Of a stretch of DNA of 64,000 nt, positions 1 through 64,000 are shown one piece after another. This DNA is from Oceanicella sp. SM1341. Lineage in GTDB: Bacteria; Pseudomonadota; Alphaproteobacteria; Rhodobacterales; Rhodobacteraceae. The position numbers and the translations under genes are program-made. Position 1 is the first letter of the stretch. Every line of letters starts with the position of its first letter. The notes beneath the pieces were generated by a model. It saw nothing but the letters and a program-made list of their open reading frames with translations, was not told the DNA's origin and searched no databases. Location of the stretch: the NCBI RefSeq assembly GCF_003448965.1, contig NZ_QRGC01000028.1:1-64000 (forward strand). The letters run 5' to 3'.

Positions 1-475
1 GGGGGCGTGCCGCGCGGTGGCTGCGCGGGGGCCGCGCGGTGGCTGCGCGGGGGCCGCGCGGGGGCGTGCCGGGCCCGCGGGGCTCGTGCCGGGGAAGGGT
101 GACGGGCGCGGCAGGAGAGATCCGCTGCCGCATCGGTCCCCCCGGGAGCAGGGGGCCGGGGACGCAGGGCAGGGCGATCCTTCCGGGGGGCAGTGCCGGG
201 GGCGGGCCGGTGGCGCTGCGCGGGGAGGCGGTGGCGGGGAGGGGCGCGCCCCCCGGGCGGCTCCGGACGCCCGGGGGGAAAGATGGCGGGCGGGCGCGGG
301 ACAAGGCGCTTGATGTGGCCGGGCTTTGCGCCGAGACTTGGGGCTGCGGTCCGCGGGCGCGCCTGCGGGTGCGCGGGAATTTCCCCCGCCGGTCCCGGGC
401 CGCGACGACCCCGCCCGCCGGGGCGGCCGCCCGGGAGCGGCCGGCGCGGGGGGCGGGCAGACGGCCCTTTTCATC
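1..475. other. GC-rich stretch without a recognisable gene
   Basis: No convincing coding sequence was seen on either strand; the open frames here have the Arg/Gly/Pro-rich composition expected from random very GC-rich DNA. A perfect 22-bp direct repeat occurs at 11-32 and 33-54, and a third, truncated copy starts at 55. The last tens of bases should contain the promoter and ribosome binding site of the phosphomannomutase gene, but I could not pick out a clear motif. Confidence 0.5.
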
Positions 476-1885
476 ATGCTTTCCCGCTACAAGGACATTG
501 CCATGCCCGCGTCAGACCTCACCCGCCCCGCCGCCCCGCTCACCTGCTTCAAGGCCTACGACATCCGTGGCCGGCTGGGGATCGACCTCGACGAGGCGAT
601 CGCCCGGCGCATCGGCCTCGCCTTCGCCCGGGTGATGCTGCCCGGCACGGTGGTGGTCGGCGGCGACTGCCGGGCCTCGAGCACCGCGCTGAAGGCCGCC
701 CTCGCCGAGGGGCTGCGCGACGGCGGCGCCGACGTGATCGACCTCGGGCTCTGCGGCACCGAGGAGATCTACTTCGCCACCGCGCACCTGCGCTGCGGCG
801 GCGGCATCGAGGTGACCGCCTCGCACAACCCGATCGACTACAACGGCATGAAGCTGGTCGCCGCGGGCGCCCGCCCGCTCGACCCCGCGGCCGAGCTCGG
901 CGCCATCCGCACCCTGGCCGAGGCCGGGCCCGCCCCCGCCCCGGTGCGCGGCAGCTACCGCGAGGCCGACACCCGCGCGGCCTATGTGGAGAAGGTGCTC
1001 TCCTTCGTCGATCTCTCCGCGCTGAAGCCGCTGAAGATCCTGGTGAATGCCGGCAACGGCACCGCGGGCCCCGCCTTCGACGCCATCGAGGAAGCCCTCG
1101 CCGCCGCCGGCGCGCCGCTCAGCTTCGTGAAGCTCCACCACACTCCCGACGGCAGCTTTCCCAACGGCATCCCCAACCCGCTCCTGCCCGAGAACCAGCC
1201 GGTGACCGCGGAGGCCGTGCGCGCGCATGGCGCCGATTTCGGCGTGGCCTGGGACGGGGATTTCGACCGCTGCTTCCTGTTCGACGAGACCGGCGCCTTC
1301 ATCGACGGCTACTACATCGTCGGGCTGCTGGCGCAGCAGGCGCTCACCCTCGTGCCCGGGGCGACCATCATCCACGACCCGCGCATGACCTGGAACACGC
1401 TCGACATCGTGGCCGCGGCCGGCGGGCGGGCGGTGCAGTCCAACACCGGGCACGCGCTCGTCAAGGCGGCGATGCGCCGGGAGGGGGCGGTCTACGGCGG
1501 CGAGATGAGCGCGCATCACTATTTCGCCGGCTTCATGAACTGCGACAGCGGCATGATCCCCTGGCTGATGATCGCCGAGCTGGTCTCGCGCGCCGGGCGG
1601 CCGCTCTCGGCCCTGGTCTCGGAGCGGCTGGCGCGCTTCCCCGGCTCGGGCGAGCGCAACTTCACCATCGCCGACCCCGAGGCGGCGCTGGCGCGCGCCC
1701 ATGCCGAATACGCCGGGGCGGCGCTGGCGGTGGACTGGTCGGACGGGCTGAGCATGGAATTCGCCGACTGGCGCTTCAACCTGCGCCGCTCGCAGACCGA
1801 GCCGCTGGTGCGCCTCAACCTCGAGACCCGCGGCGACGCCGCCCGGGTGGAGCCGCTGGTGGAAGGGATCGTGGCGCTGCTCTGA
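476..1885 (+). CDS. Phosphomannomutase/phosphoglucomutase
   Basis: The 469-residue product belongs to the alpha-D-phosphohexomutase family, cytosolic enzymes that interconvert hexose 6-phosphates and 1-phosphates to feed nucleotide-sugar synthesis. The phosphoserine loop TASHNP is at about residues 114-119 with Ser116 as the phosphorylated residue. The metal-binding loop DGDFDR follows near residue 260, and the sugar-binding GGEMSAHHYF segment near 340. Length and domain order match the bacterial PMM/PGM subgroup. I chose the ATG at 476; another in-frame ATG lies at 503, close to the start of the conserved FKAYDIRG segment, so the start is uncertain by nine codons. It stands alone on the plus strand. 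The nearby UDP-glucose dehydrogenase suggests a shared role in exopolysaccharide precursors. Substrate preference (mannose or glucose) cannot be read from sequence alone. Confidence 0.93.
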   Translation: MLSRYKDIAMPASDLTRPAAPLTCFKAYDIRGRLGIDLDEAIARRIGLAFARVMLPGTVVVGGDCRASSTALKAALAEGLRDGGADVIDLGLCGTEEIYFATAHLRCGGGIEVTASHNPIDYNGMKLVAAGARPLDPAAELGAIRTLAEAGPAPAPVRGSYREADTRAAYVEKVLSFVDLSALKPLKILVNAGNGTAGPAFDAIEEALAAAGAPLSFVKLHHTPDGSFPNGIPNPLLPENQPVTAEAVRAHGADFGVAWDGDFDRCFLFDETGAFIDGYYIVGLLAQQALTLVPGATIIHDPRMTWNTLDIVAAAGGRAVQSNTGHALVKAAMRREGAVYGGEMSAHHYFAGFMNCDSGMIPWLMIAELVSRAGRPLSALVSERLARFPGSGERNFTIADPEAALARAHAEYAGAALAVDWSDGLSMEFADWRFNLRRSQTEPLVRLNLETRGDAARVEPLVEGIVALL

Positions 1886-2375
1886 GGGCGGCGCGACCCT
1901 GGCCGGCCAGGCCGCCGCCATGGCTTCAGCGCGGAATGGGGACCTGCGGGGCCCGCCCGGGCGGGGGTGCCCGGCGCGCCTCGGCCGGAGCCGGGACATA
2001 CCGTGTGGGGCCGCGCCGGAAGCGCGAGGCGCGGGGGCGCCCGGGCGGGCCGGGGCTCCATCTGTCCGTCACGGCGGTGGTGACGGGGCCATGGTGTCCG
2101 GGCTGGGGCCGGGAAGGGATTGGCGGAGGACCGGCCCCGTCGCACCCGGCGGGGATCTTCCCCCCGGGGGCACCGAGCCCCGTCGAAGAAGAGCCGTCGG
2201 GGAAGGGCCGGGAGGACCGGCCCCGTTGCTCCCGGCGGGGATCTTCCCCTCGGGGGCATCGAGCCCCGTCGGGGAAGGGCCGGGGGGGCCGGCCTGCACG
2301 TCGCCGTGGCGCAAGGGCCGGGCGTGCAGGGTACGGGTACAAGGCAGGGGCACGAGGCAGGGCGCGCGCGGGCGG
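1886..2375. other. Intergenic gap between convergent genes
   Basis: No gene is apparent in this gap between the stops of the mutase and the DUF3291 gene. It holds a small inverted repeat near 2066-2086 (CCGTCAC / GTGACGG) and two tandem copies of the dispersed hairpin element described at 2128-2291. Confidence 0.6.
2128..2291 (-). repeat. Two tandem copies of a REP-like hairpin element
   Basis: Two direct repeats with a period of 86 bp begin at 2128 and 2214, each starting GGACCGGCCCCGT and containing CCCGGCGGGGATCTTCCCC. On the minus strand each reads TTCCCCGAC...GGGGCTCG(A/G)TGCCCCC...GGGGAAG, the same core found at 3332, 12992 and 60900. The inverted GGGG/CCCC arms predict a hairpin. The first copy carries an extra GAAGAAGAGCC-type stretch. 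They lie between convergent gene ends, a usual place for REP/BIME-like elements. Confidence 0.7.
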
Positions 2376-2921
2376 TCAGAGCCCGGCGAGCCGGGTCTCG
2401 TTGGCCCGGGCATGGCGGGCGAGGAGGGCGGTGTCCTGACCGCAGGGGGCACCGGCGGCATCGAAGAGCGGCCGGCCGCCGAAGGCGCCGGGGCCCGGTC
2501 CGTGGTCGGCCAGCTGCTCGAGCCGGGCCACGCCCTCCGCCCAGTCCGGCACATGGCCCCCCGCCACCCACCAGAACACGAAGGGCGGCCAGGCGGGGGT
2601 CTCGAACCACTCCCGGCCGCGGGCCATCGCCTCGCGGTGGATCGCGGCGCGGTAGGTGAAGGCCAGGGCCGCCTCCGGGCTCTCCCAGAGCGACAGCGTG
2701 GCCGGCGACCAGCCGTCGCCCCGCTCGGTGTAGAAGCGCGGCCAGACCTGCGGGCCCCAGCTCGACGGCCCCGGCTCCCCGGCATAGCCCGAGCGGCCGA
2801 GAAAGCCCGAGGCCGCCTCCGCGGCGCGGAAGTTGCGGTCGTTGCGGGCGTGGAACCCGTCGTTCTCCGGCGCCGCGGAGGGGCGGGAGAACATCCCGAA
2901 CGTGTAGAGGGCAACCGGCAT
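2376..2921 (-). CDS. DUF3291 domain protein
   Basis: This 181-residue protein starts MPVALYTFGMF and carries Trp- and Phe-rich segments such as YTERGDGWSPATLSLWES and PPFVFWWVAGGHVP. These fit the DUF3291 family, small proteins with an antibiotic-biosynthesis-monooxygenase-like ferredoxin fold. No catalytic role is established for the family, and no signal peptide or membrane segment is visible. The ATG at 2921 is preceded by AGGAG at about seven bases, which fixes the start. It is apparently monocistronic, convergent with the mutase gene, with repeat elements on both sides. The family call is by pattern recognition of the N-terminus and the tryptophan pattern. Confidence 0.72.
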   Translation of the reverse strand: MPVALYTFGMFSRPSAAPENDGFHARNDRNFRAAEAASGFLGRSGYAGEPGPSSWGPQVWPRFYTERGDGWSPATLSLWESPEAALAFTYRAAIHREAMARGREWFETPAWPPFVFWWVAGGHVPDWAEGVARLEQLADHGPGPGAFGGRPLFDAAGAPCGQDTALLARHARANETRLAGL

Positions 2922-3524
2922 CCGCCTGCTCCTGTGTCGAATTCCTGTCCCGGAAGGCCGGGAGCCTGTGCCCCCGGCCCGGGCCCGGGCCGGGCAGGAG
3001 CGCCCGGGCATCGCCGCCCTGCGGCGTGCCGCCCGCCAGCCCGCCCGCCCGTGCAGGCCGCCCGTGCAGGCTGATCGTGCAGGCCTGCCGCGTAGTGCCG
3101 GGGGCGCTGGCCCTGCCGCCCCCCCCGATGGGCCCCGTGAGCCCCCGCGGCGCCGCTGTGCCCGCGGAAGGCAGCACCGTGCCTGCCCTGGCCGGGCCGC
3201 GCGGGACCCTGCCCGGGGGCTGCGCCTCGCTGCCGGGTGCGGGTGCGCGCCGGCTGAGCCCCGGGGCGGCCCCCGTGCGCGCCATCGGCCCGGCGCACCG
3301 GGCGGGGCTGCGGCCCGCGACAGCGGGCTCGTTCCCCGAGCGGGGGCTCGATGCCCCCCGAGGGGAAGCCGCCCCGCGCTTCGGCCGGGGCGGGGCGCCT
3401 CGGCCGAAGCGCCGCAAGGGCGCCGAGCGGCAGCGGATCGCGCGGGCGGGCGTCCGGGGGCTCCCGCCGCAATCCCTCTCGCCTGGCGGGGAAAGGGGAC
3501 CCCGCGCAACGCCCCCCGGGGGCC
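2922..3524. other. Long intergenic gap with repeats
   Basis: No gene is supported in this 603-bp gap; the open frames are low-complexity Arg/Pro/Ala-rich readings. It contains three short CGTGCAGGC repeats at about 3049-3083 and one copy of the dispersed hairpin element at 3332-3367. It should also hold the promoter of the DUF3291 gene and the 3-prime end of ugd. Confidence 0.6.
3332..3367 (+). repeat. REP-like hairpin element
   Basis: The outer arms TTCCCC and GGGGAA enclose an inner stem CGGGGGC-TCGAT-GCCCCCCG. The same element is at 12992-13028 and 60900-60935 in this orientation and at 2128-2291 in the opposite one. It sits just downstream of ugd. Confidence 0.75.
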
Positions 3525-4850
3525 TCAGCCCCCCACGGGCGCCCGGCCCACCGAGACATAGGCGAGCCCGGCGCGGGCGGCCTCCTCGGGGGAATAGATG
3601 TTGCGCAGGTCCGCCAGCCGCGGCTCGGCCATCGCACCGGCCAGCCGCGCGAGGTCGAGGGCGCGGAACTCGTTCCACTCGGTGAGGATGACCGCGGCCA
3701 CCGCGCCCGAAGCCGCCTCGTAGGGGTCCTCCATCCAGGTGACGCCGGGCAGGAGCGCCTCGCCCTCCTTGCGCCCCTCGGGGTCGACCACCCGCACCAC
3801 GGCGCCCGCGCCCACCAGCGCCGGCACGATGGTGAGCGAGGGGCTGTCGCGCATGTCGTCGGTGTTGGGCTTGAAGGTCACGCCGAACACCGCGATCACC
3901 TTGTTCGCCACCCGGCCGCCGCAGAGCTCGAGGATCTTGTCGACCATCGCCCGCTTGCGCGCCTCGTTCACCGCGATCACCGTCTCGACGATCTCCATCG
4001 GCGCGGCATGGTCCTGGCCGATGCGCGCCAGCGCCTTGGTGTCCTTGGGAAAGCACGAGCCGCCGTAGCCCGGCCCGGCATGCAGGAACTTGTTGCCGAT
4101 CCGCCCGTCGAGCCCCATGCCCTTGGAAACCGCCTTCACATCGGCGCCCACCTTCTCGCACAGCGCCGCGATCTCGTTGATGAAGGTGATCTTGGTGGCG
4201 AGGAAGGCATTGGCGGCGTACTTGATCATCTCCGCGCTCTCGAGCCCGGTGTAGACCATCGGCGCCTCACGCAGGTAGAGCGGCCGGTAGAGCGCGCCCA
4301 TCACCTCGCGGGCCCGCTCGCTCTCCACCCCGACCACCACCCGGTCGGGGCGCATGAAATCGTCGATCGCCGCCCCCTCGCGCAGGAACTCGGGGTTGGA
4401 GGCCACGTCGAACTCCGCCTCCGGGTTCGCCTCGGCGATGATGCGCGCCACCTCGCGGTTGGTGCCCACCGGCACGGTCGATTTCGTCACCACCACCGTG
4501 TAGCCCTTCAGCGCCGCGGCCACCTCGCGCGCGGCGGCGTAGACGTAAGTGAGGTCGGCATGGCCGTCGCCGCGGCGGGTGGGGGTGCCGACCGCGATGA
4601 ACACCGCGTCGGCCGCGGCCACCGCGGAGGCGAGATCGCCGGTGAAGCTCAGCCGCCCGGCGGCGACGTTCTTGGCCAGCAGCGCCTCCAGCCCCGGCTC
4701 GAAGATCGGCACCTCGCCGCGGGTGAGCTGCGCGATCTTGTCGGCATTCGTGTCCACGCAGGTCACGTCATGGCCGAAATCCGAGAAACACACACCCGAG
4801 ACCAGGCCCACATAGCCGGTACCGATCATTGCCACGCGCATGGCGGTCAT
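3525..4850 (-). CDS. ugd: UDP-glucose 6-dehydrogenase
   Basis: This enzyme oxidises UDP-glucose to UDP-glucuronate with two NAD+, supplying uronic acid for capsule or exopolysaccharide. The 441-residue product opens with the Rossmann motif MRVAMIGTGYVGLVSG. It continues with VGTPTRRGDG and KSTVPVGT, has SNPEFLREGAAI near residue 155, and carries the catalytic cysteine in GPGYGGSCFPKD (Cys266 from the start used here). Length is normal for the family. Two starts are possible, ATG 4850 or ATG 4841; an AGGA stands about five bases before the first, so I use 4850. The gene is monocistronic and divergent from the repeat-protein gene. Confidence 0.96.
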   Translation of the reverse strand: MTAMRVAMIGTGYVGLVSGVCFSDFGHDVTCVDTNADKIAQLTRGEVPIFEPGLEALLAKNVAAGRLSFTGDLASAVAAADAVFIAVGTPTRRGDGHADLTYVYAAAREVAAALKGYTVVVTKSTVPVGTNREVARIIAEANPEAEFDVASNPEFLREGAAIDDFMRPDRVVVGVESERAREVMGALYRPLYLREAPMVYTGLESAEMIKYAANAFLATKITFINEIAALCEKVGADVKAVSKGMGLDGRIGNKFLHAGPGYGGSCFPKDTKALARIGQDHAAPMEIVETVIAVNEARKRAMVDKILELCGGRVANKVIAVFGVTFKPNTDDMRDSPSLTIVPALVGAGAVVRVVDPEGRKEGEALLPGVTWMEDPYEAASGAVAAVILTEWNEFRALDLARLAGAMAEPRLADLRNIYSPEEAARAGLAYVSVGRAPVGG

Positions 4851-5230
4851 CCTTGTCCTGGGGAGCCCGCGGCGCGGGGCTCCGGCCCGTCCCCGGGGCC
4901 CGCAGGCCACTGATGCGCCGGGAACATCGGCTGCCTGTTTATCCGCTTCGCGGCATGAACGGAACCCGTGCGCGGGCGGGGCTGCCCGGGGCTGCGGGGG
5001 GCGCAGCGGGGCCGGGTCGAGGTTAATGGATCGTCAGCAATTGCTTGCTAGCGTCCCTCCCGGCGGCGCCCCCGGAAGGTTTCGGGGAGAGACCGCATTT
5101 CGAGTCGGCCCTGCCCGGCTCCGAGGGCAGAACGCCCCGAGGCCCGCGGGCCACGGCGGCCGCACGGCTCCCGGAGGCGGCCGGGCCCGGGCCCCGGGCG
5201 CCGGTCCCGGCCCCCAGAGCGGAGCGGAGC
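4851..5230. other. Divergent intergenic region, ugd / repeat-protein gene
   Basis: This 380-bp region must carry two divergent promoters. The only locally AT-richer stretch is about 5020-5055, with GGTTAATGGATCGTCAGC, a 10-bp palindrome AGCAATTGCT at 5036-5045 and GCTAGC at 5047-5052. These are plausible promoter or operator sequence, but no known box was recognised. A CTGCCC/GGGCAG inverted repeat lies near 5120-5140. No gene is supported. Confidence 0.45.
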
Positions 5231-8200
5231 ATGGACGGAAGCGGATCTCCCGAAGACATGACCGGGGACATGAGCGGCGACATGGCCGAGCGACTGGCCC
5301 GCGCCGGCCTCATCACCCATCGCATCGAGCTGGACCCGGAGGCGCTGGCCGCCCCGGAGGATCCCGGCCTCGAGACCGCCCTGCTGGAGGCGATCTGCGA
5401 ACGCGTCTCGGGCCAGGTGTTCCGGCTGGGCGCCTTCTCCTACGGCGTGCAGGTCGAGGGGGGGGAGGAGCCCGGCGCGGAGGAAACCCTCGCCGCCGGG
5501 CTGGCCGGGGCGCTCGGCCTCTCCACGGGGTTCGGCGTCGTGCGGGTGGAACCGCTCGCGCCCGCGGGGGGGCCGCTCCCGTCGCTCTCCTCGCTCGACG
5601 ACCAGGCGCTGATCCTCGTCGGCGCCCTGCAGGACGCGGCGCGCAGTGCCGCCGGCCCGGGCGTGCGCTCGGTGCTCGACGCGGGCTATGCCATCGCCGC
5701 GGCCCGGCTCACCGCCGGGCGCATCACCGAGCTGGTCGATGCCGCGCTCTCCGGCGTGGCCGAGCGGGTGCGCGCCATCATCCCCGCCCCGGTCGCCGTG
5801 CCCGCCTCGGAGGACGGGGCGCGGATGGTCGAGCGGCTGGAGGCGATCGAGGCCCGGATCGGCGAGACCGACCCGCAGGCGCTCTCCGCCCTCGCCGAGG
5901 CGCTCTCCGGGCTCGACCCGCGGCTCGCCGCCCTGCAGGAGGCGGTCTCCGCCCCCGACCCGGAGGAGCTCGCCACCGCCCTTGCCGCCGCGCTCTCCGC
6001 CCGGTTCCCCGCCCCCGAGGCGGAGCCGGAAGAGACCGGCGAAGAGGCCGGCCGGCTCGCCGAAGCCCTCGCGCCGCTGCTTCCCGGCCCGGACCCGGAG
6101 GCCCTCTCCGAGGCGCTCGGTGCCCGGCTGGACGCGGCGCTCGCCGCCCTTCCCGAACCCGCCTCCCCGGAGGCCCTCGCGGAAGCCCTCACTGCGCTGC
6201 TGACGCCTGCGATCACCGAAGCGCTGCCGCGGGGCCCCGACGCCGAGATCCTCTCCGAGGCGCTCGCTGCCCGGCTGGACGCGGCGCTCGCCGCCCTGCC
6301 GGCCCCTGCCGAGCCCGTCTCCCCGGAGGCCCTGGCGGAAGCCCTCACCGCGCTGCTGACGCCTGCGATCACCGAAGCGCTGCCGCAGGGCCCCGACGCC
6401 GAGGCCCTGTCCGAGGCGCTCGGTGCCCGGCTGGACGCGGCGCTCGCCGCCCTTCCCGAACCCGCCTCCCCGGAGGCCCTGGCGGAAGCCCTCACGGCGC
6501 TGCTGACGCCTGCGATCACCGAAGCCCTGCCGCGGGGCCCTGACGCCGAGGCCCTCTCCGAGGCGCTCGCCACCCGGCTGGACGCGGCGCTCGCCGCCCT
6601 TCCCGAACCCGCCTCCCCGGAGGCCCTGGCGGAAGCCCTCACGGCGCTGCTGACGCCTGCGATCACCGAAGCCCTGCCGCGGGGCCCTGACGCCGAGGCC
6701 CTCTCCGAGGCGCTCGCCACCCGGCTGGACGCGGCGCTCGCCGCCCTTCCCGAACCCGCCTCCCCGGAGGCCCTGGCGGAAGCCCTCACGGCGCTGCTGA
6801 CGCCTGCGATCACCGAAGCCCTGCCGCAGGCCCCCGACGCCGAGGCCCTGTCCGAGGCGCTCGCCGCCCGGCTGGACGCGGCGCTCGCCGCCCTGCCGGC
6901 CCCTAGCGAGCCCGCCTCCCCGGAGGCCGTGGCGGAGGCGGTTGCGGCCGTGCTGCCGGCCGCCCCGTCTGCCGAGGCCTTCAGCGCGGAACTCGCACCC
7001 CGGCTCGCCGCCACCCTGGCCCCGGCGCTGGCCGCCGCCCTGCCGCCCGGGCCGGATACGCAGGCGCTCTCGGATGCGCTGTCCGACGCCCTGGGCACCC
7101 GGCTGGACGCGGCCTTCGCCGCCCGTCCCGCCCCGCCCGAGCCCGATGAGCAGGCCCGCAGCCTCGCCGAGGCGCTGTCGGGAAGCTTCACCGCCCGGCT
7201 CGCCGCCGATCTCGCCCCCATGCTCGCTGCCGCCCTGCCGCCGCCGCCCTTCGAGGCGCTGGACCGCCGGCTGGAGGCGATCGAGGCCCGGCTCGCCGCC
7301 CTCGCCCCCTCCGGCCAGGAGGAGGCCGGGCGCCTCGCCGCCGGGCTGCGCGACACCCAGCGCCGGCTCGACACCCATGCCGCCGATCTGGAGGAGGCCC
7401 TCTCCCGCCTGCTCGCCCGCGAGGAGGAGCGCCAGGGCCGCACCGTCGATCTCGACGAGCGGCTGGGGGTGATCGAACACGCGCTGATGCGCTTCGGCGA
7501 TGCCGCGCTCTCGCGCCGTGCCGACCCGCCCCTGGGCGAGAAGGCCATGGCCCGGCATGTGGAGATCGTGCAGGCGCGCCTCGCCGATCTCGCCGGCAGG
7601 GTGGAGGCGATCGCCGCCCGCCCGCAGCCCGAGGCGCCGGACATCGAGGGGCTGAAACAGGCGCTCGAGGCCGGTTTCGAGGCGGGGTTCGGCCGGCTCG
7701 ACGGCACGATGGCCGCCCTTCCCGCGCCCGAGCCGGTGGACCTCGCCCCGCTCGAGGCCCGGCTCGCGGCGCTTTCCGACCAGCTCTCCGGGGCGCTCGG
7801 CGGGCTCGCGCCCGGGGTCGCGGCCGAGCTTGCCGCCCCGCTCGAGGCACTGGGGCGCGAGCTCTCCACCCTCGCGCACTCCCTGCCGCAACCGGAGGAC
7901 CCGGAAGCCCTGCGCAGCGCCCTCGCCGAGGAGATCCGCGCCGGCCAGGCCGCCGCCGAGGCCCGGATGGAGCCGCTTGCCGCCCGGATCATGGCCCTGC
8001 CCGAAACCGCCGATGCCGCGCTGGAGCCGCTCACCCGCCGGCTCGACCGCATGCACAAGACCCTGCAGAGCCTCTCCACCCGTGCTGCCGTCGTGGGCCA
8101 GAGCATCGGCCCCGAACGCGCCCGGCTGCAGGGCATCGTGCTCTCGCTCCAGGCCGTGGCCGAGCACCTGCAGGGCGGCGGCGAGGGCGGCAGCGCGCCC

Positions 8201-8872
8201 GCGCCCGATTTCTCCGCCCTTGAGGCGGCGATCGCCCGGCTCGACACCCGGCTGGAGGGGCTGGCCGAAACCCTCGCCTCCGGCACGGCCGGGGCGGAGC
8301 CGGAGGCCCTCGCCGAGGCGCTCGCCCGACTCGAGACCCGGCTCGACGGGCTGGCGGGCGAACTCGCCCCCCCGCCCCCCGGCGAGGAGGGGGACAGCGC
8401 TCAGGCAGCGCTCGCCCGGCTCGAGGCCCGGCTCGACACGCTGGCCGAAAGCCTGGCCGCCGCCGCCCCCGGCGGGACGCCCGGCGCCGAGGCGCTGGCC
8501 GCGGCTCTCGGCCCGGTCCTGGCCCCCGTTCTGGCTCCGGTCCTGGCCGAAGCGCTCGGGCCCGCGGGCGAGGCGCCCTCCGCCGCGCAGGACATCGCCC
8601 GCATGGAGACCCGTGTCTTCGGCGAGATCGGCAACCTGCGCCTGATGCTGGGCGGCATGCGCACCACGCTCAACGAGCTCGGCCGCACCACCGCCCCGGA
8701 GCCCGACCCGGAGCTGCGCGCCCGGCTCGACCATATCTCCTTCATCCTCTCGGAGTATCTCTCGCGCCTGCAGCCGGGCGGCGAGGGCCTGTCACGCCGC
8801 CCGGCCGCCGAGGCCCCGGCGCGTGATCCCGAACCGGTCGGAGCCCCGGCCGACAGCCCGGACGAGGCCTGA
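5231..8872 (+). CDS. Giant Ala/Leu/Glu-rich repeat protein of unknown function
   Basis: I do not recognise a family for this 1213-residue protein. The N-terminal 200 residues are non-repetitive. Residues about 290-575 consist of 49-residue repeats (LSEALAARLDAALAALP...SPEALAEALTALLTPAITEALP). The rest is rich in amphipathic heptad-like segments such as LARLEARLDTLAESLA, suggesting long helical rods or coiled coils. The C-terminal part (RMETRVFGEIGNLRLMLGGM) is again non-repetitive. No signal peptide or membrane segment is visible. I chose ATG 5231 because GGAG stands just before it; the frame is open upstream to 5045. It is alone on its strand with a divergent neighbour upstream. A structural or scaffolding role would be a guess. 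Confidence 0.85.
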   Translation: MDGSGSPEDMTGDMSGDMAERLARAGLITHRIELDPEALAAPEDPGLETALLEAICERVSGQVFRLGAFSYGVQVEGGEEPGAEETLAAGLAGALGLSTGFGVVRVEPLAPAGGPLPSLSSLDDQALILVGALQDAARSAAGPGVRSVLDAGYAIAAARLTAGRITELVDAALSGVAERVRAIIPAPVAVPASEDGARMVERLEAIEARIGETDPQALSALAEALSGLDPRLAALQEAVSAPDPEELATALAAALSARFPAPEAEPEETGEEAGRLAEALAPLLPGPDPEALSEALGARLDAALAALPEPASPEALAEALTALLTPAITEALPRGPDAEILSEALAARLDAALAALPAPAEPVSPEALAEALTALLTPAITEALPQGPDAEALSEALGARLDAALAALPEPASPEALAEALTALLTPAITEALPRGPDAEALSEALATRLDAALAALPEPASPEALAEALTALLTPAITEALPRGPDAEALSEALATRLDAALAALPEPASPEALAEALTALLTPAITEALPQAPDAEALSEALAARLDAALAALPAPSEPASPEAVAEAVAAVLPAAPSAEAFSAELAPRLAATLAPALAAALPPGPDTQALSDALSDALGTRLDAAFAARPAPPEPDEQARSLAEALSGSFTARLAADLAPMLAAALPPPPFEALDRRLEAIEARLAALAPSGQEEAGRLAAGLRDTQRRLDTHAADLEEALSRLLAREEERQGRTVDLDERLGVIEHALMRFGDAALSRRADPPLGEKAMARHVEIVQARLADLAGRVEAIAARPQPEAPDIEGLKQALEAGFEAGFGRLDGTMAALPAPEPVDLAPLEARLAALSDQLSGALGGLAPGVAAELAAPLEALGRELSTLAHSLPQPEDPEALRSALAEEIRAGQAAAEARMEPLAARIMALPETADAALEPLTRRLDRMHKTLQSLSTRAAVVGQSIGPERARLQGIVLSLQAVAEHLQGGGEGGSAPAPDFSALEAAIARLDTRLEGLAETLASGTAGAEPEALAEALARLETRLDGLAGELAPPPPGEEGDSAQAALARLEARLDTLAESLAAAAPGGTPGAEALAAALGPVLAPVLAPVLAEALGPAGEAPSAAQDIARMETRVFGEIGNLRLMLGGMRTTLNELGRTTAPEPDPELRARLDHISFILSEYLSRLQPGGEGLSRRPAAEAPARDPEPVGAPADSPDEA
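6104..6960 (+). repeat. In-frame coding minisatellite, 147-bp period
   Basis: Units begin at 6104, 6251, 6407, 6554, 6701 and 6848. They are 147 bp long except the second, which is 156 bp and carries three extra codons; the sixth decays. Each unit encodes one 49-residue repeat starting LSEAL. Units starting at 6554 and 6701 are identical over about 120 bases, which implies recent duplication or gene conversion inside the gene. Confidence 0.9.
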
Positions 8873-9240
8873 CCACCGGCCCACCTTCCCCCTGTCCGAC
8901 CCGGCCCGGGCGCATGCGCTGCGCCCGGGCCGGCACGCATGTGCGCCCCCGGGGCGGCAGCGGCCGGTGCCGCATGATGCGACTGCGCCCGGCGCGGAGC
9001 ATGAATGCATTCCGGGCCGCGGGCGTGTATCGGTTCGGGGAGAGCACGCGGGCAGGCGGGCGGGGAGAAAGCGGGCACACCCTTTCCGGGTGAGAAAGAG
9101 CTACGCCCGTGCCGGACGAGAAAAGGTACACCCGTTCCGGAAGGGAAAAAGTCACACCCGTGCCGGACGAGAAAAGGTACACCCGTTCCGGGTGAGAAAA
9201 AGTGACACCCGTTCCGGGTGATGCGGGAGAGCGGCGCCGG
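8873..9240. other. Intergenic gap with a repeat array
   Basis: No gene is seen in the 368 bp between the giant repeat protein and the winged-helix protein. The first 200 bases are plain GC-rich sequence with GCCCGGGC-type palindromes around 8905-8935. The rest is the repeat array at 9077-9221. Confidence 0.6.
9077..9221. repeat. Array of about 26-bp repeats with internal hairpins
   Basis: Five full units start at 9077, 9103, 9128, 9154 and 9179 (26, 25, 26, 25, 26 bp), with a partial sixth at 9205. The consensus is ACACCCGTTCCGGGTGAG followed by an A-rich AAAAAGT spacer. Units 1, 5 and 6 can form CACCCG-TTC-CGGGTG-type hairpins; units 2 and 4 share a variant GCCGGACGAG, so units alternate between two subtypes. 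The array ends 20 bases before the ATG of the winged-helix gene at 9241. On the minus strand each hairpin is followed by a short T run. Confidence 0.85.
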
Positions 9241-10188
9241 ATGAACGATCGGGATGCAGACCTGGCCGACCCGGCCCCCTGGGCGGCGGCGGAGCGGCAG
9301 ATGCCGCGGCGGCTGGCCCGGGTGGCGGCGCTTCTGGCGCGGCTCGACGAGCGGCTGGGTGGCGCCGGGGCCATGCCGGCGCGGCTGGCAGAGGAGGAGG
9401 CCGTGGCTCTCGCGCGCGCCGATGGCGCGCGGCTGGCGCTGGAGGCCTTCCTGCTCTGGCGGCACGGGGCGCCGGCGGGCGGCACGGCCCCGGGGGCGCT
9501 GCTCGCGGCCGGCTGGGCGGCGCGCCGGCTCACCGGGGCCGCGCCGGAGATCGGGGCGGGGGCGGCCGGGCTGCGCCGCTTCCTCGGCCATGACGGCAGC
9601 GAGACCGACCTCGCCCTGCGCCCGCTCCTGCGCCGCCCCACCGGGGCGGACTGGGATGCCGAGGCCGAGGCCTGGTCGCAGGAGATGGCCGGGCTTGCCG
9701 CCCTGCACCCGCTCACCCGCGGCGCCGCGGCGCTGGCGCTGTGGCACGGGCACGGGCTGGGGGGCGCCGGGGCGGTGCTGGAGGGCACCGTGCTCGCCGC
9801 CCGGATCGCCGCGGCCGACCAGGCCCGGGCCCGGTTCCTGCCGCTGGGCGATGCGCCGCGCGCCGCCGGACCGGGGCCGGAGGCCCGGCTCGCCGCCTTT
9901 CTCGAGCGCGCGGAGGCCCGGCTGGAGCCGGTGCTGGCCGGGCTGGCGCGCCGGGCCGACTGGGCCGGCCTCGCCCGGACCCGGGCCGCGGCGCTGCCGG
10001 GGCGGCTGCCGCTGGCCGCGGCCGAGCTCATCGCCGCGGAGCATCTCGTCTCCGCCAACCTGCTGCGCGACCGCCTGGGCGTGAGCCAGCAGGCCGCGAA
10101 TGCCGTGCTGCGCCGTTTCGAGGAACTGGGGCTGGTGCGCGAGATGTCGGGCCAGAAACGCTACCGGCTCTGGCAGATACGCGCCTGA
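9241..10188 (+). CDS. Predicted winged-helix DNA-binding protein (RHE_PE00001/DUF1612-like)
   Basis: The 315-residue protein has a helical N-terminal part with LARLDERLGG and a C-terminal winged-helix segment. The latter includes SANLLRDRLGVSQQAANAVL as a helix-turn-helix, followed by EELGLVREMSGQKRYRLW as the wing. The architecture recalls the RHE_PE00001-type proteins of rhizobia (DUF1612 plus HTH_13), but that assignment is from memory of the pattern and is moderate. ATG 9241 has GGGAG upstream. It follows directly after the 26-bp repeat array, which would be a natural binding site for it or for another regulator. No membrane segment is visible. Confidence 0.78.
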   Translation: MNDRDADLADPAPWAAAERQMPRRLARVAALLARLDERLGGAGAMPARLAEEEAVALARADGARLALEAFLLWRHGAPAGGTAPGALLAAGWAARRLTGAAPEIGAGAAGLRRFLGHDGSETDLALRPLLRRPTGADWDAEAEAWSQEMAGLAALHPLTRGAAALALWHGHGLGGAGAVLEGTVLAARIAAADQARARFLPLGDAPRAAGPGPEARLAAFLERAEARLEPVLAGLARRADWAGLARTRAAALPGRLPLAAAELIAAEHLVSANLLRDRLGVSQQAANAVLRRFEELGLVREMSGQKRYRLWQIRA

Positions 10189-10264
10189 CCCCCCGGGCTG
10201 TCGGTGCCGTGGTGACGGGTATCGGGTGAGCGGGATCCGGTGAAGAGGCCGCGGCGACCGGGCT

Positions 10265-10525
10265 TCAGGCGTCGGGGCCGCGGGCCGGCTCGGGCCGGGC
10301 GGACCAGCCGCGGGCCGGGCGCGGCGCGCCGGCCTCCTCCGCCTCGCGGCGCGGCGGGCAGATGTCGGGGAAGACCATCGGCAGCAGGAAGACGAACCCC
10401 GCCCCCGAGAGCCAGAACACCAGCCCCGCGGCCAGCGCCGGCAGCCCGATCCACCAGCAGGCGAGGGCCAGGATGGCACCGCTGCCATAGGCGCTCAGCA
10501 ACAGGCGGAAGGGGAACGCGTTCAT
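10265..10525 (-). CDS. Small two-helix membrane protein
   Basis: The 86-residue product begins MNAFPFRLLLSAYGSGA. It has two hydrophobic segments at about residues 7-27 and 29-50, followed by a hydrophilic Arg/Pro/Ala-rich tail containing ICPPRREAEEA. No family was recognised. ATG 10525 is preceded by GGAG at about seven bases, so this start is preferred to an upstream in-frame start at 10573. It lies just downstream of the fliJ-like gene on the same strand, separated by the palindromes at 10563-10599, and is convergent with the winged-helix gene. Whether it belongs to the flagellar operon is unclear. Confidence 0.68.
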   Translation of the reverse strand: MNAFPFRLLLSAYGSGAILALACWWIGLPALAAGLVFWLSGAGFVFLLPMVFPDICPPRREAEEAGAPRPARGWSARPEPARGPDA

Positions 10526-10562
10526 CTGGGCCACTCCAGGAAACCGGACATGTACGACAACC

Positions 10563-10599
10563 TTAGGATGCACATCCTAACGCACTATTAATCTAATAG
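10563..10599. promoter_or_regulatory. Two adjacent AT-rich inverted repeats (candidate operator or terminator)
   Basis: TTAGGATG-CA-CATCCTAA at 10563-10580 is a perfect 8-bp inverted repeat with a 2-bp centre. CTATTA-ATC-TAATAG at 10585-10599 is a perfect 6-bp inverted repeat that overlaps the stop codon of the fliJ-like gene. They are 38 bases upstream of the small membrane protein start and stand out as AT-rich in this sequence. The short central spacers suit a dimeric regulator better than an RNA hairpin. Confidence 0.6.
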
Positions 10600-11022
10600 C
10601 CCGAGCATTTTCCCGCCCCGGCCGGCCATGAGCATGGAAAGGGCGCGTTCTTCGGCCCGCTCGCGGCGGCGCCGCTCCCCGGCTTCTGCGCGTTTCGCGA
10701 GCATCGCCACCGCCCGGCAGCGGGCGAAGGCCTCCGCCGCATCGGCGCGGCGGGCCGCGGCCTCGCGGCGGGCGGCGGCGATCCGGGCCTCGAGCCGGGT
10801 GGTCTCCTGCCCGTGCCAGACCAGCCAGGCCTCCAGCACCTTCGGGTCGGTGTCCGGTGCGCGCAGTGCGGGGGCGCGGCGGGCGAGATGGGTCGCGAGG
10901 GCCGCCTCGGCGGCCTGCTGCGCGGCGGTGGCCGCACCCAGCCGGGCGCGGCGGTTGGCGAAGGCGCGGTCGGCGAGATCGGTGAGCCGGGCGATGGAGG
11001 CGGGCGAGAGCGTGTCGGCCAT
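10588..11022 (-). CDS. Coiled-coil protein downstream of flhB (FliJ-like candidate)
   Basis: The 144-residue protein is almost entirely charged and helical, with stretches such as LEARIAAARREAAARRADAA and AKRAEAGERRRRERAEERAL. Size, coiled-coil character and position after the export-gate genes make it a candidate for the FliJ role (stalk of the FliI ATPase and export chaperone escort). Direct sequence similarity to FliJ is weak, as is usual for this fast-evolving family. It starts three bases after the flhB stop codon and is the last gene of the flgB-to-flhB operon. No other FliJ candidate sits next to fliI. Confidence 0.75.
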   Translation of the reverse strand: MADTLSPASIARLTDLADRAFANRRARLGAATAAQQAAEAALATHLARRAPALRAPDTDPKVLEAWLVWHGQETTRLEARIAAARREAAARRADAAEAFARCRAVAMLAKRAEAGERRRRERAEERALSMLMAGRGGKMLGLLD

Positions 11023-11025
11023 GGC

Positions 11026-12117
11026 TCAGCTCCAGCCGGCCCGGGCCCGGGCGCGCATGGTCTCGGCAAAGCGGATCGCCGCGGCCACGGCGCGGTAGAG
11101 GTCGGGCGGCACCTCCTCGCCGATCTCCACCAGCGCGTGCAGGGCGCGGGCGGTGGGCGGGTCGGCGTGCAGCGGCACCCCGGCGGCGGCCGCCGCCTCG
11201 CGGATGGCGCGGGCGGTCTCGTCGACCCCCTTGGCCACGCATTCGGGCGCCGAGCCGGGCTTGCGCGACCATTTCAGCGCCACGGCGTAATGACTGGGGT
11301 TGGTGATCACCACATCGGCCTTCGGCACGTCGGCGAGCATCTGGTTGCGGGCGATCTCCTCGGCGCGGCGGCGGCGGGCGGCCTTCTGGTGCGGGTCGCC
11401 CTCGGCCTCCTTGGCCTCGTCGCGCATCTCCTTGAGCGACATGCGCAGGCGCCGGGCGTGGTTGAAGCGCTGCCAGAGCACGTCGAGGGCGGCGATCACC
11501 ACCGCGATGGCGGTGATGGCGCCGAGCAGCCCTGTGCCCAGCCGCACCATCTCGCCCGGCAGCATGCGGGCCGGCGCGCGCATCACCCCGATGATCCGGT
11601 CGCTCTCCGAGGCGAGGTAGAGCCAGAGCACCCCGGCGATGGCACCCATCTTCACCGTGCTGCGCAGGAAATCCATGATGCCGGTGGGGCCGAACTTGTT
11701 GCCCGCGTTCGACACCGGGTCGATGCGCGAGATCTTCGGCAGCAGCTTTTCCGGCGCGAAGGCGAAGGCGCGCTGTGCGAGCAGGGCGATGAGGGCGGCG
11801 AGGGCGGGCAGGGCGAGCAGCGGCAGCAGGCCGAGCATGGCCTCGCCGATCAGCGCCCCGGCGAGCCCGGCGCCGCCGGGCCCGAGGATGCGGCCCTCGA
11901 GCTGGTCGGCCCGGTCGATGAACCGGGCGAGCGCGCCGCCCGTGGTCGCGACCGGCGCCGCTCCGGCCGCGAAGATCGCCAGCAGCAGCCCCAGGTAGGC
12001 CGCCGCCGCCGAGAGGTCGGTCGATTTCGCGACATCGCCCTGGCGGCGGGCATCGGCGAGTTTCTTCTCGGTGGGCTCGAAACTCTTCTCGCCGCCGCTG
12101 TCGTCCGCCCCGCTCAT
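11026..12117 (-). CDS. flhB: Flagellar export apparatus switch protein FlhB
   Basis: FlhB is an inner-membrane export-gate component whose cytoplasmic domain switches substrate class from rod/hook to filament. The 363-residue protein starts with the family signature EKSFEPTEKKLADARRQGDVAKS. It has four hydrophobic segments and a C-terminal cytoplasmic domain containing NPSHYAVALKW. This is the autocleavage site, usually NPTH and here with Ser in place of Thr; Asn and Pro, between which cleavage occurs, are kept. Its start overlaps the fliR stop by four bases (ATGA), indicating translational coupling. Confidence 0.97.
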   Translation of the reverse strand: MSGADDSGGEKSFEPTEKKLADARRQGDVAKSTDLSAAAAYLGLLLAIFAAGAAPVATTGGALARFIDRADQLEGRILGPGGAGLAGALIGEAMLGLLPLLALPALAALIALLAQRAFAFAPEKLLPKISRIDPVSNAGNKFGPTGIMDFLRSTVKMGAIAGVLWLYLASESDRIIGVMRAPARMLPGEMVRLGTGLLGAITAIAVVIAALDVLWQRFNHARRLRMSLKEMRDEAKEAEGDPHQKAARRRRAEEIARNQMLADVPKADVVITNPSHYAVALKWSRKPGSAPECVAKGVDETARAIREAAAAAGVPLHADPPTARALHALVEIGEEVPPDLYRAVAAAIRFAETMRARARAGWS

Positions 12118-12944
12118 CGGGGCAGCGCCAGCGGGTCGGCCAGCACCTCGTCGAGCGCCCCGGTCCAGATGCGCAGCATCACCGGGGCGGCGAGGAACAG
12201 CAGCGCCAGCCCCGCCCCGGTGATGAAGGGCGCGCCCACGAAGGCCACCATCAGCTGCGGCATCGCCCGGTTTATCGCCCCGAGTGCCACGTTGTAGAGG
12301 AAGGAGAGCAGCACGAAGGGCCCGGCCAGCGTGACCGCGAGCGCGAAGCCGCGCGCCACGCTCGCCGTGCCCCAGGCGGCCATGTCCGCGCCATCGGGGA
12401 AGCGGCCGAAGGGCAGCATCTCGTAGGACCAGGCGATCATGATCGCCGCCTTCACGTGCAGCCCGAGCGTGACGGCCAGCGCGATGCCGGCCATCACCAG
12501 GATGTTGCCCATCGCCGGCATCGGGTCGGGGGTCACGCCTGCGCCGGCGATCTGGGAGATGGCGGTGGACTGGGCGGCGATGGAGCCCGCGAGCTGCAGC
12601 ACGATGAGCATGAAGCGCAGCGCGAGCCCCAGCACCAGCCCGGCCACGCTCTCGGCCGCGAGCACGAGGAACAGCCCCGGTGCGGTGGGCGCCCAGTCCG
12701 CCCCCGGCAGCTCGGCATGCGCGGCCAGCATCGGCCAGACCGCGGCCGAGAGCGCAAGCGCCAGCGCGAGCCGGGTGCGCATCGAGATGGTCTGCTCGCC
12801 GATGCCCGGCAGCAGGGTCACCACCGCGCCCACCCGGGCGAAGACGGCGATGAAGGTGAACACCAGCGCCGGCCCGCTGTTGCCCGCGATCCCCAGCGCC
12901 GCGAGCGCCTCGGAGATCCCGGCGAGCCCCTCGAGCCCGGTCAT
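12114..12944 (-). CDS. fliR: Flagellar export gate protein FliR
   Basis: The 276-residue membrane protein has about six hydrophobic segments and the FliR signatures FARVGAVVTLLPGIGEQTIS near the N-terminus and INRAMPQLMVAFVGAPF near the C-terminus. FliR joins FliP and FliQ in the helical core of the export gate. It is co-transcribed with flhA upstream, from which it is separated by 127 bp holding a REP-like element, and with flhB downstream, which it overlaps by four bases. Confidence 0.96.
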   Translation of the reverse strand: MTGLEGLAGISEALAALGIAGNSGPALVFTFIAVFARVGAVVTLLPGIGEQTISMRTRLALALALSAAVWPMLAAHAELPGADWAPTAPGLFLVLAAESVAGLVLGLALRFMLIVLQLAGSIAAQSTAISQIAGAGVTPDPMPAMGNILVMAGIALAVTLGLHVKAAIMIAWSYEMLPFGRFPDGADMAAWGTASVARGFALAVTLAGPFVLLSFLYNVALGAINRAMPQLMVAFVGAPFITGAGLALLFLAAPVMLRIWTGALDEVLADPLALPR

Positions 12945-12991
12945 CGCGGCGCGCCCCGGGGGGCGGGCGCGCGCGCGGGCACCGCGCGTCG

Positions 12992-13028
12992 TTCCCCGAA
13001 GCGGGGGCTCGATGCCCCCCGAGGGGAA
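12992..13028 (+). repeat. REP-like hairpin element inside the flagellar operon
   Basis: TTCCCCGAAGCGGGGGCTCG followed by ATGCCCCCCGAGGGGAA forms nested inverted arms. Similarity to the copy at 60900 extends over about 58 bp, from CCGCGCGTCG upstream to GGCCCGGCCGGG downstream. It lies in the flhA-fliR intercistronic gap of a minus-strand operon, where it could act as an mRNA-processing or partial termination site. Confidence 0.75.
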
Positions 13029-13071
13029 GGCCCGGCCGGGCCCCCGCGCTCCGGGGTCCGGGGCGCGGCCA

Positions 13072-15162
13072 TCACGCCACCCCCAGCAGGGCGGGTTTCA
13101 CCTCCGTGCCGATCTCCTCGAAGGAGAGCACCGGGTTGCGGATGCCCTTGGCCGAGAGCACCGTGCGCAGGAAGCGCCGCCGCCGGGTGGAGGTGGCGAT
13201 GGCCGGGTAGCGTCCCTCGGCCCCGGCCTTGGCGAGCTTCTCGGCCACCGAGCGGGCGAGGCGGTTGAAATCCTGCGGCGGCAGCGCGACATCGACCCCG
13301 CTCTCCGCCCCGTCGATCTGGTGGGCGAGGAAGGTCTCCTCCCACTCGGGGGCGAGCTGGATCAGCGGCAGCGCCCCGTCAGGCTCCACCAGCTCGGCCA
13401 CGAGCTGGAAGCCCAGCCGGTGGCGCACGTGCTCGCAGATCGCCTCGGTGTGGTTGACCACGGTCTTGGCCTCGGCGATCGCCTCGAGGATCAGCGGCAG
13501 GTTGCGGATCGACACCCGCTCCTCCAGCAGCAGCCGCAGCACCTGCTGCAGCAGGTCCACCGGCACCCGGTCGGGGATGAACTCGTCGAGGATGCGCCGG
13601 TTCGCCTCCGCCCGCGCGGTGTCGGAGACGCGGGTGAACTCCTCGAGCAGCTTGCGCAGGGTGCGGCGGCTGAACAGCCGGCCGAAGTTGAGCTTGAGCA
13701 CCTCCATCAGATGCGTGGCCACCACCTCCACCGGCGTGACCACCGAGAGCCCGTTGAGTGCCGCCTCCTCCTGGTCGGCCTCCGCGATCCAGCGCGCGGG
13801 CGCGCCGTAGACCGGCTCGGAGACATCCTCGCCCGCCGGCGCCTCGCCCATCGCCTCGTTGAGCAGCACCAGCACGAAGCCGGTCTTGAGCTGGGCGCGC
13901 GCCATCTCCACCCCCTGGATGCGGATGGCATAGGTGCCGCGCGGCAGGAGCGCGTTGTCGGTGAGGCGGATCTCCGGGATGATCAGCCCCCAGGTCTGGG
14001 CGATGTGGTTGCGCATGTTGAGGATGCGCCCGTCCAGGCCCGTCGCCTCGTCCATCACGGTGGCGACGAGGTCGGGGGCGAACTCGAGGTGGATCTCGTC
14101 GAGGTCGAGCATGTCTCCCAGCCGGCGGGCGGGGGCGGGCGCGGGGGCCTCGGCCTCGGTGCGCTCGGCGGTCTTCGCCCGCTCCTGGCGGCCGGCGGAG
14201 ATCCAGGCGATGGAGCCCAGGATGGCGGAGGCGGCGACGAAGGGCAGGGTGGGCAGGCCCGGCAGCAGCCCGAAGAGCCCCAGCAGCCCGGCCACGGTGG
14301 CGAGCGCCAGCGGGTAGCGGCCGAGCTGGCCGAAGAGCGCCTTGTCCGCCGTTCCCAGCGCGCCGCCCTTCGAGAGCAGCAGGGCGGCGGCGATGGAGAT
14401 GATCACCGCCGGGATCTGGGTGACGAGCCCGTCGCCCACGGTGAGGATGGCATAGGTCTCGAAGGCCTCGCCCGCCGGCATGCCGTGCACGAGGATGCCC
14501 ATGGCGAGGCCCACGAGCAGGTTCAGCAGGGTGATGAGCAGCCCCGCCACCGCGTCGCCCTTCACGAATTTCGACGCGCCGTCGAGCGAGCCGAAGAAGG
14601 TGGTCTCCTCCTGCTCGGTCTTGCGCCGCTCGCGGGCCTGCTCATGGGTGATGGCGCCGGCGGCCATGTCGCTGTCGATGGCGAGCTGCTTGCCGGGCAT
14701 GCCGTCGAGCGCGAAGCGCGCGCCCACCTCGGCCATGCGCCCCGCGCCCTTGGTGATCACGATGAAGTTCACGATCAGCAGCACGCCGAACACCACGAGG
14801 CCCAGCCCCACCGAGCCGCCCATGATGAACATGGCGAAGCCCTCGATCACCCCGCCCGCGGCCTGGGGCCCGTTGTGCCCCTCGCCGATGATCAGCTTGG
14901 TCGAGCTCACGTTGAGCGACAGCCGCAGCATCAGCGAGGCGAGCAGGATGGTGGGGAAGGCCGAGAAGTCGAGCGGGCGCTGGATGAACAGCGTCACGGT
15001 GAAGATCAGGATGGCGAGGGCGAAGGAGGCGGTGAGGCCGACATCGAGCACCCAGGCCGGCATCGGCAGGATCATCATCACGATGATCGCCATCAGCGCC
15101 AGCGCCAGCATCACCGTGGGCTGGGAGAGCATTGCGGGAGAGAAACCGGCGCGGGTGGCCAT
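13072..15162 (-). CDS. flhA: Flagellar biosynthesis protein FlhA
   Basis: The 696-residue export-gate protein has seven to eight N-terminal transmembrane helices. These include the FHIPEP-family signatures SFALAILIFTVTLFIQRPLD and FSAFPTILLASLMLRLSLNV. A cytoplasmic loop (KGAGRMAEVGARFALDGMPG) follows, and then a large cytosolic domain from about residue 340 that docks chaperone-substrate complexes. Length is normal. ATG 15162 lies 12 bases after the sltF stop, so it is translated in the same operon. FlhA forms the nonameric ring above the gate and works with FliI/FliH and FlhB. Confidence 0.97.
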   Translation of the reverse strand: MATRAGFSPAMLSQPTVMLALALMAIIVMMILPMPAWVLDVGLTASFALAILIFTVTLFIQRPLDFSAFPTILLASLMLRLSLNVSSTKLIIGEGHNGPQAAGGVIEGFAMFIMGGSVGLGLVVFGVLLIVNFIVITKGAGRMAEVGARFALDGMPGKQLAIDSDMAAGAITHEQARERRKTEQEETTFFGSLDGASKFVKGDAVAGLLITLLNLLVGLAMGILVHGMPAGEAFETYAILTVGDGLVTQIPAVIISIAAALLLSKGGALGTADKALFGQLGRYPLALATVAGLLGLFGLLPGLPTLPFVAASAILGSIAWISAGRQERAKTAERTEAEAPAPAPARRLGDMLDLDEIHLEFAPDLVATVMDEATGLDGRILNMRNHIAQTWGLIIPEIRLTDNALLPRGTYAIRIQGVEMARAQLKTGFVLVLLNEAMGEAPAGEDVSEPVYGAPARWIAEADQEEAALNGLSVVTPVEVVATHLMEVLKLNFGRLFSRRTLRKLLEEFTRVSDTARAEANRRILDEFIPDRVPVDLLQQVLRLLLEERVSIRNLPLILEAIAEAKTVVNHTEAICEHVRHRLGFQLVAELVEPDGALPLIQLAPEWEETFLAHQIDGAESGVDVALPPQDFNRLARSVAEKLAKAGAEGRYPAIATSTRRRRFLRTVLSAKGIRNPVLSFEEIGTEVKPALLGVA

Positions 15163-15174
15163 GGGCAGGGACCT

Positions 15175-15999
15175 TCAGTCGAAAAGCGGGCGGCCGCGGG
15201 TGAGCAGCCCTTCGGGCGAGGCGGTGGCGAGCAGCCCGCCGGTGGAGGCGGGCAGCACCAGCGAGACCGCCCCGGCCGTGCGCGGCAGTGCGACCATGGC
15301 GACGGTGACGGGCAGTTCGGGGGCGCGCGGCGGCAGCGGGGTGAAACCGCCCTCCTCGGGCATCGGCGGCAGGCTGGCGCGCAGCCGGGCGAAGCGCGCG
15401 CCGTAGCGGTTGGCGAATTCCGGGGTGCGGGAGTGGTAATGGCTCGCCGCCGTCTCCCAGTTGCCGCTCTCGGCGTAGAGATCGGCGAGGAAGCGGGCCG
15501 CGTAGCGGGCATTGGCCAGCGGGTCCATCATCTCGTCAAGGGAGGCGAAATGCTCGCCGTGCCAGCGGAAATTCACCTGGTAGCAGCCCATGTCGAAGCT
15601 GCGCGCGCCCTCGGCATGGCGGGCCCGGGCGTAGGCCACGGCCTCCTCCGGCCCGTCGAACCACAGGCCCTTGCCTTCCATGTTGATGGTCCAGGGCCAG
15701 GGGCGGAACTCCCCCTCCAGCTTGCGGCCGGTCTCGGTGCGGGTGATGGCGCGCAGCACGTCGAGGGGCACGCCGCTCTCCGCCGCGGCCTCACGCGCGA
15801 CGATGTCGCAGATCGCCGCCGTGGCGCGGGCCCCGCCCTCGCCCGGGGGCGGGGCGGCCGCGGCCGGCAGGCCGGCGAGCAGCAGGAGCAGCAGGACGAA
15901 GGTCTGCAGCGCCCGGGCGGCCCGAAACACACCCGCCGCGAGGCGGGCCGGCCCTGTCGCGCGGGCGGGCGGGGCGGCCGCGGGAGGGCGGGCCCGCAT
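15175..15999 (-). CDS. sltF: Flagellar lytic transglycosylase SltF-like
   Basis: The 274-residue protein has an N-terminal hydrophobic segment (TFVLLLLLLAGLPAAAAPP) suggesting secretion. A transglycosylase SLT domain follows, with the catalytic glutamate in AITRTETG and the motifs SFDMGCYQVNFRWHG and ASHYHSRTPEFANRYG. In Rhodobacter sphaeroides the comparable SltF opens the peptidoglycan for the rod, because FlgJ there lacks a muramidase domain; the short FlgJ at 24412 in this window fits the same arrangement. It sits between fliQ and flhA in the flgB operon. The exact secretion start is unsure, as the first 30 residues are Arg/Pro/Ala-rich. Confidence 0.9.
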   Translation of the reverse strand: MRARPPAAAPPARATGPARLAAGVFRAARALQTFVLLLLLLAGLPAAAAPPPGEGGARATAAICDIVAREAAAESGVPLDVLRAITRTETGRKLEGEFRPWPWTINMEGKGLWFDGPEEAVAYARARHAEGARSFDMGCYQVNFRWHGEHFASLDEMMDPLANARYAARFLADLYAESGNWETAASHYHSRTPEFANRYGARFARLRASLPPMPEEGGFTPLPPRAPELPVTVAMVALPRTAGAVSLVLPASTGGLLATASPEGLLTRGRPLFD

Positions 16000-16000
16000 C

Positions 16001-16267
16001 TCAGGACCCGACGATGGCGGGCAGCACCCGGTCGTGGAAGAAATCCACCAGCAGCCCGCTCATGAAGCCCATGGTGATCCAGTAGACCACCATCATCGCC
16101 GCGAGCTTGGGCACGAAGGTGAGGGTCATTTCCTGCACCGAGGTGAGCGCCTGGAACAGGCCGATGGCCAGGCCGATGGCCAGCGCCACGCTCAGGATGG
16201 GCAGGCAGAGCAGGAACCCGGCCCAAAGCGCCTCGCGCAGGATGTCGTAGATCTGGGTGTCGCTCAT
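16001..16267 (-). CDS. fliQ: Flagellar export gate protein FliQ
   Basis: The 88-residue membrane protein begins MSDTQIYDILREALWAGFLL. It has two transmembrane hairpin helices and the family segment VQEMTLTFVPKLAA between them. It completes the FliPQR core of the export gate together with fliR (12114) and fliP (39110). I chose ATG 16267 with GGAG upstream rather than an upstream start at 16324, because the FliQ family begins at this point. One base separates its stop from the sltF start. Confidence 0.95.
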   Translation of the reverse strand: MSDTQIYDILREALWAGFLLCLPILSVALAIGLAIGLFQALTSVQEMTLTFVPKLAAMMVVYWITMGFMSGLLVDFFHDRVLPAIVGS

Positions 16268-16437
16268 GGAAACGGCTCTCCCGCGGGGCGGTTGTGGCGG
16301 CCGCGGCGCCGGCCGGTCGGGCATCGGCCGCGGCGCGGGCGGGTCCTTCCGGCAGGCCGGTCAGGGGCCGGGAGGAAGGGCATATCAGACGGGCAGGTCA
16401 GGCAGGCATATCAGGCGGGCATGGCAGCCGGGCCGGC

Positions 16438-16734
16438 TCAGACGGGCATGCGCAGGATTTCCTGGTAGGCTTCCACCACCCGGTCGCGCAGGGTGACGGC
16501 GGTCTCGATGGCAAGCTCCGTGGAGGCGAGGGCCATCACCACCGATTGCGGCTCGGCCCGGCCGGCGAGCCCGGCCTGGGCCACGGCCTCGTTGCGGCGC
16601 AGGTCGTCGACGATGCCGCGGGCGATCTCGGCGAAATCCGGGCCGGCGACGGCCTCCTTCGGCTCCGCCGGGGCGGGGGGCATGCTGGTCTGGGCGCGGG
16701 AATAGAGCTGGGAGACGAGATTCTGGGGTTCCAT
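16438..16734 (-). CDS. fliE: Flagellar hook-basal body protein FliE
   Basis: FliE links the MS ring to the proximal rod. The 98-residue protein has the family C-terminal segment ELAIETAVTLRDRVVEAYQE followed by ILRMPV. It starts at ATG 16734, in the order flgB-flgC-fliE typical of alphaproteobacteria. The 170-bp gap to fliQ holds short direct repeats (CATATCAGRCGGGCA at 16381 and 16407) and GC-rich inverted repeats of unknown meaning. Confidence 0.94.
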   Translation of the reverse strand: MEPQNLVSQLYSRAQTSMPPAPAEPKEAVAGPDFAEIARGIVDDLRRNEAVAQAGLAGRAEPQSVVMALASTELAIETAVTLRDRVVEAYQEILRMPV

Positions 16735-16768
16735 TGCGGGCTCCGTGGGGTTGGGCGTGGGCGCGCGC

Positions 16769-17158
16769 TCAGGCGCGCAGCAGGTCGAGGAAGGAGGAGG
16801 CCATCTGGCGCGCCTGGTCGAACATGCGCAGGTTGGCCTCGTAGCTGCGCTGCGCCTCGCGGGCATCGGCGATCTCGACCATCAGGTCGACGTTCGAGCC
16901 CATGTAGGTGCCGTCGGACCCGGCGAGCGGGTTGGAGGGGTCGAGGATGCGGGCATGCTCCTCCTGGCCGAAGGTGATCGGGCCGGTGGTGACCACCTCG
17001 CCGCCCTCGTCGGTGGCGAGCTGCTCGAAGGTGACGATCTTGCGCGTGTAGCCGGGCGTGTCGACGTTGGCGATGTTCTCGGAGGTCACCCGCAGGCGCG
17101 TGGACTGGGCCACCATGCCATGGGCCGAGGCGATCATGCTGCCGAAGAAACTCTCCAT
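16769..17158 (-). CDS. flgC: Flagellar basal-body rod protein FlgC
   Basis: The 129-residue proximal rod protein has the N-terminal rod/hook signature SENIANVDTPGYTRK and the C-terminal segment SYEANLRMFDQARQMASSF. Two adjacent ATG codons exist (17161 and 17158). AGGAGG stands three bases before the first and six before the second, so the second is preferred on spacing. It is the second gene of the operon starting with flgB, eleven bases downstream of it. Confidence 0.95.
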   Translation of the reverse strand: MESFFGSMIASAHGMVAQSTRLRVTSENIANVDTPGYTRKIVTFEQLATDEGGEVVTTGPITFGQEEHARILDPSNPLAGSDGTYMGSNVDLMVEIADAREAQRSYEANLRMFDQARQMASSFLDLLRA

Positions 17159-17169
17159 CATCTTCCTCC

Positions 17170-17571
17170 TCAGCGGATCCGGCCGAGGCCGGCCCGCAGG
17201 ATCTGCAGGGATTTGTGGTAGACGCCCAGGGCGAGGTCGTGCTGCAGCTGCAGCTCGGCCGAGCGCATCATCTGGTCCTCGATGGCGACGGAATTGCCGT
17301 TCGGGCTCACGGCGCCGGGGGCGGCGTCCTCCTCCAGCGCGAAGCCGGCGAGACCGTCCTTGCCGATGATGAAATGCCCCGGCCGGCTGGGCCGGGCCTC
17401 CGGGATGCCGTGCGCGGCATCGGCATAGGCATCGGCGAAGGGCAGGAGGTCGCGCGCGCGAAAGCCCGGCGTGTCGGCGTTCGCGATGTTCTCGGCGATC
17501 ACGCTCTGGCGCACCGAGGCATAGGAGGCCAGACGGTCCGCAAGACGAATGATGGCGAGATCGAGGTTCAT
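17170..17571 (-). CDS. flgB: Flagellar basal-body rod protein FlgB
   Basis: The 133-residue proximal rod protein carries the family signature VIAENIANADTPGFRARD near residue 25. Its C-terminal amphipathic helix (LQLQHDLALGVYHKSLQILR) is typical of rod proteins. It is the first gene of the long minus-strand operon that runs to the fliJ-like gene. GGGAGAAG provides a ribosome binding site. The 106-bp region to fliI is the shared divergent promoter. Confidence 0.95.
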   Translation of the reverse strand: MNLDLAIIRLADRLASYASVRQSVIAENIANADTPGFRARDLLPFADAYADAAHGIPEARPSRPGHFIIGKDGLAGFALEEDAAPGAVSPNGNSVAIEDQMMRSAELQLQHDLALGVYHKSLQILRAGLGRIR

Positions 17572-17603
17572 GACAGGGCTTCTCCCTTGGCGATCCCTTC
17601 CCG

Positions 17604-17620
17604 CTTAACCCTTCTTTCTT
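17604..17620 (-). promoter_or_regulatory. Degenerate CtrA-like box, flgB/fliI divergent promoter
   Basis: On the minus strand the sequence reads AGAA-AGAAGGG-TTAAG, one perfect TTAA half-site with a weak partner at the N7 spacing of the CtrA consensus TTAA-N7-TTAA. The AT-rich GATAAAAGGTTTTAG next to it (about 17620-17635) could include a -10 element. Support is weak on its own, but similar boxes precede other operons here. Confidence 0.35.
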
Positions 17621-17677
17621 GATAAAAGGTTTTAGTTCCGGAGGGCCCTGAGGGGGGCGCCGCCGGAGACACCTTTC

Positions 17678-19027
17678 ATGTTCGAGACGCTCGAAGACAG
17701 CCTGTCGCGCATCACCCCGCACCGCCGGGCGGGGTCCGTCACCTCGGTGGACACCGGCTCGCTGCAGGTGACCGGGGTGCAGGGCTTTGCCGGGCTGGGC
17801 GACCGGGTGGCGATCGACTGCGCGCCCACGGGCGAGGCGGGGGCGCCTTCGCGGGTGCCGGGCGAGATCGTGGCGCTCTCGGCGCAGGGCGCGCGGGTGA
17901 TGACCTACGGGCCGACGGACGGGCTGAGCCTGGGTGCGCGGGTCTGGCTGGAGCCGGACCTGCCGGTGGCGCCGGGGCCGGGCTGGGCGGGCCGTGTGGT
18001 CGATGCCTTCGGCATGCCGCTCGACGGCCGGCCGCTGCCGCAGGGGCCGGCGCCGGTGCGCCTGCGCCGCCCGGCGCCGCCGGCCAACGACCGCCGGCTG
18101 CTGGGCCCGCGGCTGCGCACCGGGCTCGCGGCCTTCGACACCATGCTGCCGCTGGCGCGCGGCCAGCGCATCGGCATTTTCGCGGGCTCGGGGATCGGCA
18201 AGTCCTCGCTGCTCGCCGCGCTTGCGCGCGGGGTGGAGGCGGACCGGGTGGTGGTGGTGCTGATCGGCGAGCGCGGGCGCGAGCTGCGCGAGTTCATCGA
18301 GCACACGCTGGGGCCGGAGGGGATGGCCCGCGCCGTGGTGGTGGTGGCGACCTCCGACCAGTCGCCGCTGATCAAGCGCCGGGCGGCTTGGATGGGCATG
18401 GCGGTGGCCGAGGCGTTTCGCGATGCGGGCGAGCACGTGCTGCTGCTGGTCGATTCGCTCACCCGTTTTGCCGAGGCGCATCGCGAGGTGGCGCTCACCT
18501 CCGGCGAGCCGCCCAGCCTGCGCGCCTACCCGCCCTCCACCGCCGCGCTGATCGCGGGGCTGGCGGAGCGGGCGGGCCCCGGCCTCGCGCGCGCCGGGCA
18601 GGGCGACATCACCGGCGTGTTCACCGTTCTGGTCGCGGGCTCGGACATGGAGGAGCCGGTGGCCGACATCACCCGCGGCATCCTCGACGGGCATGTGATC
18701 CTCGATCGCGAGATCGCCGAGCGCGGGCGTTTCCCGGCGGTGGACATCCGCCGCTCGGTCTCGCGCGCGCTGCCGGGGGTGGCGAGCGGGCCGGAGAACG
18801 CGCTGCTCTCGCGGGCCCGGCGGCTGCTGGGCACCTACGAGCAGGCGCTGCCGATGATCCAGACCGGGCTCTACGCTCCGGGCAGCGACGCGCAGATCGA
18901 CGAGGCGATCCGCCTGCACCCGGGGCTGGACGCGCTCTTCGCGCGCAGCAGCGCGTCGGTGGAGGAAAGCTTCGCCGGCCTCGCCGAGGCCCTCGGCGCC
19001 CCGGCTCCGGGCCAGAAACCGGTGTAG
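17678..19027 (+). CDS. fliI: Flagellum-specific ATPase FliI
   Basis: FliI is the cytosolic hexameric ATPase energising the flagellar type III export apparatus. The 449-residue protein has an N-terminal beta-barrel and then Walker A GSGIGKSS at residues 170-177. The family motif LIGERGRELREFIE follows, then Walker B LLLVDSLTRFAEAHRE and AYPPSTAALIAGLAERAG. It is transcribed divergently from the flgB operon and alone, rather than in the usual fliH-fliI-fliJ cluster; fliH is 20 kb away at 38190. Its 3-prime end is convergent with the DUF1217 gene, 30 bases away. Confidence 0.97.
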   Translation: MFETLEDSLSRITPHRRAGSVTSVDTGSLQVTGVQGFAGLGDRVAIDCAPTGEAGAPSRVPGEIVALSAQGARVMTYGPTDGLSLGARVWLEPDLPVAPGPGWAGRVVDAFGMPLDGRPLPQGPAPVRLRRPAPPANDRRLLGPRLRTGLAAFDTMLPLARGQRIGIFAGSGIGKSSLLAALARGVEADRVVVVLIGERGRELREFIEHTLGPEGMARAVVVVATSDQSPLIKRRAAWMGMAVAEAFRDAGEHVLLLVDSLTRFAEAHREVALTSGEPPSLRAYPPSTAALIAGLAERAGPGLARAGQGDITGVFTVLVAGSDMEEPVADITRGILDGHVILDREIAERGRFPAVDIRRSVSRALPGVASGPENALLSRARRLLGTYEQALPMIQTGLYAPGSDAQIDEAIRLHPGLDALFARSSASVEESFAGLAEALGAPAPGQKPV

Positions 19028-19057
19028 CCGGCGGGCCCGGGGCCGGGGCGCGGGGGA

Positions 19058-19906
19058 TCAGGTGCGGCTGAGCAGCAGGTTGGCGATGCCGGCGGAGCTC
19101 AGGGCGGAAGAGTTTCCGCCCTGCAGCAGGCTGAGCGCGGCGAAGCCGGGGGTGGAGGCGGAAGGGCCGGCCTCGGCCTGGACGCGGGCCATGTAGATGC
19201 GGATCGCCTTCTCGACATTCTCTTCCGAGACGAGGTCGGAGAGCTTGCTGGAGCCGAAGACCGAGGAGGCCTTGTCCTTGAAGAAGACGAGCTGCTGCTC
19301 GACGTCGAGGGCGCCGAGCTTTTCGGGCAGGCCGAGGGCCTTTTCCATCACCGTGCGCAGCGGCGTGTCGCCCATCAGCGTGTACCAGGCGGCGTTCTCG
19401 CCCATGTCGCGGTCGACGAGGGCCTGCAGGCTGTTGGAGTAGTTGAGCGCGAGGCGCATGCTGTTGTCGACCTCGCCGACGGCGACCTCGAACATGTGGT
19501 TCTTGTATTTCTCGACGATCTTCTCGCCGAAGCCCTCGTCGCCGGTGCGCGCGCCGAGCACGTTGCCGAAGCCGAAAGCCTCGGAGAACTGGCGGTAGCG
19601 CCGGTCGGTGAGGCGCATGGCGAAGGCTTCCGGGTCCTCGGTGCCTTCCTCGAGGATCTTGCGCACCCAGGCGCCCTTGGTGATGTCATCCTCCAGGCTG
19701 AAGGCGCCGAGGGCGACCTTGAGCAGGGTGCGGTCGCCCATGAGCTGGTCGACGCTGGTCACATCGCCGATCTTCTCGAGGAAATACTCGGTCTCGCGCT
19801 TGACCTGCACGCTGGTGTCGAAGGCGGCGCGCTGGGTGTCCTGGGTGCGTTGCAGGAACTGCCAGCCGGCCATGCCGGAAAGGGGGATGACGGGTGTGTA
19901 GGTCAC
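19058..19906 (-). CDS. DUF1217 flagellar-cluster protein
   Basis: The 282-residue protein contains segments typical of DUF1217 proteins found in alphaproteobacterial flagellar loci, for example SSVFGSSKLSDLVSEENVEK and the TDRRYRQFSEAFGFG region. Function is not established; the C-terminus (GIANLLLSR) recalls secreted axial proteins, so it may be exported. The GTG start at 19906 overlaps the flbT stop codon (GTGA), implying translational coupling. It is the last gene of the flagellin-flaF-flbT operon, which suggests a role tied to filament assembly or its regulation. Confidence 0.85.
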   Translation of the reverse strand: MTYTPVIPLSGMAGWQFLQRTQDTQRAAFDTSVQVKRETEYFLEKIGDVTSVDQLMGDRTLLKVALGAFSLEDDITKGAWVRKILEEGTEDPEAFAMRLTDRRYRQFSEAFGFGNVLGARTGDEGFGEKIVEKYKNHMFEVAVGEVDNSMRLALNYSNSLQALVDRDMGENAAWYTLMGDTPLRTVMEKALGLPEKLGALDVEQQLVFFKDKASSVFGSSKLSDLVSEENVEKAIRIYMARVQAEAGPSASTPGFAALSLLQGGNSSALSSAGIANLLLSRT

Positions 19907-20334
19907 TGGGCCATCCTCGTCTCTGAGGGGGGGCGCGGGACGGCCTGCATCAGCCGCGCCTCGCGCGAGAGCAGGCTGCGCAGGGCCTTGAGGGCAGGGT
20001 AGTATTTCGCCTCCATCGCGTGGGTGGTGGCGGCGTCGAGCTTGGCGCGGCTGTCGGCGTCGGTGAAGACCTGGGAGAGCTGCTCGATGCCGGTCAGCAA
20101 CTGCTGGCGGGCGAGGCTCTCCTCCGCCTCGCCGGCGAGCACGAGCTGGGCGATGTAGCACACCCGGCGCACCGGGGTGTTCACCTCGCTGGGGTGGATG
20201 GCATCGCGCAGCCGCAGCACGTTGGCGTTCTCGGTGACGACGCAGATCCGCGCCCGGTGGTCGCCGTTCTCCATCACGACGCCGTTGACCATGAAGCGCT
20301 CGCCGGGCGTGAGCTTGAGGATCAGGCCGGGCAT
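19903..20334 (-). CDS. flbT: Flagellin mRNA regulator FlbT
   Basis: The 143-residue protein matches FlbT, an alphaproteobacterial post-transcriptional regulator that in Caulobacter acts on the 5-prime leader of flagellin mRNA and links filament synthesis to hook completion. Family features are LKLTPGERFMVNGVVMENGD at the N-terminus, ANVLRLRDAI, and the helical segment YYPALKALRSLLSREARL. Its start overlaps the flaF stop by one base, and its stop overlaps the DUF1217 start. A possible target leader fold lies upstream of flagellin at 22167-22206. Confidence 0.95.
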   Translation of the reverse strand: MPGLILKLTPGERFMVNGVVMENGDHRARICVVTENANVLRLRDAIHPSEVNTPVRRVCYIAQLVLAGEAEESLARQQLLTGIEQLSQVFTDADSRAKLDAATTHAMEAKYYPALKALRSLLSREARLMQAVPRPPSETRMAQ

Positions 20335-20711
20335 CAGGCGTTCTCCGTTCCGCCGCGCAGGCCGCGCATCACGGCCGTGTTGATGTCGACGAGGGCGGCG
20401 ACCGTGGCGGTGCCGTCGAGGATCTTGCGGCTGTGCAGCCGGGTGAACTCGGCGAGGTAGAAGATCTGGGCGCGCAGGGGGGCGGGCAGGCCGTTGGCGC
20501 TGTCGGCCACATCGGCGGCGAGCAGGGTCCAGAGGCGCTGGTTCTCGCTCACGGCCTCGGCCAGGCGCGGGAAATCGAGAGGATCGGTCTGGCCGGCACG
20601 CGAAAGGCGGTGCGTGGCCTGGGCGAAGGCCCGGTATTCGGTGCGCCGCGGCGTGCCCTGGGCAGGGGCGGCACTGTCGTATCCGGTCCGGGCGAAAGCA
20701 GCACTGTTCAT
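20334..20711 (-). CDS. flaF: Flagellin biosynthesis regulator FlaF
   Basis: The 125-residue protein has the FlaF pattern: TEYRAFAQATHRL, a central FPRLAEAVSENQRLWTLLAA, LPAPLRAQIFYLAEFTRLHS, and the C-terminal VALVDINTAVMRGLRG. FlaF acts with FlbT and flagellin in alphaproteobacteria and is needed for flagellin secretion. It lies 128 bp downstream of the flagellin gene, behind a strong GC hairpin, and is translationally coupled to flbT. Confidence 0.94.
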   Translation of the reverse strand: MNSAAFARTGYDSAAPAQGTPRRTEYRAFAQATHRLSRAGQTDPLDFPRLAEAVSENQRLWTLLAADVADSANGLPAPLRAQIFYLAEFTRLHSRKILDGTATVAALVDINTAVMRGLRGGTENA

Positions 20712-20806
20712 TCGTTCGGTCCTCGCTCCTTCAGGTGACGCGACGGATCCCGGGGGCGGCCCGAAGGCGCGGCGGGCCCCCGGGGGGAGCCGCCGGCCGG
20801 TCAGGC

Positions 20807-20830
20807 CGGGGCGGGCCGGAGCCCGCCCCG
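20807..20830 (-). terminator. Strong hairpin just after the flagellin gene
   Basis: A perfect 10-bp inverted repeat CGGGGCGGGC / GCCCGCCCCG with a four-base loop lies about ten bases beyond the flagellin stop, on the transcribed side towards flaF. There is no T run, so it is not a classical intrinsic terminator. Position suggests a stabilising or partly terminating stem-loop that keeps flagellin mRNA more abundant than flaF-flbT mRNA. Confidence 0.6.
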
Positions 20831-20839
20831 CTCATCGGA

Positions 20840-22051
20840 TCAGCGGAACAGCGACAGGACGTTCTGCGGCGCCTGGTTGGCGATCGAGAGCGACTGGATG
20901 CCGAGCTGCTGCTGCACCTGCAGGGCCTGCAGGCGGGCGGAAGCCTCTTCCATGTCAGCATCGACCAGTGCGCCGATGCCGGTCTTGAGCGAGTCCGTCA
21001 GCTTGCTGACGAATTCGTTCTGGATGTCGATGCGGGCCTGGGCCGAACCGAAGGCCGCCGAGGCGTCGATCGCGGTCTGGATCAGCGGCTCGATGGCGGT
21101 GAGCGCGCCGGCGGCATCCGCCGTCACGTCGATGCCCTGCAGGCCGGAGAGGCCGCCCGCACCCGGCGCGGTGATCTCGCCGGAGAAGGCGAGGTCCACG
21201 GTCGTGGTGTTGGTGAGCGTGATCGTGCCGGTGCCCATGGTCACCACGAGGCCGGAGATGCCGAGCGAGGAGATCGCCGTGGCCACCTTGGACATGATCA
21301 CCGTGTTCGGGTCCGACCCGTTGGTGGTGTCCATGTCGTTGGCGGTGACCGTGTAGGTCGCGGTCTGGCCGCCGATGGTGATCGAGATCTTCTCGCCGCC
21401 GGTCGCGCCGGCGAAGTTTGCGGTGTCGAGCGACAGGGTGTTGGTGCCGGTGCCGCCGTCGATGATGCCACCGAAGCTGGTGCCGTTCGCCGAGACCGAG
21501 CCGTTGGCCACGGTGAAGAAGCCGGTCGGCGCGGTGCCGGCGGCGGAGGCGAGATCCTGGCCGGAGACCTGGATGCTGGCCACGCTGACGTTGCCGGTGC
21601 TGCTGCGGTTGAGCGAGGCGAGCACGTTGATCGAGCCGGTCTGGCCGTTCACGAGGTTGAGGCCGTTGAACTGGGCGGCGTCGACCACCGAGCCCACCTG
21701 CTGCACGAGCTGGTCGATGTCGGTCTGCAGCTTGGCGCGGTCGGACGCGGGGTCCTGCGCGGCAATGATCTTTTCCTTCACCTGGCCCAGCAGGCCGGTG
21801 ACCGTCTCGGCGGCGGTGCGGGCCACGGCCACGGCGGCGGAGCCGGTGTTCAGGCCGTCGGAGATGCCGGAGAAGCCGTCGACATCGGTCTGCATGGTCT
21901 GGGCGATGGCCCAGATCGAGGCGTTGTCACGCGCGGTCGCGACCGACTTGCCGGTCGAGATCTCGTTCGTGGTCATCGCGAGGTTCTTGTTGGTGGAGTT
22001 CAGGGTCTGCAGCGCGACCATGGCGCTGGTGTTGGTGAGGATCGAGGACAT
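20840..22051 (-). CDS. fliC: Flagellin
   Basis: The 403-residue protein forms the flagellar filament. The N-terminal D0/D1 helices begin MSSILTNTSAMVALQTLNST with ISTGKSVATARDNASIWAIA. The C-terminal helices end RLQALQVQQQLGIQSLSIAN followed by QAPQNVLSLFR. The central domain (about residues 140-300) is Ser/Thr/Gly/Asn-rich, a usual surface for modification. ATG 22051 has AGGAAG seven bases upstream. It is the only flagellin in the window and heads the operon flagellin-flaF-flbT-DUF1217. A sulfotransferase-like gene is transcribed divergently from the same 361-bp region. Confidence 0.97.
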   Translation of the reverse strand: MSSILTNTSAMVALQTLNSTNKNLAMTTNEISTGKSVATARDNASIWAIAQTMQTDVDGFSGISDGLNTGSAAVAVARTAAETVTGLLGQVKEKIIAAQDPASDRAKLQTDIDQLVQQVGSVVDAAQFNGLNLVNGQTGSINVLASLNRSSTGNVSVASIQVSGQDLASAAGTAPTGFFTVANGSVSANGTSFGGIIDGGTGTNTLSLDTANFAGATGGEKISITIGGQTATYTVTANDMDTTNGSDPNTVIMSKVATAISSLGISGLVVTMGTGTITLTNTTTVDLAFSGEITAPGAGGLSGLQGIDVTADAAGALTAIEPLIQTAIDASAAFGSAQARIDIQNEFVSKLTDSLKTGIGALVDADMEEASARLQALQVQQQLGIQSLSIANQAPQNVLSLFR

Positions 22052-22079
22052 GTTCCGTCTTCCTTTGGCGTGGGGCGTT

Positions 22080-22094
22080 TTAACCCCTATTGAA
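22080..22094 (-). promoter_or_regulatory. CtrA-like box upstream of flagellin
   Basis: On the minus strand TTCA-ATAGGGG-TTAA matches TTAA-N7-TTAA in seven of eight positions. It ends 29 bases before the flagellin ATG. That is close for an activator site, so either the leader is very short or the box acts differently. Confidence 0.45.
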
Positions 22095-22166
22095 TGGGTG
22101 GCCGGGTTTGCCCCCGGCCCGTGAGCCGCCATTCTGACGTGTGCAGTTCCGCGAGGCTTTCCGCCA

Positions 22167-22206
22167 GGCAGGCGGACCCCTGTCGGTCCGTCTCTGCTTG
22201 CCTGCC
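22167..22206 (-). promoter_or_regulatory. Two-stem fold in the possible flagellin leader
   Basis: GGCAGGC (22167-22173) pairs with GCCTGCC (22200-22206), and inside it CGGACC (22173-22178) pairs with GGTCCG (22185-22190). If flagellin transcription starts upstream of 22206, this would be a structured 5-prime leader about 115 bases before the start codon, the kind of place where FlbT could act. The transcription start is unknown. Confidence 0.35.
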
Positions 22207-22415
22207 GTGCACCCGCCCGGTCTGCGCCAACCCATCCCGGGCCGCAGTCCGGAAACTCGCCCAGAATCCATAACGGAGTGTTACCGCGCACCGGGAATTG
22301 CGTAAAACTTACAACGATATACCGGCATTTCGGCGAGAGGATCCGTTAACCGTGAGGCGAGGATTTCTGCCTAGCCTTCCCTCGCGCCACAGGGGCGCGC
22401 GAAGAGGAGGGCATG

Positions 22416-23873
22416 ATGCGGGTCGTTCAGGACAAGAAGCCGAAGCCGAAGGGGCCCGAGCGGCCGATTTCCAAGAAGTTCCGCTACGGGATCCGGCATT
22501 TCGAGGAGGGCGTGACCTTCATGGGCCGCAGCCAGTTCGCCGAGGCGGCCGCCTGTTTCGAGCGTGCGCTGAAGAAGGACCGGCGCAATGCGGGGCTGCT
22601 GTTCTACCTCGGCGCCTGCCTGTGCAACATGGACGAGACCGCGCGCGGGCTGCGGCTGCTGCGCGAGAGCCTGTCGATCAAGCCCGACGAGCCGAACCGC
22701 TGGTGGAACTACGCGAATTTTCTCTATTTCGCCGGCGAGCTGGAGGAGGCGGGCCGGGTGATGCGCCGGGCCATCGACATGCAGCCCGGCAAGGTCAACC
22801 CGATGTACAACTACTGCACCATGAGCAATGCCGGCCCGGACGACCCGATCGTGCACCGGCTGGAGGCGCGGCTGGAGGACGAGGGGCTGTCGCGGCTCGA
22901 CCGCAGCTTCGTGCATTACGGCCTGGCCAAGGTCTACGACCGGGCGAAGCAGCATGACCGGGCCTTCGAGCAGGCGCTGCTGGGCGGGGCGGCCTACGGG
23001 GTGGAGTGCAACCTCGACGACGAGAACGTGGAGCGCATCATCCGCGCGAACACCCGCGAGGCGCTGACCCGCCGGCCCTGCGGGGGGAACCCCACGGAGG
23101 CGCCGGTGTTCATCCTCGGCATGCCGCGCTCGGGCACCACCTTCACCGAGACGGTGCTCTCGCGCCACCGTGACGTGCTGGCGGCGGGCGAGCTGTCGGG
23201 CTGCCGCACGGCGGAGATCCTGGCGATGAACTGGGCGGCGCAGAATACCCCGATCTCCAACGCCTTCGAATCGGTGCGCACCATCGTGCCGCAGGTCGAG
23301 GAGGTGGCGGCGCAGTACCTGCTGGACCAGGTGCGCGGCTTCGCGCCCGGGCGGGAGTTCCGCCGCTTCACCGACAAGCTGCCGGAGAACGTGTTCCGGC
23401 TGGGGCTGATCTCGCGCATGTTCCCCAATGCGCGGGTGGTGGTGATTCACCGCCATCCGCTGGACAATTGCGTCTCCTGCCTGTTCCAGCGCTTCAACGA
23501 CATCCAGTATTCCTACACCAACACCATCGAGACCCTGGCCACCCAGTACCGCGCCTACCAGAAGGTGCTGGCGCATTGGCGCGAGGTGCTGCCGCTGCGC
23601 ATGCACGAGGTGGTCTACGAGGACATGGTGGCGGATTTCGAGACCCATGTGCGCCGGCTGGTGAGCTTCCTCGACCTCGAGTGGGACCCGGCCTGCCTCG
23701 ATCCGGCCGGCAGCACCCGCGCGGTGCGCACTGCCTCGGCGGCGCAGGTGCGCGAGGGGGTGAACAGCCGTTCGGTGGACAAGTGGAAGCGCTACGGCGC
23801 GCGGATCGGCCCGCTCGTCGAGGCGCTCGGCGGCATGGAGCAGATCGAGGCCTGGGCCCGTCCTCGCGGCTGA
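22416..23873 (+). CDS. Tetratricopeptide-repeat sulfotransferase
   Basis: The protein of about 485 residues has an N-terminal TPR-like region (residues 30-200, e.g. FAEAAACFERALKKDRRNAG). A sulfotransferase domain follows: the 5-prime-phosphosulfate loop ILGMPRSGTTFTETVLSRH near residue 230, and the 3-prime-phosphate segment VVVIHRHPLDNCVSCLFQRF near 345. Such enzymes move sulfate from PAPS to an acceptor. Two adjacent ATGs exist (22413, 22416); AGGAGG spacing favours the second. It lies in the flagellar island, divergent from flagellin and convergent with flgN-like, so flagellin or a surface glycan is the likely acceptor; that is inference. A TTAACC half-site stands upstream. Confidence 0.9.
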   Translation: MRVVQDKKPKPKGPERPISKKFRYGIRHFEEGVTFMGRSQFAEAAACFERALKKDRRNAGLLFYLGACLCNMDETARGLRLLRESLSIKPDEPNRWWNYANFLYFAGELEEAGRVMRRAIDMQPGKVNPMYNYCTMSNAGPDDPIVHRLEARLEDEGLSRLDRSFVHYGLAKVYDRAKQHDRAFEQALLGGAAYGVECNLDDENVERIIRANTREALTRRPCGGNPTEAPVFILGMPRSGTTFTETVLSRHRDVLAAGELSGCRTAEILAMNWAAQNTPISNAFESVRTIVPQVEEVAAQYLLDQVRGFAPGREFRRFTDKLPENVFRLGLISRMFPNARVVVIHRHPLDNCVSCLFQRFNDIQYSYTNTIETLATQYRAYQKVLAHWREVLPLRMHEVVYEDMVADFETHVRRLVSFLDLEWDPACLDPAGSTRAVRTASAAQVREGVNSRSVDKWKRYGARIGPLVEALGGMEQIEAWARPRG

Positions 23874-23934
23874 CACCCTCCCCTCGCCCCCGGTTCCGCC
23901 TGGCGCCCGGCCGGGGCGGAGCGCCGGGGCGCGC

Positions 23935-23998
23935 ATGATCCGGAAATCCGGATCATCTTTCCGGCCGATGGCCGGAAAGCGGCATGCCTGCATGCCGG
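23935..23998. terminator. Three consecutive perfect inverted repeats between convergent genes
   Basis: ATGATCCGGA-AA-TCCGGATCAT (23935-23956), CTTTCCGGCC-GAT-GGCCGGAAAG (23957-23979) and CGGCATGC-CT-GCATGCCG (23980-23997) stand edge to edge. They occupy the gap between the TPR-sulfotransferase (stop 23873) and the flgN-like gene (stop 24048, opposite strand). A bidirectional transcription stop is the simplest reading, but no T run follows the stems. Confidence 0.6.
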
Positions 23999-24047
23999 CG
24001 CGCCGTTCCGCCCCCCACCGGCCGGGGGCGGCGGGCGGCAGGCGGGG

Positions 24048-24419
24048 TCAGGCGCGCCGATCGGAGCGGGCGCGGGCAGGCGGGTCGGGCAGGCGGTCAC
24101 CGCTGCGCGAATAGAGCCCGATCTCGGAGGTGGATTTCTCGATGCGCTCGAGCCGGGTGCGGGCATCCTCCACGCCCTTGCGGAAGGCCTCGATCAGGCG
24201 CTGGTTGCGCCCGGCCTCGCTGCGGATGCGCTCCAGCATGGCCTGCGTATCCTCGCCGCCGGGCCCGGGACGGGCGGCGAGCTCGTCCACCAGCCGGTCG
24301 CGCTTGCGCGCGAGAGCGACGAGCTCGGTGAGCCGGGCGCGCTGCAGCAGGCTGCGCTCCTCGGCCAGCATCGAGAGCACGCGGCGGGCGCGGTGGCCCC
24401 AGGAGAGACGCTCAAACAT
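24048..24419 (-). CDS. FlgN-like flagellar chaperone candidate
   Basis: The 123-residue, mostly helical protein contains AEERSLLQRARLTELVALAR and ERIRSEAGRNQRLIEAFRKG. This pattern of two long helices is seen in FlgN-type chaperones, which escort the hook-filament junction proteins FlgK and FlgL. The C-terminal 20 residues are Arg/Ala-rich. Its ATG lies inside the end of flgJ (8-base overlap), so the two are translationally coupled. Sequence similarity to FlgN is only suggestive; a small FliT/FliJ-like chaperone is the alternative. Confidence 0.7.
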   Translation of the reverse strand: MFERLSWGHRARRVLSMLAEERSLLQRARLTELVALARKRDRLVDELAARPGPGGEDTQAMLERIRSEAGRNQRLIEAFRKGVEDARTRLERIEKSTSEIGLYSRSGDRLPDPPARARSDRRA

Positions 24420-24747
24420 CGCCTGCCCCCTCCCGCGCCACGAGGGAGCGGTAGATGTGCTCGGCCAGGCCCACGCCGCCGCGCGCGGCCAGCAGCCCGG
24501 CCTGTTCGCGCAGCAGCAGGCTGGAGAAGGCCTCCTCGCCCGCCCCGCCGCCGAAGTTTTCCCGTGCCTTGCCGACCCCGGCGGATTTCAGCATCTCGGT
24601 GAGGAACCCCGCCTCCAGCTCCTGCGCGAGCTGGTGCAGCCGGGCCTGCCTGTCCCCCGCCCCCCCGGGCAGGTCGGGCAGCGGAGCGGTCCTGCCCGGC
24701 AACAGGCCGGGAACGGCGGCCGGGGCGGTGAGGATAGGGCTGGTCAT
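24412..24747 (-). CDS. flgJ: Rod-binding protein FlgJ, N-terminal domain only
   Basis: The 111-residue protein contains the rod-binding pattern LAQELEAGFLTEMLKSAG with ENFGGGAGEEAFSSLLLREQ, matching the N-terminal half of FlgJ. The C-terminal muramidase domain of enterobacterial FlgJ is absent, as in many alphaproteobacteria; the SltF-like enzyme at 15175 probably supplies that activity. ATG 24747 has GGAG six bases upstream, so it is preferred to ATG 24759. It is divergent from fliK. Confidence 0.88.
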   Translation of the reverse strand: MTSPILTAPAAVPGLLPGRTAPLPDLPGGAGDRQARLHQLAQELEAGFLTEMLKSAGVGKARENFGGGAGEEAFSSLLLREQAGLLAARGGVGLAEHIYRSLVAREGAGDV

Positions 24748-24792
24748 GCGCGGCTCCATGATCGGTGCAGGGGGCCAGTTTCGCGGGTTTCG

Positions 24793-24808
24793 GTAAATGA
24801 TTGGTAAG
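24793..24808 (-). promoter_or_regulatory. Degenerate CtrA-like box, flgJ/fliK divergent promoter
   Basis: On the minus strand TTAC-CAATCAT-TTAC matches TTAA-N7-TTAA in six of eight positions, with both halves reading TTAC. It lies 46 bases upstream of flgJ and 84 bases upstream of the fliK ATG. This is one of several similar boxes at operon heads in the island. Confidence 0.35.
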
Positions 24809-24891
24809 GCTTGGGCCGCATGCTGTGCGGGCAGTTTCCAGCAACGAAGAGAGCGGTACCCTGGCATGAGCGGCAAGAGCGCGACCCCGGC

Positions 24892-26670
24892 ATGAGCGTG
24901 CCGGTATTCCCATCCGCCGGCCCCGCCGGAGCGCCTGCCGGCACGACCCGCGGAGCCGGGCATGCCGGCAGCACGCAGGAGGGCGGAGAGGCCCGGCTCG
25001 CGGGAAGCGCCCGGGGGGAGGAGGGCCTGCGCCGCGAAAGCCGCCGCGAGGCGGAGGGAAGCGGGGAGACCGGCGCCGCTGCCCGCCCCGCGCCCCGCCG
25101 CCCCGCCGCCGCGGAGGACGGGGCGGAGCCTGCTCCTGCGCTCGCGCCCCCGCCGGCCGATCCGGCCAGGCCCCTGCCGGGCGGGGATTTCGCCGAATTC
25201 CTTTCCGCGGGCAACGCACCCGCTCCGGCCCCGCCCGCTCCGGATCGGGCGGGCGCCGTGCTTCCGGTCGCGGCCGGTCAGGCCCGGAATGCCCTGCCCG
25301 CCGGCGGGGCGGAGGCGGATGTCGCGGTGCCCGGCACCGGCAGGACACAGCCCCCGGCGGCGCGCGCCGACGGCGCCTTCGCCCTCTTCACCGCCCGGCA
25401 GGGCCGGGCCGACGCCGGGCATCCCGTCTCCTCCGCGCGCCCGGCTCCGGTCACGGAGACCGCCGAGGCGCCGCTTCCCGCAGCCCCGCAGGTGCAGGCC
25501 CGGGCTCCCGCCGGCAGCACCCCGGACCCGGCCCCGGCGCAAGCCCCGACACAGGCTCCGACGCAGGCCCCGACGCAGCCCCCGGCGCAGGCATCCGCCT
25601 CCGCGGCGCCCGGGCCCGCGGGCGCTGGCCCCGGCCCGGCTCTCGCCTCGCCCGTCGCCGCCGCTGCCCCCGCGGGAGCGGAGGAGGCACCGCAGCCGCC
25701 GGCCCCGCCCCCCGCGGCCGGCGCACCGGCCCCGCAGCCCTCGGCACTGCCGGCACCGCCCGTCGTGCCGCCCGGGAGCGGGGTTTCCGCCGAACCTGCC
25801 GCGAACCCGGCGCCCGAGGCCGAAATCCTGCCCGGGCTGCGCGCACCGCAGGAAGCGGCCGGCCCGGACCATCCGCCCGCCCTCCCGGCGCGCAGGCCCC
25901 TGGCGCCGGGGGCGGTACCCGGCCTCGCCGCACCTCCCGCGCCCGAGACCGGGCCGGGTGGCGTGCCGGAGCCGGACCTGCCGCCCGAGGCCAGCCTGCG
26001 CGGCCTCCCGGCGGAGCGTGCGGGCCCCTCCGCTCCGCCCCCCGCCGCCACCGCGAGCCCGGCAGCGCCCCCGATGGGGCTCGCCGCGCCGGTGCAGGCC
26101 CTGCAGCCGCTGCCGAAGGCCGGTGGAGACACCGGGCGGGGCGGTGAACCGGCCGCCGATCCGCTGGGCGCGCCGGAGTTCGCCACCCTGCCGCCGCCGC
26201 GCATGGCCGGGTTCCTCACCGCCGCCGGCCCCGCCGTGCCCGCCTTCCCGCTGCCGGTCCGCCCGGCCGAACTCGTCGCCCAGATCGTCAGCGCGATCGA
26301 TCGGCGCGACGCCGGCCGGCGGGTGGAGCTGCGGCTCGACCCGCCGGAGCTCGGCCGGGTCACCCTTCACATCGCCACCGATGACGGCAATGCCGTCGCG
26401 GTGGTGACGGTCGACCGGCCCGAGACACTCGACCTGCTGCGCCGCCATGCCGAGCTGCTGCAGCGCGAGCTCACCGATGCCGGATTCCGCGGCGCGCAGC
26501 TCTCCTTCGGGTCCTCCGGGCAGAGGTCCGAGCACCCGGGAGGCGGCGGTCAGCCGGCACGCTTCGATGCCTTCGCCGGCCCCGCGCCCGGCCTTGCCGC
26601 CACCGGCCCGGCCGGCGGCGCCCCGGCCGGGCCGCAGCGCCGCGACGGCCCGCTCGACATCCGCCTCTAG
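24892..26670 (+). CDS. fliK: Hook-length control protein FliK
   Basis: FliK is a secreted molecular ruler that ends hook growth and triggers the FlhB substrate switch. The 592-residue product is Ala/Pro-rich and low in complexity for about 450 residues, including APT repeats (QAPTQAPTQAPTQPPAQ). The conserved Flg_hook domain is C-terminal, with RRVELRLDPPELGRVTLHIA near residue 480 and the helix LDLLRRHAELLQRELTDAGF. I used ATG 24892; a TTG at 24811 is also in frame and neither has a clear Shine-Dalgarno sequence. It is followed after 17 bases by flgD. Confidence 0.92.
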   Translation: MSVPVFPSAGPAGAPAGTTRGAGHAGSTQEGGEARLAGSARGEEGLRRESRREAEGSGETGAAARPAPRRPAAAEDGAEPAPALAPPPADPARPLPGGDFAEFLSAGNAPAPAPPAPDRAGAVLPVAAGQARNALPAGGAEADVAVPGTGRTQPPAARADGAFALFTARQGRADAGHPVSSARPAPVTETAEAPLPAAPQVQARAPAGSTPDPAPAQAPTQAPTQAPTQPPAQASASAAPGPAGAGPGPALASPVAAAAPAGAEEAPQPPAPPPAAGAPAPQPSALPAPPVVPPGSGVSAEPAANPAPEAEILPGLRAPQEAAGPDHPPALPARRPLAPGAVPGLAAPPAPETGPGGVPEPDLPPEASLRGLPAERAGPSAPPPAATASPAAPPMGLAAPVQALQPLPKAGGDTGRGGEPAADPLGAPEFATLPPPRMAGFLTAAGPAVPAFPLPVRPAELVAQIVSAIDRRDAGRRVELRLDPPELGRVTLHIATDDGNAVAVVTVDRPETLDLLRRHAELLQRELTDAGFRGAQLSFGSSGQRSEHPGGGGQPARFDAFAGPAPGLAATGPAGGAPAGPQRRDGPLDIRL

Positions 26671-26687
26671 TCCGATGGAGCCAGACC

Positions 26688-27362
26688 ATGGAGATCAACA
26701 GCACCACCGCCGCGAGCGCCACCGCCGCGAGCAAGGCCGCCACACCGGCCGACAGCACGGGCACCCGCGGCCTCACCGCCGATTTCGAGACCTTCCTCAC
26801 CCTGCTCACCACCCAGCTGCGCAACCAGGACCCGCTCGAGCCGGTCGAATCGACCGAGTTCGTCGCCCAGCTCGCCTCCTTCTCGGCGGTCGAGCAGCAG
26901 GTGCAGGCCAACGAGAGCCTCAAGGCCATCGCCGAGCTGCTCTCCAACGGCTCGGCCGCCGGCCTGTCGGAATGGATCGGAACCGAGGTCCGCGCCTATG
27001 CCGCCGCCCCCTATGACGGCACGCCGCTCACCCTCTACGCCGACCCGGTGGAGGGGGCCGATCTCGCGGTCCTGGTGGTCAGCGACACGAGCGGGGCCGA
27101 GGTCGGCCGGGTAACGGTGAACCCCGCCGCCGAGCAGATCGTCTGGGACGGCGAGGGCACCACCGGCACCCTGCCCGAGGGCAGCTACAGCTTCACGGTG
27201 GAGAGCTACCGCGAGGGCACGCTCGTCGACCACCGCGCGGTGGAAGTGTTCTCCCCGGTGGTCGAGGTGCGGCGGGAGGAGGACAGCACCGTCCTCGTGC
27301 TCGCCGACGGCAGCCGGATCGACAGCGAGGACATCACCACCCTGCGCGCCGCCGGCGGCTGA
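26688..27362 (+). CDS. flgD: Flagellar hook capping protein FlgD
   Basis: FlgD caps the growing hook and promotes assembly of FlgE. The 224-residue protein has the conserved N-terminal segment FETFLTLLTTQLRNQDPLEP followed by VESTEFVAQLASFSAVEQQV. A C-terminal beta-rich domain (TLYADPVEGADLAVLVVSDT, VWDGEGTTGTLPEGSYSF) follows. It is co-transcribed with fliK. Two hairpins follow its stop. Confidence 0.96.
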   Translation: MEINSTTAASATAASKAATPADSTGTRGLTADFETFLTLLTTQLRNQDPLEPVESTEFVAQLASFSAVEQQVQANESLKAIAELLSNGSAAGLSEWIGTEVRAYAAAPYDGTPLTLYADPVEGADLAVLVVSDTSGAEVGRVTVNPAAEQIVWDGEGTTGTLPEGSYSFTVESYREGTLVDHRAVEVFSPVVEVRREEDSTVLVLADGSRIDSEDITTLRAAGG

Positions 27363-27365
27363 TCC

Positions 27366-27508
27366 CCCGGGGCGCTTGCCCCGGGCCAACCCGGAGACGG
27401 GGCCGGCTCACGGCCGGCCAGGATCGGGACGAAACAGGGGGCGGTGCGAAATGCGGCGGCGTCCGGAACGCGGAACGCATGGAAGAGGGGGCCGCCGGCC
27501 CCCTTTCT
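27366..27508 (+). terminator. Hairpins downstream of flgD
   Basis: CCCGGGGC-GCTT-GCCCCGGG lies at 27366-27385 directly after the flgD stop, without a T run. GGGGGCC-GCC-GGCCCCC at 27487-27503 is followed by TTTCT and is the more terminator-like. They separate flgD from the convergent fliL paralogue. Confidence 0.5.
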
Positions 27509-27547
27509 GCTGCGTGCCCCTGCCGCCGCTCTTCGCGCCCGGGGGGA

Positions 27548-28072
27548 TCACATATCCTGGCGCAGGATGTCGGTGACCAGCACGTCGTTCACCCCCGGCC
27601 CGATGATGTTGCGGGCCACCTTGCGCAGGCTGATGCGCAGGTCGGAGAGGGTGCGCGGGTCGGTGAAGACGCCGGAGAACCCGCCGCTGCGCTCATGCTC
27701 GAAGAGCACGCGCAGGAAGGCGTCGCGCAGCTTGGGCTCGCGGGTGGCGATCTGGGTGTCGAGCCCGGGCTCGGTCTCCAGCGAGATCGACATCACGATC
27801 AGCGCGCGCACCCTGGTCTCGCCCATCACCGGGATGATGAACTGCTTGTCGAGCTTGTTGTATTCCCAGCCGTCCTCCGGCGCGGGGGCGGGGGCGGGCT
27901 CCAGCGGGTCGCCCTCCGGGGCGGCATGCGGCTCCTCCTCGCCATGGCCGGCTCCGGTCATCGCGAGATTGGCCTGCTCACCCTCCTCCGAGGGGGCGCG
28001 CAGCATCTGCCCGGCGAAGAGCCCGCCGCCGAGGCCGAGCAGCACCAGGATCACGGGCAGGAGCTTTTTCAT
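27548..28072 (-). CDS. Second FliL-family basal-body protein
   Basis: The 174-residue protein has an N-terminal transmembrane helix (KKLLPVILVLLGLGGGLFAG), an acidic Pro/Ala linker and a periplasmic FliL-like domain. The last contains ALIVMSISLETEPGLDTQIA and LRKVARNIIGPGVNDVLVTD. FliL proteins surround the stator and support motor function. A second FliL is encoded at 35926 at the head of the same long operon, so this is a paralogue placed at its end, after flgH. AGGAG precedes ATG 28072. Confidence 0.9.
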   Translation of the reverse strand: MKKLLPVILVLLGLGGGLFAGQMLRAPSEEGEQANLAMTGAGHGEEEPHAAPEGDPLEPAPAPAPEDGWEYNKLDKQFIIPVMGETRVRALIVMSISLETEPGLDTQIATREPKLRDAFLRVLFEHERSGGFSGVFTDPRTLSDLRISLRKVARNIIGPGVNDVLVTDILRQDM

Positions 28073-28084
28073 CGGTCCATCTCC

Positions 28085-28828
28085 TCAGAACGGCAGGATG
28101 ATGTCGGCCACCTGCTGGCCGTAGCGCGGTTGCTGTACGTCGGTGATCTGGCCGCGGCCCCCGTAGAGGATGCGGGCGTCGGCGATCTTGTCATAGGTGA
28201 TCTCGTTCTTGCGGGTGATGTCCTCGGGGCGGATGACGCCGGCCACCTGCAGGTCGCGCAGCTCGTAATTCACCCGGATCTCCTGGGTGCCGGCAATCAC
28301 CATGTGCCCGTTGGGCAGCATGTCGGTGACCGTGGCGGCGATGCGCAGGGTGATCTCCTCCTCGCGGTCGACGGTGCCGGCCCCGGAGGAACCCGAGCTC
28401 GAGGCGACGCTTGCCGCCGGCTCCAGCGTGCCGGCCCCGGGCAGGATCGTGTCGGCCACCGAAGGCAGGCCGAGCAGGGCGGCGATGCTGAGATTCTCGT
28501 TGCCGGTGCGGTCGCGGGTGGTCTCGTTGGAGATCGAGGCGCTCTCGTCGATCTCGATCACCACGGTGACGATGTCGCCCAGGGTCTGGGCGCGGCGGTC
28601 GCCGAAGAGCGAGGTCGGCCCGTTGCGCCACAGCGAGCCCGCGGCATAGCTCTCCGGTGGCGGCGGCAGGCGCGGGGTGGCCAGCGCGATGCGCTCCGGT
28701 GCGATGGGGGCCATCACCGGCATCGGCCGGCCGGGCGGGGTCATCTCCGGCGGCTTGCCGACATTCTCGAGCCGCGAGCAGCCCGTGGCGGCCAGCGCGA
28801 GCCCCAGCAGGACAAGGGCGCGCCTCAT
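28085..28828 (-). CDS. flgH: Flagellar L-ring lipoprotein FlgH
   Basis: FlgH forms the outer-membrane L ring. The 247-residue precursor has a lipobox LAATGC with Cys17 as the lipidated residue. The family segments are SLWRNGPTSLFGDRRAQTLG, DIVTVVIEIDESASISNETT, NGHMVIAGTQEIRVNYELRD and the C-terminal GGRGQITDVQQPRYGQQVAD. Its ATG overlaps the flgA stop by four bases. Confidence 0.97.
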   Translation of the reverse strand: MRRALVLLGLALAATGCSRLENVGKPPEMTPPGRPMPVMAPIAPERIALATPRLPPPPESYAAGSLWRNGPTSLFGDRRAQTLGDIVTVVIEIDESASISNETTRDRTGNENLSIAALLGLPSVADTILPGAGTLEPAASVASSSGSSGAGTVDREEEITLRIAATVTDMLPNGHMVIAGTQEIRVNYELRDLQVAGVIRPEDITRKNEITYDKIADARILYGGRGQITDVQQPRYGQQVADIILPF

Positions 28829-29259
28829 TGCCCGACCTCCACGCTGCCGTCGGGTGCGACCCGGCCCTCGACGATCTGGCGCGAGGACAGGTTCATCACC
28901 CGTATCGTCTCGCCCTCCCCGGCGCGGTCCAGGGCGCGGCCCTCGGTGGTGATGAACAGCGGCCCGTGGCGAAAGCTGAGCGTGACGGTGGCATTGCGCT
29001 CCACCAGCGCCGGGGGGCCGACCTGGGTCTCGTAGATCGGCCGGCCGGGGTAGAGGGCGGCGCGGGTCTCCTGGCCGATCGCCTCATCGGCGGAGGAAAG
29101 CGCCCCGGGGGTGCCGCCGGGCAGCAGCGTGACATCGTCGGCCGTGAGCACGGTCGAGGGGCGCACCGCGCGGGTGGCGACCAGCGTGTTGTCCCCGGCG
29201 AGGGCGGCAGCCGGCACGAGGAGCGCGAGCAGCAGGGCGGGAAGGGCGCCTGGCATCAT
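28825..29259 (-). CDS. flgA: P-ring assembly chaperone FlgA
   Basis: The 144-residue protein has a signal peptide (PALLLALLVPAAALAGDN) and an SAF-like domain with RAVRPSTVLTADDVTLLPGG and the C-terminal ETIRVMNLSSRQIVEGRVAP. FlgA is the periplasmic chaperone for FlgI (gene at 56795). At 144 residues it is shorter than enterobacterial FlgA and lacks the N-terminal extra domain, as is usual in alphaproteobacteria. It follows flgG by two bases. Confidence 0.94.
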   Translation of the reverse strand: MMPGALPALLLALLVPAAALAGDNTLVATRAVRPSTVLTADDVTLLPGGTPGALSSADEAIGQETRAALYPGRPIYETQVGPPALVERNATVTLSFRHGPLFITTEGRALDRAGEGETIRVMNLSSRQIVEGRVAPDGSVEVGQ

Positions 29260-29261
29260 GG

Positions 29262-30047
29262 TTACCTGAGCTGGGTGGTGGCGCCGAGCATCTGGTCGGC
29301 GGCGGTGATGACCTTGGCGTTGAGCTCGTAGCCGCGCTGCGCCTCGATCAGCTCGGTGATCTCGCGCACGGCGTCGACCGAGCTCTCCTCGAGGTAGCCC
29401 TGGCGGAAGGTGCCGCGACCGTCGACCCCGGGGTCGCCCGCCACCGGCTGGCCGGAGGCGGCGGTTTCCTTGTAGAGGTTGCCGCCGAGCGCCTCGAGCC
29501 CTTTCTGGTTCACGAAGGTCACCAGGGTGAACTGGCCCAGGAGCTGGTCGTCCACCTGGTCGTTGAAACTGGCATAGACCTCGCCCGCGGCATTGACGGT
29601 CACGCCGGTCGCGTCCTCGGGGATGGTGATCTCGGGAACGACGGAGAAGCCGTCGGAGGTGACGATCAGCCCGTCGGCATTGCGCTTGAGCGCGCCGTCG
29701 CGGGTGTAGGAGGAGGAGCCGTCGGGCATCAGGATCTCGAAATAGCCGTTGCCCTCGATGGCGACGTCGAGCTCGCCCCCGGTCTGCATCAGCGCGCCCT
29801 GGGCGACGTTCATCGACACGGCGGCGGTGCGCACGCCCAGGCCGAGCTGCACGCCCGCCGGCAGCAGCACCCCGGTGGTCGAGTTCACCGTGCCGGCGCG
29901 CTGGACCTGCTGGTACTGCAGGTCGGCGAACTCGGCCCGGCGGGTGTTGTAGGCGGTGGTCGACATGTTGGCGAGGTTGTTGGAGATCACCTCGACCCGC
30001 ATCTGCTGGGCCTGCATGCCGGTGGCGGCGATGTTGAGCGCGCGCAT
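29262..30047 (-). CDS. flgG: Flagellar distal rod protein FlgG
   Basis: The 261-residue distal rod protein opens with MRALNIAATGMQAQQMRVEV followed by ISNNLANMSTTAYNTRRAEF, and ends with the conserved ELIEAQRGYELNAKVITAAD followed by QMLGATTQLR. Length is the normal 260-262 residues that distinguish FlgG from FlgF. AGGAAC precedes ATG 30047. It lies between flgF and flgA in the operon. Confidence 0.97.
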   Translation of the reverse strand: MRALNIAATGMQAQQMRVEVISNNLANMSTTAYNTRRAEFADLQYQQVQRAGTVNSTTGVLLPAGVQLGLGVRTAAVSMNVAQGALMQTGGELDVAIEGNGYFEILMPDGSSSYTRDGALKRNADGLIVTSDGFSVVPEITIPEDATGVTVNAAGEVYASFNDQVDDQLLGQFTLVTFVNQKGLEALGGNLYKETAASGQPVAGDPGVDGRGTFRQGYLEESSVDAVREITELIEAQRGYELNAKVITAADQMLGATTQLR

Positions 30048-30066
30048 GGGAGTGTTCCTTTCGTGG

Positions 30067-30789
30067 TCAGACCTGCTGGCCCAGGGTTCGGACGAGGTTG
30101 CGGATCCGGTCATCCTCGCGGTCGGCGAAACCGGCGCCGAGTTCGTAGGCGCGCTGCACCTCGATCATCCGGGTCATCTCGACCACCGGGTCGACGTTGG
30201 ACTGCTCGAGCCGGCCCTGCAGGATGCGGCTGGTCGCGGAGGGCAGGAGCACATCGTCGGTGGCGAAGAGGCCGGAGGCCTCGCGCAGCAGCGTGCCGGG
30301 GTCCTCGACCTCGACGAGGCCGAGTTCGCCGATGGTCTGGCCGTCGGCATCGATCGTGCCGTCGGCGGCCACCGCGATGGCGGCGGCATCGGGGGGCAGG
30401 AAGATCGGGGCGCCGCCGGCGTCGAGCACCCGGTTGCCGTCGAAGGTGACCAGCTCGCCGTCGAGGCTGCGCGCGAAGGCGCCGTCCCGGGTCAGGCGCG
30501 GGCCCTCGGGGGTGTCGATCATGAAGAAGCCGGGGCCGTCGATGGCGAAGTCGAACGTGCCGCCGGTGGTGGCGAGCGGCCCGGGCGAGAAATCGGTCAG
30601 GCGCACCCGTGCCGCGGTCATCGCCATCGTGTCGGGCTGGCCGGGGATCGGGGCGTACATCTCGGCGAAGAGCACGCCTTCGCGGCGGAACCCGTTGGTC
30701 GACATGTTGGCGATGTTGTTGGCGATGATGGTCATCGCCCTCTGCAGGCCGCTCTGGCGGCTCAGCGTGACGTAACTGGGGTTGTCCAT
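30067..30789 (-). CDS. flgF: Flagellar proximal rod protein FlgF
   Basis: The 240-residue protein has the rod signature TIIANNIANMSTNGFRREGV, a central FDFAIDGPGFFMIDTPEGPR, and the C-terminal VVEMTRMIEVQRAYELGAGF. The order flgF-flgG-flgA-flgH is typical of alphaproteobacteria. ATG 30789 has GGAG upstream. It starts 16 bases after the large periplasmic protein gene. Confidence 0.96.
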   Translation of the reverse strand: MDNPSYVTLSRQSGLQRAMTIIANNIANMSTNGFRREGVLFAEMYAPIPGQPDTMAMTAARVRLTDFSPGPLATTGGTFDFAIDGPGFFMIDTPEGPRLTRDGAFARSLDGELVTFDGNRVLDAGGAPIFLPPDAAAIAVAADGTIDADGQTIGELGLVEVEDPGTLLREASGLFATDDVLLPSATSRILQGRLEQSNVDPVVEMTRMIEVQRAYELGAGFADREDDRIRNLVRTLGQQV

Positions 30790-30805
30790 GTCCGGCTCCT
30801 TCCGG

Positions 30806-33436
30806 TCAGCCGCCCGGCGCCGGGGCGGGCGGCGGGAGATCGAGGGTCTCGGCGATGAGGGCGCGGGCGCTGCGGGCCAGTTCCATGGTCTGCCGGGCGC
30901 CCGAGAGGCTGATCTCGGCCTCCGGCACCGGCGTCTCGAGGAAGGCGGCGAGGCCGGCGGCATCCTCCGTCTCCGCGAGGCCGGCGGCATCGGGGCCGAG
31001 CCCGGCCATGTAGGCGGCCATCACCCGGGCGACCGGGTCCGGCGCCTGCAGGGCGGCGGGCCAGTCCCCGGCGGCGAAGGCGAGGGTCGCGGCCTGCTGC
31101 GGATCGTCCAGCCCGGCGATGGCGGCGCGCGCGCCGGCGTAATCCTGCTCGCGGGCGAAGGCGGCGACGCGCAGCCGGGCCACGTCCGGCCCGGCCATGC
31201 CCTCGAGAAGGTCGAGCACCGGGCCCGGCTCGCCCAGCATGTCATGCGCCCGCGCCGCGGCGAGCCGGGCCTCGGGCGCACCGCGCGCCAGGGTGGGGGC
31301 GAGGATGTCGAGCGCCGCGTTGGGCAGGCCGATGCGGGTGAGCTCGCCCGCCACGATCAGCCGCGCAGGATCGGCCTCCGTGCCCTCCGTGAGCAGGCCG
31401 CGATGGGCGAGCACGGCGGTGGCATAGCTCGCCGGATCCTCCTGCGGCGCGCTGGCCCGGGCCAGCACCCGGGCGGCGGCCTCGTGCAGCTCCGGGCCGC
31501 GCTCCGGCGCCTCGGCCAGGTCGTCGGCGATCAGGCGCAGCGCGCGGTCGAGCTCGCCCCCCGCGGCCCTGGCCTCGATCTCCGCCGCCTCCAGCCGGCG
31601 GCCCTGCTCGGTGCGGCGGGCCTGGCGGGCGCGGTCGGCGAGGTCGGAGGCCATCGCGCCGGGCGGCGGCAGGCCGCGCTGCAGCCGGCTCTCGGTGAGC
31701 GCGATCATCGCCGCCGGGGCATTGGGCCGGTTGCCGTCGATGAGCTGGCGGTAGATCGCCTCGGCCGCTTCCGGCGCGCCCTGGGCCTCGAGCAGCTTCG
31801 CGCGGGCGTACTGGTAGGCGTCCCCCGGCTCCCCGGGATGGACGGCGGTAAGCGACAGGATCAGCCCGGCATCGGCCTCGCGCCCGAGATCGAGCAGCCC
31901 GAGCGCCATGCGCGGCCCGAGCAGCCGGCGCGGCACCGCGGGAAACTCGGAGAAACTGTCGCGCAGGGCGGCACTGTCGGGGGCCGGGATGCCGGGGGCC
32001 ACGGCGCCGGTCTCCGGGTCGATGCCCGCGAGCAGGCCCCAGAACCCGGCCCGCCCCGGGCAGCCCGCCTGGCGGGACAGCGGCCCGTCGGGCGCCGGCA
32101 GGCCGCCTTCGACCACCCGCGCGAGATCGCGCAGCAGCGGGCTGCGCGGCACCTCGGTGCCCATGTTGTCGAGCAGGTCCTGCGCCTCCAGGCCGAAGCC
32201 GTAGTGGATGTAGAGCCGCACGAGACGGCTCACCGCCTCCGGGTCGGGCCGGTCGAACTCGCCGATCAGACCGGCGCGGGCCGTGGCGATCTGGGCGGCC
32301 ACCGGCTCGCCCCCCGCCCAGGCGGCGAGGTCGAGCGCCTCGTCGGGCAGGCAATGGGCCGGCGGCGGCAGGTCCGGGTCGGTGTCGGCCGCCCGGTCCC
32401 GCTCGCGTGCGGTGGTGACGGAGAGCTGCGACGCACCGGGGGGCGGCGGGGGCCCGGCCGTCTCGGTGCTCTCGCCCTCCTGCTGCCCCTCCTCCCCGGC
32501 GGTCTCTTCGCCGGGTGCCGCGGCCGTGTCGTCGGAGCCGGTGTCGGCCGCCTCGGGGGCGGGGCCCTCGCCGGCCTCGGGGCTGCGGAATTCCACCAGC
32601 CCCTGCTCGGCGGCGCGGGCGAGCTTTTCCATCAGCCGCGCACGCGCCGCCTCGATGGCGGCGAGATCGTCGGCGGCAAGCGGCGGCCCGGTCTGCGGGC
32701 GGGGCATCGGCGTGGCGGCCGGCACGTCGGGAGCGGCGCCGATGCGCGGCGGGCCGGCGGGCCCGTCCTGCGTTCCCGGCTCCGGCGGGATCTCCCCGGC
32801 GGCAAGGCCGGTGCGCAGCGGGTCGGCCCCGGCGCCCTCCTGGCCGGAGGCGGCCTCCTCGCCGGAGGGGTCCTCGTCCCCGTCCGGCAGGGGCGCGCCC
32901 CGGGGCGTCCCGCCGCCGACACCGGTGCCCGGCGCCCGGGCGGTGACCGTGCCGGTCACCGAACCCTCCGGCGCCGCGGGGGCGGTGGCCTCCTCCTTCG
33001 GAGCGGTGCGGTCCCGCACGTCGATGATCAGCTTGCGGGGGCCGAGCGCGAAGCTCTCCGCCGTGCAGTCACAGGCCAGGGTGAGCAGCAGGATCGTGCC
33101 CGTCACCTCGTTGCGGACCTGGGCCGAGAGCACGCGGCTCGCCCGGCGGTCGGGGAAGATGGCGCGGGTGTCGAAGTCGAGCGCGATGCCGGGGAAGCGC
33201 ACGGTGACCGTGCGCCCGTCCTGCCCGGTCGACCAGGAGGTGCCCGGCGGCAGGTCGAGCACGAGGCGCGACATGCGGCTCTGGTCGCCGGCGCGCAGCA
33301 GGAGCGGGGCCTGGGCCAGGGCCGGCAGGGCGAGGGCGCAGGCGAGCAGCAGCGCGGGCAAAAGGCGCAGCGGCGCGGGCCACATGCGCAGCCGCGCGGA
33401 CCGGCCGCCTGCGGGATGGCGGAGGCCCGGGCTCAT
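30806..33436 (-). CDS. Large secreted alpha-repeat protein between motA and flgF (MotK-like candidate)
   Basis: The 876-residue protein has a signal peptide (LRLLPALLLACALALPALAQ). A beta-rich N-terminal domain resembling AMIN-type domains (residues about 45-145: MSRLVLDLPPG, RKLIIDVRD) comes next, then a long Pro/Ala/Glu-rich linker. From about residue 370 there are many TPR-like helical repeats (GEPGDAYQYARAKLLEAQGA, PEAAEAIYRQLIDGNRPNAP). It is therefore probably periplasmic. Its ATG overlaps the motA stop by four bases, so it is coupled to the stator gene. I recall a periplasmic protein, MotK, needed with MotE for rotation of the Fla2 flagellum of Cereibacter sphaeroides; this may be its counterpart, but I could not compare sequences. 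Confidence 0.82.
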   Translation of the reverse strand: MSPGLRHPAGGRSARLRMWPAPLRLLPALLLACALALPALAQAPLLLRAGDQSRMSRLVLDLPPGTSWSTGQDGRTVTVRFPGIALDFDTRAIFPDRRASRVLSAQVRNEVTGTILLLTLACDCTAESFALGPRKLIIDVRDRTAPKEEATAPAAPEGSVTGTVTARAPGTGVGGGTPRGAPLPDGDEDPSGEEAASGQEGAGADPLRTGLAAGEIPPEPGTQDGPAGPPRIGAAPDVPAATPMPRPQTGPPLAADDLAAIEAARARLMEKLARAAEQGLVEFRSPEAGEGPAPEAADTGSDDTAAAPGEETAGEEGQQEGESTETAGPPPPPGASQLSVTTARERDRAADTDPDLPPPAHCLPDEALDLAAWAGGEPVAAQIATARAGLIGEFDRPDPEAVSRLVRLYIHYGFGLEAQDLLDNMGTEVPRSPLLRDLARVVEGGLPAPDGPLSRQAGCPGRAGFWGLLAGIDPETGAVAPGIPAPDSAALRDSFSEFPAVPRRLLGPRMALGLLDLGREADAGLILSLTAVHPGEPGDAYQYARAKLLEAQGAPEAAEAIYRQLIDGNRPNAPAAMIALTESRLQRGLPPPGAMASDLADRARQARRTEQGRRLEAAEIEARAAGGELDRALRLIADDLAEAPERGPELHEAAARVLARASAPQEDPASYATAVLAHRGLLTEGTEADPARLIVAGELTRIGLPNAALDILAPTLARGAPEARLAAARAHDMLGEPGPVLDLLEGMAGPDVARLRVAAFAREQDYAGARAAIAGLDDPQQAATLAFAAGDWPAALQAPDPVARVMAAYMAGLGPDAAGLAETEDAAGLAAFLETPVPEAEISLSGARQTMELARSARALIAETLDLPPPAPAPGG

Positions 33437-34302
33437 GCCGCCGCCCCCTTGGTGTTGCGCAACGCCTCGTCCATGGCGTTGAAGCTCGGACGTACCGCGT
33501 GCGGCGTGTTCTGCCGGCCCACCTCGATGCAGATGTTGGGCGCGTGGTTGTGCAGGTTGGCCACCAGCACCTCGCGGATCAGCACGTAGAACTGGTGATC
33601 GGCCTCGCAGACCGTCTTCACCCTGGCCGCGAAGGGCCCCATGATGCCGTAGGCGAGGAACACGCCGAGGAAGGTGCCCACCAGCGCACCGCCGATCAGC
33701 GCGCCCAGCACGGCCGGGGGCTGGTCGATCGAGGCCATGGTCTTGATCACGCCCAGCACCGCGGCCACGATGCCGAGCGCGGGCAGGCCGTCGGCGATCT
33801 GCTGCATGGCGTGGCTGGAGTGCAGGGCGTGGTGCTTCTCGGCGTCGAGCTGCTTGTCGAGCACCTCCTCCACCTGGGCGGGGTCGTCATAGTTCATCGT
33901 GGCGTTGCGGAACGTGTCGCAGATCATGTCCACCGCGGCATGGTCGTGCTGGATCTTGGGGTATTTCGAGAAGATCGCCGATTCGTGCGGGTTCTCGATA
34001 TGGCCCTCCAGCTCCACCGGGTTCTGCCGGGCGATCTTGATCAGCTCGAAGAGCAGGCACAGCAGGTCCTGGAAGTCCTGGCCCTTCCACCTCACCCCCT
34101 TGAACACCTTGCCCATGTCCTTGAGCGTCTGCTTCACGGCAGCACCGTCATTCGAGATGATGAAGGCGCCCACGGCGGCGCCGCCGATGATGATCATCTC
34201 GAAGGGCAGGGCGTGCAGGATGATCCCCATCTTGCCCCCGGCCGCGATGTAGCCCCCGAAGACCATGACAAGGATGACCACGATCCCGACGATTCCTGTC
34301 AC
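33433..34302 (-). CDS. motA: Flagellar stator protein MotA
   Basis: MotA forms the proton channel with MotB and pushes on FliG. The 289-residue membrane protein begins MTGIVGIVVILVMVFGGYIA, has a large cytoplasmic loop, and carries the channel helix HAMQQIADGLPALGIVAAVL followed by GVIKTMASID. The helix GALIGGALVGTFLGVFLAYG follows. It is separated from its partner motB by 18 kb, with motB on the opposite strand. A TTAACC half-site lies upstream at 34396-34410. Confidence 0.97.
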   Translation of the reverse strand: MTGIVGIVVILVMVFGGYIAAGGKMGIILHALPFEMIIIGGAAVGAFIISNDGAAVKQTLKDMGKVFKGVRWKGQDFQDLLCLLFELIKIARQNPVELEGHIENPHESAIFSKYPKIQHDHAAVDMICDTFRNATMNYDDPAQVEEVLDKQLDAEKHHALHSSHAMQQIADGLPALGIVAAVLGVIKTMASIDQPPAVLGALIGGALVGTFLGVFLAYGIMGPFAARVKTVCEADHQFYVLIREVLVANLHNHAPNICIEVGRQNTPHAVRPSFNAMDEALRNTKGAAA

Positions 34303-34395
34303 TGGGCTTCTCCCGGTTGCTGAGGGACAATGGAGCGGGTTTCCCGCCTGATCCTGACACTGATCCTGACGGGGCCGAGTATCGGCCCGGCGAGG

Positions 34396-34410
34396 TTAAG
34401 AAACTGCGAA
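34396..34410 (-). promoter_or_regulatory. Weak CtrA-like site upstream of motA
   Basis: On the minus strand TTCG-CAGTTTC-TTAA followed by CC has a perfect second half (TTAACC) and a poor first half. It lies in the 129-bp gap between motE and motA, 94 bases before motA, where an internal promoter is possible. Confidence 0.3.
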
Positions 34411-34431
34411 GCAGGCAGGGCTGCCGGCGCC

Positions 34432-35031
34432 TTACTGGGTGGGTGCCCGGGCGTTGCGGCCGGCCATGGTGGCGGAGATCGCGTAGGCGCGGTCGGCCTC
34501 GATCCCGGCCAGGATCGCCGCCGCGCTCTCCGGGCGCATGCGCGACAGGAAGCCGGCGGCGAAGCCCACGTCCATGGTGGCGAAGATCTGCGAGGCGGCC
34601 TTGGGGTTCATGGTCTCGTAGACCGAGACCAGCCGGGCCACGTCCTGCTCGGCCGCCTTGTCGGCGATGGCCAGGGTCTCGGCCAGGCGCTTCTCCGCGT
34701 CGTCGAGGGCGGCGACCTGCTCCTCGAGCTTGGCGCGGGCGATGCTGAGCATCTGCTCGCGCCCGGCAAGCTCGGTCTCGCGGGCCGCGAGCTGGGCTTC
34801 GCGGTCACGGATCGCGGCAAGCAGGTCGTTGGCACCGGGATCGGCGGTGCAGCCGGCGACCGGGGCCGGGGCGGCCGCGACCTCCTCGCCCTGGCCGGTG
34901 ATCTCGGCCGCGATCGCCTCGCCGTGCTCGGTGAGGCGCAGGGCCAGCGAGCCGCCGAAACACACCGCGACGAGCATCAGCGCCCGGGGCGCGGCCTGGC
35001 GGCGACGGAGCTGGAGACGGGGACGGCTCAT
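34432..35031 (-). CDS. motE: MotE-like periplasmic motility protein
   Basis: The 199-residue protein has an N-terminal hydrophobic anchor or signal (APRALMLVAVCFGGSLALRL) and a coiled coil (REAQLAARETELAGREQMLS). A C-terminal MgtE-N-like helical domain follows, with YETMNPKAASQIFATMDVGF and LSRMRPESAAAILAGIEADR. This arrangement matches MotE; in Sinorhizobium MotE is a periplasmic chaperone for the stator-associated MotC. It overlaps the DUF6468 gene by four bases and precedes motA. Confidence 0.88.
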   Translation of the reverse strand: MSRPRLQLRRRQAAPRALMLVAVCFGGSLALRLTEHGEAIAAEITGQGEEVAAAPAPVAGCTADPGANDLLAAIRDREAQLAARETELAGREQMLSIARAKLEEQVAALDDAEKRLAETLAIADKAAEQDVARLVSVYETMNPKAASQIFATMDVGFAAGFLSRMRPESAAAILAGIEADRAYAISATMAGRNARAPTQ

Positions 35032-35840
35032 GTCTCTTTCCTTCCCAGGAGGTCACGAAGGGCATTGCGCAGGCTCTCGGCCGCGGGCGTCTCCGGCACG
35101 GGCCGGTCCGGCGGCGGGGCGAGGGCGAGTTCGCCGTCCTCCTCCTCTGCCGCCTCGGAGGCGGGCAGGGGGGCGCGGCTCTCCCGGCCGGACCGCTCCT
35201 GGGCGACCGGTTCCGGCAACTCGGGGTCGGGCCCGGGCGCCTCCTCCACGATGCCGGGCCCAGCATCGGCGCGCGCGTCGGGCTCGGGCTCCGGTTCGGA
35301 TTCGGGCTCCGGCTCCGGTTCGGGTTCAGATTCGGGTTCGGAGAATAGGGTCTCCTCCTCGTCCCCTTCCTCCGGCAGGGCGGCGAATTCCTCGGCGAAG
35401 ACAGAGGGCCGCGGTGCGGCCGGGGCCTCGCCCGCGTCCTCCCGCGGGGGGGCGGCCGTGGCCGCGGTGCCGGGTGCGGCCGTGGCCGCGGTGCCGGATG
35501 CGACCGTGGCCGCATTGCGGGCGGCGGCGCGCAGCTCCGGGTCGAGCGGGCGCGCGCCGTCCTGGGCGTGCAGCGCCGCGAGCAGCAGCTCCAGCCGGCC
35601 CGCCGCGGCCTCGGCCTTCGCGGTCATCTCGCGCAGTTCGCGCACCGAGGCGCCCGAGACCCGCTTGGCCTGTTCCAGCGCGCCCTGCATGCCGTCGACC
35701 TGGCGCGAGAGCCCGGCGATCGCCGCTCCCAGCCCCTGGTCGAGATTGCTCAGCCCGTGCACCCGTTTCGAGAGCACGATGCAGTAGATCGCCGCGACCA
35801 GCGAGGCCACGATCATCAGTCCGTCCGCGATCAGCGCCAT
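35028..35840 (-). CDS. DUF6468 flagellar-locus membrane protein
   Basis: The 270-residue protein begins MALIADGLMIVASLVAAIYC, a single N-terminal transmembrane helix. A coiled-coil region (LSRQVDGMQGALEQAKRVSG) follows, then a long Ala/Pro and Glu/Pro-rich tail including SEPESEPEPEPEPESEPEPE. The N-terminal pattern matches DUF6468 proteins of alphaproteobacterial flagellar loci, whose function is not established. The acidic tail is encoded by short direct repeats of GGTTCGGGCTCC type at about 35280-35345. It lies between fliL and motE and overlaps motE by four bases. Confidence 0.85.
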   Translation of the reverse strand: MALIADGLMIVASLVAAIYCIVLSKRVHGLSNLDQGLGAAIAGLSRQVDGMQGALEQAKRVSGASVRELREMTAKAEAAAGRLELLLAALHAQDGARPLDPELRAAARNAATVASGTAATAAPGTAATAAPPREDAGEAPAAPRPSVFAEEFAALPEEGDEEETLFSEPESEPEPEPEPESEPEPEPDARADAGPGIVEEAPGPDPELPEPVAQERSGRESRAPLPASEAAEEEDGELALAPPPDRPVPETPAAESLRNALRDLLGRKET

Positions 35841-35925
35841 GGCACTCTCCTCGGGTCTTCTCCGCCGGGCCTGCGGAGCATCGGTTGCAGGGGCCCGGCT
35901 GCGGCCGCGGGGGGGGTCCCGGGCC

Positions 35926-36453
35926 TCAGTTCAGCACGAAATTGGTGATCAGCAGGTCGCGCACCCGGCCCTCGCCGGTGACGATCTGGATGCGGCGCAG
36001 GAGCTGGGCACGGATGCGCCCCATCGCCGCGGGGTCGGCAAGGTCGCGCAGTTCCACCGCGCGCAGGTAGGTGTTGACCACGTCGAGCATGCGCGGCTGC
36101 AACAGCTCCACGTCGGCCCGGTAATCCGGGTTCACCTCCACCTGGCCGGAGAACTGCAGCTGGCGCGCGCCCGCGGGCGCGCCCAGCGTGATCACGATGT
36201 CGCCCAGCGGCAGGAAGGCCATGGGCGACAGCGGCTCGGGCGCCGGGGTCTCCGGCGCGGCATGGCCGGCCTCCCCCCCGCCGCCGAAGGGCAGCGAGAC
36301 CATGCCCGAGAAGGTGGCGTAGAAGCCGCCGGCCCCGAGGAGAATCGCGGCAACGAGCCCGAACAGCAGGCCCTTGCCCTTCTTCTTCGGCGTGGAGCCG
36401 GCCTCCGCCGCGTCTTCCGCGAGGGCCTCCGCATCCATCGTCGCATCGCTCAT
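35926..36453 (-). CDS. fliL: Flagellar basal body-associated protein FliL
   Basis: The 175-residue protein has a short cytoplasmic N-terminus with a basic KKKGKG stretch and a transmembrane helix (LLFGLVAAILLGAGGFYATF). The periplasmic FliL domain includes FLPLGDIVITLGAP, LVEL-type YLRAVELRDLADPAAMGRIR and the C-terminal GRVRDLLITNFVLN. I start at ATG 36453, with GGGG at about seven bases, rather than 36489. It heads the long operon ending with the second FliL at 27548 and is divergent from fliF. Confidence 0.94.
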   Translation of the reverse strand: MSDATMDAEALAEDAAEAGSTPKKKGKGLLFGLVAAILLGAGGFYATFSGMVSLPFGGGGEAGHAAPETPAPEPLSPMAFLPLGDIVITLGAPAGARQLQFSGQVEVNPDYRADVELLQPRMLDVVNTYLRAVELRDLADPAAMGRIRAQLLRRIQIVTGEGRVRDLLITNFVLN

Positions 36454-36504
36454 CGCGCATCCCCGGCAGCCAGTGGTCGATGAGCCCATCTAGCGCGGCA
36501 GGGA

Positions 36505-36520
36505 CTAACTTAATGTTAAG
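36505..36520. promoter_or_regulatory. CtrA-like box in the fliL/fliF divergent promoter
   Basis: CTAA-CTTAATG-TTAAG matches TTAA-N7-TTAA in seven of eight positions. It also holds a CTTAA-TG-TTAAG palindrome. It lies 52 bases from the fliL start and 81 bases before fliF, in an AT-rich patch that stands out strongly here. It is the best such site in the window. Confidence 0.6.
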
Positions 36521-36600
36521 TGTGCGGCAGCGAAGATCCCCCCCAGGCGAAGGGGGGCCAGAACGGCCCTTCAGGCGATTAGCAATGAGAGCACCCTGCC

Positions 36601-38193
36601 TTGGACCGACTGGCCTCACTCTGGAAGGAGATGGATGCGCGGAAGCGAATCCTGGCGATCCTGGCGGGTCTGGCGACCGTCGCCGTCGTCATCGCCCTCG
36701 CGCGTCTCGCAAGTGCGCCCTCGATGGCGCTGCTTTATGCCGGGCTCGAGCCCCGCGCCGCCGCCGAGGTGATCACCTCGCTGGAACAGAAGGGCGTGCC
36801 CTACGAGCTGCGCGGGCAGGCGATCTACGTGCCCGCGGACGAGCGGGACAGGGTGCGCCTCGGGCTCGCCTCGGAAAACCTGCCCGCCACGGGAATCGCC
36901 GGCTACGAGCTGCTCGACGGGCTCTCGGGCTTCGGCACCACGGCGGAGATGTTCGACGCCACCTACTGGCGCGCGAAGGAGGGGGAGCTGGCGCGCACGC
37001 TGCTCGCCGCCCCCGGCATGCGCGCCGCGCGCGTGCATATCGCAAACCCCGTGCGCCGGCCCTTCGAGCGTGACAAGTCGCCCACGGCCTCGGTGATTCT
37101 CACCTCCGGCGGCGGCACGGTGGACGAGACCCAGGCGCGCGCCGCGCGCTACCTCGTGGCCTCCGCCGTGGCCGGGCTCAACCCCGAGAACGTGACGGTG
37201 ATCGATTCGGTCGCCGGCGTCGTCCTCGCGGCGGGAGACGATGCGCCGGCCCAGGTGAAGGACCTCTCGGGCACCGACCGGGCCGAGGCGCTGCGCGCCA
37301 AGCTCGAGCGCCTGCTCGCCGCGCGCGTGGGCGAGGGCAGGGCGGTGGTCGAGGTCACCGTGGACACGGTGATGGAGAGCGAGACCGTCTCCGAGCGGGT
37401 GATCGACCCGGCGAGCCGCGTGGCGGTGGCCGAGGAATCGAGCGAGAAGAGCGAATCCTCGGAAGGAGGCGGGCCCGGCGGCGTCACCGTCGCCTCCCAG
37501 CTCCCCGACCCGGCCCAGGCCGGCGAGGGCGGCCAGACCTCGCGCCGCTCCAGCTCCGAAACCCGCGAACGCTCGAATTTCGAGGTCTCCGAGGTGCGGC
37601 GCGAACGCGTGCGCATGCCCGGCGACATCCGCCGCCTCTCGGTCGCGGTGCTGGTCGACGGCATCACCACCACCGCGGCGGACGGCACCACCACCTGGGA
37701 AGCCCGCCCGGAGGCCGAGCTCACCGCCCTCTCCGAGCTGGTGCGCTCCGCCGTCGGCTTCGACGAGGCGCGTGGCGACGTGGTGACCATCGACAGCCTG
37801 GAATTCTCCCCCGAGCCGGTGCTGGGCACCGCGGCGGAGGCCGGCGTCTTCGACCTCTTCGCGGTGAACGCGATGACGCTGATCCAGCTCGGCGTGCTGG
37901 CCGGCGTGGCGCTGCTGCTCGGCCTCTTCGTGCTGCGCCCGATGCTCGCCGCCCCGCCCGCCGCCCTGGCCGACGAGCGCGAGGACGACGCGCCGGAGGG
38001 GGCGGACGGCCCGATCAACCCCGAGGAGCTCGCCGCCTCGCTGGAGGCCGCGCAGGAAGTGCTCGGCCCCACCCCCGAATCGGAGGCGCGCCTCCTCACC
38101 CTGCGCGAGGCGATCGCCGAGCGCTCGGAGGAGGCGACGCTGCTGCTGCGCAACTGGCTGGAGACCCGTGAACCGGGCGAGGATGCCGCATGA
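36601..38193 (+). CDS. fliF: Flagellar MS-ring protein FliF
   Basis: FliF forms the MS ring that holds the export gate, rod and C ring. The 530-residue protein has an N-terminal transmembrane helix and then ring-building motifs (YAGLEPRAAAEVITSLEQKG). The conserved RTLLAAPGMRAARVHIANP leads into PVRRPFERDKSPTASVILTS. A second transmembrane helix (LIQLGVLAGVALLLGLFVLR) lies near residue 430. The C-terminal tail that binds FliG (ESEARLLTLREAIAERSEEA) is present. The start is a TTG at 36601, chosen because FliF proteins begin at this point (LDRLASLWKEMDARKR); the next in-frame ATG (36631) would remove this segment. Confidence 0.95.
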   Translation: MDRLASLWKEMDARKRILAILAGLATVAVVIALARLASAPSMALLYAGLEPRAAAEVITSLEQKGVPYELRGQAIYVPADERDRVRLGLASENLPATGIAGYELLDGLSGFGTTAEMFDATYWRAKEGELARTLLAAPGMRAARVHIANPVRRPFERDKSPTASVILTSGGGTVDETQARAARYLVASAVAGLNPENVTVIDSVAGVVLAAGDDAPAQVKDLSGTDRAEALRAKLERLLAARVGEGRAVVEVTVDTVMESETVSERVIDPASRVAVAEESSEKSESSEGGGPGGVTVASQLPDPAQAGEGGQTSRRSSSETRERSNFEVSEVRRERVRMPGDIRRLSVAVLVDGITTTAADGTTTWEARPEAELTALSELVRSAVGFDEARGDVVTIDSLEFSPEPVLGTAAEAGVFDLFAVNAMTLIQLGVLAGVALLLGLFVLRPMLAAPPAALADEREDDAPEGADGPINPEELAASLEAAQEVLGPTPESEARLLTLREAIAERSEEATLLLRNWLETREPGEDAA

Positions 38194-38807
38194 GACAGGT
38201 CGTGATGTCCCTGGAGAATTTCTCCTCCGCCGCCCCGCGCCAGGCCCCGCGCCCCACGGTGGACGCAGCCGAGATGGAGCGCGCGCTCACCCGGGCGCGC
38301 AGCGAGGCGCATGCCCGCGGCTACGAGGAGGGGGCTGCCGCCGCGATGGCGGCCGGCGATGCCGAGCAGCGCCTGCTGCTGGGCCAGATCGCCGAGGCAC
38401 TGGCCGATTTCGACATCGCCGGGCAGGAGGCGCGCGCCGCGGTGCTGCGCGCCCTGCACCCGCTGCTGCGCGCCTTCGTCGGCGCGGTGAGCCCGGCCCT
38501 CGCCCGCGCCGGCCTCGCCCATGAGATCGCCGACCGGCTGGAGGCGGCGCTGCGCGAGGCCCCGCCGGAGCAGGTGGCGATTCTCGTCGCCCCGGAGATG
38601 GCCGAGCGGCTGCGCGCCACGCTCGCCCCGGGGGTCGACATCCGCCCGGACCCGGAGCGCCGGGCGCTGGAGGCCCGCATCGCCTGGGCCTCGGGGTTCG
38701 ACGAGATCGATCTCGAGGCCAGCATGGCCGGCGCGCTCGCGGCGGTGGACCGGTTCCTCGCCGAGGGCGGCGCGACCGATGAGACAAGGAAGCAGATCCA
38801 TGGATGA
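38190..38807 (+). CDS. fliH: Flagellar assembly protein FliH
   Basis: FliH is the peripheral stalk and negative regulator of the FliI ATPase. The 205-residue protein is helical, with LTRARSEAHARGYEEGAAAA and the C-terminal vacuolar-ATPase-E-like part ending IAWASGFDEIDLEASMAGAL. The N-terminal SLENFSSAA resembles FliH starts in Rhodobacterales. It overlaps fliF by four bases (ATGA) and fliN by eight. FliH sequences diverge widely, so the name rests on size, composition and position between fliF and fliN. Confidence 0.85.
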   Translation: MRQVVMSLENFSSAAPRQAPRPTVDAAEMERALTRARSEAHARGYEEGAAAAMAAGDAEQRLLLGQIAEALADFDIAGQEARAAVLRALHPLLRAFVGAVSPALARAGLAHEIADRLEAALREAPPEQVAILVAPEMAERLRATLAPGVDIRPDPERRALEARIAWASGFDEIDLEASMAGALAAVDRFLAEGGATDETRKQIHG

Positions 38808-39120
38808 GCAGGACGACATCACTCCCGAGGCGGGCCTGCCGGCCATGGAGCCGGCGCAGAACCGGCGCCGCTCCAGCGCGGTGCTCGGGGTGCCGATCGA
38901 GGTGATCATCTCGGTGGGCAAGGCCCGGCCGCTGGTGAGCGAGCTGGTGAACCTGCGGCGCGATTCCGTGCTGCCGCTGGACAGCAAGATCGAGGACCCG
39001 GTGGAGATCTACATCGGCGAGCGGCTCATCGCGCGCGGCGAGCTGCAGGAAATGGATGGCGACAGCGGCCGGCTCGGCGTGCGTCTCACGGAAATCGAAG
39101 ACCTCTCGAATGGCATCTGA
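38800..39120 (+). CDS. fliN: Flagellar motor switch protein FliN
   Basis: FliN is a C-ring protein. The 106-residue product has the SpoA domain: AVLGVPIEVIISVGKARPLV, LRRDSVLPLDSKIEDPVEIY and GERLIARGELQEMDGDSGRL. ATG 38800 has AAGGA upstream and lies inside the end of fliH. The acidic N-terminal 20 residues show no CheY-binding EIDALL-type motif. Partner proteins FliM (50563) and FliG (39952) are in the window. Confidence 0.95.
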   Translation: MDEQDDITPEAGLPAMEPAQNRRRSSAVLGVPIEVIISVGKARPLVSELVNLRRDSVLPLDSKIEDPVEIYIGERLIARGELQEMDGDSGRLGVRLTEIEDLSNGI

Positions 39121-39955
39121 CCCCCCCTGCTGCCGCCCGTCCCGGCCGGGGCGGGTCCCGGCGCATGTCCCGGTGCCGCGGCCCGTGCCTGTGCCCCTGC
39201 CCCTGCGCGGGCTGGTGCCGGTCCTCGTGCTCGGCCTGGCGCTGCTCCTCTGCGCCGGCCCCGCGGCGGCCCAGCAGTTCACCCTCGACCTGGGCGAGAC
39301 CGGGGCGGAGGGCGGCTCGCTCACCGGGCGGGCGATCCAGCTCTTCGCCATCGTCACCCTGCTGAGCCTCGCGCCCGGCATCGCCATCATGGTCACCTGC
39401 TTTCCCTTCATCGTCACGGTGCTCTCGATCCTGCGCCAGGCGGTGGGCGTGCAGCAGGCGCCGCCCAACATGCTGATCGTGAGCCTCGCGCTGTTCCTCA
39501 CCTGGTTCGTGATGGAGCCGGTGTTCACCGAGGCCTGGGAGAGCGGGGTCTCGCCGCTCATCGAGGGCACGGCCGAGCCGGAGGCGGCGCTGCGCGCCAC
39601 CGCCCTGCCGTTCCGCAGCTTCATGGAGGCGCGGGTCGACCCGGACACGGTCGCCGAGATGCAGGCCGCCGCCCCCGCACGCCTCGCCGGGGCCGGGCCG
39701 GACGACCCGGTGAGCTTCGGCGTGCTCGTGCCCGCCTTCCTGCTCTCCGAGGTCACCCGCGGCTTCGAGGTCGGCTTCCTCGTCTTCCTGCCCTTCCTGG
39801 TGATCGACCTCGCCGTGGCCTCCATCCTGATGTCCATGGGCATGATGATGGTGCCGCCGGCGGTGGTCTCGCTGCCCTTCAAGCTGGGCTTCTTCGTGCT
39901 CGCGGACGGCTGGAGCCTGCTCGCCGGCGCCCTGGTGCGGAGCTACGGCACATGA
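39110..39955 (+). CDS. fliP: Flagellar export gate protein FliP
   Basis: The 281-residue precursor has an N-terminal signal-like segment (VPVLVLGLALLLCAGPAAAQ), a known FliP feature. The core motifs are MVTCFPFIVTVLSILRQAVG, VQQAPPNMLIVSLALFLTWF, PAFLLSEVTRGFEVGFLVFL and SMGMMMVPPAVVSLPFKLGF. The first 40 residues before the signal are Pro/Arg-rich and longer than usual, so the true start may be further in. As annotated, ATG 39110 overlaps fliN by eleven bases. Confidence 0.95.
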   Translation: MASDPPCCRPSRPGRVPAHVPVPRPVPVPLPLRGLVPVLVLGLALLLCAGPAAAQQFTLDLGETGAEGGSLTGRAIQLFAIVTLLSLAPGIAIMVTCFPFIVTVLSILRQAVGVQQAPPNMLIVSLALFLTWFVMEPVFTEAWESGVSPLIEGTAEPEAALRATALPFRSFMEARVDPDTVAEMQAAAPARLAGAGPDDPVSFGVLVPAFLLSEVTRGFEVGFLVFLPFLVIDLAVASILMSMGMMMVPPAVVSLPFKLGFFVLADGWSLLAGALVRSYGT

Positions 39956-41037
39956 GCGCTCCCGACAATCTCCCGGCGCTGGCGCGCCAGTCCCTCGCCC
40001 TCGCCCGGATCAACGGCGAGGAGCGGACGACGGACGAACTGACCCCGACCCAGAAGGCGACGATCATCCTCGCGGCCCTCGGGCCCGTGCAGGCCGCCGG
40101 CGTGCTCAAGGAGCTCGGCGAGGCCAATGTCCGCCGCTTCGCCCGCACCATCGCCACCATGGGCCGCATTCCCGCCCAGGTGCTCGACCAGGTGAGCCAG
40201 GAATTCCTCAACGAGCTCGGCGGTGACTACGACGTCTCCGGCGGCATCGTCACCGCGCGCAAGATCCTCTCCGAGGCGCTCGACCGCGAGGATTACGACC
40301 GCATCATGGAGGACGTGCAGGGCAATGTGCGCCTGTCGATCTGGGACAAGCTGGGCAATGCCCCGGTGGGCTCGCTGGCGAATTTCATCGCCGCCGAACA
40401 CCCGCAGATCGGCGCCGTGGTGCTGGGGCGCATGCGCGCCGACCGCGCCGCGCGCGTGCTCGAGCGCCTGCCCGGCGAGATCGCCCATATCATCGTGCTG
40501 CGCATGAGCCGGGTGCCGCGGGTCGACCACGTGGTGCTCGAGCAGGTCAAGCAGGTGATCGAGGAGGAATTCCTCTCCGTCATCCAGCGCGAGAGCGGCA
40601 CGAAGAAACCGGCCGAGCTGCTGGCCGGACTGATGAACCACGTCTCCAGTGCCGCGCGCGAACAGTTCCTCGCCCAGCTCGAGGAGGACGAACCGGTCTT
40701 CGCCGCCGAGGTGCAGCGGGTGATGTTCACCTTCGGCGACATCGTGGCCCGCGTGGTGCCGCGCGACATCACCCAGATCACCCGCGAGCTGGAGGAGCCG
40801 GTGCTGATGGCAGCACTCAAGACCGGGATGGAGACCAATCCGAAGGTGGTGGAATTCATTCTCGGCAACCTCTCCAAGCGCCTCTCGGAGCGCATGAGCG
40901 AGGATCTCACCGCCATGCAGGCCCCGCCGCTGAAGGAAGGCGAGGCGGCACAGGCCGAGCTGGTGAAGGCGATCCAGGCCCTGGCGCAGCGTGGCGCGAT
41001 CCGGCTCAACCAGCCCGAGGCCGCGGACGAGGACTGA
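39952..41037 (+). CDS. fliG: Flagellar motor switch protein FliG
   Basis: FliG couples the stator to the rotor. The 361-residue protein has an N-terminal FliF-binding domain (TPTQKATIILAALGPVQAAG). The middle domain has the EHPQ motif in FIAAEHPQIGAVVLGRM. The C-terminal torque domain carries charged residues in VVPRDITQITRELEEP and LSKRLSERMSEDLTAM. Its ATG overlaps the fliP stop by four bases. It ends the operon and is followed by a strong terminator. Confidence 0.96.
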   Translation: MSAPDNLPALARQSLALARINGEERTTDELTPTQKATIILAALGPVQAAGVLKELGEANVRRFARTIATMGRIPAQVLDQVSQEFLNELGGDYDVSGGIVTARKILSEALDREDYDRIMEDVQGNVRLSIWDKLGNAPVGSLANFIAAEHPQIGAVVLGRMRADRAARVLERLPGEIAHIIVLRMSRVPRVDHVVLEQVKQVIEEEFLSVIQRESGTKKPAELLAGLMNHVSSAAREQFLAQLEEDEPVFAAEVQRVMFTFGDIVARVVPRDITQITRELEEPVLMAALKTGMETNPKVVEFILGNLSKRLSERMSEDLTAMQAPPLKEGEAAQAELVKAIQALAQRGAIRLNQPEAADED

Positions 41038-41198
41038 CCCCCGGCCGGGGTGCGTATCCGTCGGAGAGGGGCAGGGCCCCCGCCTCCGGATCCGCGTCGG
41101 GACCTTGCGGTCCCTCCCGCCCGCCCCGGCGATCTTCCCGGGGCAGGCGTGGTCTCTGCAGTCATCCGATGCCGCTGGCCGCCGCGCAGACGCGGCGA

Positions 41199-41237
41199 GC
41201 GCCGGGAGGGGGCTCGATGCCCCCTCCCGGCGCTTTT
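41199..41237 (+). terminator. Rho-independent terminator after fliG
   Basis: A perfect 15-bp stem, GCGCCGGGAGGGGGC / GCCCCCTCCCGGCGC (41199-41213 and 41219-41233) with loop TCGAT, is followed at once by TTTT. This is the clearest intrinsic terminator in the window. It serves the fliF-fliG operon; the minus-strand cheY gene converges from 41278. Its loop and inner stem (GGGGGCTCGATGCCCCC) equal the core of the dispersed REP-like element. Confidence 0.92.
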
Positions 41238-41277
41238 GCCCTGCACTGACCTCCGTGTTGCCGGGCGCCCGCGGCGC

Positions 41278-41658
41278 TCAGCTGAGCGCCCCGAGATGGG
41301 CTTCGAGCGCCTGGCGCATGTCCGCCGCACTGAAGGGCTTGGCCACGAACTGGTCGACGAGGTCGGCCGTCGCCTGGTCGCGGTAGGCATCAGAGGTGGC
41401 CAGGAACACCGGGATCCGGTTGAACACCGGGTGGCTCTTGATCTTGCGCGCCAGGTCCAGCCCCGAGAGGCCGGGCATGTTCAGGTCCGAGATCACCACG
41501 TCGAACATCTTGGTGTTCATCACGTCGAGGGCGCCTTCGCCGGTGGCGGCGAGCGAGACGTCGACGACACCGATATGCTTGAGGGCCTGCCTGGCAAGTC
41601 CCCGCATGGTCTGCTGGTCGTCGACGACGAGGACTTTGAGGGATTTGGCTGCGGGCAT
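41278..41658 (-). CDS. cheY: CheY-type chemotaxis response regulator (distal gene)
   Basis: The 126-residue single receiver domain has the acidic pair Asp13-Asp14 (VVDDQQTMRG), phospho-acceptor Asp58 in VVISDLNMPGLSG and Lys107 in VAKPF. It lacks an output domain, so it acts as a diffusible signal or phosphate sink. It is the last gene of the fliM-che operon, downstream of cheB. A second CheY is encoded at 49935. Which one binds the motor cannot be told from sequence. Confidence 0.95.
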   Translation of the reverse strand: MPAAKSLKVLVVDDQQTMRGLARQALKHIGVVDVSLAATGEGALDVMNTKMFDVVISDLNMPGLSGLDLARKIKSHPVFNRIPVFLATSDAYRDQATADLVDQFVAKPFSAADMRQALEAHLGALS

Positions 41659-41686
41659 TGGGAGGTCTCCTTGCTTGGCTTGGGGG

Positions 41687-42775
41687 TCACATGGCCTGGC
41701 GGGCGGACCCGGCGCTGCCCTGCGCCGCGATCCGCTCCGCGAGAGCGGGGATGTTGAGTTCCTCGTTCACGGCGCCGAGCTGCATCGCGGCCTTGGGCAT
41801 GCCGTAGACGACGCAGCTCTCCGGCGACTGGCCGAGGCAGCGCGCACCGGCCTGGCGCATGGCCAGCATCCCGTCCGCGCCGTCCCGGCCCATGCCGGTG
41901 AGGATGACGCCGAGCGCCTGTTCTCCCGCGGACTGGGCCACGGAATGGAACAGCCGGTCGACCGAGGGGCAGTGGCCCGAGACCGGGTCCGTGCCGCCGA
42001 CCTGGACAATCAGCCCGGCGCCGCTCCGCGTCACGGTCATGTGCCGGTCACCCGGGGCGATGCGGATCATCCCGGCCCGCAGGGGCTCGCCGTCACGGCC
42101 CTCGGCCACGTCGAGCCCGGTCTCGGCGGCGAGCCGGCCGGCGAAGCGCTCGGTATAGCCCGCAGGCATGTGCTGGGTGATCAGGATCGGCAGGGAACAG
42201 CGCCGCCCCAGGGCCTGGAAGAGCTGGCCGAGCGCGCCCACCCCTCCGGTCGAGGCGCCGATGGCGACCATGCGCCGGCCGGTGGGGGCAGCGGTGACCG
42301 CCGGGCGCCGCGCGGCCACGGCCGCGACGGCAGCGGGCGCGGGTGCACGCACCGCGCGTCGCTGCACCTTCGCCGCCGCCGCCACCCGCACCACGCTGCG
42401 CAGCAGCGGGCCCCAGGCCGCGGTGGCCTGCGGGCTGTCTGGCTTGGCGATCGCATCCACCGCCCCGATCGACAGCGCCTCCAGCGCCGTCTCGGTGCCG
42501 CGGGCGGTGAGCGAGGAGACCATCACCACCGGCGTGGGGCGCAGGGTCATGATCTTCTCGAGGAAATCGAGCCCGTTCATCCCCGGCATTTCCACGTCGA
42601 GGGTGATCACGTCCGGGTCGAGGTTGCGGATCATCTCGCGCCCCTCGCCGACATGCGCGGCGAGGCCGACGACCTCGATGTCGCCATCGCCCGAGAGGGC
42701 GGAGCGGATCATCGCCCGCATCAGCGAGCTGTCGTCGACGACCACGACGCGGATGGGGCGGCCCCGGCCCGGCAT
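41687..42775 (-). CDS. cheB: Chemotaxis methylesterase/glutaminase CheB
   Basis: CheB removes methyl groups from the receptor during adaptation. The 362-residue protein has a receiver domain with Asp60 (DVITLDVEMPGMNG), an Ala/Arg-rich linker at about residues 130-165, and the catalytic domain. The last contains the active Ser in VAIGASTGGVGALGQLF, the His in LITQHMPAGYTERFAG and the Asp in GVILTGMGRDGADGM. Its start overlaps the cheD stop by one base. Confidence 0.97.
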   Translation of the reverse strand: MPGRGRPIRVVVVDDSSLMRAMIRSALSGDGDIEVVGLAAHVGEGREMIRNLDPDVITLDVEMPGMNGLDFLEKIMTLRPTPVVMVSSLTARGTETALEALSIGAVDAIAKPDSPQATAAWGPLLRSVVRVAAAAKVQRRAVRAPAPAAVAAVAARRPAVTAAPTGRRMVAIGASTGGVGALGQLFQALGRRCSLPILITQHMPAGYTERFAGRLAAETGLDVAEGRDGEPLRAGMIRIAPGDRHMTVTRSGAGLIVQVGGTDPVSGHCPSVDRLFHSVAQSAGEQALGVILTGMGRDGADGMLAMRQAGARCLGQSPESCVVYGMPKAAMQLGAVNEELNIPALAERIAAQGSAGSARQAM

Positions 42776-43371
42776 CAGAACAGCTCCACGCCGCCGGCCT
42801 TCGGCGCGGCCTGGGCCTTGGTGCGCAGCGCCATTTCCTCGTTGCGCAGGCGGCGGTTGTCGGAGATCGGCAGCTTCAGCACCGAGGCGCGGCCCGAGTC
42901 GGGGAAGAAGAACACCCGGCGCGCCCGGTCTCCGCCGAGGTCCTGGGCGGTGATGCGGATGCCCTCGCGGCGCAGGTAATCGGCCACGAAGCGCGAGTTT
43001 CGGTCGCCCACGGTCTCGGCCGCGGAGACGTCGATCACGTTGGCACCGCCGAAGACCTTCGCCTCCAGCCGGCCCTTGGAGCCGCCGCGCTTGAGGATGT
43101 CGTTGATCAGCACTTCCATCGCGTGCACGCCGTAACGGGCCGATTTCTGGTCGGAATTCGTGTCACCGGGCAGCAGGAAATGGTTCAGCCCGCCGATGCC
43201 GAGCTGCGGGTCGCGGATGCAGGCCGCCACGCAGGAGCCCAGCAGGGTGACGAGGGCGAGATCCTTCTCGTCGGTCACGGCATGGAACCCGGGCAGGACC
43301 GTCTGGGTCATGGCGTTGATCTTGGGGTCCCAGAAATGGCCCTGGCGGCCGCGGTCGGCAGCGGTGCTCAT
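42775..43371 (-). CDS. cheD: Chemoreceptor glutamine deamidase CheD
   Basis: The 198-residue protein has the catalytic cysteine in LVTLLGSCVAACIRDP, the active histidine in IGGLNHFLLPG and the family segment RYGVHAMEVLINDILKRGGS. CheD deamidates receptor glutamines and interacts with CheC or CheY in many bacteria; no cheC is seen here. ATG 43371 has AGGAGA six bases upstream. It lies between cheR and cheB. Confidence 0.95.
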   Translation of the reverse strand: MSTAADRGRQGHFWDPKINAMTQTVLPGFHAVTDEKDLALVTLLGSCVAACIRDPQLGIGGLNHFLLPGDTNSDQKSARYGVHAMEVLINDILKRGGSKGRLEAKVFGGANVIDVSAAETVGDRNSRFVADYLRREGIRITAQDLGGDRARRVFFFPDSGRASVLKLPISDNRRLRNEEMALRTKAQAAPKAGGVELF

Positions 43372-43394
43372 GCGCGTCTCCTGTAGGTGGTCCG

Positions 43395-44219
43395 TCAGCA
43401 GGACAGAAGCTTGGGGTGTTCGCCGAGAAGCGATTCCGAGTGACCCAGGTAGAGAGCGCCGTGCGGCGCGAGCAGGTCGGCGAAACGGTCGACGATGCCG
43501 AGCTTGGTCTCGGTGTCGAAATAGATCAGCACGTTGCGGCAGAAGATGGCGTCGAACGGGCCCTTCACCGGCCATTGGTGCAGCAGGTTGAGCTGGCGGA
43601 AGCGGATGGGCGCCTTGAGCACCGGGCGCATCTCGAGCGTGCCGTCGGGCCGCTGGCTGGCAGCGGCCGAGAGCACCGCGGGGGGCACGCCGGTCACCCG
43701 GTCGGCGGCATAGACCCCGGCCGCGGCGCGGGCCAGAACATTGCTGTCGAGGTCGGTGGCGAGCAGCCGGTAATCCCAGCGATGCGCCAGCCCGCCCGCC
43801 GCCTGCATGGTCATCTGGATGGTGTAGGGCTCCTCGCCCGTCGAGCAGCCCGCAGACCAGATGCGGAAGCGCGAGGCCCCCTTCGCCATGCAGGGCTCGA
43901 TCACCTCGCTGCGCAGGTGGTCGAAATGATGGCTCTCGCGAAAGAAGGAGGTGAGGTTGGTGGTGATGGCATTCATCAGCTCGCCGATCTCCGCCGCGCT
44001 TTCCGGGGAGTCGAGCAGGCGCAGGTAGCTGTCGAAATCCGTCAGCCCCAGCGCCCGCAGCCGGCGGCTGAGCCGGGTATGGACCATCTGGCGCTTGTGT
44101 TCCTTCAGCACGATGCCGGTGAGCTGGTAGACGCGCTCGGCGATGGCCTTGAAATTGGCCTCGGTCAGGACGGCGTCCTTGCCGGTTTCGGGCGAGGGGG
44201 AGCGGGGTGCGAGCGACAT
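43395..44219 (-). CDS. cheR: Chemotaxis methyltransferase CheR
   Basis: The 274-residue enzyme methylates receptor glutamates using S-adenosylmethionine. It has the helical N-terminal domain (LKEHKRQMVHTRLSRRLRAL) and NLTSFFRESHHFDHL. The SAM-binding motif is RIWSAGCSTGEEPYTIQM, followed by FDAIFCRNVLIYFD. The gene follows the receptor gene by two bases, and that receptor carries a C-terminal CheR-docking pentapeptide. Confidence 0.97.
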   Translation of the reverse strand: MSLAPRSPSPETGKDAVLTEANFKAIAERVYQLTGIVLKEHKRQMVHTRLSRRLRALGLTDFDSYLRLLDSPESAAEIGELMNAITTNLTSFFRESHHFDHLRSEVIEPCMAKGASRFRIWSAGCSTGEEPYTIQMTMQAAGGLAHRWDYRLLATDLDSNVLARAAAGVYAADRVTGVPPAVLSAAASQRPDGTLEMRPVLKAPIRFRQLNLLHQWPVKGPFDAIFCRNVLIYFDTETKLGIVDRFADLLAPHGALYLGHSESLLGEHPKLLSC

Positions 44220-44221
44220 GT

Positions 44222-47200
44222 TCAGAACTCCGACCAGTCGTCATCGTGCGGCTGCGAGGCCGCGGGAGCTGCGGCCCGGGGCCGGGCGGCGGGGGCCTGG
44301 GGCGCCCGGGGCAGCGGGGTGGCAGGCTTGCCGCCGGGCCGGGGCGGGGCGGCTTTCGCCGGGGCGGGCTTTGCCGGCGCCGCTGCGGGTTTTGCCGCTG
44401 CGGGCTTTGCCGGAGCCGGGGCGGGCTTCGGCGCGGCGGGAGCTTTCGCCGGCGGCGCAGGGGCCCGGGAGGAGGCGGGGGCCGCCCGGCGGGCCCGGGC
44501 CAGCCGCTCCCATTCCGCGTCCTGGTGCCGCTCGCCCGGGGTGGCGGAGGGCGCGGAGGCCGGGCGGCGCGCGGCGGTGTCTGCCGGCGCGGCGCCGGCC
44601 ACGGGCGGCAGGTCGGTGGCGGTTTTCCCGGTGCGGAACACGCCGATCAGCGCGCCGAGCTCGCCGGCGATCTCGGTGATCTGGCGCGCCGAGCCCGCAC
44701 TCTCCTCCGCGGCCTGGGCATTGGCCTGGGTGCGCTGGTCCATGCTGCTGACCACCGAGGAGATCTCCTCGATGCCGGTGGACTGCTCGCGGCTGGCGTT
44801 GGAAATCTCCTCGATGGTCTCGGCCACGCGGCCGACGGATTCCACGATGCCCTTGAGCGAGGTGCCGGTGCCCTTCACCAGTTCCACGCCGCGCGCCACA
44901 TGGGCCGAGCTGTCCTGGATCAGGTCCTTGATGTCGCGCGCCGCCTGGCTGGAGCGCTGCGCGAGGGTGCGCACCTCGGAGGCGACCACGGCGAAGCCCT
45001 TGCCGGCATCGCCCGCCCGCGCCGCCTCCACCGCCGCGTTCAGCGCCAGCAGGTTGGTCTGGAAGGCGATGGAGTCGATCACCGCGGTGATGTCGGAGAT
45101 CTTGCCCGCACTCTCCTCGATCTCGCCCATGGCCGAGACCGCGTTGCCCACCACCGCCTGGCCCTCGCTGGCCCGGCCCGCGGCATCCCGGGCGAGCCCG
45201 GTCACCTTGGCGGCGTTCTCGGCGCTGGCGCGCACGTTGGCGGTCATCTCCTCCATGGTCGCGGCCGTCTCCTCCAGCGAGGCGGCCTGTTCCTCGGCGC
45301 GCTTGGCGAGATCGGTCGCCCCGGTGAGGATGGCGCGGCTGCTGTTGGTCATGCGGCCCTGGGCGGCGGAGAGCCGCGTCACCAGGTCGCTCAGGGTCTC
45401 GAGGCTGCGGTTGGTGACCTCGGCGAGGCGCTGGTACTGGCCGCCGCGCGCAGCGTCCATGCGCCGGGTCATGTCGCCCTCGGCCAGCGCGCCGAGCACG
45501 CCGTCGAGCTCGGCGAGGAAGCCGCTCACCAGCTCGCCGATCCGGTTCACCCCCTGCGCCGCCTCGCGGATGAACCCGTCCTGGCTCTCCACCTCCATGC
45601 GGCGGGAGAAATCCCCCGCCCCGATCGCCGCGATCATCTGGGAGATCTGCTGCTCGGCCGCGCGCTGGCGGGTGCGCTCGGTCCATTGCGTGACGTAGCC
45701 CAGCAGGCTGCCGTCCTCCAGGTGCACCGGGGCGAGGATCATCTCGAAGACCCGGTTGTCGAAGGCAAGCTCGCTGGTGACCGGGCTCTCCATCACCTCG
45801 AGATTGCGCCGCTCCAGCACGCCGCCGCGCCCGAACGTGTCGAGGTAGCGGCCGATGAACCGGCCGTCCCAGCCCGGGATCTGCTGCTGGAAGAAGCCGC
45901 GCGAGCTCTCCAGCGCCTTCTTCAGCGCGGTGTTGAGATAGACGATCTGGCGGTTCTCGTCGGCGAGCAGGAACAGCGCGGAGGAACTCTCCACCGCCGC
46001 CCCCACGCGCTTGGCCTCGGCGGAGGATTCGTGGATGGCGAAGAGCGCGCGCGACAGCTCGCCGATCTCGTCGCGCCGGGTGGCGGCGGGCACCTCGGCC
46101 GGCTCGCCCTCCGCGAGCTTCTTCACCGCGCCGGTGATGCCCAGGATCGGGCCGGTGAAGCTGCGCGACAGCAGGTAGCCCAGCAGCGCGGCGCCCAGCA
46201 CCAGCAGCGCCGAGATGCCCAGGATCCGCAGCCCCAGCGCCCGTACCGGGGCCAGGAACACCTCCTCGGGCACCTGCGAGACCATGCGCCAGGGGATGGT
46301 GGCGCCGGGCATCTGCGGCACCGGGGCAATGGCGACATGCGCGGTTTCGCCGGTGAGCCCGGTCGCGGTGCCCACGCCCCCTTCCGGCGCGCCGGCATCG
46401 AAGCGGGAGGCGAGGATGTCGTTCTCCGGCGTCAGGCTCGTGTCGCTGCGCAGCAGGCCGTCCGGGCCGACGAGAAAGGAATAGCGCCCGGTCTCCGGGT
46501 CGTCCTCCGCCTCGAACAGGCTCTCGATCCGATCGGAGGGGATCTGCGCGGCCATCACCCCCTCGAGCGCGCCGGACGCGCTCCAGACCCCCAGGGCCAT
46601 GAAGCTCGCCGGTGCGCCGGCGCTCGGCCCGTAGGGGCGGAAATCGGAGAAGGCGACGCCGCCGCCCGGACCGGCCTCCCGCACCCGGGCATAGACCTCG
46701 CCCAGGCCGGAGGCGGCCAGCGGCCCGGCGGAGAGGTCATCGCCGAAATCCGCTTCCTTGAACACGGTGTAGAGCACCTGGCCCGCGGGGCCGACCAGGA
46801 AGAGGTCGTGGTAGCCGCGGCTTTCCTGGAAGGCGCGCAGGCCCGGGTGCCAGAGGGCATGTGCGGCGGAATAGGCCGAACCGTCGCCGGCATCGTCCAG
46901 CGCCTGGCGGCTGCCGGCGGGATTGGGGTTGTCCTCGAGGTAGCGCCGGCGCAGCGCGCCCGCCTCCCCCGCCGCCCAGCCCTCGCGGAAGGCGGCGATC
47001 CCGCCGCCGGCCCGCACCGAGCCCGCCAGGTACGCAAGGTCGTTCCGGACCTCGCCGAGATACGCAGCCACCGCCGCCGCCTCGCGCCGGACCCGGGCAG
47101 TGAGGTTGTCCTCGGCCCGCGTCACCGCCGCTTCCCGCGCGTTGAAGTAACTCATGCCCCCCACCGCCGCGGCGACGACGAGGCACAGCCCCGCCACCAT

Positions 47201-47254
47201 GAAGGTGAGCTGGGTGCGCAGGCTGCGGGACAGGACGGCGGGCAGGAGACGCAT
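44222..47254 (-). CDS. Methyl-accepting chemotaxis protein with PAS domain and CheR tether
   Basis: The 1010-residue receptor has TM1 at about 14-34, a Cache-like periplasmic sensor (to about 340; [20 protein letters not shown]) and TM2 at about 343-363. A HAMP domain to 416, a PAS-like domain at 420-525 ([20 protein letters not shown]) and a second HAMP-like part follow. The signalling domain at 640-870 has the hairpin tip [20 protein letters not shown]. After it come about 130 Pro/Ala/Lys-rich residues and the terminal DDDWSEF, whose last five residues fit the xWxxF CheR-docking pentapeptide. It lies between cheW and cheR. Confidence 0.96.
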
Positions 47255-47285
47255 GGCAGGGGTTCCGTTGGCGAGGGCCGGTGCT

Positions 47286-47774
47286 TCAGAGGGTCTCGAA
47301 GCCCTGGGTGACGAAGAGCGAGGCGAGGTCGAGCAGTGCCACCATCACCTCCTCGGTGTTCACCAGGCCCGAGATGGCGCTGGCGTCCCCCTCCCCGGCC
47401 GAGGACGGCACCGGGCGGATCTCGTCGGCGGAGACCGAGACGATGTCGGAGACCGCGTCGACCAGCACGCCCACGGTCTGCTCGCGGATGGCCACGATCA
47501 CCACCACGTGGTTCTCGGTCGCCTCGGTCATCTCGCCGCTGAAGCGCGCGCGCAGGTCATGCACCGGCACGATGGTGCCGCGCAGGTTCAGCACGCCGCG
47601 GGTGAAATGCGGCTGGTTGGGCAGCGCCGTGGTCGGCGACCACTGCTTGATCTCGCGCACCTGCTTGATGTCGACGCCGTAGACACGGTCGCCCACCAGG
47701 AAGGTCACGTACTGTTTCGTGCGTCCGCTGCCCTGGGCCTGCGGATCGTCGAGTTCGAGGCCGAAGTCGCTCAA
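47286..47774 (-). CDS. cheW: Chemotaxis coupling protein CheW
   Basis: The 162-residue protein has the CheW fold signatures [40 protein letters not shown] and [20 protein letters not shown]. It links the receptor to CheA in the signalling array. Its ATG overlaps the cheA stop by four bases. An extra N-terminal segment of about 18 residues is acidic and probably unstructured. Confidence 0.96.
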
Positions 47775-49918
47775 TGGTACATCTCCATGCCGGAAGACGC
47801 CCCGGGGCCGCCCCTTACGAGCGCGGGCACGTCTAGGATGAGGGCGACGCGGCCGTCGCCGAGAATGGTGGCGCCCGAGACACCCTCGACGCGGCGGAAG
47901 TTCGCCTCGAGGCTCTTGAGCACCACCTGCCGCTGGCCGATGAGTTCGTCTACGAGGAGCGCCACCAGGCCGTTGGTCTCGGTGTCGACCACGATGGCCA
48001 TGTCCTCCTGGCGCACCGGCCCCTCCACCCGCAGCGCCTGGCGCAGCGAGATCAGCGGCAGGTACTGGCCGCGCAGGAACATCACCCGGGAGCCGTTGGG
48101 CAGCGCCTCGGTCTGTTCCTCCTCGATCCGGAGCGCCTCGATCACCGAGGAGAGCGGCAGGATGAAGCGCTGGTCGCCGACGCAGATGGTCATCCCGTCG
48201 AGCACCGCGAGGGTGAGCGGCAGGGTGATCATGAACTTCAGCCCCTTGCCCGGCACGTTCTTGAGCGTGCAGCGGCCGCCGAGGGTCTGGATCTTCTTCT
48301 TCACCACGTCCATGCCCACGCCGCGCCCGGAGACCGAGGAGATCTCGGAGGCGGTGGAGAAGCCGGGGTGGAAGATCAGGTTGTCGATGTCGTCGGGGGA
48401 GAGCTGGTCCTCGGGCTGCACGAGACCCTTCTCGATCGCCTTGGCCAGCACCCGGTCGCGGTTGATGCCGCGGCCGTCGTCCTCGATGGAGATGATCACC
48501 CGCTCGCCGCGGTGCTCGGCGGCGAGGCGGATGGTGCCGATGCGCGGCTTGCCGATCTGCTCGCGCTCGTCGTTGCCCTCCAGCCCGTGGTCCATCGAGT
48601 TGCGCAGCATGTGGGTGAGGGGCTCGGCGAGCTCCTCGATCACCGTGGTGTCGACCTCCGTATGCTCGCCCGAGAGCACCAGGCGCGCCTCCTTCTTCAG
48701 CGTGTCCGACAAATCGCGCACCACGCGCGGCATGCGCTGGAACACCGACTTCACCGGCTGGGCGCGGATCGCCATCACGCTTTCCTGCAGCTCGCGGGTC
48801 TGGCGGGTCATGCTCTCCACCGCGTGGCCGAGCTCCAGGTTTCCGGAGGTGTCGATCTCCGAGAGCTTCTGCGCCATCACCGCCTGGGTGATGACGATCT
48901 CGCCCACGAGGTTCACCAGCCGGTCGATGCGCGGCAGCTCGACGCGCAGCGACTTGGCGATCTTGGGCTTTTCCACCGGGTGCTCGCCATCGTCGCCGCC
49001 GGAGGCGGGCTTGCCGCCCCCGTTCCTGCCGCCGCCGCCGCCGCCGGACGCGGCGGGCGGGGCCGCCGGCGGCGGGGCCGCGGCCGCGGTCGGGCGCGTG
49101 TCGGGTGCGGGAGCCGCCGGGGCCGCCGCCGCTGCCGGCGCTGCCGCCGGCGCTTCAGGCTCCCCCGCGGGGTCCGCCCCCTCCTCGGGGGCGGGCAGGA
49201 TCACCTCGATGTCGACGGCATGGCTGTAGAAGTCGAAGAACCCGTTGAGCGCCGTGGCCGGCGCGTCGCTCTCGAAATCGAGCAGCCAGGACAGGCCCGG
49301 GGCATGCAGGTCCAGCTCGCCCAGCGGCGCGATCTCCTCGGGCGCGGTGACCCGGCTGAGCCCGTGCGCCTTGAGCGCCCGGATCATCTTCAGCGGATCA
49401 TGGCCGGAGAAGAGGAAATTCTCCCCCAGCGTGAGACGGACGGAGAATTCGTGGAAACCGCCCTCCTCGAGCAGCTCCTCGACCACCGGGGCGGGGGCCG
49501 CCTCGGCCGGCTTCTCGGCCGGGGCCTCGAGGTTGCCCAGCTCGCGCAGCTCGCCCAGCACCCGCTCCACCCGCTCCTCGGGCAGGCTGCCCCCGTCGCG
49601 CGCGTGCTCCACCAGCACCGCGATCACGTCGCCGGCCCGCATCAGGATGCTGCACACCTCCGGCGTGAGCTCGAGCGTCTCGGAGCGCACCTGGTCCATC
49701 ACCGTCTCGAAGACATGCGCGAAGGCGATCAGGTCGCGGAAGCCGAAGGCCGCAGCGCCGCCCTTGATCGAGTGCACGGCCCGGAACGCGGCGTTCACCG
49801 TGTCCATCGACCCCTCCCCGTCGAGCAGCTCGTCCAGCCGCTCCTGCAGGTCGACCAGCAGCTCGGAACATTCCGAGAAGAAGATCGCCTGGTAGTCCTC
49901 AGCATCGTCCATCGCCAT
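47771..49918 (-). CDS. cheA: Chemotaxis histidine kinase CheA
   Basis: The 715-residue kinase has an HPt domain with His49 (AVHSIKGGAAAFGF), a response-regulator-binding region to about 240 and an Ala/Pro/Gly-rich linker to about 320. The dimerisation helices follow (LVNLVGEIVITQAVMAQKLS), then the ATPase domain with boxes HMLRNSMDHGLE, SIEDDGRGIN, PGFSTA and SGRGVGMDVV. A CheW-like domain is at the C-terminus. All catalytic boxes are intact. It is coupled to cheW and follows cheY by 16 bases. Confidence 0.98.
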   Translation of the reverse strand: MAMDDAEDYQAIFFSECSELLVDLQERLDELLDGEGSMDTVNAAFRAVHSIKGGAAAFGFRDLIAFAHVFETVMDQVRSETLELTPEVCSILMRAGDVIAVLVEHARDGGSLPEERVERVLGELRELGNLEAPAEKPAEAAPAPVVEELLEEGGFHEFSVRLTLGENFLFSGHDPLKMIRALKAHGLSRVTAPEEIAPLGELDLHAPGLSWLLDFESDAPATALNGFFDFYSHAVDIEVILPAPEEGADPAGEPEAPAAAPAAAAAPAAPAPDTRPTAAAAPPPAAPPAASGGGGGGRNGGGKPASGGDDGEHPVEKPKIAKSLRVELPRIDRLVNLVGEIVITQAVMAQKLSEIDTSGNLELGHAVESMTRQTRELQESVMAIRAQPVKSVFQRMPRVVRDLSDTLKKEARLVLSGEHTEVDTTVIEELAEPLTHMLRNSMDHGLEGNDEREQIGKPRIGTIRLAAEHRGERVIISIEDDGRGINRDRVLAKAIEKGLVQPEDQLSPDDIDNLIFHPGFSTASEISSVSGRGVGMDVVKKKIQTLGGRCTLKNVPGKGLKFMITLPLTLAVLDGMTICVGDQRFILPLSSVIEALRIEEEQTEALPNGSRVMFLRGQYLPLISLRQALRVEGPVRQEDMAIVVDTETNGLVALLVDELIGQRQVVLKSLEANFRRVEGVSGATILGDGRVALILDVPALVRGGPGASSGMEMYH

Positions 49919-49934
49919 GTCGCGCTCCCTCCGC

Positions 49935-50294
49935 TCAGGTCAGCTGGTCGACCAGTTTGAGAACCTGGTCGGGGTCGAAGGGCTTGGTGAGCCAGCCGGT
50001 GGCGCCCACCGCGCGGGCGCGCTGCTTGAGCCGGTCGGCGGTCTCGGTGGTCAGCAGCAGCATCGGCAGGCCCTGGCCCTCCGGCTCCTTGCGGGCGGCC
50101 TCGATGAAATCGAGCCCGTCCATCACCGGCATGGTGAGGTCGGTGATCACGATGTCGGGCTTGTGGGCCTTGAGCTGGTCCAGCGCCTCCTGGCCGTTGC
50201 CGGCCTCGTAGACGTCATGCCCGGCGCCGCGCAGGCAGTCGCAGAGCATGTTGCGCAGGGATACGGCGTCATCCACGGCCAGAATCCGTTTCAT
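49935..50294 (-). CDS. cheY: CheY-type chemotaxis response regulator (proximal gene)
   Basis: The 119-residue receiver has Asp8-Asp9 (LAVDDAVSLR), phospho-acceptor Asp52 in VITDLTMPVMDG, Thr82-Thr83 and Lys104 in WLTKPFDPDQ. It is the third gene of the fliM operon, overlapping the STAS gene by four bases and just ahead of cheA. It is the more canonical of the two CheY proteins and the likelier motor signal, though this is inference. Confidence 0.96.
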   Translation of the reverse strand: MKRILAVDDAVSLRNMLCDCLRGAGHDVYEAGNGQEALDQLKAHKPDIVITDLTMPVMDGLDFIEAARKEPEGQGLPMLLLTTETADRLKQRARAVGATGWLTKPFDPDQVLKLVDQLT

Positions 50295-50566
50295 TGGCAG
50301 AACTCCATCTTCATCAGGTCCTGGAACAGACCGAGATCCGAAAACGCATCGACAAACCCGGCACTTGGCCGGATCACGCTGATCTTGCCGCCCTCCTCGG
50401 CCAGCGCCCGCCCCACGGCGGTCAGCGCCAGCACGAAGGCGGTGGGCAGGTCCTCGACGCCGCTCGCGTCGATGACCGGAGCGGCGGGGGTCTGCCGCAT
50501 CTCGGCCAGGAAGGCCTCCGCCGCCGGCAGGGTCGGGCGGGCCGGTAGGGTGTGGGTCGGTGTCAT
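50291..50566 (-). CDS. STAS-domain protein in the fliM-che operon
   Basis: The 91-residue protein has the STAS pattern APVIDASGVEDLPTAFVLAL, followed by GGKISVIRPSAGFVDAFSDL and a C-terminal helix. In anti-sigma-factor antagonists a Ser at the DxSG-type loop is phosphorylated; here the loop reads EDLPTA with Thr as the only candidate. It overlaps both fliM (four bases) and cheY (four bases), so it is made together with them. STAS proteins occur in alphaproteobacterial che operons, but their role there is poorly defined. Confidence 0.82.
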   Translation of the reverse strand: MTPTHTLPARPTLPAAEAFLAEMRQTPAAPVIDASGVEDLPTAFVLALTAVGRALAEEGGKISVIRPSAGFVDAFSDLGLFQDLMKMEFCQ

Positions 50567-51528
50567 GCGCCGGTCTCTCCTGTCAGGCTGCGGATGTGCT
50601 TCACGAAATCGGGGTCGGGCGGCAGGGTGAGCTTCACCGCCTTTTGGCCCTCGAAGGCGCCGAGCCGGCCCACGGCCAGCGGCACCTCGTCCTGGCCGGG
50701 CAGCATCAGCTCGATGCGGCTGCGCCCCGAGGCCGGGATCTCGAGCACATCGCCCTCCTTCCATTCCTGGATGGCGCCGAGGTCGAGATGCAGGCGGTGG
50801 ATGACGGAGGTGACGCGCACCGGCGCCTCGCGCGCCGCCCGGCTCATGCGGTTCGACCACAGGTCGAGCAGGTTGCGCTCCGAGGCCGAGGAGGTGCGGC
50901 GCTGCGAGGCCGCCTTGAAACTGTCGAGCACCGAGAGGGGGATGACCATGTCGAAATCCCCCGAGCGCGCCGCCTCGCCGATGTCCAGGCTCACGTTGAG
51001 CACCAGCACGTCGGCATTGTCGGGGGCGATGCGGGCCATGGTGACGTGCTGCTCGAACTGGCGCAGCGACATCCACTCCAGCTCCGGCGCGCCGAGGTAG
51101 ATGCTGATCGCCTGGGTGAAGGCGCCGATCAGCGCATTGACGAAATCCGAGCACAGCGCGCAGTCGAGCGGCGTGATCGAGCGCGCGGTGGGCACCGGCG
51201 ACTGCTCGGTGTCCCCGCCCATGCGCAGGTCGACGATGTGGTAGATCAGGTCGTTGGAGATGTTCACCAGCGCCGAGGCCGGGGAGTTCTTCACCTCCAC
51301 CACGCCCAGCATCGCCGGCACGGGGATCGATTCGAGCACCCGGGAGAGCTTGCGCACCTCGCAGTCCAGGATGATCGAGGAGGTGATGGTGCGCAGCAGC
51401 CGGCGCAGCCGGTCGTCGAGGATCTTGGCGAAATCCTCCCCGATCATCTCCACCTGGGGGATCGGCGATCGGCTCACGCGCGCCGAGCTGATCTTTCGCG
51501 CAACGATGGTCTGCCCGGCTTCGCTCAT
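50563..51528 (-). CDS. fliM: Flagellar motor switch protein FliM without the N-terminal CheY-binding peptide
   Basis: FliM joins FliG and FliN in the C ring. The 321-residue protein has the FliM middle domain (SIPVPAMLGVVEVKNSPASA-like region, IVDLRMGGD) and a C-terminal SpoA domain (RLHLDLGAIQEWKEGDVLEI). ATG 51528 has AGGGGA about six bases upstream. Only about 13 residues precede the core. The usual N-terminal LSQEEIDALL-type peptide that binds phosphorylated CheY is missing, and the open frame further upstream does not encode it. It heads the che operon. Confidence 0.93.
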   Translation of the reverse strand: MSEAGQTIVARKISSARVSRSPIPQVEMIGEDFAKILDDRLRRLLRTITSSIILDCEVRKLSRVLESIPVPAMLGVVEVKNSPASALVNISNDLIYHIVDLRMGGDTEQSPVPTARSITPLDCALCSDFVNALIGAFTQAISIYLGAPELEWMSLRQFEQHVTMARIAPDNADVLVLNVSLDIGEAARSGDFDMVIPLSVLDSFKAASQRRTSSASERNLLDLWSNRMSRAAREAPVRVTSVIHRLHLDLGAIQEWKEGDVLEIPASGRSRIELMLPGQDEVPLAVGRLGAFEGQKAVKLTLPPDPDFVKHIRSLTGETGA

Positions 51529-51650
51529 CTGGTCCCCTGCCTCGAACGGCTTCTCCGCCACCCGGAGCACCGCACCCGTTCGGGGGGGATCTCCGGGGCC
51601 CGGGCACACCAGCGGCCCGGGAACGAGGCCGGAGTTTTCGCCGCTCTCTA

Positions 51651-51666
51651 TTGCCAAGGGCTTAAG
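51651..51666. promoter_or_regulatory. CtrA-like box in the fliM/motB divergent promoter
   Basis: TTGC-CAAGGGC-TTAAG matches TTAA-N7-TTAA in six of eight positions, with a perfect second half. It lies 122 bases upstream of fliM and 125 bases upstream of motB, in the middle of their 263-bp shared control region. Confidence 0.4.
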
Positions 51667-51791
51667 CGCGCGCCGATTGCATCCGCGGAAAGCCTGTCGA
51701 ATTGTCGCGATCCCTTCGCGGCCGCAGCAACCGCTTGGCAAGCTTTCCGCCCGAGCCTGCGGGCGGGACAGTGACGCCGAGGAGAGTGAGC

Positions 51792-52652
51792 GTGGCCAAG
51801 GGAGACAACACGCGGCCGATCATCAAGCGCAAGAAGATCGTCGCGGGCGAGGGCCATCACGGCGGCGCCTGGAAGGTGGCCTATGCCGATTTCGTCACCG
51901 CGATGATGGCCTTCTTCCTGCTCATGTGGCTGCTCAACGCCACCACGGAGGACCAGAAGAAGGGCCTGGCGGACTATTTCAGCCCCTCCGTGCCGATCTC
52001 GCGCCTCTCCTCGGGGGGCGACGGGCTGTTCGCCGGCAAGACGGTCGCCGCCGACGACGAGCTCACCGAGAACGGCATCGGCGCGCGCGAGGATTACCGC
52101 GGCGACGGCACCAACGACGAGAAGGAGCCGGACAAGGATTACGAGAGCACCGACCCCAGCCAGGAGGACCAGGCCTTCTCCGCCATCCAGAACCTGCTGC
52201 GCGGCGACAGCGGCGAGAGCGACGTGGAGGACGAGCTGCTCGCCCATATCTCCACCCGCGTCACCGACGAGGGGCTGATCATCGAGCTGATCGACCGCGA
52301 CGGCCCGCCGCTGTTCCGCGCCGGCACCGCCGAGCCCTCGCCCAAGATGCGCGCCCTGCTCGACCTCGTGGCCGAGGTGGGGGGGCTGCTGCAGAATCCC
52401 GTTGCCGTGGAAGGACATACCGATGCCCTGCCCTTCGCCGGCCAGGGCTACGGCAACTGGGAGCTCTCCACCGACCGCGCCCAGGCCGCCCGCCGCCTGC
52501 TGGAGACCGACGGCATCGACACCGCCCGCTTCCGCCGCGTCACCGGGCACGGCTCCTCCTCCCCCGCCGTGGAGGACCCGCTCGCCCCGCAGAATCGCCG
52601 CATCGCCATCACCTTCCTGCGCACCGACCTGGAGCGCGCGAAAACGCCTTGA
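51792..52652 (+). CDS. motB: Flagellar stator protein MotB
   Basis: MotB anchors the stator to peptidoglycan. The 286-residue protein has a basic N-terminus and the channel helix WKVAYADFVTAMMAFFLLMW with Asp33, the proton-carrying residue. The C-terminal OmpA-like domain contains VAVEGHTDALPF and NWELSTDRAQAARRLLE. I chose the GTG at 51792, seven bases after AGGAG; a GTG at 51786 is less well spaced. The partner MotA gene is at 33433. Confidence 0.95.
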   Translation: MAKGDNTRPIIKRKKIVAGEGHHGGAWKVAYADFVTAMMAFFLLMWLLNATTEDQKKGLADYFSPSVPISRLSSGGDGLFAGKTVAADDELTENGIGAREDYRGDGTNDEKEPDKDYESTDPSQEDQAFSAIQNLLRGDSGESDVEDELLAHISTRVTDEGLIIELIDRDGPPLFRAGTAEPSPKMRALLDLVAEVGGLLQNPVAVEGHTDALPFAGQGYGNWELSTDRAQAARRLLETDGIDTARFRRVTGHGSSSPAVEDPLAPQNRRIAITFLRTDLERAKTP

Positions 52653-52689
52653 ATGCGATGCATTTCCGCCCCCGCCCCGGCACTCACGG

Positions 52690-52705
52690 TTAGGGGAAGC
52701 TTAAG
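52690..52705 (+). promoter_or_regulatory. CtrA-like box upstream of flgE
   Basis: TTAG-GGGAAGC-TTAAG matches TTAA-N7-TTAA in seven of eight positions. It lies 38 bases after the motB stop and 211 bases before flgE. The 3-prime part of the gap (about 52790-52885) contains imperfect repeats of CCGGGACA and CCGGAAACCGGG type, so a long repetitive leader is possible. Confidence 0.5.
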
Positions 52706-52915
52706 GGCTCGCGGGGCAGAGAGGGACGACAGGGCCGGCTCCCCTCCGCGCGGGGGCCAGGCCGCCGCCCCGGGCACCGGGCCGGAGACACCCGCAAAGC
52801 CGGGACAGGACCAGCCGGGACACCGGAGACAGATCCCCGGGGAACCGGGAAACAGATACCCGGAAACCGGGCCCGTGACACCAGAGAGCCGTTTGCTTCC
52901 GCCGAAGGGAAAGAC

Positions 52916-54205
52916 ATGACCATCTCCTCCTCGCTCAACGCCGGCGTGACCGGGCTGTTCGCCAACGCCTCGCGCCTCGCGACGATCTCCGACAACATCG
53001 CGAACTCGGCCACCTACGGCTACAAGCGCGCCGGCACGGATTTCTCCTCGCTGGTGCTCACCGAGAGCGCGGGCAGCTACACCGCCGGCGGCGTGCGCAC
53101 CCAGAGCTTCCGCGAGGTCTCGGGCAAGAGCACCCTCGTGGGCACCACCAACCCCACCGACATCGCCGTCTCCGGCGTGGGCATGCTGCCGGTGAGCACC
53201 CTCACCTCCATCGAGGCCGGCGCGCTGAACCCGCCGCTGCTGCTCACCACCACCGGCTCCTTCCGCCCCGACGAGCAGGGCTACCTCACCACCACCTCCG
53301 GCCTGGTGCTGATGGGCTGGGCGGCCAACAGCGACGGCACCATCCCCGCCAACGCGCGCGATTCCGCCTCCGGGCTGGAGCCGATCCGCGTCTCCACCGG
53401 CTATTCCGCCCAGCCCACCACCGAGATCGAGCTGGGCGTGAACCTGCCCGCCACCGAGGCCCAGGCCGCGGTGCTCGCCGGCACGCCGGGCGACACGCTG
53501 GAGCTGCCCATCGCCTATTACGACACGCTCGGCGCCTCCCAGACGCTGGACATCTCCTTCACCCCCACCGGGGCGAACGACAACGAATGGACGATGGAGA
53601 TCTCCGATGCCGGCGGCGTGCTCGAGACCCTCACCGTCACCTTCGACGACACCTCCGGCCTCGGCGGCGCGCTCCTCAGCGTGACCCCCACCACCAATTA
53701 CGACACCACCACCGGCGTGCTCAGCCTCACCCTCTCGGACGGCAACCCGCTGGCCGTGGACATCGGCGCCCCCGGCGACATCGACAACATGACCCAGGTC
53801 GCGGCCGAGTTCGCCCCGGTGGGCATCTTCCGCGACGGCGCGCCCGCCGGCACGCTGGTGAGCGTCGAGATCGACCAGAGCGGCATGCTCAACGCCATCT
53901 ACGACACCGGCTTCACCCGCACCATCTACCAGGTGCCGCTGGTCTCGGTGCCCAACACCAACGGGCTGAGGGCGGAAAGCAACCAGACCTTCTCGGTCAC
54001 CAAGGAATCGGGCCAGTTCTACCTCTGGGACGCGGGCGCGGGCCCGACGGGCGAGGTGAACGGCTACGCGCTGGAGGAATCGGCCACCGACATCGCCGCC
54101 GAGCTCACCCAGATGATCCAGACCCAGCGCGCCTATTCCTCCAACGCCAAGGTCATCCAGACCGTCGACGAGATGCTGCAGGAAACCACCAACCTCAAGC
54201 GCTGA
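52916..54205 (+). CDS. flgE: Flagellar hook protein FlgE
   Basis: The 429-residue hook protein begins with the axial signature LNAGVTGLFANASRLATISD and NIANSATYGYKRAGTDF, has beta-rich variable domains, and ends TQMIQTQRAYSSNAKVIQTV followed by DEMLQETTNLKR. AAGGGA precedes ATG 52916. It leads a group with flgK, flgL and flgI, behind its own CtrA-like box. Confidence 0.97.
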   Translation: MTISSSLNAGVTGLFANASRLATISDNIANSATYGYKRAGTDFSSLVLTESAGSYTAGGVRTQSFREVSGKSTLVGTTNPTDIAVSGVGMLPVSTLTSIEAGALNPPLLLTTTGSFRPDEQGYLTTTSGLVLMGWAANSDGTIPANARDSASGLEPIRVSTGYSAQPTTEIELGVNLPATEAQAAVLAGTPGDTLELPIAYYDTLGASQTLDISFTPTGANDNEWTMEISDAGGVLETLTVTFDDTSGLGGALLSVTPTTNYDTTTGVLSLTLSDGNPLAVDIGAPGDIDNMTQVAAEFAPVGIFRDGAPAGTLVSVEIDQSGMLNAIYDTGFTRTIYQVPLVSVPNTNGLRAESNQTFSVTKESGQFYLWDAGAGPTGEVNGYALEESATDIAAELTQMIQTQRAYSSNAKVIQTVDEMLQETTNLKR

Positions 54206-54242
54206 CGGTCCCGCCGGCCGGCACCCCTGAAGGAGCAGAGCG

Positions 54243-55703
54243 ATGAGCATCAGCCAGGTCCTCAACAACGCCTATTCCGGCCTCGTGGCCAGTTCGCGGC
54301 GGGCCGAGGCCGTGTCCGACAACGTCGCCAACGCGATGACCGAGGGGTTCGGCCGCCGCTCGGTGGAGCTCTCCTCCTACGTGCTGGGCCGTTCCGGCGG
54401 CGGCGTTCGGGTGGAGGGGATCGTCCGCGCCACCGACATCCGCGCCACCGCCGATCGCCGCCGCGCCGAGGCCTTCGAGAGCGGCGCCGCGATGATGAAG
54501 GAGGCCCTCGCCCGCCTCACCGACGTGCTGGGCGAGCCGGGGGCGGCCGGGGCGCTTTCCACCCGGGCCGATGCCTTCGGAACCGCGCTCTCCGCCCTGC
54601 GCGACACGCCCGAATCCACCACCCTGCAGGGCAGCCTGCTCGAGGCCGCGCGCGGCTATGCCGGCGCGCTCAACGCCGCCGCCGCCGAAACCCGCGCCCT
54701 GCGCGAGGAGGCCGACAGCGCCATCGCCACCGACGTGAAGACGGTGAACACCAACCTCGCCCGCATCGAGGACCTGAACCGCGAGATCCTCGTGCGCAAC
54801 GCCGCGCGTGACGACACCGCCGGGCTCGAGGACGAGCGCCAGCGCCTGATCGACCAGGTGAACGAGATCATCCCGCTGCGCGTCGCGCGCCGCGACGGCG
54901 ACCAGGTGGCGCTCTACTCCGTGGGCGGCGCCACCCTGCTCGACGGCCGCAGCTTCGAACTCGGCTTCCAGCGTACCGCCACCATCACCGCCGACATGAC
55001 CCTCGCCGCAGGCGGGCTCTCCGGCCTCACCCTCAACGGGCGCGACATGGAGATCGGCCAGGGCTCCGGCCTGCTCGAGGGTGGCCGCCTCGCCGCCGCC
55101 TTCGCCTTGCGCGACGTCACCCTGCCGGAGGTGGGCGGCCGGCTCGACGCCCTCGCCGCCGACCTGATCTCCCGCTTCGAGGACCCCGCCGTCGACCCCA
55201 GCCTCGCGGCCGGCGACCCCGGTCTCTTCACCGATGCCGGCAACGCGCTCGACCCGCTCGATACCATCGGCCTCTCCGGCCGGATCGAGGTGAACGCCGC
55301 GGTCGACCCCTCGCGCGGCGGCAGCCTCTGGCGGCTGCGCGACGGCATCAACGCCACCGCCCAGGGCCTGCTGGGCGACGACACGCTGCTGCGCGCCATG
55401 GACGCCGCCTTCACCGCCCGCCTGCCCGCGCCCGCCGCCACCGGGGTGAGCGGCAGCCTCTCCGCCGCCTCTCTCGCCTCCGAGGTCTCCTCGCTGCTCT
55501 TCGGCGAGGCGGCCGCACAGGACGCGACGGCGAGCTACGCCGCAGGCCAGGCCGGCGCGCTGCGCGAACACGAGCTTGCCCTCACCGGCGTCGACACCGA
55601 CCAGGAGATGCAGGACCTGCTCCTGGTCCAGACCGCCTATGCCGCCAATGCGCGCGTGATCACCGCGGTGGACGAAATGCTGCGCCAGCTTCTGGAGATC
55701 TGA
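54243..55703 (+). CDS. flgK: Hook-filament junction protein FlgK
   Basis: FlgK (HAP1) is the first hook-filament junction protein. The 486-residue product has the N-terminal LNNAYSGLVASSRRAEAVSD with NVANAMTEGFGRRSVELSSY, and the C-terminal DQEMQDLLLVQTAYAANARV followed by ITAVDEMLRQLLEI. The predicted FlgN-like chaperone at 24048 would escort it. It follows flgE by 37 bases and precedes flgL by four. Confidence 0.96.
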   Translation: MSISQVLNNAYSGLVASSRRAEAVSDNVANAMTEGFGRRSVELSSYVLGRSGGGVRVEGIVRATDIRATADRRRAEAFESGAAMMKEALARLTDVLGEPGAAGALSTRADAFGTALSALRDTPESTTLQGSLLEAARGYAGALNAAAAETRALREEADSAIATDVKTVNTNLARIEDLNREILVRNAARDDTAGLEDERQRLIDQVNEIIPLRVARRDGDQVALYSVGGATLLDGRSFELGFQRTATITADMTLAAGGLSGLTLNGRDMEIGQGSGLLEGGRLAAAFALRDVTLPEVGGRLDALAADLISRFEDPAVDPSLAAGDPGLFTDAGNALDPLDTIGLSGRIEVNAAVDPSRGGSLWRLRDGINATAQGLLGDDTLLRAMDAAFTARLPAPAATGVSGSLSAASLASEVSSLLFGEAAAQDATASYAAGQAGALREHELALTGVDTDQEMQDLLLVQTAYAANARVITAVDEMLRQLLEI

Positions 55704-55707
55704 CACC

Positions 55708-56715
55708 ATGATCGGCACCACCCCCGACCTGCTCTCGCACCTGCGCCTGTCGCGCTCCAATGCCTCGCTCTCCGCGGCGCTCGAACGCGCGGGCACCGAG
55801 CTTACCACCTTCCGCAAGTCCGACATCCTGGAGGCGACGGGGGGCGACCCGCGCCGGCTCTACGGCATCGAGACCCGCATCGCCCGGCTCACCGCGCGCA
55901 CCGACACGCTGTCGCTCGCCGCCTCGCGCGCCTCGCTCAGCCAGTCGAGCCTGCAGACCATCTCCGCCGCCACGGTCGACATCGGCGTCGACCTGCTGGC
56001 CGAGATCGGTCGCCAGGACCTCACCTCGGCCCGCACCGAGGCCTCCCAGGCGCGCAACGCCCTCGGCTCGGTGATCGGCGCGCTGAACGCCAGCTTCGCG
56101 GGGCGCAGCCTGTTCTCCGGCGCCGCGGTCGACACCGCGCCGCTGATCTCCTCCGAGGAGATGATCGCCGAGCTCCGCACCCTGGTCGATGCCGCCCCCG
56201 ACGTGCCCTCCGCCCTCGCGGCCATCGACACCTATTTCAACGACCCCGCCGGCGGCTTCGCCACCTCCGCCTACCGCGGCGCCACCCAGGACGCGCCCCC
56301 GGTGGAAACCGATGACGGCGAGTTCGCCGATTACGCCCCGCGCGCCGATGCCGACCCGCTGCGCGCCATCATGCAGGGGCTCGCCACCGCGGTGATGGCG
56401 GTCGAATCCGACTTTTCCGCCGATCCCGGCTCCCAGACCCTGCTCCTGCAGCAGGCCGGTGACGAGATCGTGAACGCCCGCCTCGCCGTGGTCGAACTGG
56501 GCAATGCCCTCGGCGTCCAGGAAGCACGGATCGAGGAGGCCGCCACCAGCACCGCCGCCGAGCAGGCCGCGCTCGAACTGGCGCGCTCCGGGATCATCGC
56601 CGTCGACCCCTACGAGGCCGCGGCCCGCTTCGCCGAGCTGCAGGGCCAGCTCGACTCGCTCTACACCGTCACCGCCCGGCTCACCTCCATGTCGCTCACC
56701 TCCTACCTCAGGTGA
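55708..56715 (+). CDS. flgL: Hook-filament junction protein FlgL
   Basis: FlgL (HAP3) connects FlgK to flagellin. The 335-residue product is flagellin-like at its ends (ATGGDPRRLYGIETRIARLT; YEAAARFAELQGQLDSLYTV), with LNASFAGRSLFSGAAVDTAP in the middle. The order flgE-flgK-flgL-flgI supports the call over a second flagellin. It lies four bases after the flgK stop. Confidence 0.93.
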   Translation: MIGTTPDLLSHLRLSRSNASLSAALERAGTELTTFRKSDILEATGGDPRRLYGIETRIARLTARTDTLSLAASRASLSQSSLQTISAATVDIGVDLLAEIGRQDLTSARTEASQARNALGSVIGALNASFAGRSLFSGAAVDTAPLISSEEMIAELRTLVDAAPDVPSALAAIDTYFNDPAGGFATSAYRGATQDAPPVETDDGEFADYAPRADADPLRAIMQGLATAVMAVESDFSADPGSQTLLLQQAGDEIVNARLAVVELGNALGVQEARIEEAATSTAAEQAALELARSGIIAVDPYEAAARFAELQGQLDSLYTVTARLTSMSLTSYLR

Positions 56716-56794
56716 CCGCCCCGATCCCCCGCCCGCTGCCCTGCTCCCCGGCCGGTACCGCCCCCGGCCGGAGCGCCCCTGAAAGGTCCCGCCC

Positions 56795-57913
56795 ATGACC
56801 CGCCTCGCCCGCCTCCTGCTGGGCCTCTGCGCCCTCTTCGCCGCCGCCCTGCCGGGGGCCGGGCAGGCCGCCTCGGCGCGCATCAAGGACCTCGTGGAGG
56901 TGGACGGCGTGCGCGGCAACGACCTGGTCGGCTACGGGCTCGTGGTCGGGCTCAACGGCACCGGCGACGGGCTGCGCAACGCCCCCTTCACCGAGGAGGC
57001 ACTCGCCAACCTGCTGGAACGGCTGGGGATCAACGTCTCGGGCGAGCAGTTCCGCCCCAAGAACGTCGCCGCGGTGCTGGTCACCGCCACGCTGCCACCC
57101 TTCGCGCGGGCGGGCGGACGCATCGACGTGGTGGTCTCGGCCATCGGCGACGCGAGCAGCCTGCTCGGCGGCACGCTGATCATGACCCCGCTCAACGCCG
57201 CGGACGGCCAGATCTACGCCGTGGCCCAGGGCGGCATCCTCGCCGGGGGCGTCGTCGCCCAGGGCGCGGCCGAAAGCGTGACCCAGGGCGTACCCACCGC
57301 CGGCACCATCCCCGGCGGGGCCCGGGTGGAGCGCGAGATCGCCTTCAGTTTCGCCACCATGGACAACCTGCGCCTCGCCCTGCGCGACCCGGATTTCACC
57401 ACCGCCAGCCGCATCGCCGCGGCGATCAACACCGGGCTGGGGCGCCCTGTCGCGCGCATGCAGGATTCGGGCACCGTCCAGCTCGACCTCGCGGCCTCCG
57501 GCGTGCCCCCCGCCCAGCTCATCGCCCGGCTGGAGAACATCGAGGTCACCCCCGACCAGCGCGCCCGCGTCGTGGTTGACCAGCGCTCGGGCACCATCGT
57601 GCTGGGCAATGACGTGCGCGTCTCCCGCGTCGCCATCGCCCAGGGCAACCTCACCCTGCGCATCTCCGAGGCGCCGCTCGTGGTCCAGCCGAACCCCTTC
57701 ACCCGCGGCGGCGACACCGTGGTGGTGCCGCGCACCGATGCCGAGATCATCAACGACCCCGGCACCCAGCTCGCGGTGGTCGACGACACGGTCTCGCTCT
57801 CCCAGCTCGTCCAGGGCCTGAACGCCCTCGGCATCGCCCCGCGCGACATGATCGACATCCTCAAGGCGATCAAGGTCGCCGGTGCCCTGCACGCGGATTT
57901 CGTGGTGCAGTGA
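56795..57913 (+). CDS. flgI: Flagellar P-ring protein FlgI
   Basis: FlgI forms the periplasmic P ring around the rod. The 372-residue precursor has a signal peptide (LLLGLCALFAAALPGAGQAA) and the family segments ARIKDLVEVDGVRGNDLVGY, GLNGTGDGLRNAPFTEEALA and GDASSLLGGTLIMTPLNAAD. The C-terminal GTQLAVVDDTVSLSQLVQGL and RDMIDILKAIKVAGALHADF are also conserved. Length is normal. It closes the flgE group. Confidence 0.97.
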   Translation: MTRLARLLLGLCALFAAALPGAGQAASARIKDLVEVDGVRGNDLVGYGLVVGLNGTGDGLRNAPFTEEALANLLERLGINVSGEQFRPKNVAAVLVTATLPPFARAGGRIDVVVSAIGDASSLLGGTLIMTPLNAADGQIYAVAQGGILAGGVVAQGAAESVTQGVPTAGTIPGGARVEREIAFSFATMDNLRLALRDPDFTTASRIAAAINTGLGRPVARMQDSGTVQLDLAASGVPPAQLIARLENIEVTPDQRARVVVDQRSGTIVLGNDVRVSRVAIAQGNLTLRISEAPLVVQPNPFTRGGDTVVVPRTDAEIINDPGTQLAVVDDTVSLSQLVQGLNALGIAPRDMIDILKAIKVAGALHADFVVQ

Positions 57914-57960
57914 CCCCCGGGACCACTGCCCCCGCGCCTGCATGACAGTTCTGTGATATG

Positions 57961-57995
57961 CTGCCTCGGGCGCATTGCGCCCGCCCGCGAGGCAG
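57961..57995. terminator. Nested stem-loop after flgI
   Basis: CTGCCTC (57961-57967) and GAGGCAG (57989-57995) enclose GGGCGC-ATT-GCGCCC (57968-57982). It lies 47 bases beyond the flgI stop. No T run follows, so it may be a Rho-dependent or stabilising 3-prime structure. Confidence 0.5.
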
Positions 57996-58125
57996 GGTCC
58001 GAGGTGGTGCACCGCCATCGCCTCTCTCCGCCGCGGCGAAGACCAGGCGAAGCCCTTCGGGGGAGGCGACCGATTTTCCGCTTCCCATCGTTAACTCTTA
58101 TTGGTACCTCTCCCGGGCACGCGCG

Positions 58126-58159
58126 ATGATGTCCGGGTCGGAAAGACATCATTTTTATT
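58126..58159 (+). terminator. Hairpin plus T run just before a sulfotransferase gene (attenuator-like)
   Basis: ATGATGTC (58126-58133) and GACATCAT (58145-58152) form an 8-bp stem, followed directly by TTTTATT. An alternative inner stem TCCG/CGGA is possible in the loop. The T run ends about 23 bases before the GTG start at 58182, so it either ends readthrough from flgI or attenuates the sulfotransferase. A TTAAC half-site lies upstream at 58091. Confidence 0.55.
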
Positions 58160-58181
58160 AGAAAAAACAGAGAGATACCCC

Positions 58182-58847
58182 GTGCAGAACCCCTCCCGGA
58201 AGTACGTGTTCATCATCACCTACGGCCGCTCCGGCTCCACGCTTCTGCGCAGGATCCTCGGCACGCTGCCCGGCTGCCACATCACCGGTGAAAACTACAT
58301 GACCCTCTACCCGCTCTTCCTGAGCGCAGAGGCCGCCCGGCAAACCAAGAAGAGCTTCGGGGAGAAGCCGCTGGCCGACATCGACCCCTGGTTCGGCGCC
58401 GACCGCATCGTGCCCAGGCGCTACGCCCGCCGGCTGGTGAATGTCTTCATCGACGAGGTGATCGCGCCCCCCGAGGACGCCCGGATCATCGGCTTCAAGG
58501 AAATCCGCTACTTCGAGGGCGGCCGCGACATGGAGCGCTTTCTCGATTTCATGGCCGAGCATTTCGCCCCGGCGAAATTCGTCATGAACACCCGTAACTG
58601 GGAGGCGGTGGCGAAATCGAGCTGGTGGAAGAAGCAGGACCCGCAGAAGATCCGCGGCCTGGTCGAGACCGCCGATCAGCGCATGCATGCCTATGCCGGG
58701 CAGAACCCCGACCGCGCTCACGTGATCGACTATTCCGACTTTTCGCGCAACGACCCTCACGCCCTGGACGCACTGTTCGATTTCCTCGGCGAAACCCCGG
58801 ACCACGAGAAGATCGGCGAGATCATGGCCGAACGTCTCACCCACTGA
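58182..58847 (+). CDS. Sulfotransferase family protein, apparently frameshifted near the C-terminus
   Basis: The 221-residue reading has the PAPS 5-prime-phosphosulfate loop YVFIITYGRSGSTLLRRILG near the N-terminus and a 3-prime-phosphate segment KFVMNTRNWEAVAKSSWW near residue 130, so it probably transfers sulfate from PAPS. It stops at TGA 58845. In the +1 frame, from 58846 to the TGA at 58984, about 46 further well-formed residues follow (EAQRTRRAEIEAISEEHHFD, then ITRTENTLNAFRRIRVAERA), with no start codon of their own. One extra base around 58838-58845 would explain this. The start is a GTG with AGAGA upstream. It lies between flgI and the polysaccharide genes. Confidence 0.82.
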   Translation: MQNPSRKYVFIITYGRSGSTLLRRILGTLPGCHITGENYMTLYPLFLSAEAARQTKKSFGEKPLADIDPWFGADRIVPRRYARRLVNVFIDEVIAPPEDARIIGFKEIRYFEGGRDMERFLDFMAEHFAPAKFVMNTRNWEAVAKSSWWKKQDPQKIRGLVETADQRMHAYAGQNPDRAHVIDYSDFSRNDPHALDALFDFLGETPDHEKIGEIMAERLTH

Positions 58848-58986
58848 AGCGCAGCGGACGCGGAGAGCCGAGATCGAGGCGATCTCCGAGGAACATCACT
58901 TCGACTGCGCCTTTTACAGCGCGATCACCCGCACCGAGAACACGCTGAACGCATTCCGCCGCATCAGGGTGGCGGAGCGCGCCTGA

Positions 58987-59357
58987 CGCCCCGGACGCGG
59001 CATTTCTCCTTGGTTGCGGCGCGGCATCCGGTGTAGATTCTCGTCCGGGCGGCGGGGGAATTTCTCCCCTGTCCGCTTGCCTGCGTCGCCCTCCGGCGGC
59101 CCTGACCGTTGTCCTGTGCGGGGCGTTCCGCGCAGGGGGGGCGCGGCCCCGTTTCCGATACCGAATTGATCCGCATCGCATTTTTCCCGGGCCGGCCCCG
59201 TCACGCCGGCCGCTGACACCAGGGGGAGCTTCCCCGGCCGGCCGCCGTTGCGGCGTCGCCCGCGCCACCCGTTCCCGGCCCCGGCATTTCCCGACGGCCG
59301 GCCCGCGCGCCCCGCGGCGCGATTGTTGCCGATATCCGTTTGGTTCGAAGTGATTCC
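58987..59357. other. Intergenic gap before the flippase gene
   Basis: No gene is supported in this 371-bp gap. The last part (about 59320-59357: GATTGTTGCCGATATCCG, TTTGGTTCGAAGTG) is AT-richer and probably carries the flippase promoter. No repeat or hairpin of note was seen. Confidence 0.45.
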
Positions 59358-60860
59358 ATGAAACAAGACACCCCCCGCAGCCTGTCCGATCGCACGGCCG
59401 GCGCCGGCATCTGGCTCGTCGCCGGAAAGCTCGCCTCCAAGGCCATCGACTTCCTCATCCTGCTTCTCCTCGCCCGGCTGCTCGGCCCGGAGGATTTCGG
59501 CCTCGTCGCCATGGCGCTCACCGTGGTGCTGATCGTCGAGGCGGTGCTCGAGCTGCCGCTGATGCAGGCGCTCGTGCGCGTGCCCGAGCCCAGCGTGGCG
59601 ATGTTCGACACCGCCCTCACCCTGGGCCTGCTGCGCGGGCTGGTGATCGCGGGGCTGCTCGGCGCGCTGGCCTGGCCGGTGGCGGCCTTCTACCAGGAGC
59701 CGCGGCTCGCGCCGCTGCTGGTGGTGCTCGGCCTCGGCCCGGTGATGCGCGGCATGATGAGCCCGCGCATGGTGCTGTTCATGCAGCGGCTCGACTTCCG
59801 CCGCGAGGCCGCGCTCGACATCACCGGCAAGACCGTGTCGCTGCTCGTCGCGGGCGGCATCGCGCTCGCCACCGGCAGCTACTGGGCGATTGCCGCGGGC
59901 ACGGTCACCACCCCGGTGGTCACCACTTCGCTCTCCTACGTGATGGCCCCGCACCGGCCGCGCCCCACCCTGTCCGAGTGGCCGCGCTTTGCCGACATGG
60001 TGGGCTGGAACAGCCTCTACCAGCTGTTCTCGGCCATCAACTGGCAGATGGACAAGCTGATGCTCGGCCGCTTCCTCGCCCCCGGGCTGTTCGGGCGCTT
60101 CTCGCTGGCCAACGACCTCGCCACCATCCCCTACCAGGCCATCCTGATGCCGCTGCTGCGCCCGCTCATGGCCGGGTTCGCGCCGCTCGCCCAGTCGCCG
60201 GAGGCGCTGGGGGCGGCCTATTGCAAGGCGGCGAACGCAGTGGTCTTCGTCACCGGGCCGCTGCTGCTGGGCCTCGCGCTGCTGGCCGAGCCGGCGGTGC
60301 GCATCGCCCTCGGGCCGCAATGGCTCGAGGTGGCGCCGATGCTCACCTGGCTCGCCCTCTGCGGGCTGATGCCGCTGCCGGTGCGCCCCATGCAATCCCT
60401 CGCCATGGTGCTCGACCGCACCCGCTACACCACGCTGCAGATCGGGCTGGAATTCGCCTTCAAGCTGCCCGCCACCCTGCTGGGCATCCTGTGGTTCGGC
60501 ATCTGGGGGGCCATCGTGGCCCGCGGCCTGGCAAACCTGGTGGTGATCGCGGTCTCCGCGCTGATCGTGCGCCGGCTGATCGGCCTGTCGCTCACAGCCC
60601 AGGCCCGGGCGGTCTGGCGGCCCTCGGCGGCCCTGCTGCCCATGGCGGCGGTGCTGCTCGCCGGCGCGCCCTGGCTCGGGGGGATGCCCGCCGGCGCCGG
60701 GCTGCTCGCGGCCGGCGCGCTCCTCGGCGGGGCGGCCATGGCAATGTTCCTCGCCGCCGACCTCGCCCTCTGGCGCCTCACCGGCCGGCCCGGCGGCATC
60801 GAGGCGGTGGTGGTGGCGCGCGCCAGCCGCATCCTCTCCCGCCTCCTGCGCCGCCGCTAG
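59358..60860 (+). CDS. Polysaccharide flippase (Wzx/MOP superfamily)
   Basis: The 500-residue protein has about 12-14 hydrophobic helices. It opens with GAGIWLVAGKLASKAIDFLI followed by LLARLLGPEDFGLVAMAL, the N-terminal signature of oligosaccharide flippases. The central FADMVGWNSLYQLFSAINWQ and MDKLMLGRFLAPGLFGRFSL are typical for the family. It would move lipid-linked oligosaccharide across the inner membrane. ATG 59358 has only a weak ribosome binding site (GAAG). It is followed by a convergent glycosyltransferase gene, with a REP-like element between. Confidence 0.92.
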   Translation: MKQDTPRSLSDRTAGAGIWLVAGKLASKAIDFLILLLLARLLGPEDFGLVAMALTVVLIVEAVLELPLMQALVRVPEPSVAMFDTALTLGLLRGLVIAGLLGALAWPVAAFYQEPRLAPLLVVLGLGPVMRGMMSPRMVLFMQRLDFRREAALDITGKTVSLLVAGGIALATGSYWAIAAGTVTTPVVTTSLSYVMAPHRPRPTLSEWPRFADMVGWNSLYQLFSAINWQMDKLMLGRFLAPGLFGRFSLANDLATIPYQAILMPLLRPLMAGFAPLAQSPEALGAAYCKAANAVVFVTGPLLLGLALLAEPAVRIALGPQWLEVAPMLTWLALCGLMPLPVRPMQSLAMVLDRTRYTTLQIGLEFAFKLPATLLGILWFGIWGAIVARGLANLVVIAVSALIVRRLIGLSLTAQARAVWRPSAALLPMAAVLLAGAPWLGGMPAGAGLLAAGALLGGAAMAMFLAADLALWRLTGRPGGIEAVVVARASRILSRLLRRR

Positions 60861-60899
60861 CCGGGCCGGCCGGGGCGGGGCCGCGCGCGCCGCGCGTCG

Positions 60900-60935
60900 T
60901 TCCCCGAGCGGGGGCTCGATGCCCCCCGAGGGGAA
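60900..60935 (+). repeat. REP-like hairpin element
   Basis: TTCCCCGAGCGGGGGCTCG followed by ATGCCCCCCGAGGGGAA forms nested inverted arms and lies between two convergent genes. It is nearly identical to the copy at 12992 over about 58 bp, including the flanks. Confidence 0.78.
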
Positions 60936-60971
60936 GGCCCGGCCGGGGGCCCCGCGCGCCCCTTTGCCGGC

Positions 60972-61898
60972 TCAGCTCATGTCGCGCACCCGCCCCGGGC
61001 TCAGCCGCCCGGTGAGCGCGTGCAGAAGGGCCAGCAGGTTCCCCCCCAGCCGCCCGCGCCGGTCCACCCAGGGCTCGGGGCGGAGCGCCCGCCCCGCATT
61101 GGCGATCAGGTTGCGCTTCATCTGCGCGAAGGCCCGCCCGCGCGACATGGTGCCCTTGCGGCTCAGATACACCGGGTTGGCGATCTGCGAATAGCCCAGC
61201 CGCCGCCCCGGCGAGCGCCCGCGCTTCGAGCCCAGGTGCACCCCGCGCAGCCGCGCGCTCTTCACGATGCGCCCGTGTGCGGCGATCTGCCGGCTGAAAT
61301 CCACGTCCTCCAGCCAGGCGTAGAAGGGCAGCCCCTCGTCGAAGGCGAGCCCATGCGCGCGCACCGGCGCCAGCCGCACCACCATGTTGCAGCCATAGCC
61401 GTTGTAGGCCTCCGCCAGCCCGTCGCCCTCCCCCATGCCCGGCGCGGGCGGGGCCACCTGCAGCGCCGCCATCCCCTCGGCCAGGCTCAGCCCCGGCCCG
61501 AGGATCCCGTCGGCCAGCACCGTGCCCGTGGCCATCACCACGTCGGGCGCCTGCAGGAACAGCCGCTCCGTCTCGGCCAGGAACTCCGGGCAGGGCAGGA
61601 AATCATCGTCGAGGAACACCATGAGATCGGCCTCCGGCGCCGCGCGCATCAGCGCGTTGCGCTGGTTGCACAGCCCGCGCGGCGCGCTCACCACCGCCGA
61701 GGGCCCGGGATAGCCCGCCCCCAGCCGCCCGGCGTCGAGATCGGCGCGCGGGTCGGCCGGGCAGATCAGCAGCCGGTCGGCCGGCCGGGTCTGCCGGGCG
61801 AGGAGGTCGATCGTGTCGGCCAGCACCTCGCGCCGCCCCGCGGTGGCGATGGCGATGGCGATATTCAGTCGGTTGGGGGTCGGCCGGTCGGGGGTCAT
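60972..61898 (-). CDS. Family 2 glycosyltransferase
   Basis: The 308-residue cytosolic enzyme has the GT-A fold start LNIAIAIATAGRREVLADTI and GLCNQRNALMRAAPEADLMV. The DXD-type metal site is in FLDDDFLPCPEFLAETERLF, and a late AWLEDVDFSRQIAAHG is probably the catalytic acceptor region. The C-terminal 60 residues are basic and may contact the membrane. It probably adds a sugar to a surface polysaccharide. It is divergent from the DUF707 gene. Confidence 0.92.
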   Translation of the reverse strand: MTPDRPTPNRLNIAIAIATAGRREVLADTIDLLARQTRPADRLLICPADPRADLDAGRLGAGYPGPSAVVSAPRGLCNQRNALMRAAPEADLMVFLDDDFLPCPEFLAETERLFLQAPDVVMATGTVLADGILGPGLSLAEGMAALQVAPPAPGMGEGDGLAEAYNGYGCNMVVRLAPVRAHGLAFDEGLPFYAWLEDVDFSRQIAAHGRIVKSARLRGVHLGSKRGRSPGRRLGYSQIANPVYLSRKGTMSRGRAFAQMKRNLIANAGRALRPEPWVDRRGRLGGNLLALLHALTGRLSPGRVRDMS

Positions 61899-62302
61899 GG
61901 GCGATGTGCTCCTCTGCGCCGCCTGTGTCCGGATGCGCCATTGACGCGGCGCATCCGAGACGAAAGGATCAGGGATATTGAGATGGCCTGTCCCGCGCGG
62001 GGCAGGCCGGAAGAGCGCCCCCGGCCCTCGTGCCGGGAGCAGGTTCGAAAGTCGTTTTTGCCGGGCCGGTGTTTCCGGCCCTCCATTGCAGTTCGCATCC
62101 CCGGGGCCAGGCTCCGGGCCCGCCTCCGCGTTTTGTTCCGGAGGGGCGCCCGGCCAGGCGAGACGGCCCGGCTCCCGGCTCCGTGCGTGGTCAGGTCAGG
62201 TATGATGTCAGCAGTTCTCCCGCCGGTGGCGCCCCGCCCCGGCAGCATTCTCCCGCCCCGTGTCGCCGGCGCCCCGCGCCGCCCCGCGCCGGGAGCCCTC
62301 TC
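61899..62302. other. Divergent control region, glycosyltransferase / DUF707 gene
   Basis: No gene is supported in these 404 bp. A perfect 10-bp inverted repeat CGGATGCGCC-N8-GGCGCATCCG lies at 61930-61957. A near-perfect 11-bp one (GGCCTGTCCCG / CGGGGCAGGCC) lies at 61985-62008. Both are candidate operator or RNA structures. Confidence 0.5.
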
Positions 62303-63193
62303 TTGAGCCCCGCGCCGCGCCGTTTCCTGCTGGTCTCGCGCGTGGGCGCGCAGAGCCTGCATGCCGGCTGGATCGCCCCGGGCGAGGACCGGCTCTACGA
62401 TGTCTTCCTCTCCGCCTACGACCCCGCGCTGCCCGAGATCACCGGCGAGGGCCTGTTCTTCGAGCGCCGCGAGGGCACCAAGGTGGCGGGCTATGCCGGC
62501 TTTCTCGACGATCACGCCGCCCTGCTCGGCCGCTACAGCCATGTCGCCTTCTTCGACGAGGACCTCGCCGCCGATGTCGCCACCCTCAACGGGCTCTTCG
62601 CCTGCTGCGCCGAGCATGACCTGCGCCTGGCCCAGCCCGCCCTCACCCTCGACAGCCATTTCTCCTTCGCCGCCCTGCTGCAGCAGAAGAGCTTCCGGCT
62701 GCGCTACGTGAACTTCGTCGAGATGATGTGCCCGGTGTTCCGCGCCGACGCGCTGCAGCAGGTGCGCCCGCTGTTCGGCATGGGGCTGGAGAGCGGCATC
62801 GACCTTGCCTGGTGCAACCTGCTCTACCGCTCGCCGCGCGATTTCGCGGTGATCGACGCCTTCCCGGTCACCCACACCCGGCCGGTGGGCGCGCAGAAGG
62901 AGCGCAACGGCTTCGAGGGCGCGCGCGGCTACGAGGACGACATCGGCACCGTGCTGGGCCTGTTCGAGCTGCCCTGGCTGAGCTGCGTGCCCTACGCGGC
63001 CGAAACCCGCTCCGGCCGCCCGGTGACCTCGCGCGCCCGGCTGCTGCTCGGCGCGCTCGGCCTCGCGGCGGCCCCCTTCCGCCAGCGCCCCGTCGCGCGG
63101 CGGCTCAAGGCCATCGCCCTGCACTGGTACCACCTGGTCGAGCGCCCGCCGCGCAACATCCCGCGCGGCCTGCCCGCCAGCCTGCGGAGCTGA
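62303..63193 (+). CDS. DUF707 family protein (probable polysaccharide enzyme)
   Basis: The 296-residue protein has the DUF707 pattern: FLLVSRVGAQSLHAGWI, YSHVAFFDEDLAADVATLNG, RLAQPALTLDSHFSF, YVNFVEMMCPVFRADAL and FAVIDAFPVTHTRPVG. The family resembles GT-A glycosyltransferases, with an acidic FDED in the place of a DXD motif, but its reaction is not established. The start is a TTG at 62303 with GGAG eight bases upstream. No ATG is available nearby in frame, and the upstream frame is low-complexity. It converges with the O-antigen ligase gene, 11 bases away. Confidence 0.85.
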   Translation: MSPAPRRFLLVSRVGAQSLHAGWIAPGEDRLYDVFLSAYDPALPEITGEGLFFERREGTKVAGYAGFLDDHAALLGRYSHVAFFDEDLAADVATLNGLFACCAEHDLRLAQPALTLDSHFSFAALLQQKSFRLRYVNFVEMMCPVFRADALQQVRPLFGMGLESGIDLAWCNLLYRSPRDFAVIDAFPVTHTRPVGAQKERNGFEGARGYEDDIGTVLGLFELPWLSCVPYAAETRSGRPVTSRARLLLGALGLAAAPFRQRPVARRLKAIALHWYHLVERPPRNIPRGLPASLRS

Positions 63194-63204
63194 GGGCCCG
63201 CCGC

Positions 63205-64000
63205 TCATGCCGGCAGCGCCCCGGCCGGCCGGCCGGGGCCGGGGGCGGCCCTCGCCACCCGCTCGCGCGCCGCGCGCCGCTCGCCGGCGAGCGCCACGGC
63301 GGTGATCAGCCCGTACTGGAAGGCCACCATCGGCCCGGGGTCGGGGGTGGTGCCCACCAGCAGCACCAGCACGAAGCCCGGCGGGTAGGCCCAGCGGATG
63401 CCCGAGATCATCGCCGCCCCCTCCGCGTCCTGCGGGTGGGCGCGGCGGGTGAAGGTGCGCAGCAGGAAGACGGCATAGAAGAACGCCCCGGCAAAGCCGG
63501 TGTTGCTCGCCACCGCCACGGCGAAGTTCGAGGCCCGGGTCGAGCCCACGCCCACCCCCAGCCCCCAGGTGTCGAGCGCCGCCTGCCAGGAGACCGCGGT
63601 CCACATGCCGCGCTCCTCGAAGGAGCTCGAGGAGGTCTTCTGCAGCACCATCCGGTCGATCATCGCCACCAGCGGGTCGAGCACCGCGGGGTGGAAGGCC
63701 ACGACGGCGGTGAGGGCGCCGAACCCCGCGAAGGCCAGCCAGAACTCCGCCGCGAGCCCCCGCCTGCGGTAGGCGCCGCGCTTCAGCGCGCCCGCCCGCC
63801 AGGCCCATTCCATCACCACCATGCAGATGAACAGCGCGAGGCCCACATAGGTGGCCGAGGAGGTGGAGAACCAGCCGAACAGCACCAGCCCGCCGCAGAG
63901 CAGCGGCGCGCGCCGGTTGCGCAGCCGCTCGTCGCGGATCGCGCGGCGCAGGAACCACAGCGCGGTGAGCATGGCGATGCACACCGAGCCGTAGGAGGAG
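63205..64000 (-). CDS. O-antigen ligase/polymerase family membrane protein, partial
   Basis: The gene is cut by the window end, so only its C-terminal 265 or so residues are seen. It has several hydrophobic helices with the Wzy_C-type segments SSYGSVCIAMLTALWFL and LFGWFSTSSATYVGLALF. A periplasmic loop contains RGMWTAVSWQAALDTWGLGV and GSTRASNFAVAVASNTGFAG. Such proteins polymerise or ligate lipid-linked polysaccharide. The true start lies beyond position 64000. Confidence 0.85.
   Translation of the reverse strand, partial: SSYGSVCIAMLTALWFLRRAIRDERLRNRRAPLLCGGLVLFGWFSTSSATYVGLALFICMVVMEWAWRAGALKRGAYRRRGLAAEFWLAFAGFGALTAVVAFHPAVLDPLVAMIDRMVLQKTSSSSFEERGMWTAVSWQAALDTWGLGVGVGSTRASNFAVAVASNTGFAGAFFYAVFLLRTFTRRAHPQDAEGAAMISGIRWAYPPGFVLVLLVGTTPDPGPMVAFQYGLITAVALAGERRAARERVARAAPGPGRPAGALPA

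Follow-up and report, generated by a model that had tools for sequence, protein, structure and literature searches.

The N-terminal peptide of FliM is usually regarded as the first contact that phosphorylated CheY (CheY~P) makes with the flagellar motor. In Salmonella, CheY contacts this helix, the middle domain of FliM (FliM-middle), that of the neighbouring FliM and the middle domain of FliG (FliG-middle), but makes no contact with FliN; FliM residues 34-45, located behind the CheY-binding helix, pair with a FliN dimer (PMC11528121). A surface for direct docking thus exists on FliM-middle and FliG-middle. In Caulobacter, NMR showed binding of CleD to FliM residues 47-62 (ASERILNQDEIDSLLG), and a change in FliM, ID57WA, abolished reversals (PMC5677366).

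Two-CheY modules are described from Sinorhizobium meliloti and Agrobacterium fabrum. S. meliloti CheS is reported to bind CheA and to speed the loss of phosphate from CheY1, a phosphate sink, with CheY2 as the motor CheY (PMC12654446, PMC8225110). CheS has only a slight effect in A. fabrum, where FliM is bound about 5 times better by CheY2 than by CheY1 (PMC8225110). Within the order Rhodobacterales, chemotaxis by the Fla2 flagellum of Rhodobacter sphaeroides, a native alphaproteobacterial flagellum with its own che operon, works via CheY1, CheY2 and CheY5 according to a review (PMC7277832); chemotaxis by a native Rhodobacterales motor is thus real on that evidence. The corresponding R. sphaeroides FliM2 is assumed here to be of the short type discussed below.

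The fliM-chemotaxis operon

The window, the whole 64,000-nucleotide stretch of Oceanicella sp. SM1341 DNA that was analysed, contains the following features.

51783-52652, plus strand: motB, divergent from fliM, start approximate
51533-51538, minus strand: AGGGGA, a ribosome-binding-like sequence 5' of the fliM ATG
50563-51528, minus strand: fliM, 321 aa; the protein has the middle and C-terminal domains but lacks an EIDxLL peptide at its N-terminus, and only 12 residues follow the core
51457-51528, minus strand: FliM residues 1-24, a flexible N-terminus with a weak helix at 8-14 (IVARKIS), aligning with GIRAIINSALV, which lies just behind the docking peptide in canonical FliMs
50291-50566, minus strand: STAS-only protein resembling CheS in its position and domain (STAS_2 match of 28.2 bits, just below the Pfam cut-off of 29.2, E 2.2e-6)
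49935-50294, minus strand: CheY-I, adjoining the STAS gene and cheA, read as a phosphate-sink CheY1
47771-49918, minus strand: cheA, the sole CheA found in the genome
47286-47774, minus strand: cheW
44222-47254, minus strand: methyl-accepting chemotaxis protein
43395-44219, minus strand: cheR
42775-43371, minus strand: cheD
41687-42775, minus strand: cheB
41278-41658, minus strand: CheY-II, last gene of the operon, read as the motor CheY
39952-41037, plus strand: fliG
38800-39120, plus strand: fliN, 106 aa; the N-terminal tail is long and acidic (MDEQDDITPEA...)

The genes run on one strand in the order fliM-STAS-cheY-cheA-cheW-mcp-cheR-cheD-cheB-cheY, with overlaps or with gaps of at most about 30 nt, and the order is identical in Paroceanicella profunda. 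The initial annotation had placed two CheY genes and a full chemotaxis pathway in the fliM operon, and the complete che set with CheY-I and CheY-II agrees with it. The cheR frame (43395-44219) stops about 10 residues before its P. profunda counterpart, with the CheR domain complete. P. profunda, the nearest named relative, carries its flagellar and che genes on plasmid pD4M1D (L035, 137 kb), where exopolysaccharide genes adjoin them, and by analogy the window contig (88.7 kb) may be a plasmid too.

The position of the STAS gene directly before cheY-I and cheA fits the gene order of CheS, which is known from the equivalent position in rhizobial che clusters (PMC12654446). The likeness to the Sinorhizobium and Agrobacterium module extends to the presence of two CheYs; the window differs in that fliM precedes the STAS gene within the operon. 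Because of the shared STAS-cheY1-cheA arrangement, the STAS protein is best read, by position and domain, as a probable CheS and CheA partner rather than as a contact of CheY at the motor. The latter had been suggested for it, and the CheA-binding role described for rhizobial CheS explains the protein better (PMC12654446). CheY-I is read, on the same analogy, as the likely phosphate sink.

FliM start, domains and fold

The fliM ATG at 51528 is preceded by AGGGGA (51538-51533) at a spacing of 4 nt. The annotated start of the P. profunda FliM (93% identity, plasmid pD4M1D) is the same, and the FliM of MAG J013 (61% identity) has a methionine at the matching position, with a dissimilar upstream frame in a by-eye comparison. 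All three observations agree with the start given in the initial annotation. Its placement of the core about 13 residues further on also stands, as the Pfam FliM match begins at residue 14 (E 1.7e-19, 71 bits vs a cut-off of 27). Residues 233-301 match FliMN_C (E 2.5e-8, 34.2 bits vs a cut-off of 23.8). The score against TIGR01397 (110.5 bits, E 9.1e-32) does not reach the NCBIfam equivalog cut-off of 219.6, and by this score the window FliM is a divergent member of the family.

An AlphaFold2 model built from 25 sequences reaches a mean pLDDT of 78.5; its core is predicted with confidence from about residue 26 onwards, and pLDDT is below 50 at residues 1-7, 9-20 and 236-239. A fold search of the PDB placed FliM chains from the Salmonella C-ring at the top (E down to 4.8e-18, TM about 0.5), among them those of the C-ring with CheY (8wiw and related, E 2e-17). 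The model as a whole is not superposable on full-length Salmonella FliM (rmsd about 23 to 25); against the FliM middle domains of Thermotoga, Vibrio and Helicobacter the rmsd is about 2.3 to 2.5. The window protein is thus predicted to have the FliM fold. With canonical Caulobacter crescentus FliM it shares the middle and C-terminal domains, the predicted fold and the expected place in the C-ring. It lacks the CleD-binding peptide (ASERILNQDEIDSLLG) of the Caulobacter protein and the CheY-binding N-terminal helix of the Salmonella protein.

Absence of the CheY-docking peptide

No EIDxLL motif occurs at the N-terminus of the window FliM or in the 97-codon frame upstream of it, in accordance with the initial annotation, and the tail of FliN, a protein for which the same had been claimed, holds none in a six-frame scan either. 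Across all six frames of the 64 kb, the sole EIDALL-like match is LSPDDIDNLI, an ordinary stretch inside CheA at 48403, and relocation of the motif to another protein of the window was rejected on this basis. A second FliM elsewhere in the genome was rejected as well: a profile search of the 113-contig assembly (99.34% complete) gave one PF02154 match, and the two FliMN_C matches in the genome are the window FliM and FliN. It is scarcely credible that a missed start or a frameshift hides the peptide. The upstream frame is indeed open for 97 codons, but no upstream frame contains the motif, the P. profunda start is identical, and comparable short FliMs are found in J013 and throughout the order.

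One FliM, one FliN and one CheA were found in the genome. Any flagellum steered by the pathway is therefore this one, and it is reasonable that CheY reaches the motor by another contact. This much of the earlier inference stands, but the trait is found across the order and is no peculiarity of the operon.

Distribution in Rhodobacterales

A profile of the window FliM family matched 142 of 149 Rhodobacterales genomes. FliMs of 140 were read (G070 and G101 were left out), and four weak or partial ones (G105, G084, G005 and G056) were dropped, leaving 136, of which 82 come from genomes with CheA and 54 from genomes without it. CheA was scored genome-wide by PF02895, a count that may include CheAs serving no flagellum. 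EIDxLL occurs within 80 aa before the core in 0/136 of these proteins, after 0/129 in a first pass. Outside the order, with an identical pattern, it is present in 61 of 70 FliM loci drawn from 69 of 132 matching genomes: 30/30 of the best-scoring, 20/20 of the middle and 11/20 of the low-scoring picks. Some low-scoring loci (such as G154, G288, G293, G326, G230, G205 and G319) and fragments were left out. In the canonical FliMs of the class the peptide is RILNQDEIDSLLGF or near it, and several of the nine misses have near-motifs such as GIDALF and SIDKLF. The alignment with FliMs of the order and of the rest of the class, which had been proposed beforehand, thus places the absence of the peptide as a property of Rhodobacterales, not a peculiarity of the window operon. 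With 0/136 order FliMs carrying the motif, the chemotactic members must steer via a different CheY contact. Among the matches listed in a search of the open-licence literature, none describes the missing peptide in this order or the C-terminal tail discussed below, and an earlier mention is possible.

CheA is absent from 57 of the 142 genomes with a FliM match, and flagella without che genes seem common in the order. Some Rhodobacterales have a second, different FliM-like gene (L029, G070:C3:86832-87602), with weaker second matches in G020, G023, G036, G039, G067, G078, G105 and G138. In several genomes (for example G067:C45 and G138:C5) a FliN-like gene lies a few kilobases away, and such genes may form a further C-ring set, of a flagellum or of a secretion system.

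The window FliM fits the Rhodobacterales type, with no EIDxLL and a short N-terminus containing a [VIL]LxRK-type stretch. The window stretch TIVARKISSARVS aligns with canonical GIRAIINSALVS, which directly follows the docking peptide. R11 is conserved in at least 90% of 27 FliMs. Genomes without CheA supplied 6 of these, and apart from two close relatives the 27 are only 16-27% identical to the window protein. Their starts were hand-picked in sight of the N-terminal stretch, which makes M1 conserved by construction; the conservation of R11 is independent of the start. A permissive [VIL]LxRK-type pattern occurs in 79/82 FliMs from CheA-containing genomes (41 expected from shuffled letters) and 53/54 of the others (29 expected), and a tighter pattern in 72/82 (27.5 expected) and 48/54 (18.8 expected). 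Because the short N-terminus is kept in genomes without CheA, a role in chemotaxis only is unlikely, and the stretch is probably structural. It would be the equivalent of Salmonella FliM residues 34-45, to judge from alignments made without a Salmonella sequence. The Rhodobacterales FliM would then begin at the FliN-binding strand, and only the CheY helix and linker would be gone.

How CheY may reach the motor

CheY-II is read as the motor CheY from its last position in the operon and its similarity, which suggest rather than fix this role. Its similarity to S. meliloti CheY2 is only moderate (1p6q, E 2.2e-17), and the sole other Rhodobacterales CheY-II tried (L087) is closer (E 7.3e-33). Between the window and J013, CheY-II is 89% identical, with the stretch RIPVFLATSDAYRDQATADLVDQFVAKPFSAAD (RIPVF to FSAAD) unchanged. 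CheY-I, at 88%, is as conserved, and conservation therefore does not single out CheY-II. The FliMs of the window and J013 are 61% identical overall, but 70/87 residues are identical at 26-112. Matches to CheY-II were found in 94 genomes; compared with the best 29 of these Rhodobacterales homologues, its helix 4 region is 3 residues shorter.

The established features are the absence of the peptide, its spread over the order, the predicted FliM fold and the intact single che pathway. The best overall explanation is an order-typical FliM without the tethering helix, on whose core, together with that of FliG, CheY-II~P would dock directly; we prefer it tentatively, at somewhat less than even probability. 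In such a scheme, fliM would lack the codons for the N-terminal CheY-tethering helix and linker and begin at the segment that follows the docking peptide. CheA would phosphorylate both CheYs, and CheY-I and the STAS/CheS protein would drain phosphate. CheY-II~P would switch the motor from the groove between FliM-middle and FliG-middle via a reshaped helix-4/strand-5 face, and the acidic FliN N-terminal tail possibly helps it to dock.

The main alternative gives that FliN tail the whole task: having taken over the role of tether in the window lineage, it would catch CheY-II~P. Net acidity over the first 20 FliN residues is 6, 5 and 6 in the window, P. profunda and J013, vs 0 and 3 in the relatives without CheA, G141 and G110, and the tails of most other Rhodobacterales FliNs are much shorter (30 loci read, starts by eye). 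However, the acidity comparison covers five sequences only, the tail is also long in the two relatives without CheA, it holds no EIDxLL motif, and Salmonella CheY makes no FliN contact (PMC11528121); we consider this alternative unlikely. Somewhat less likely still is a replacement in place, in which the [VIL]LxRK-type N-terminus would itself be a new CheY-binding peptide of reversed charge. The stretch is flexible in the model, with a weak helix, is conserved among proteins of about 20% identity, and lies at the extreme N-terminus, as the enteric docking peptide does. Window CheY-II also differs in alignment from E. coli CheY at several positions of the motor face. This was the explanation favoured first, but it was weakened by the genomes without CheA, which keep the stretch (53/54, and 48/54 by the tighter pattern, well above the shuffled expectations), and by its alignment with a canonical region outside the docking peptide.

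It may also be that the pathway does not act on motor switching at all, and controls speed, the stator or gene expression, or is decaying. No flagellar protein in the window has an EIDALL-like dock, and with 57/142 FliM-matching genomes lacking CheA, loss of che genes is common. We give this as low a probability as the replacement in place. No component is missing from the operon, which P. profunda and, as far as it was seen, J013 also conserve; FliM is less conserved than either CheY; and R. sphaeroides Fla2 is under CheY control (PMC7277832). For the window we therefore retain docking of CheY-II~P straight onto the core of FliM and FliG, with the FliN tail as the main rival.

An acidic C-terminal tail in other Rhodobacterales

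A long tail of low complexity, in many cases with DLP/ELP repeats, is common at the C-terminus of Rhodobacterales FliMs. In the set of 126 complete tails (75 with CheA, 51 without; 10 incomplete tails were left out, and the zero-length tail of G054, whose FliM matched in two pieces, was kept), median length is 86 with CheA vs 54 without, and median net acidity 15 vs 5. At least two [DE][LIM]P motifs are present in 43/75 tails from genomes with CheA vs 5/51 from those without. There are exceptions in both directions: 54/75 FliMs accompanied by CheA have an acidic tail and 21/75 do not, and 14/51 of the others have one.

In phylogenetic regressions (PGLS on a FliM core tree), CheA is associated with tail net acidity (p 1.2e-5), length (p 5.1e-4) and motif number (p 2.1e-4; 0.0081 at lambda near 1). 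The acidity effect persists when length (p 0.0024) or core acidity (p 5.6e-7) is added as a covariate, and control regressions show no CheA effect for the core (p 0.96) or the 45 residues before it (p 0.84). These regressions, with floored branch lengths, complete tails and controls, are the ones relied on; an earlier one for net acidity yielded p 3.1e-8 with lambda at its best value and p 0.95 with lambda at 1, the latter taken as a numerical failure caused by near-identical tips. When the trait was simulated independently of CheA, the observed difference was reached in 0/2000 runs (128 rows, some tails incomplete). Comparisons of independent sister pairs, the strictest test, point in the same direction on average but were not significant: for the acidic tail, an average of 3.3 pairs with and 0.2 against the association (15 pairs, median p 0.25), or 5.1 and 0.1 in an earlier run (17 pairs, median p 0.0625), and for the repeat tail 3.8 and 0.0 (17 pairs, median p 0.125).

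The acidic tail may thus be a relocated CheY tether, and is a good lead, as a possible substitute in many chemotactic relatives. It is absent from the window lineage. Only 12 residues, with a net acidity of -1, follow the core of the window FliM, and the FliMs of its two nearest relatives, P. profunda and J013, also lack that tail; all three genomes have CheA. With neither the N-terminal peptide nor the C-terminal tail, this lineage has neither tether. In a fuller account, to which we give a rather low probability, the Rhodobacterales tether would have moved from the FliM N-terminus to an acidic tail at the C-terminus, retained chiefly under chemotaxis. The Paroceanicella lineage would then have gone on to a tether-free switch, in which CheY uses a reshaped helix 4 to dock directly on the core of FliM and FliG.

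What appears new here, from sequence comparison, is an order-wide switch variant without the N-terminal tether and the association of the tail with CheA. An order that carries out chemotaxis without the FliM peptide is a natural experiment on the purpose of the tether, and a C-terminal tail that tracks CheA is a concrete candidate replacement for it. A lineage without either tether would show whether docking on the FliM/FliG core suffices for motor switching.

Some tails also contain short motifs. Those resembling EIDxL occur in 4/82 C-terminal tails from genomes with CheA (1.3 expected from shuffles) and 1/54 from those without (0.5 expected), and were rejected because they are too few and two of the four come from a single genus. 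In two genomes of one genus with CheA (G003 and G028), the FliMs L167 and L173 have EIDALSD, a sequence near the canonical CheY peptide, at the C-terminal end. An AEISQLAGL-type motif near the FliM end is found in 9/54 genomes without CheA and in 2/82 with it (carriers include G027, G033, G076, G091, G103, G121, G128, G129 and G135), and could bind another response regulator or motor partner.
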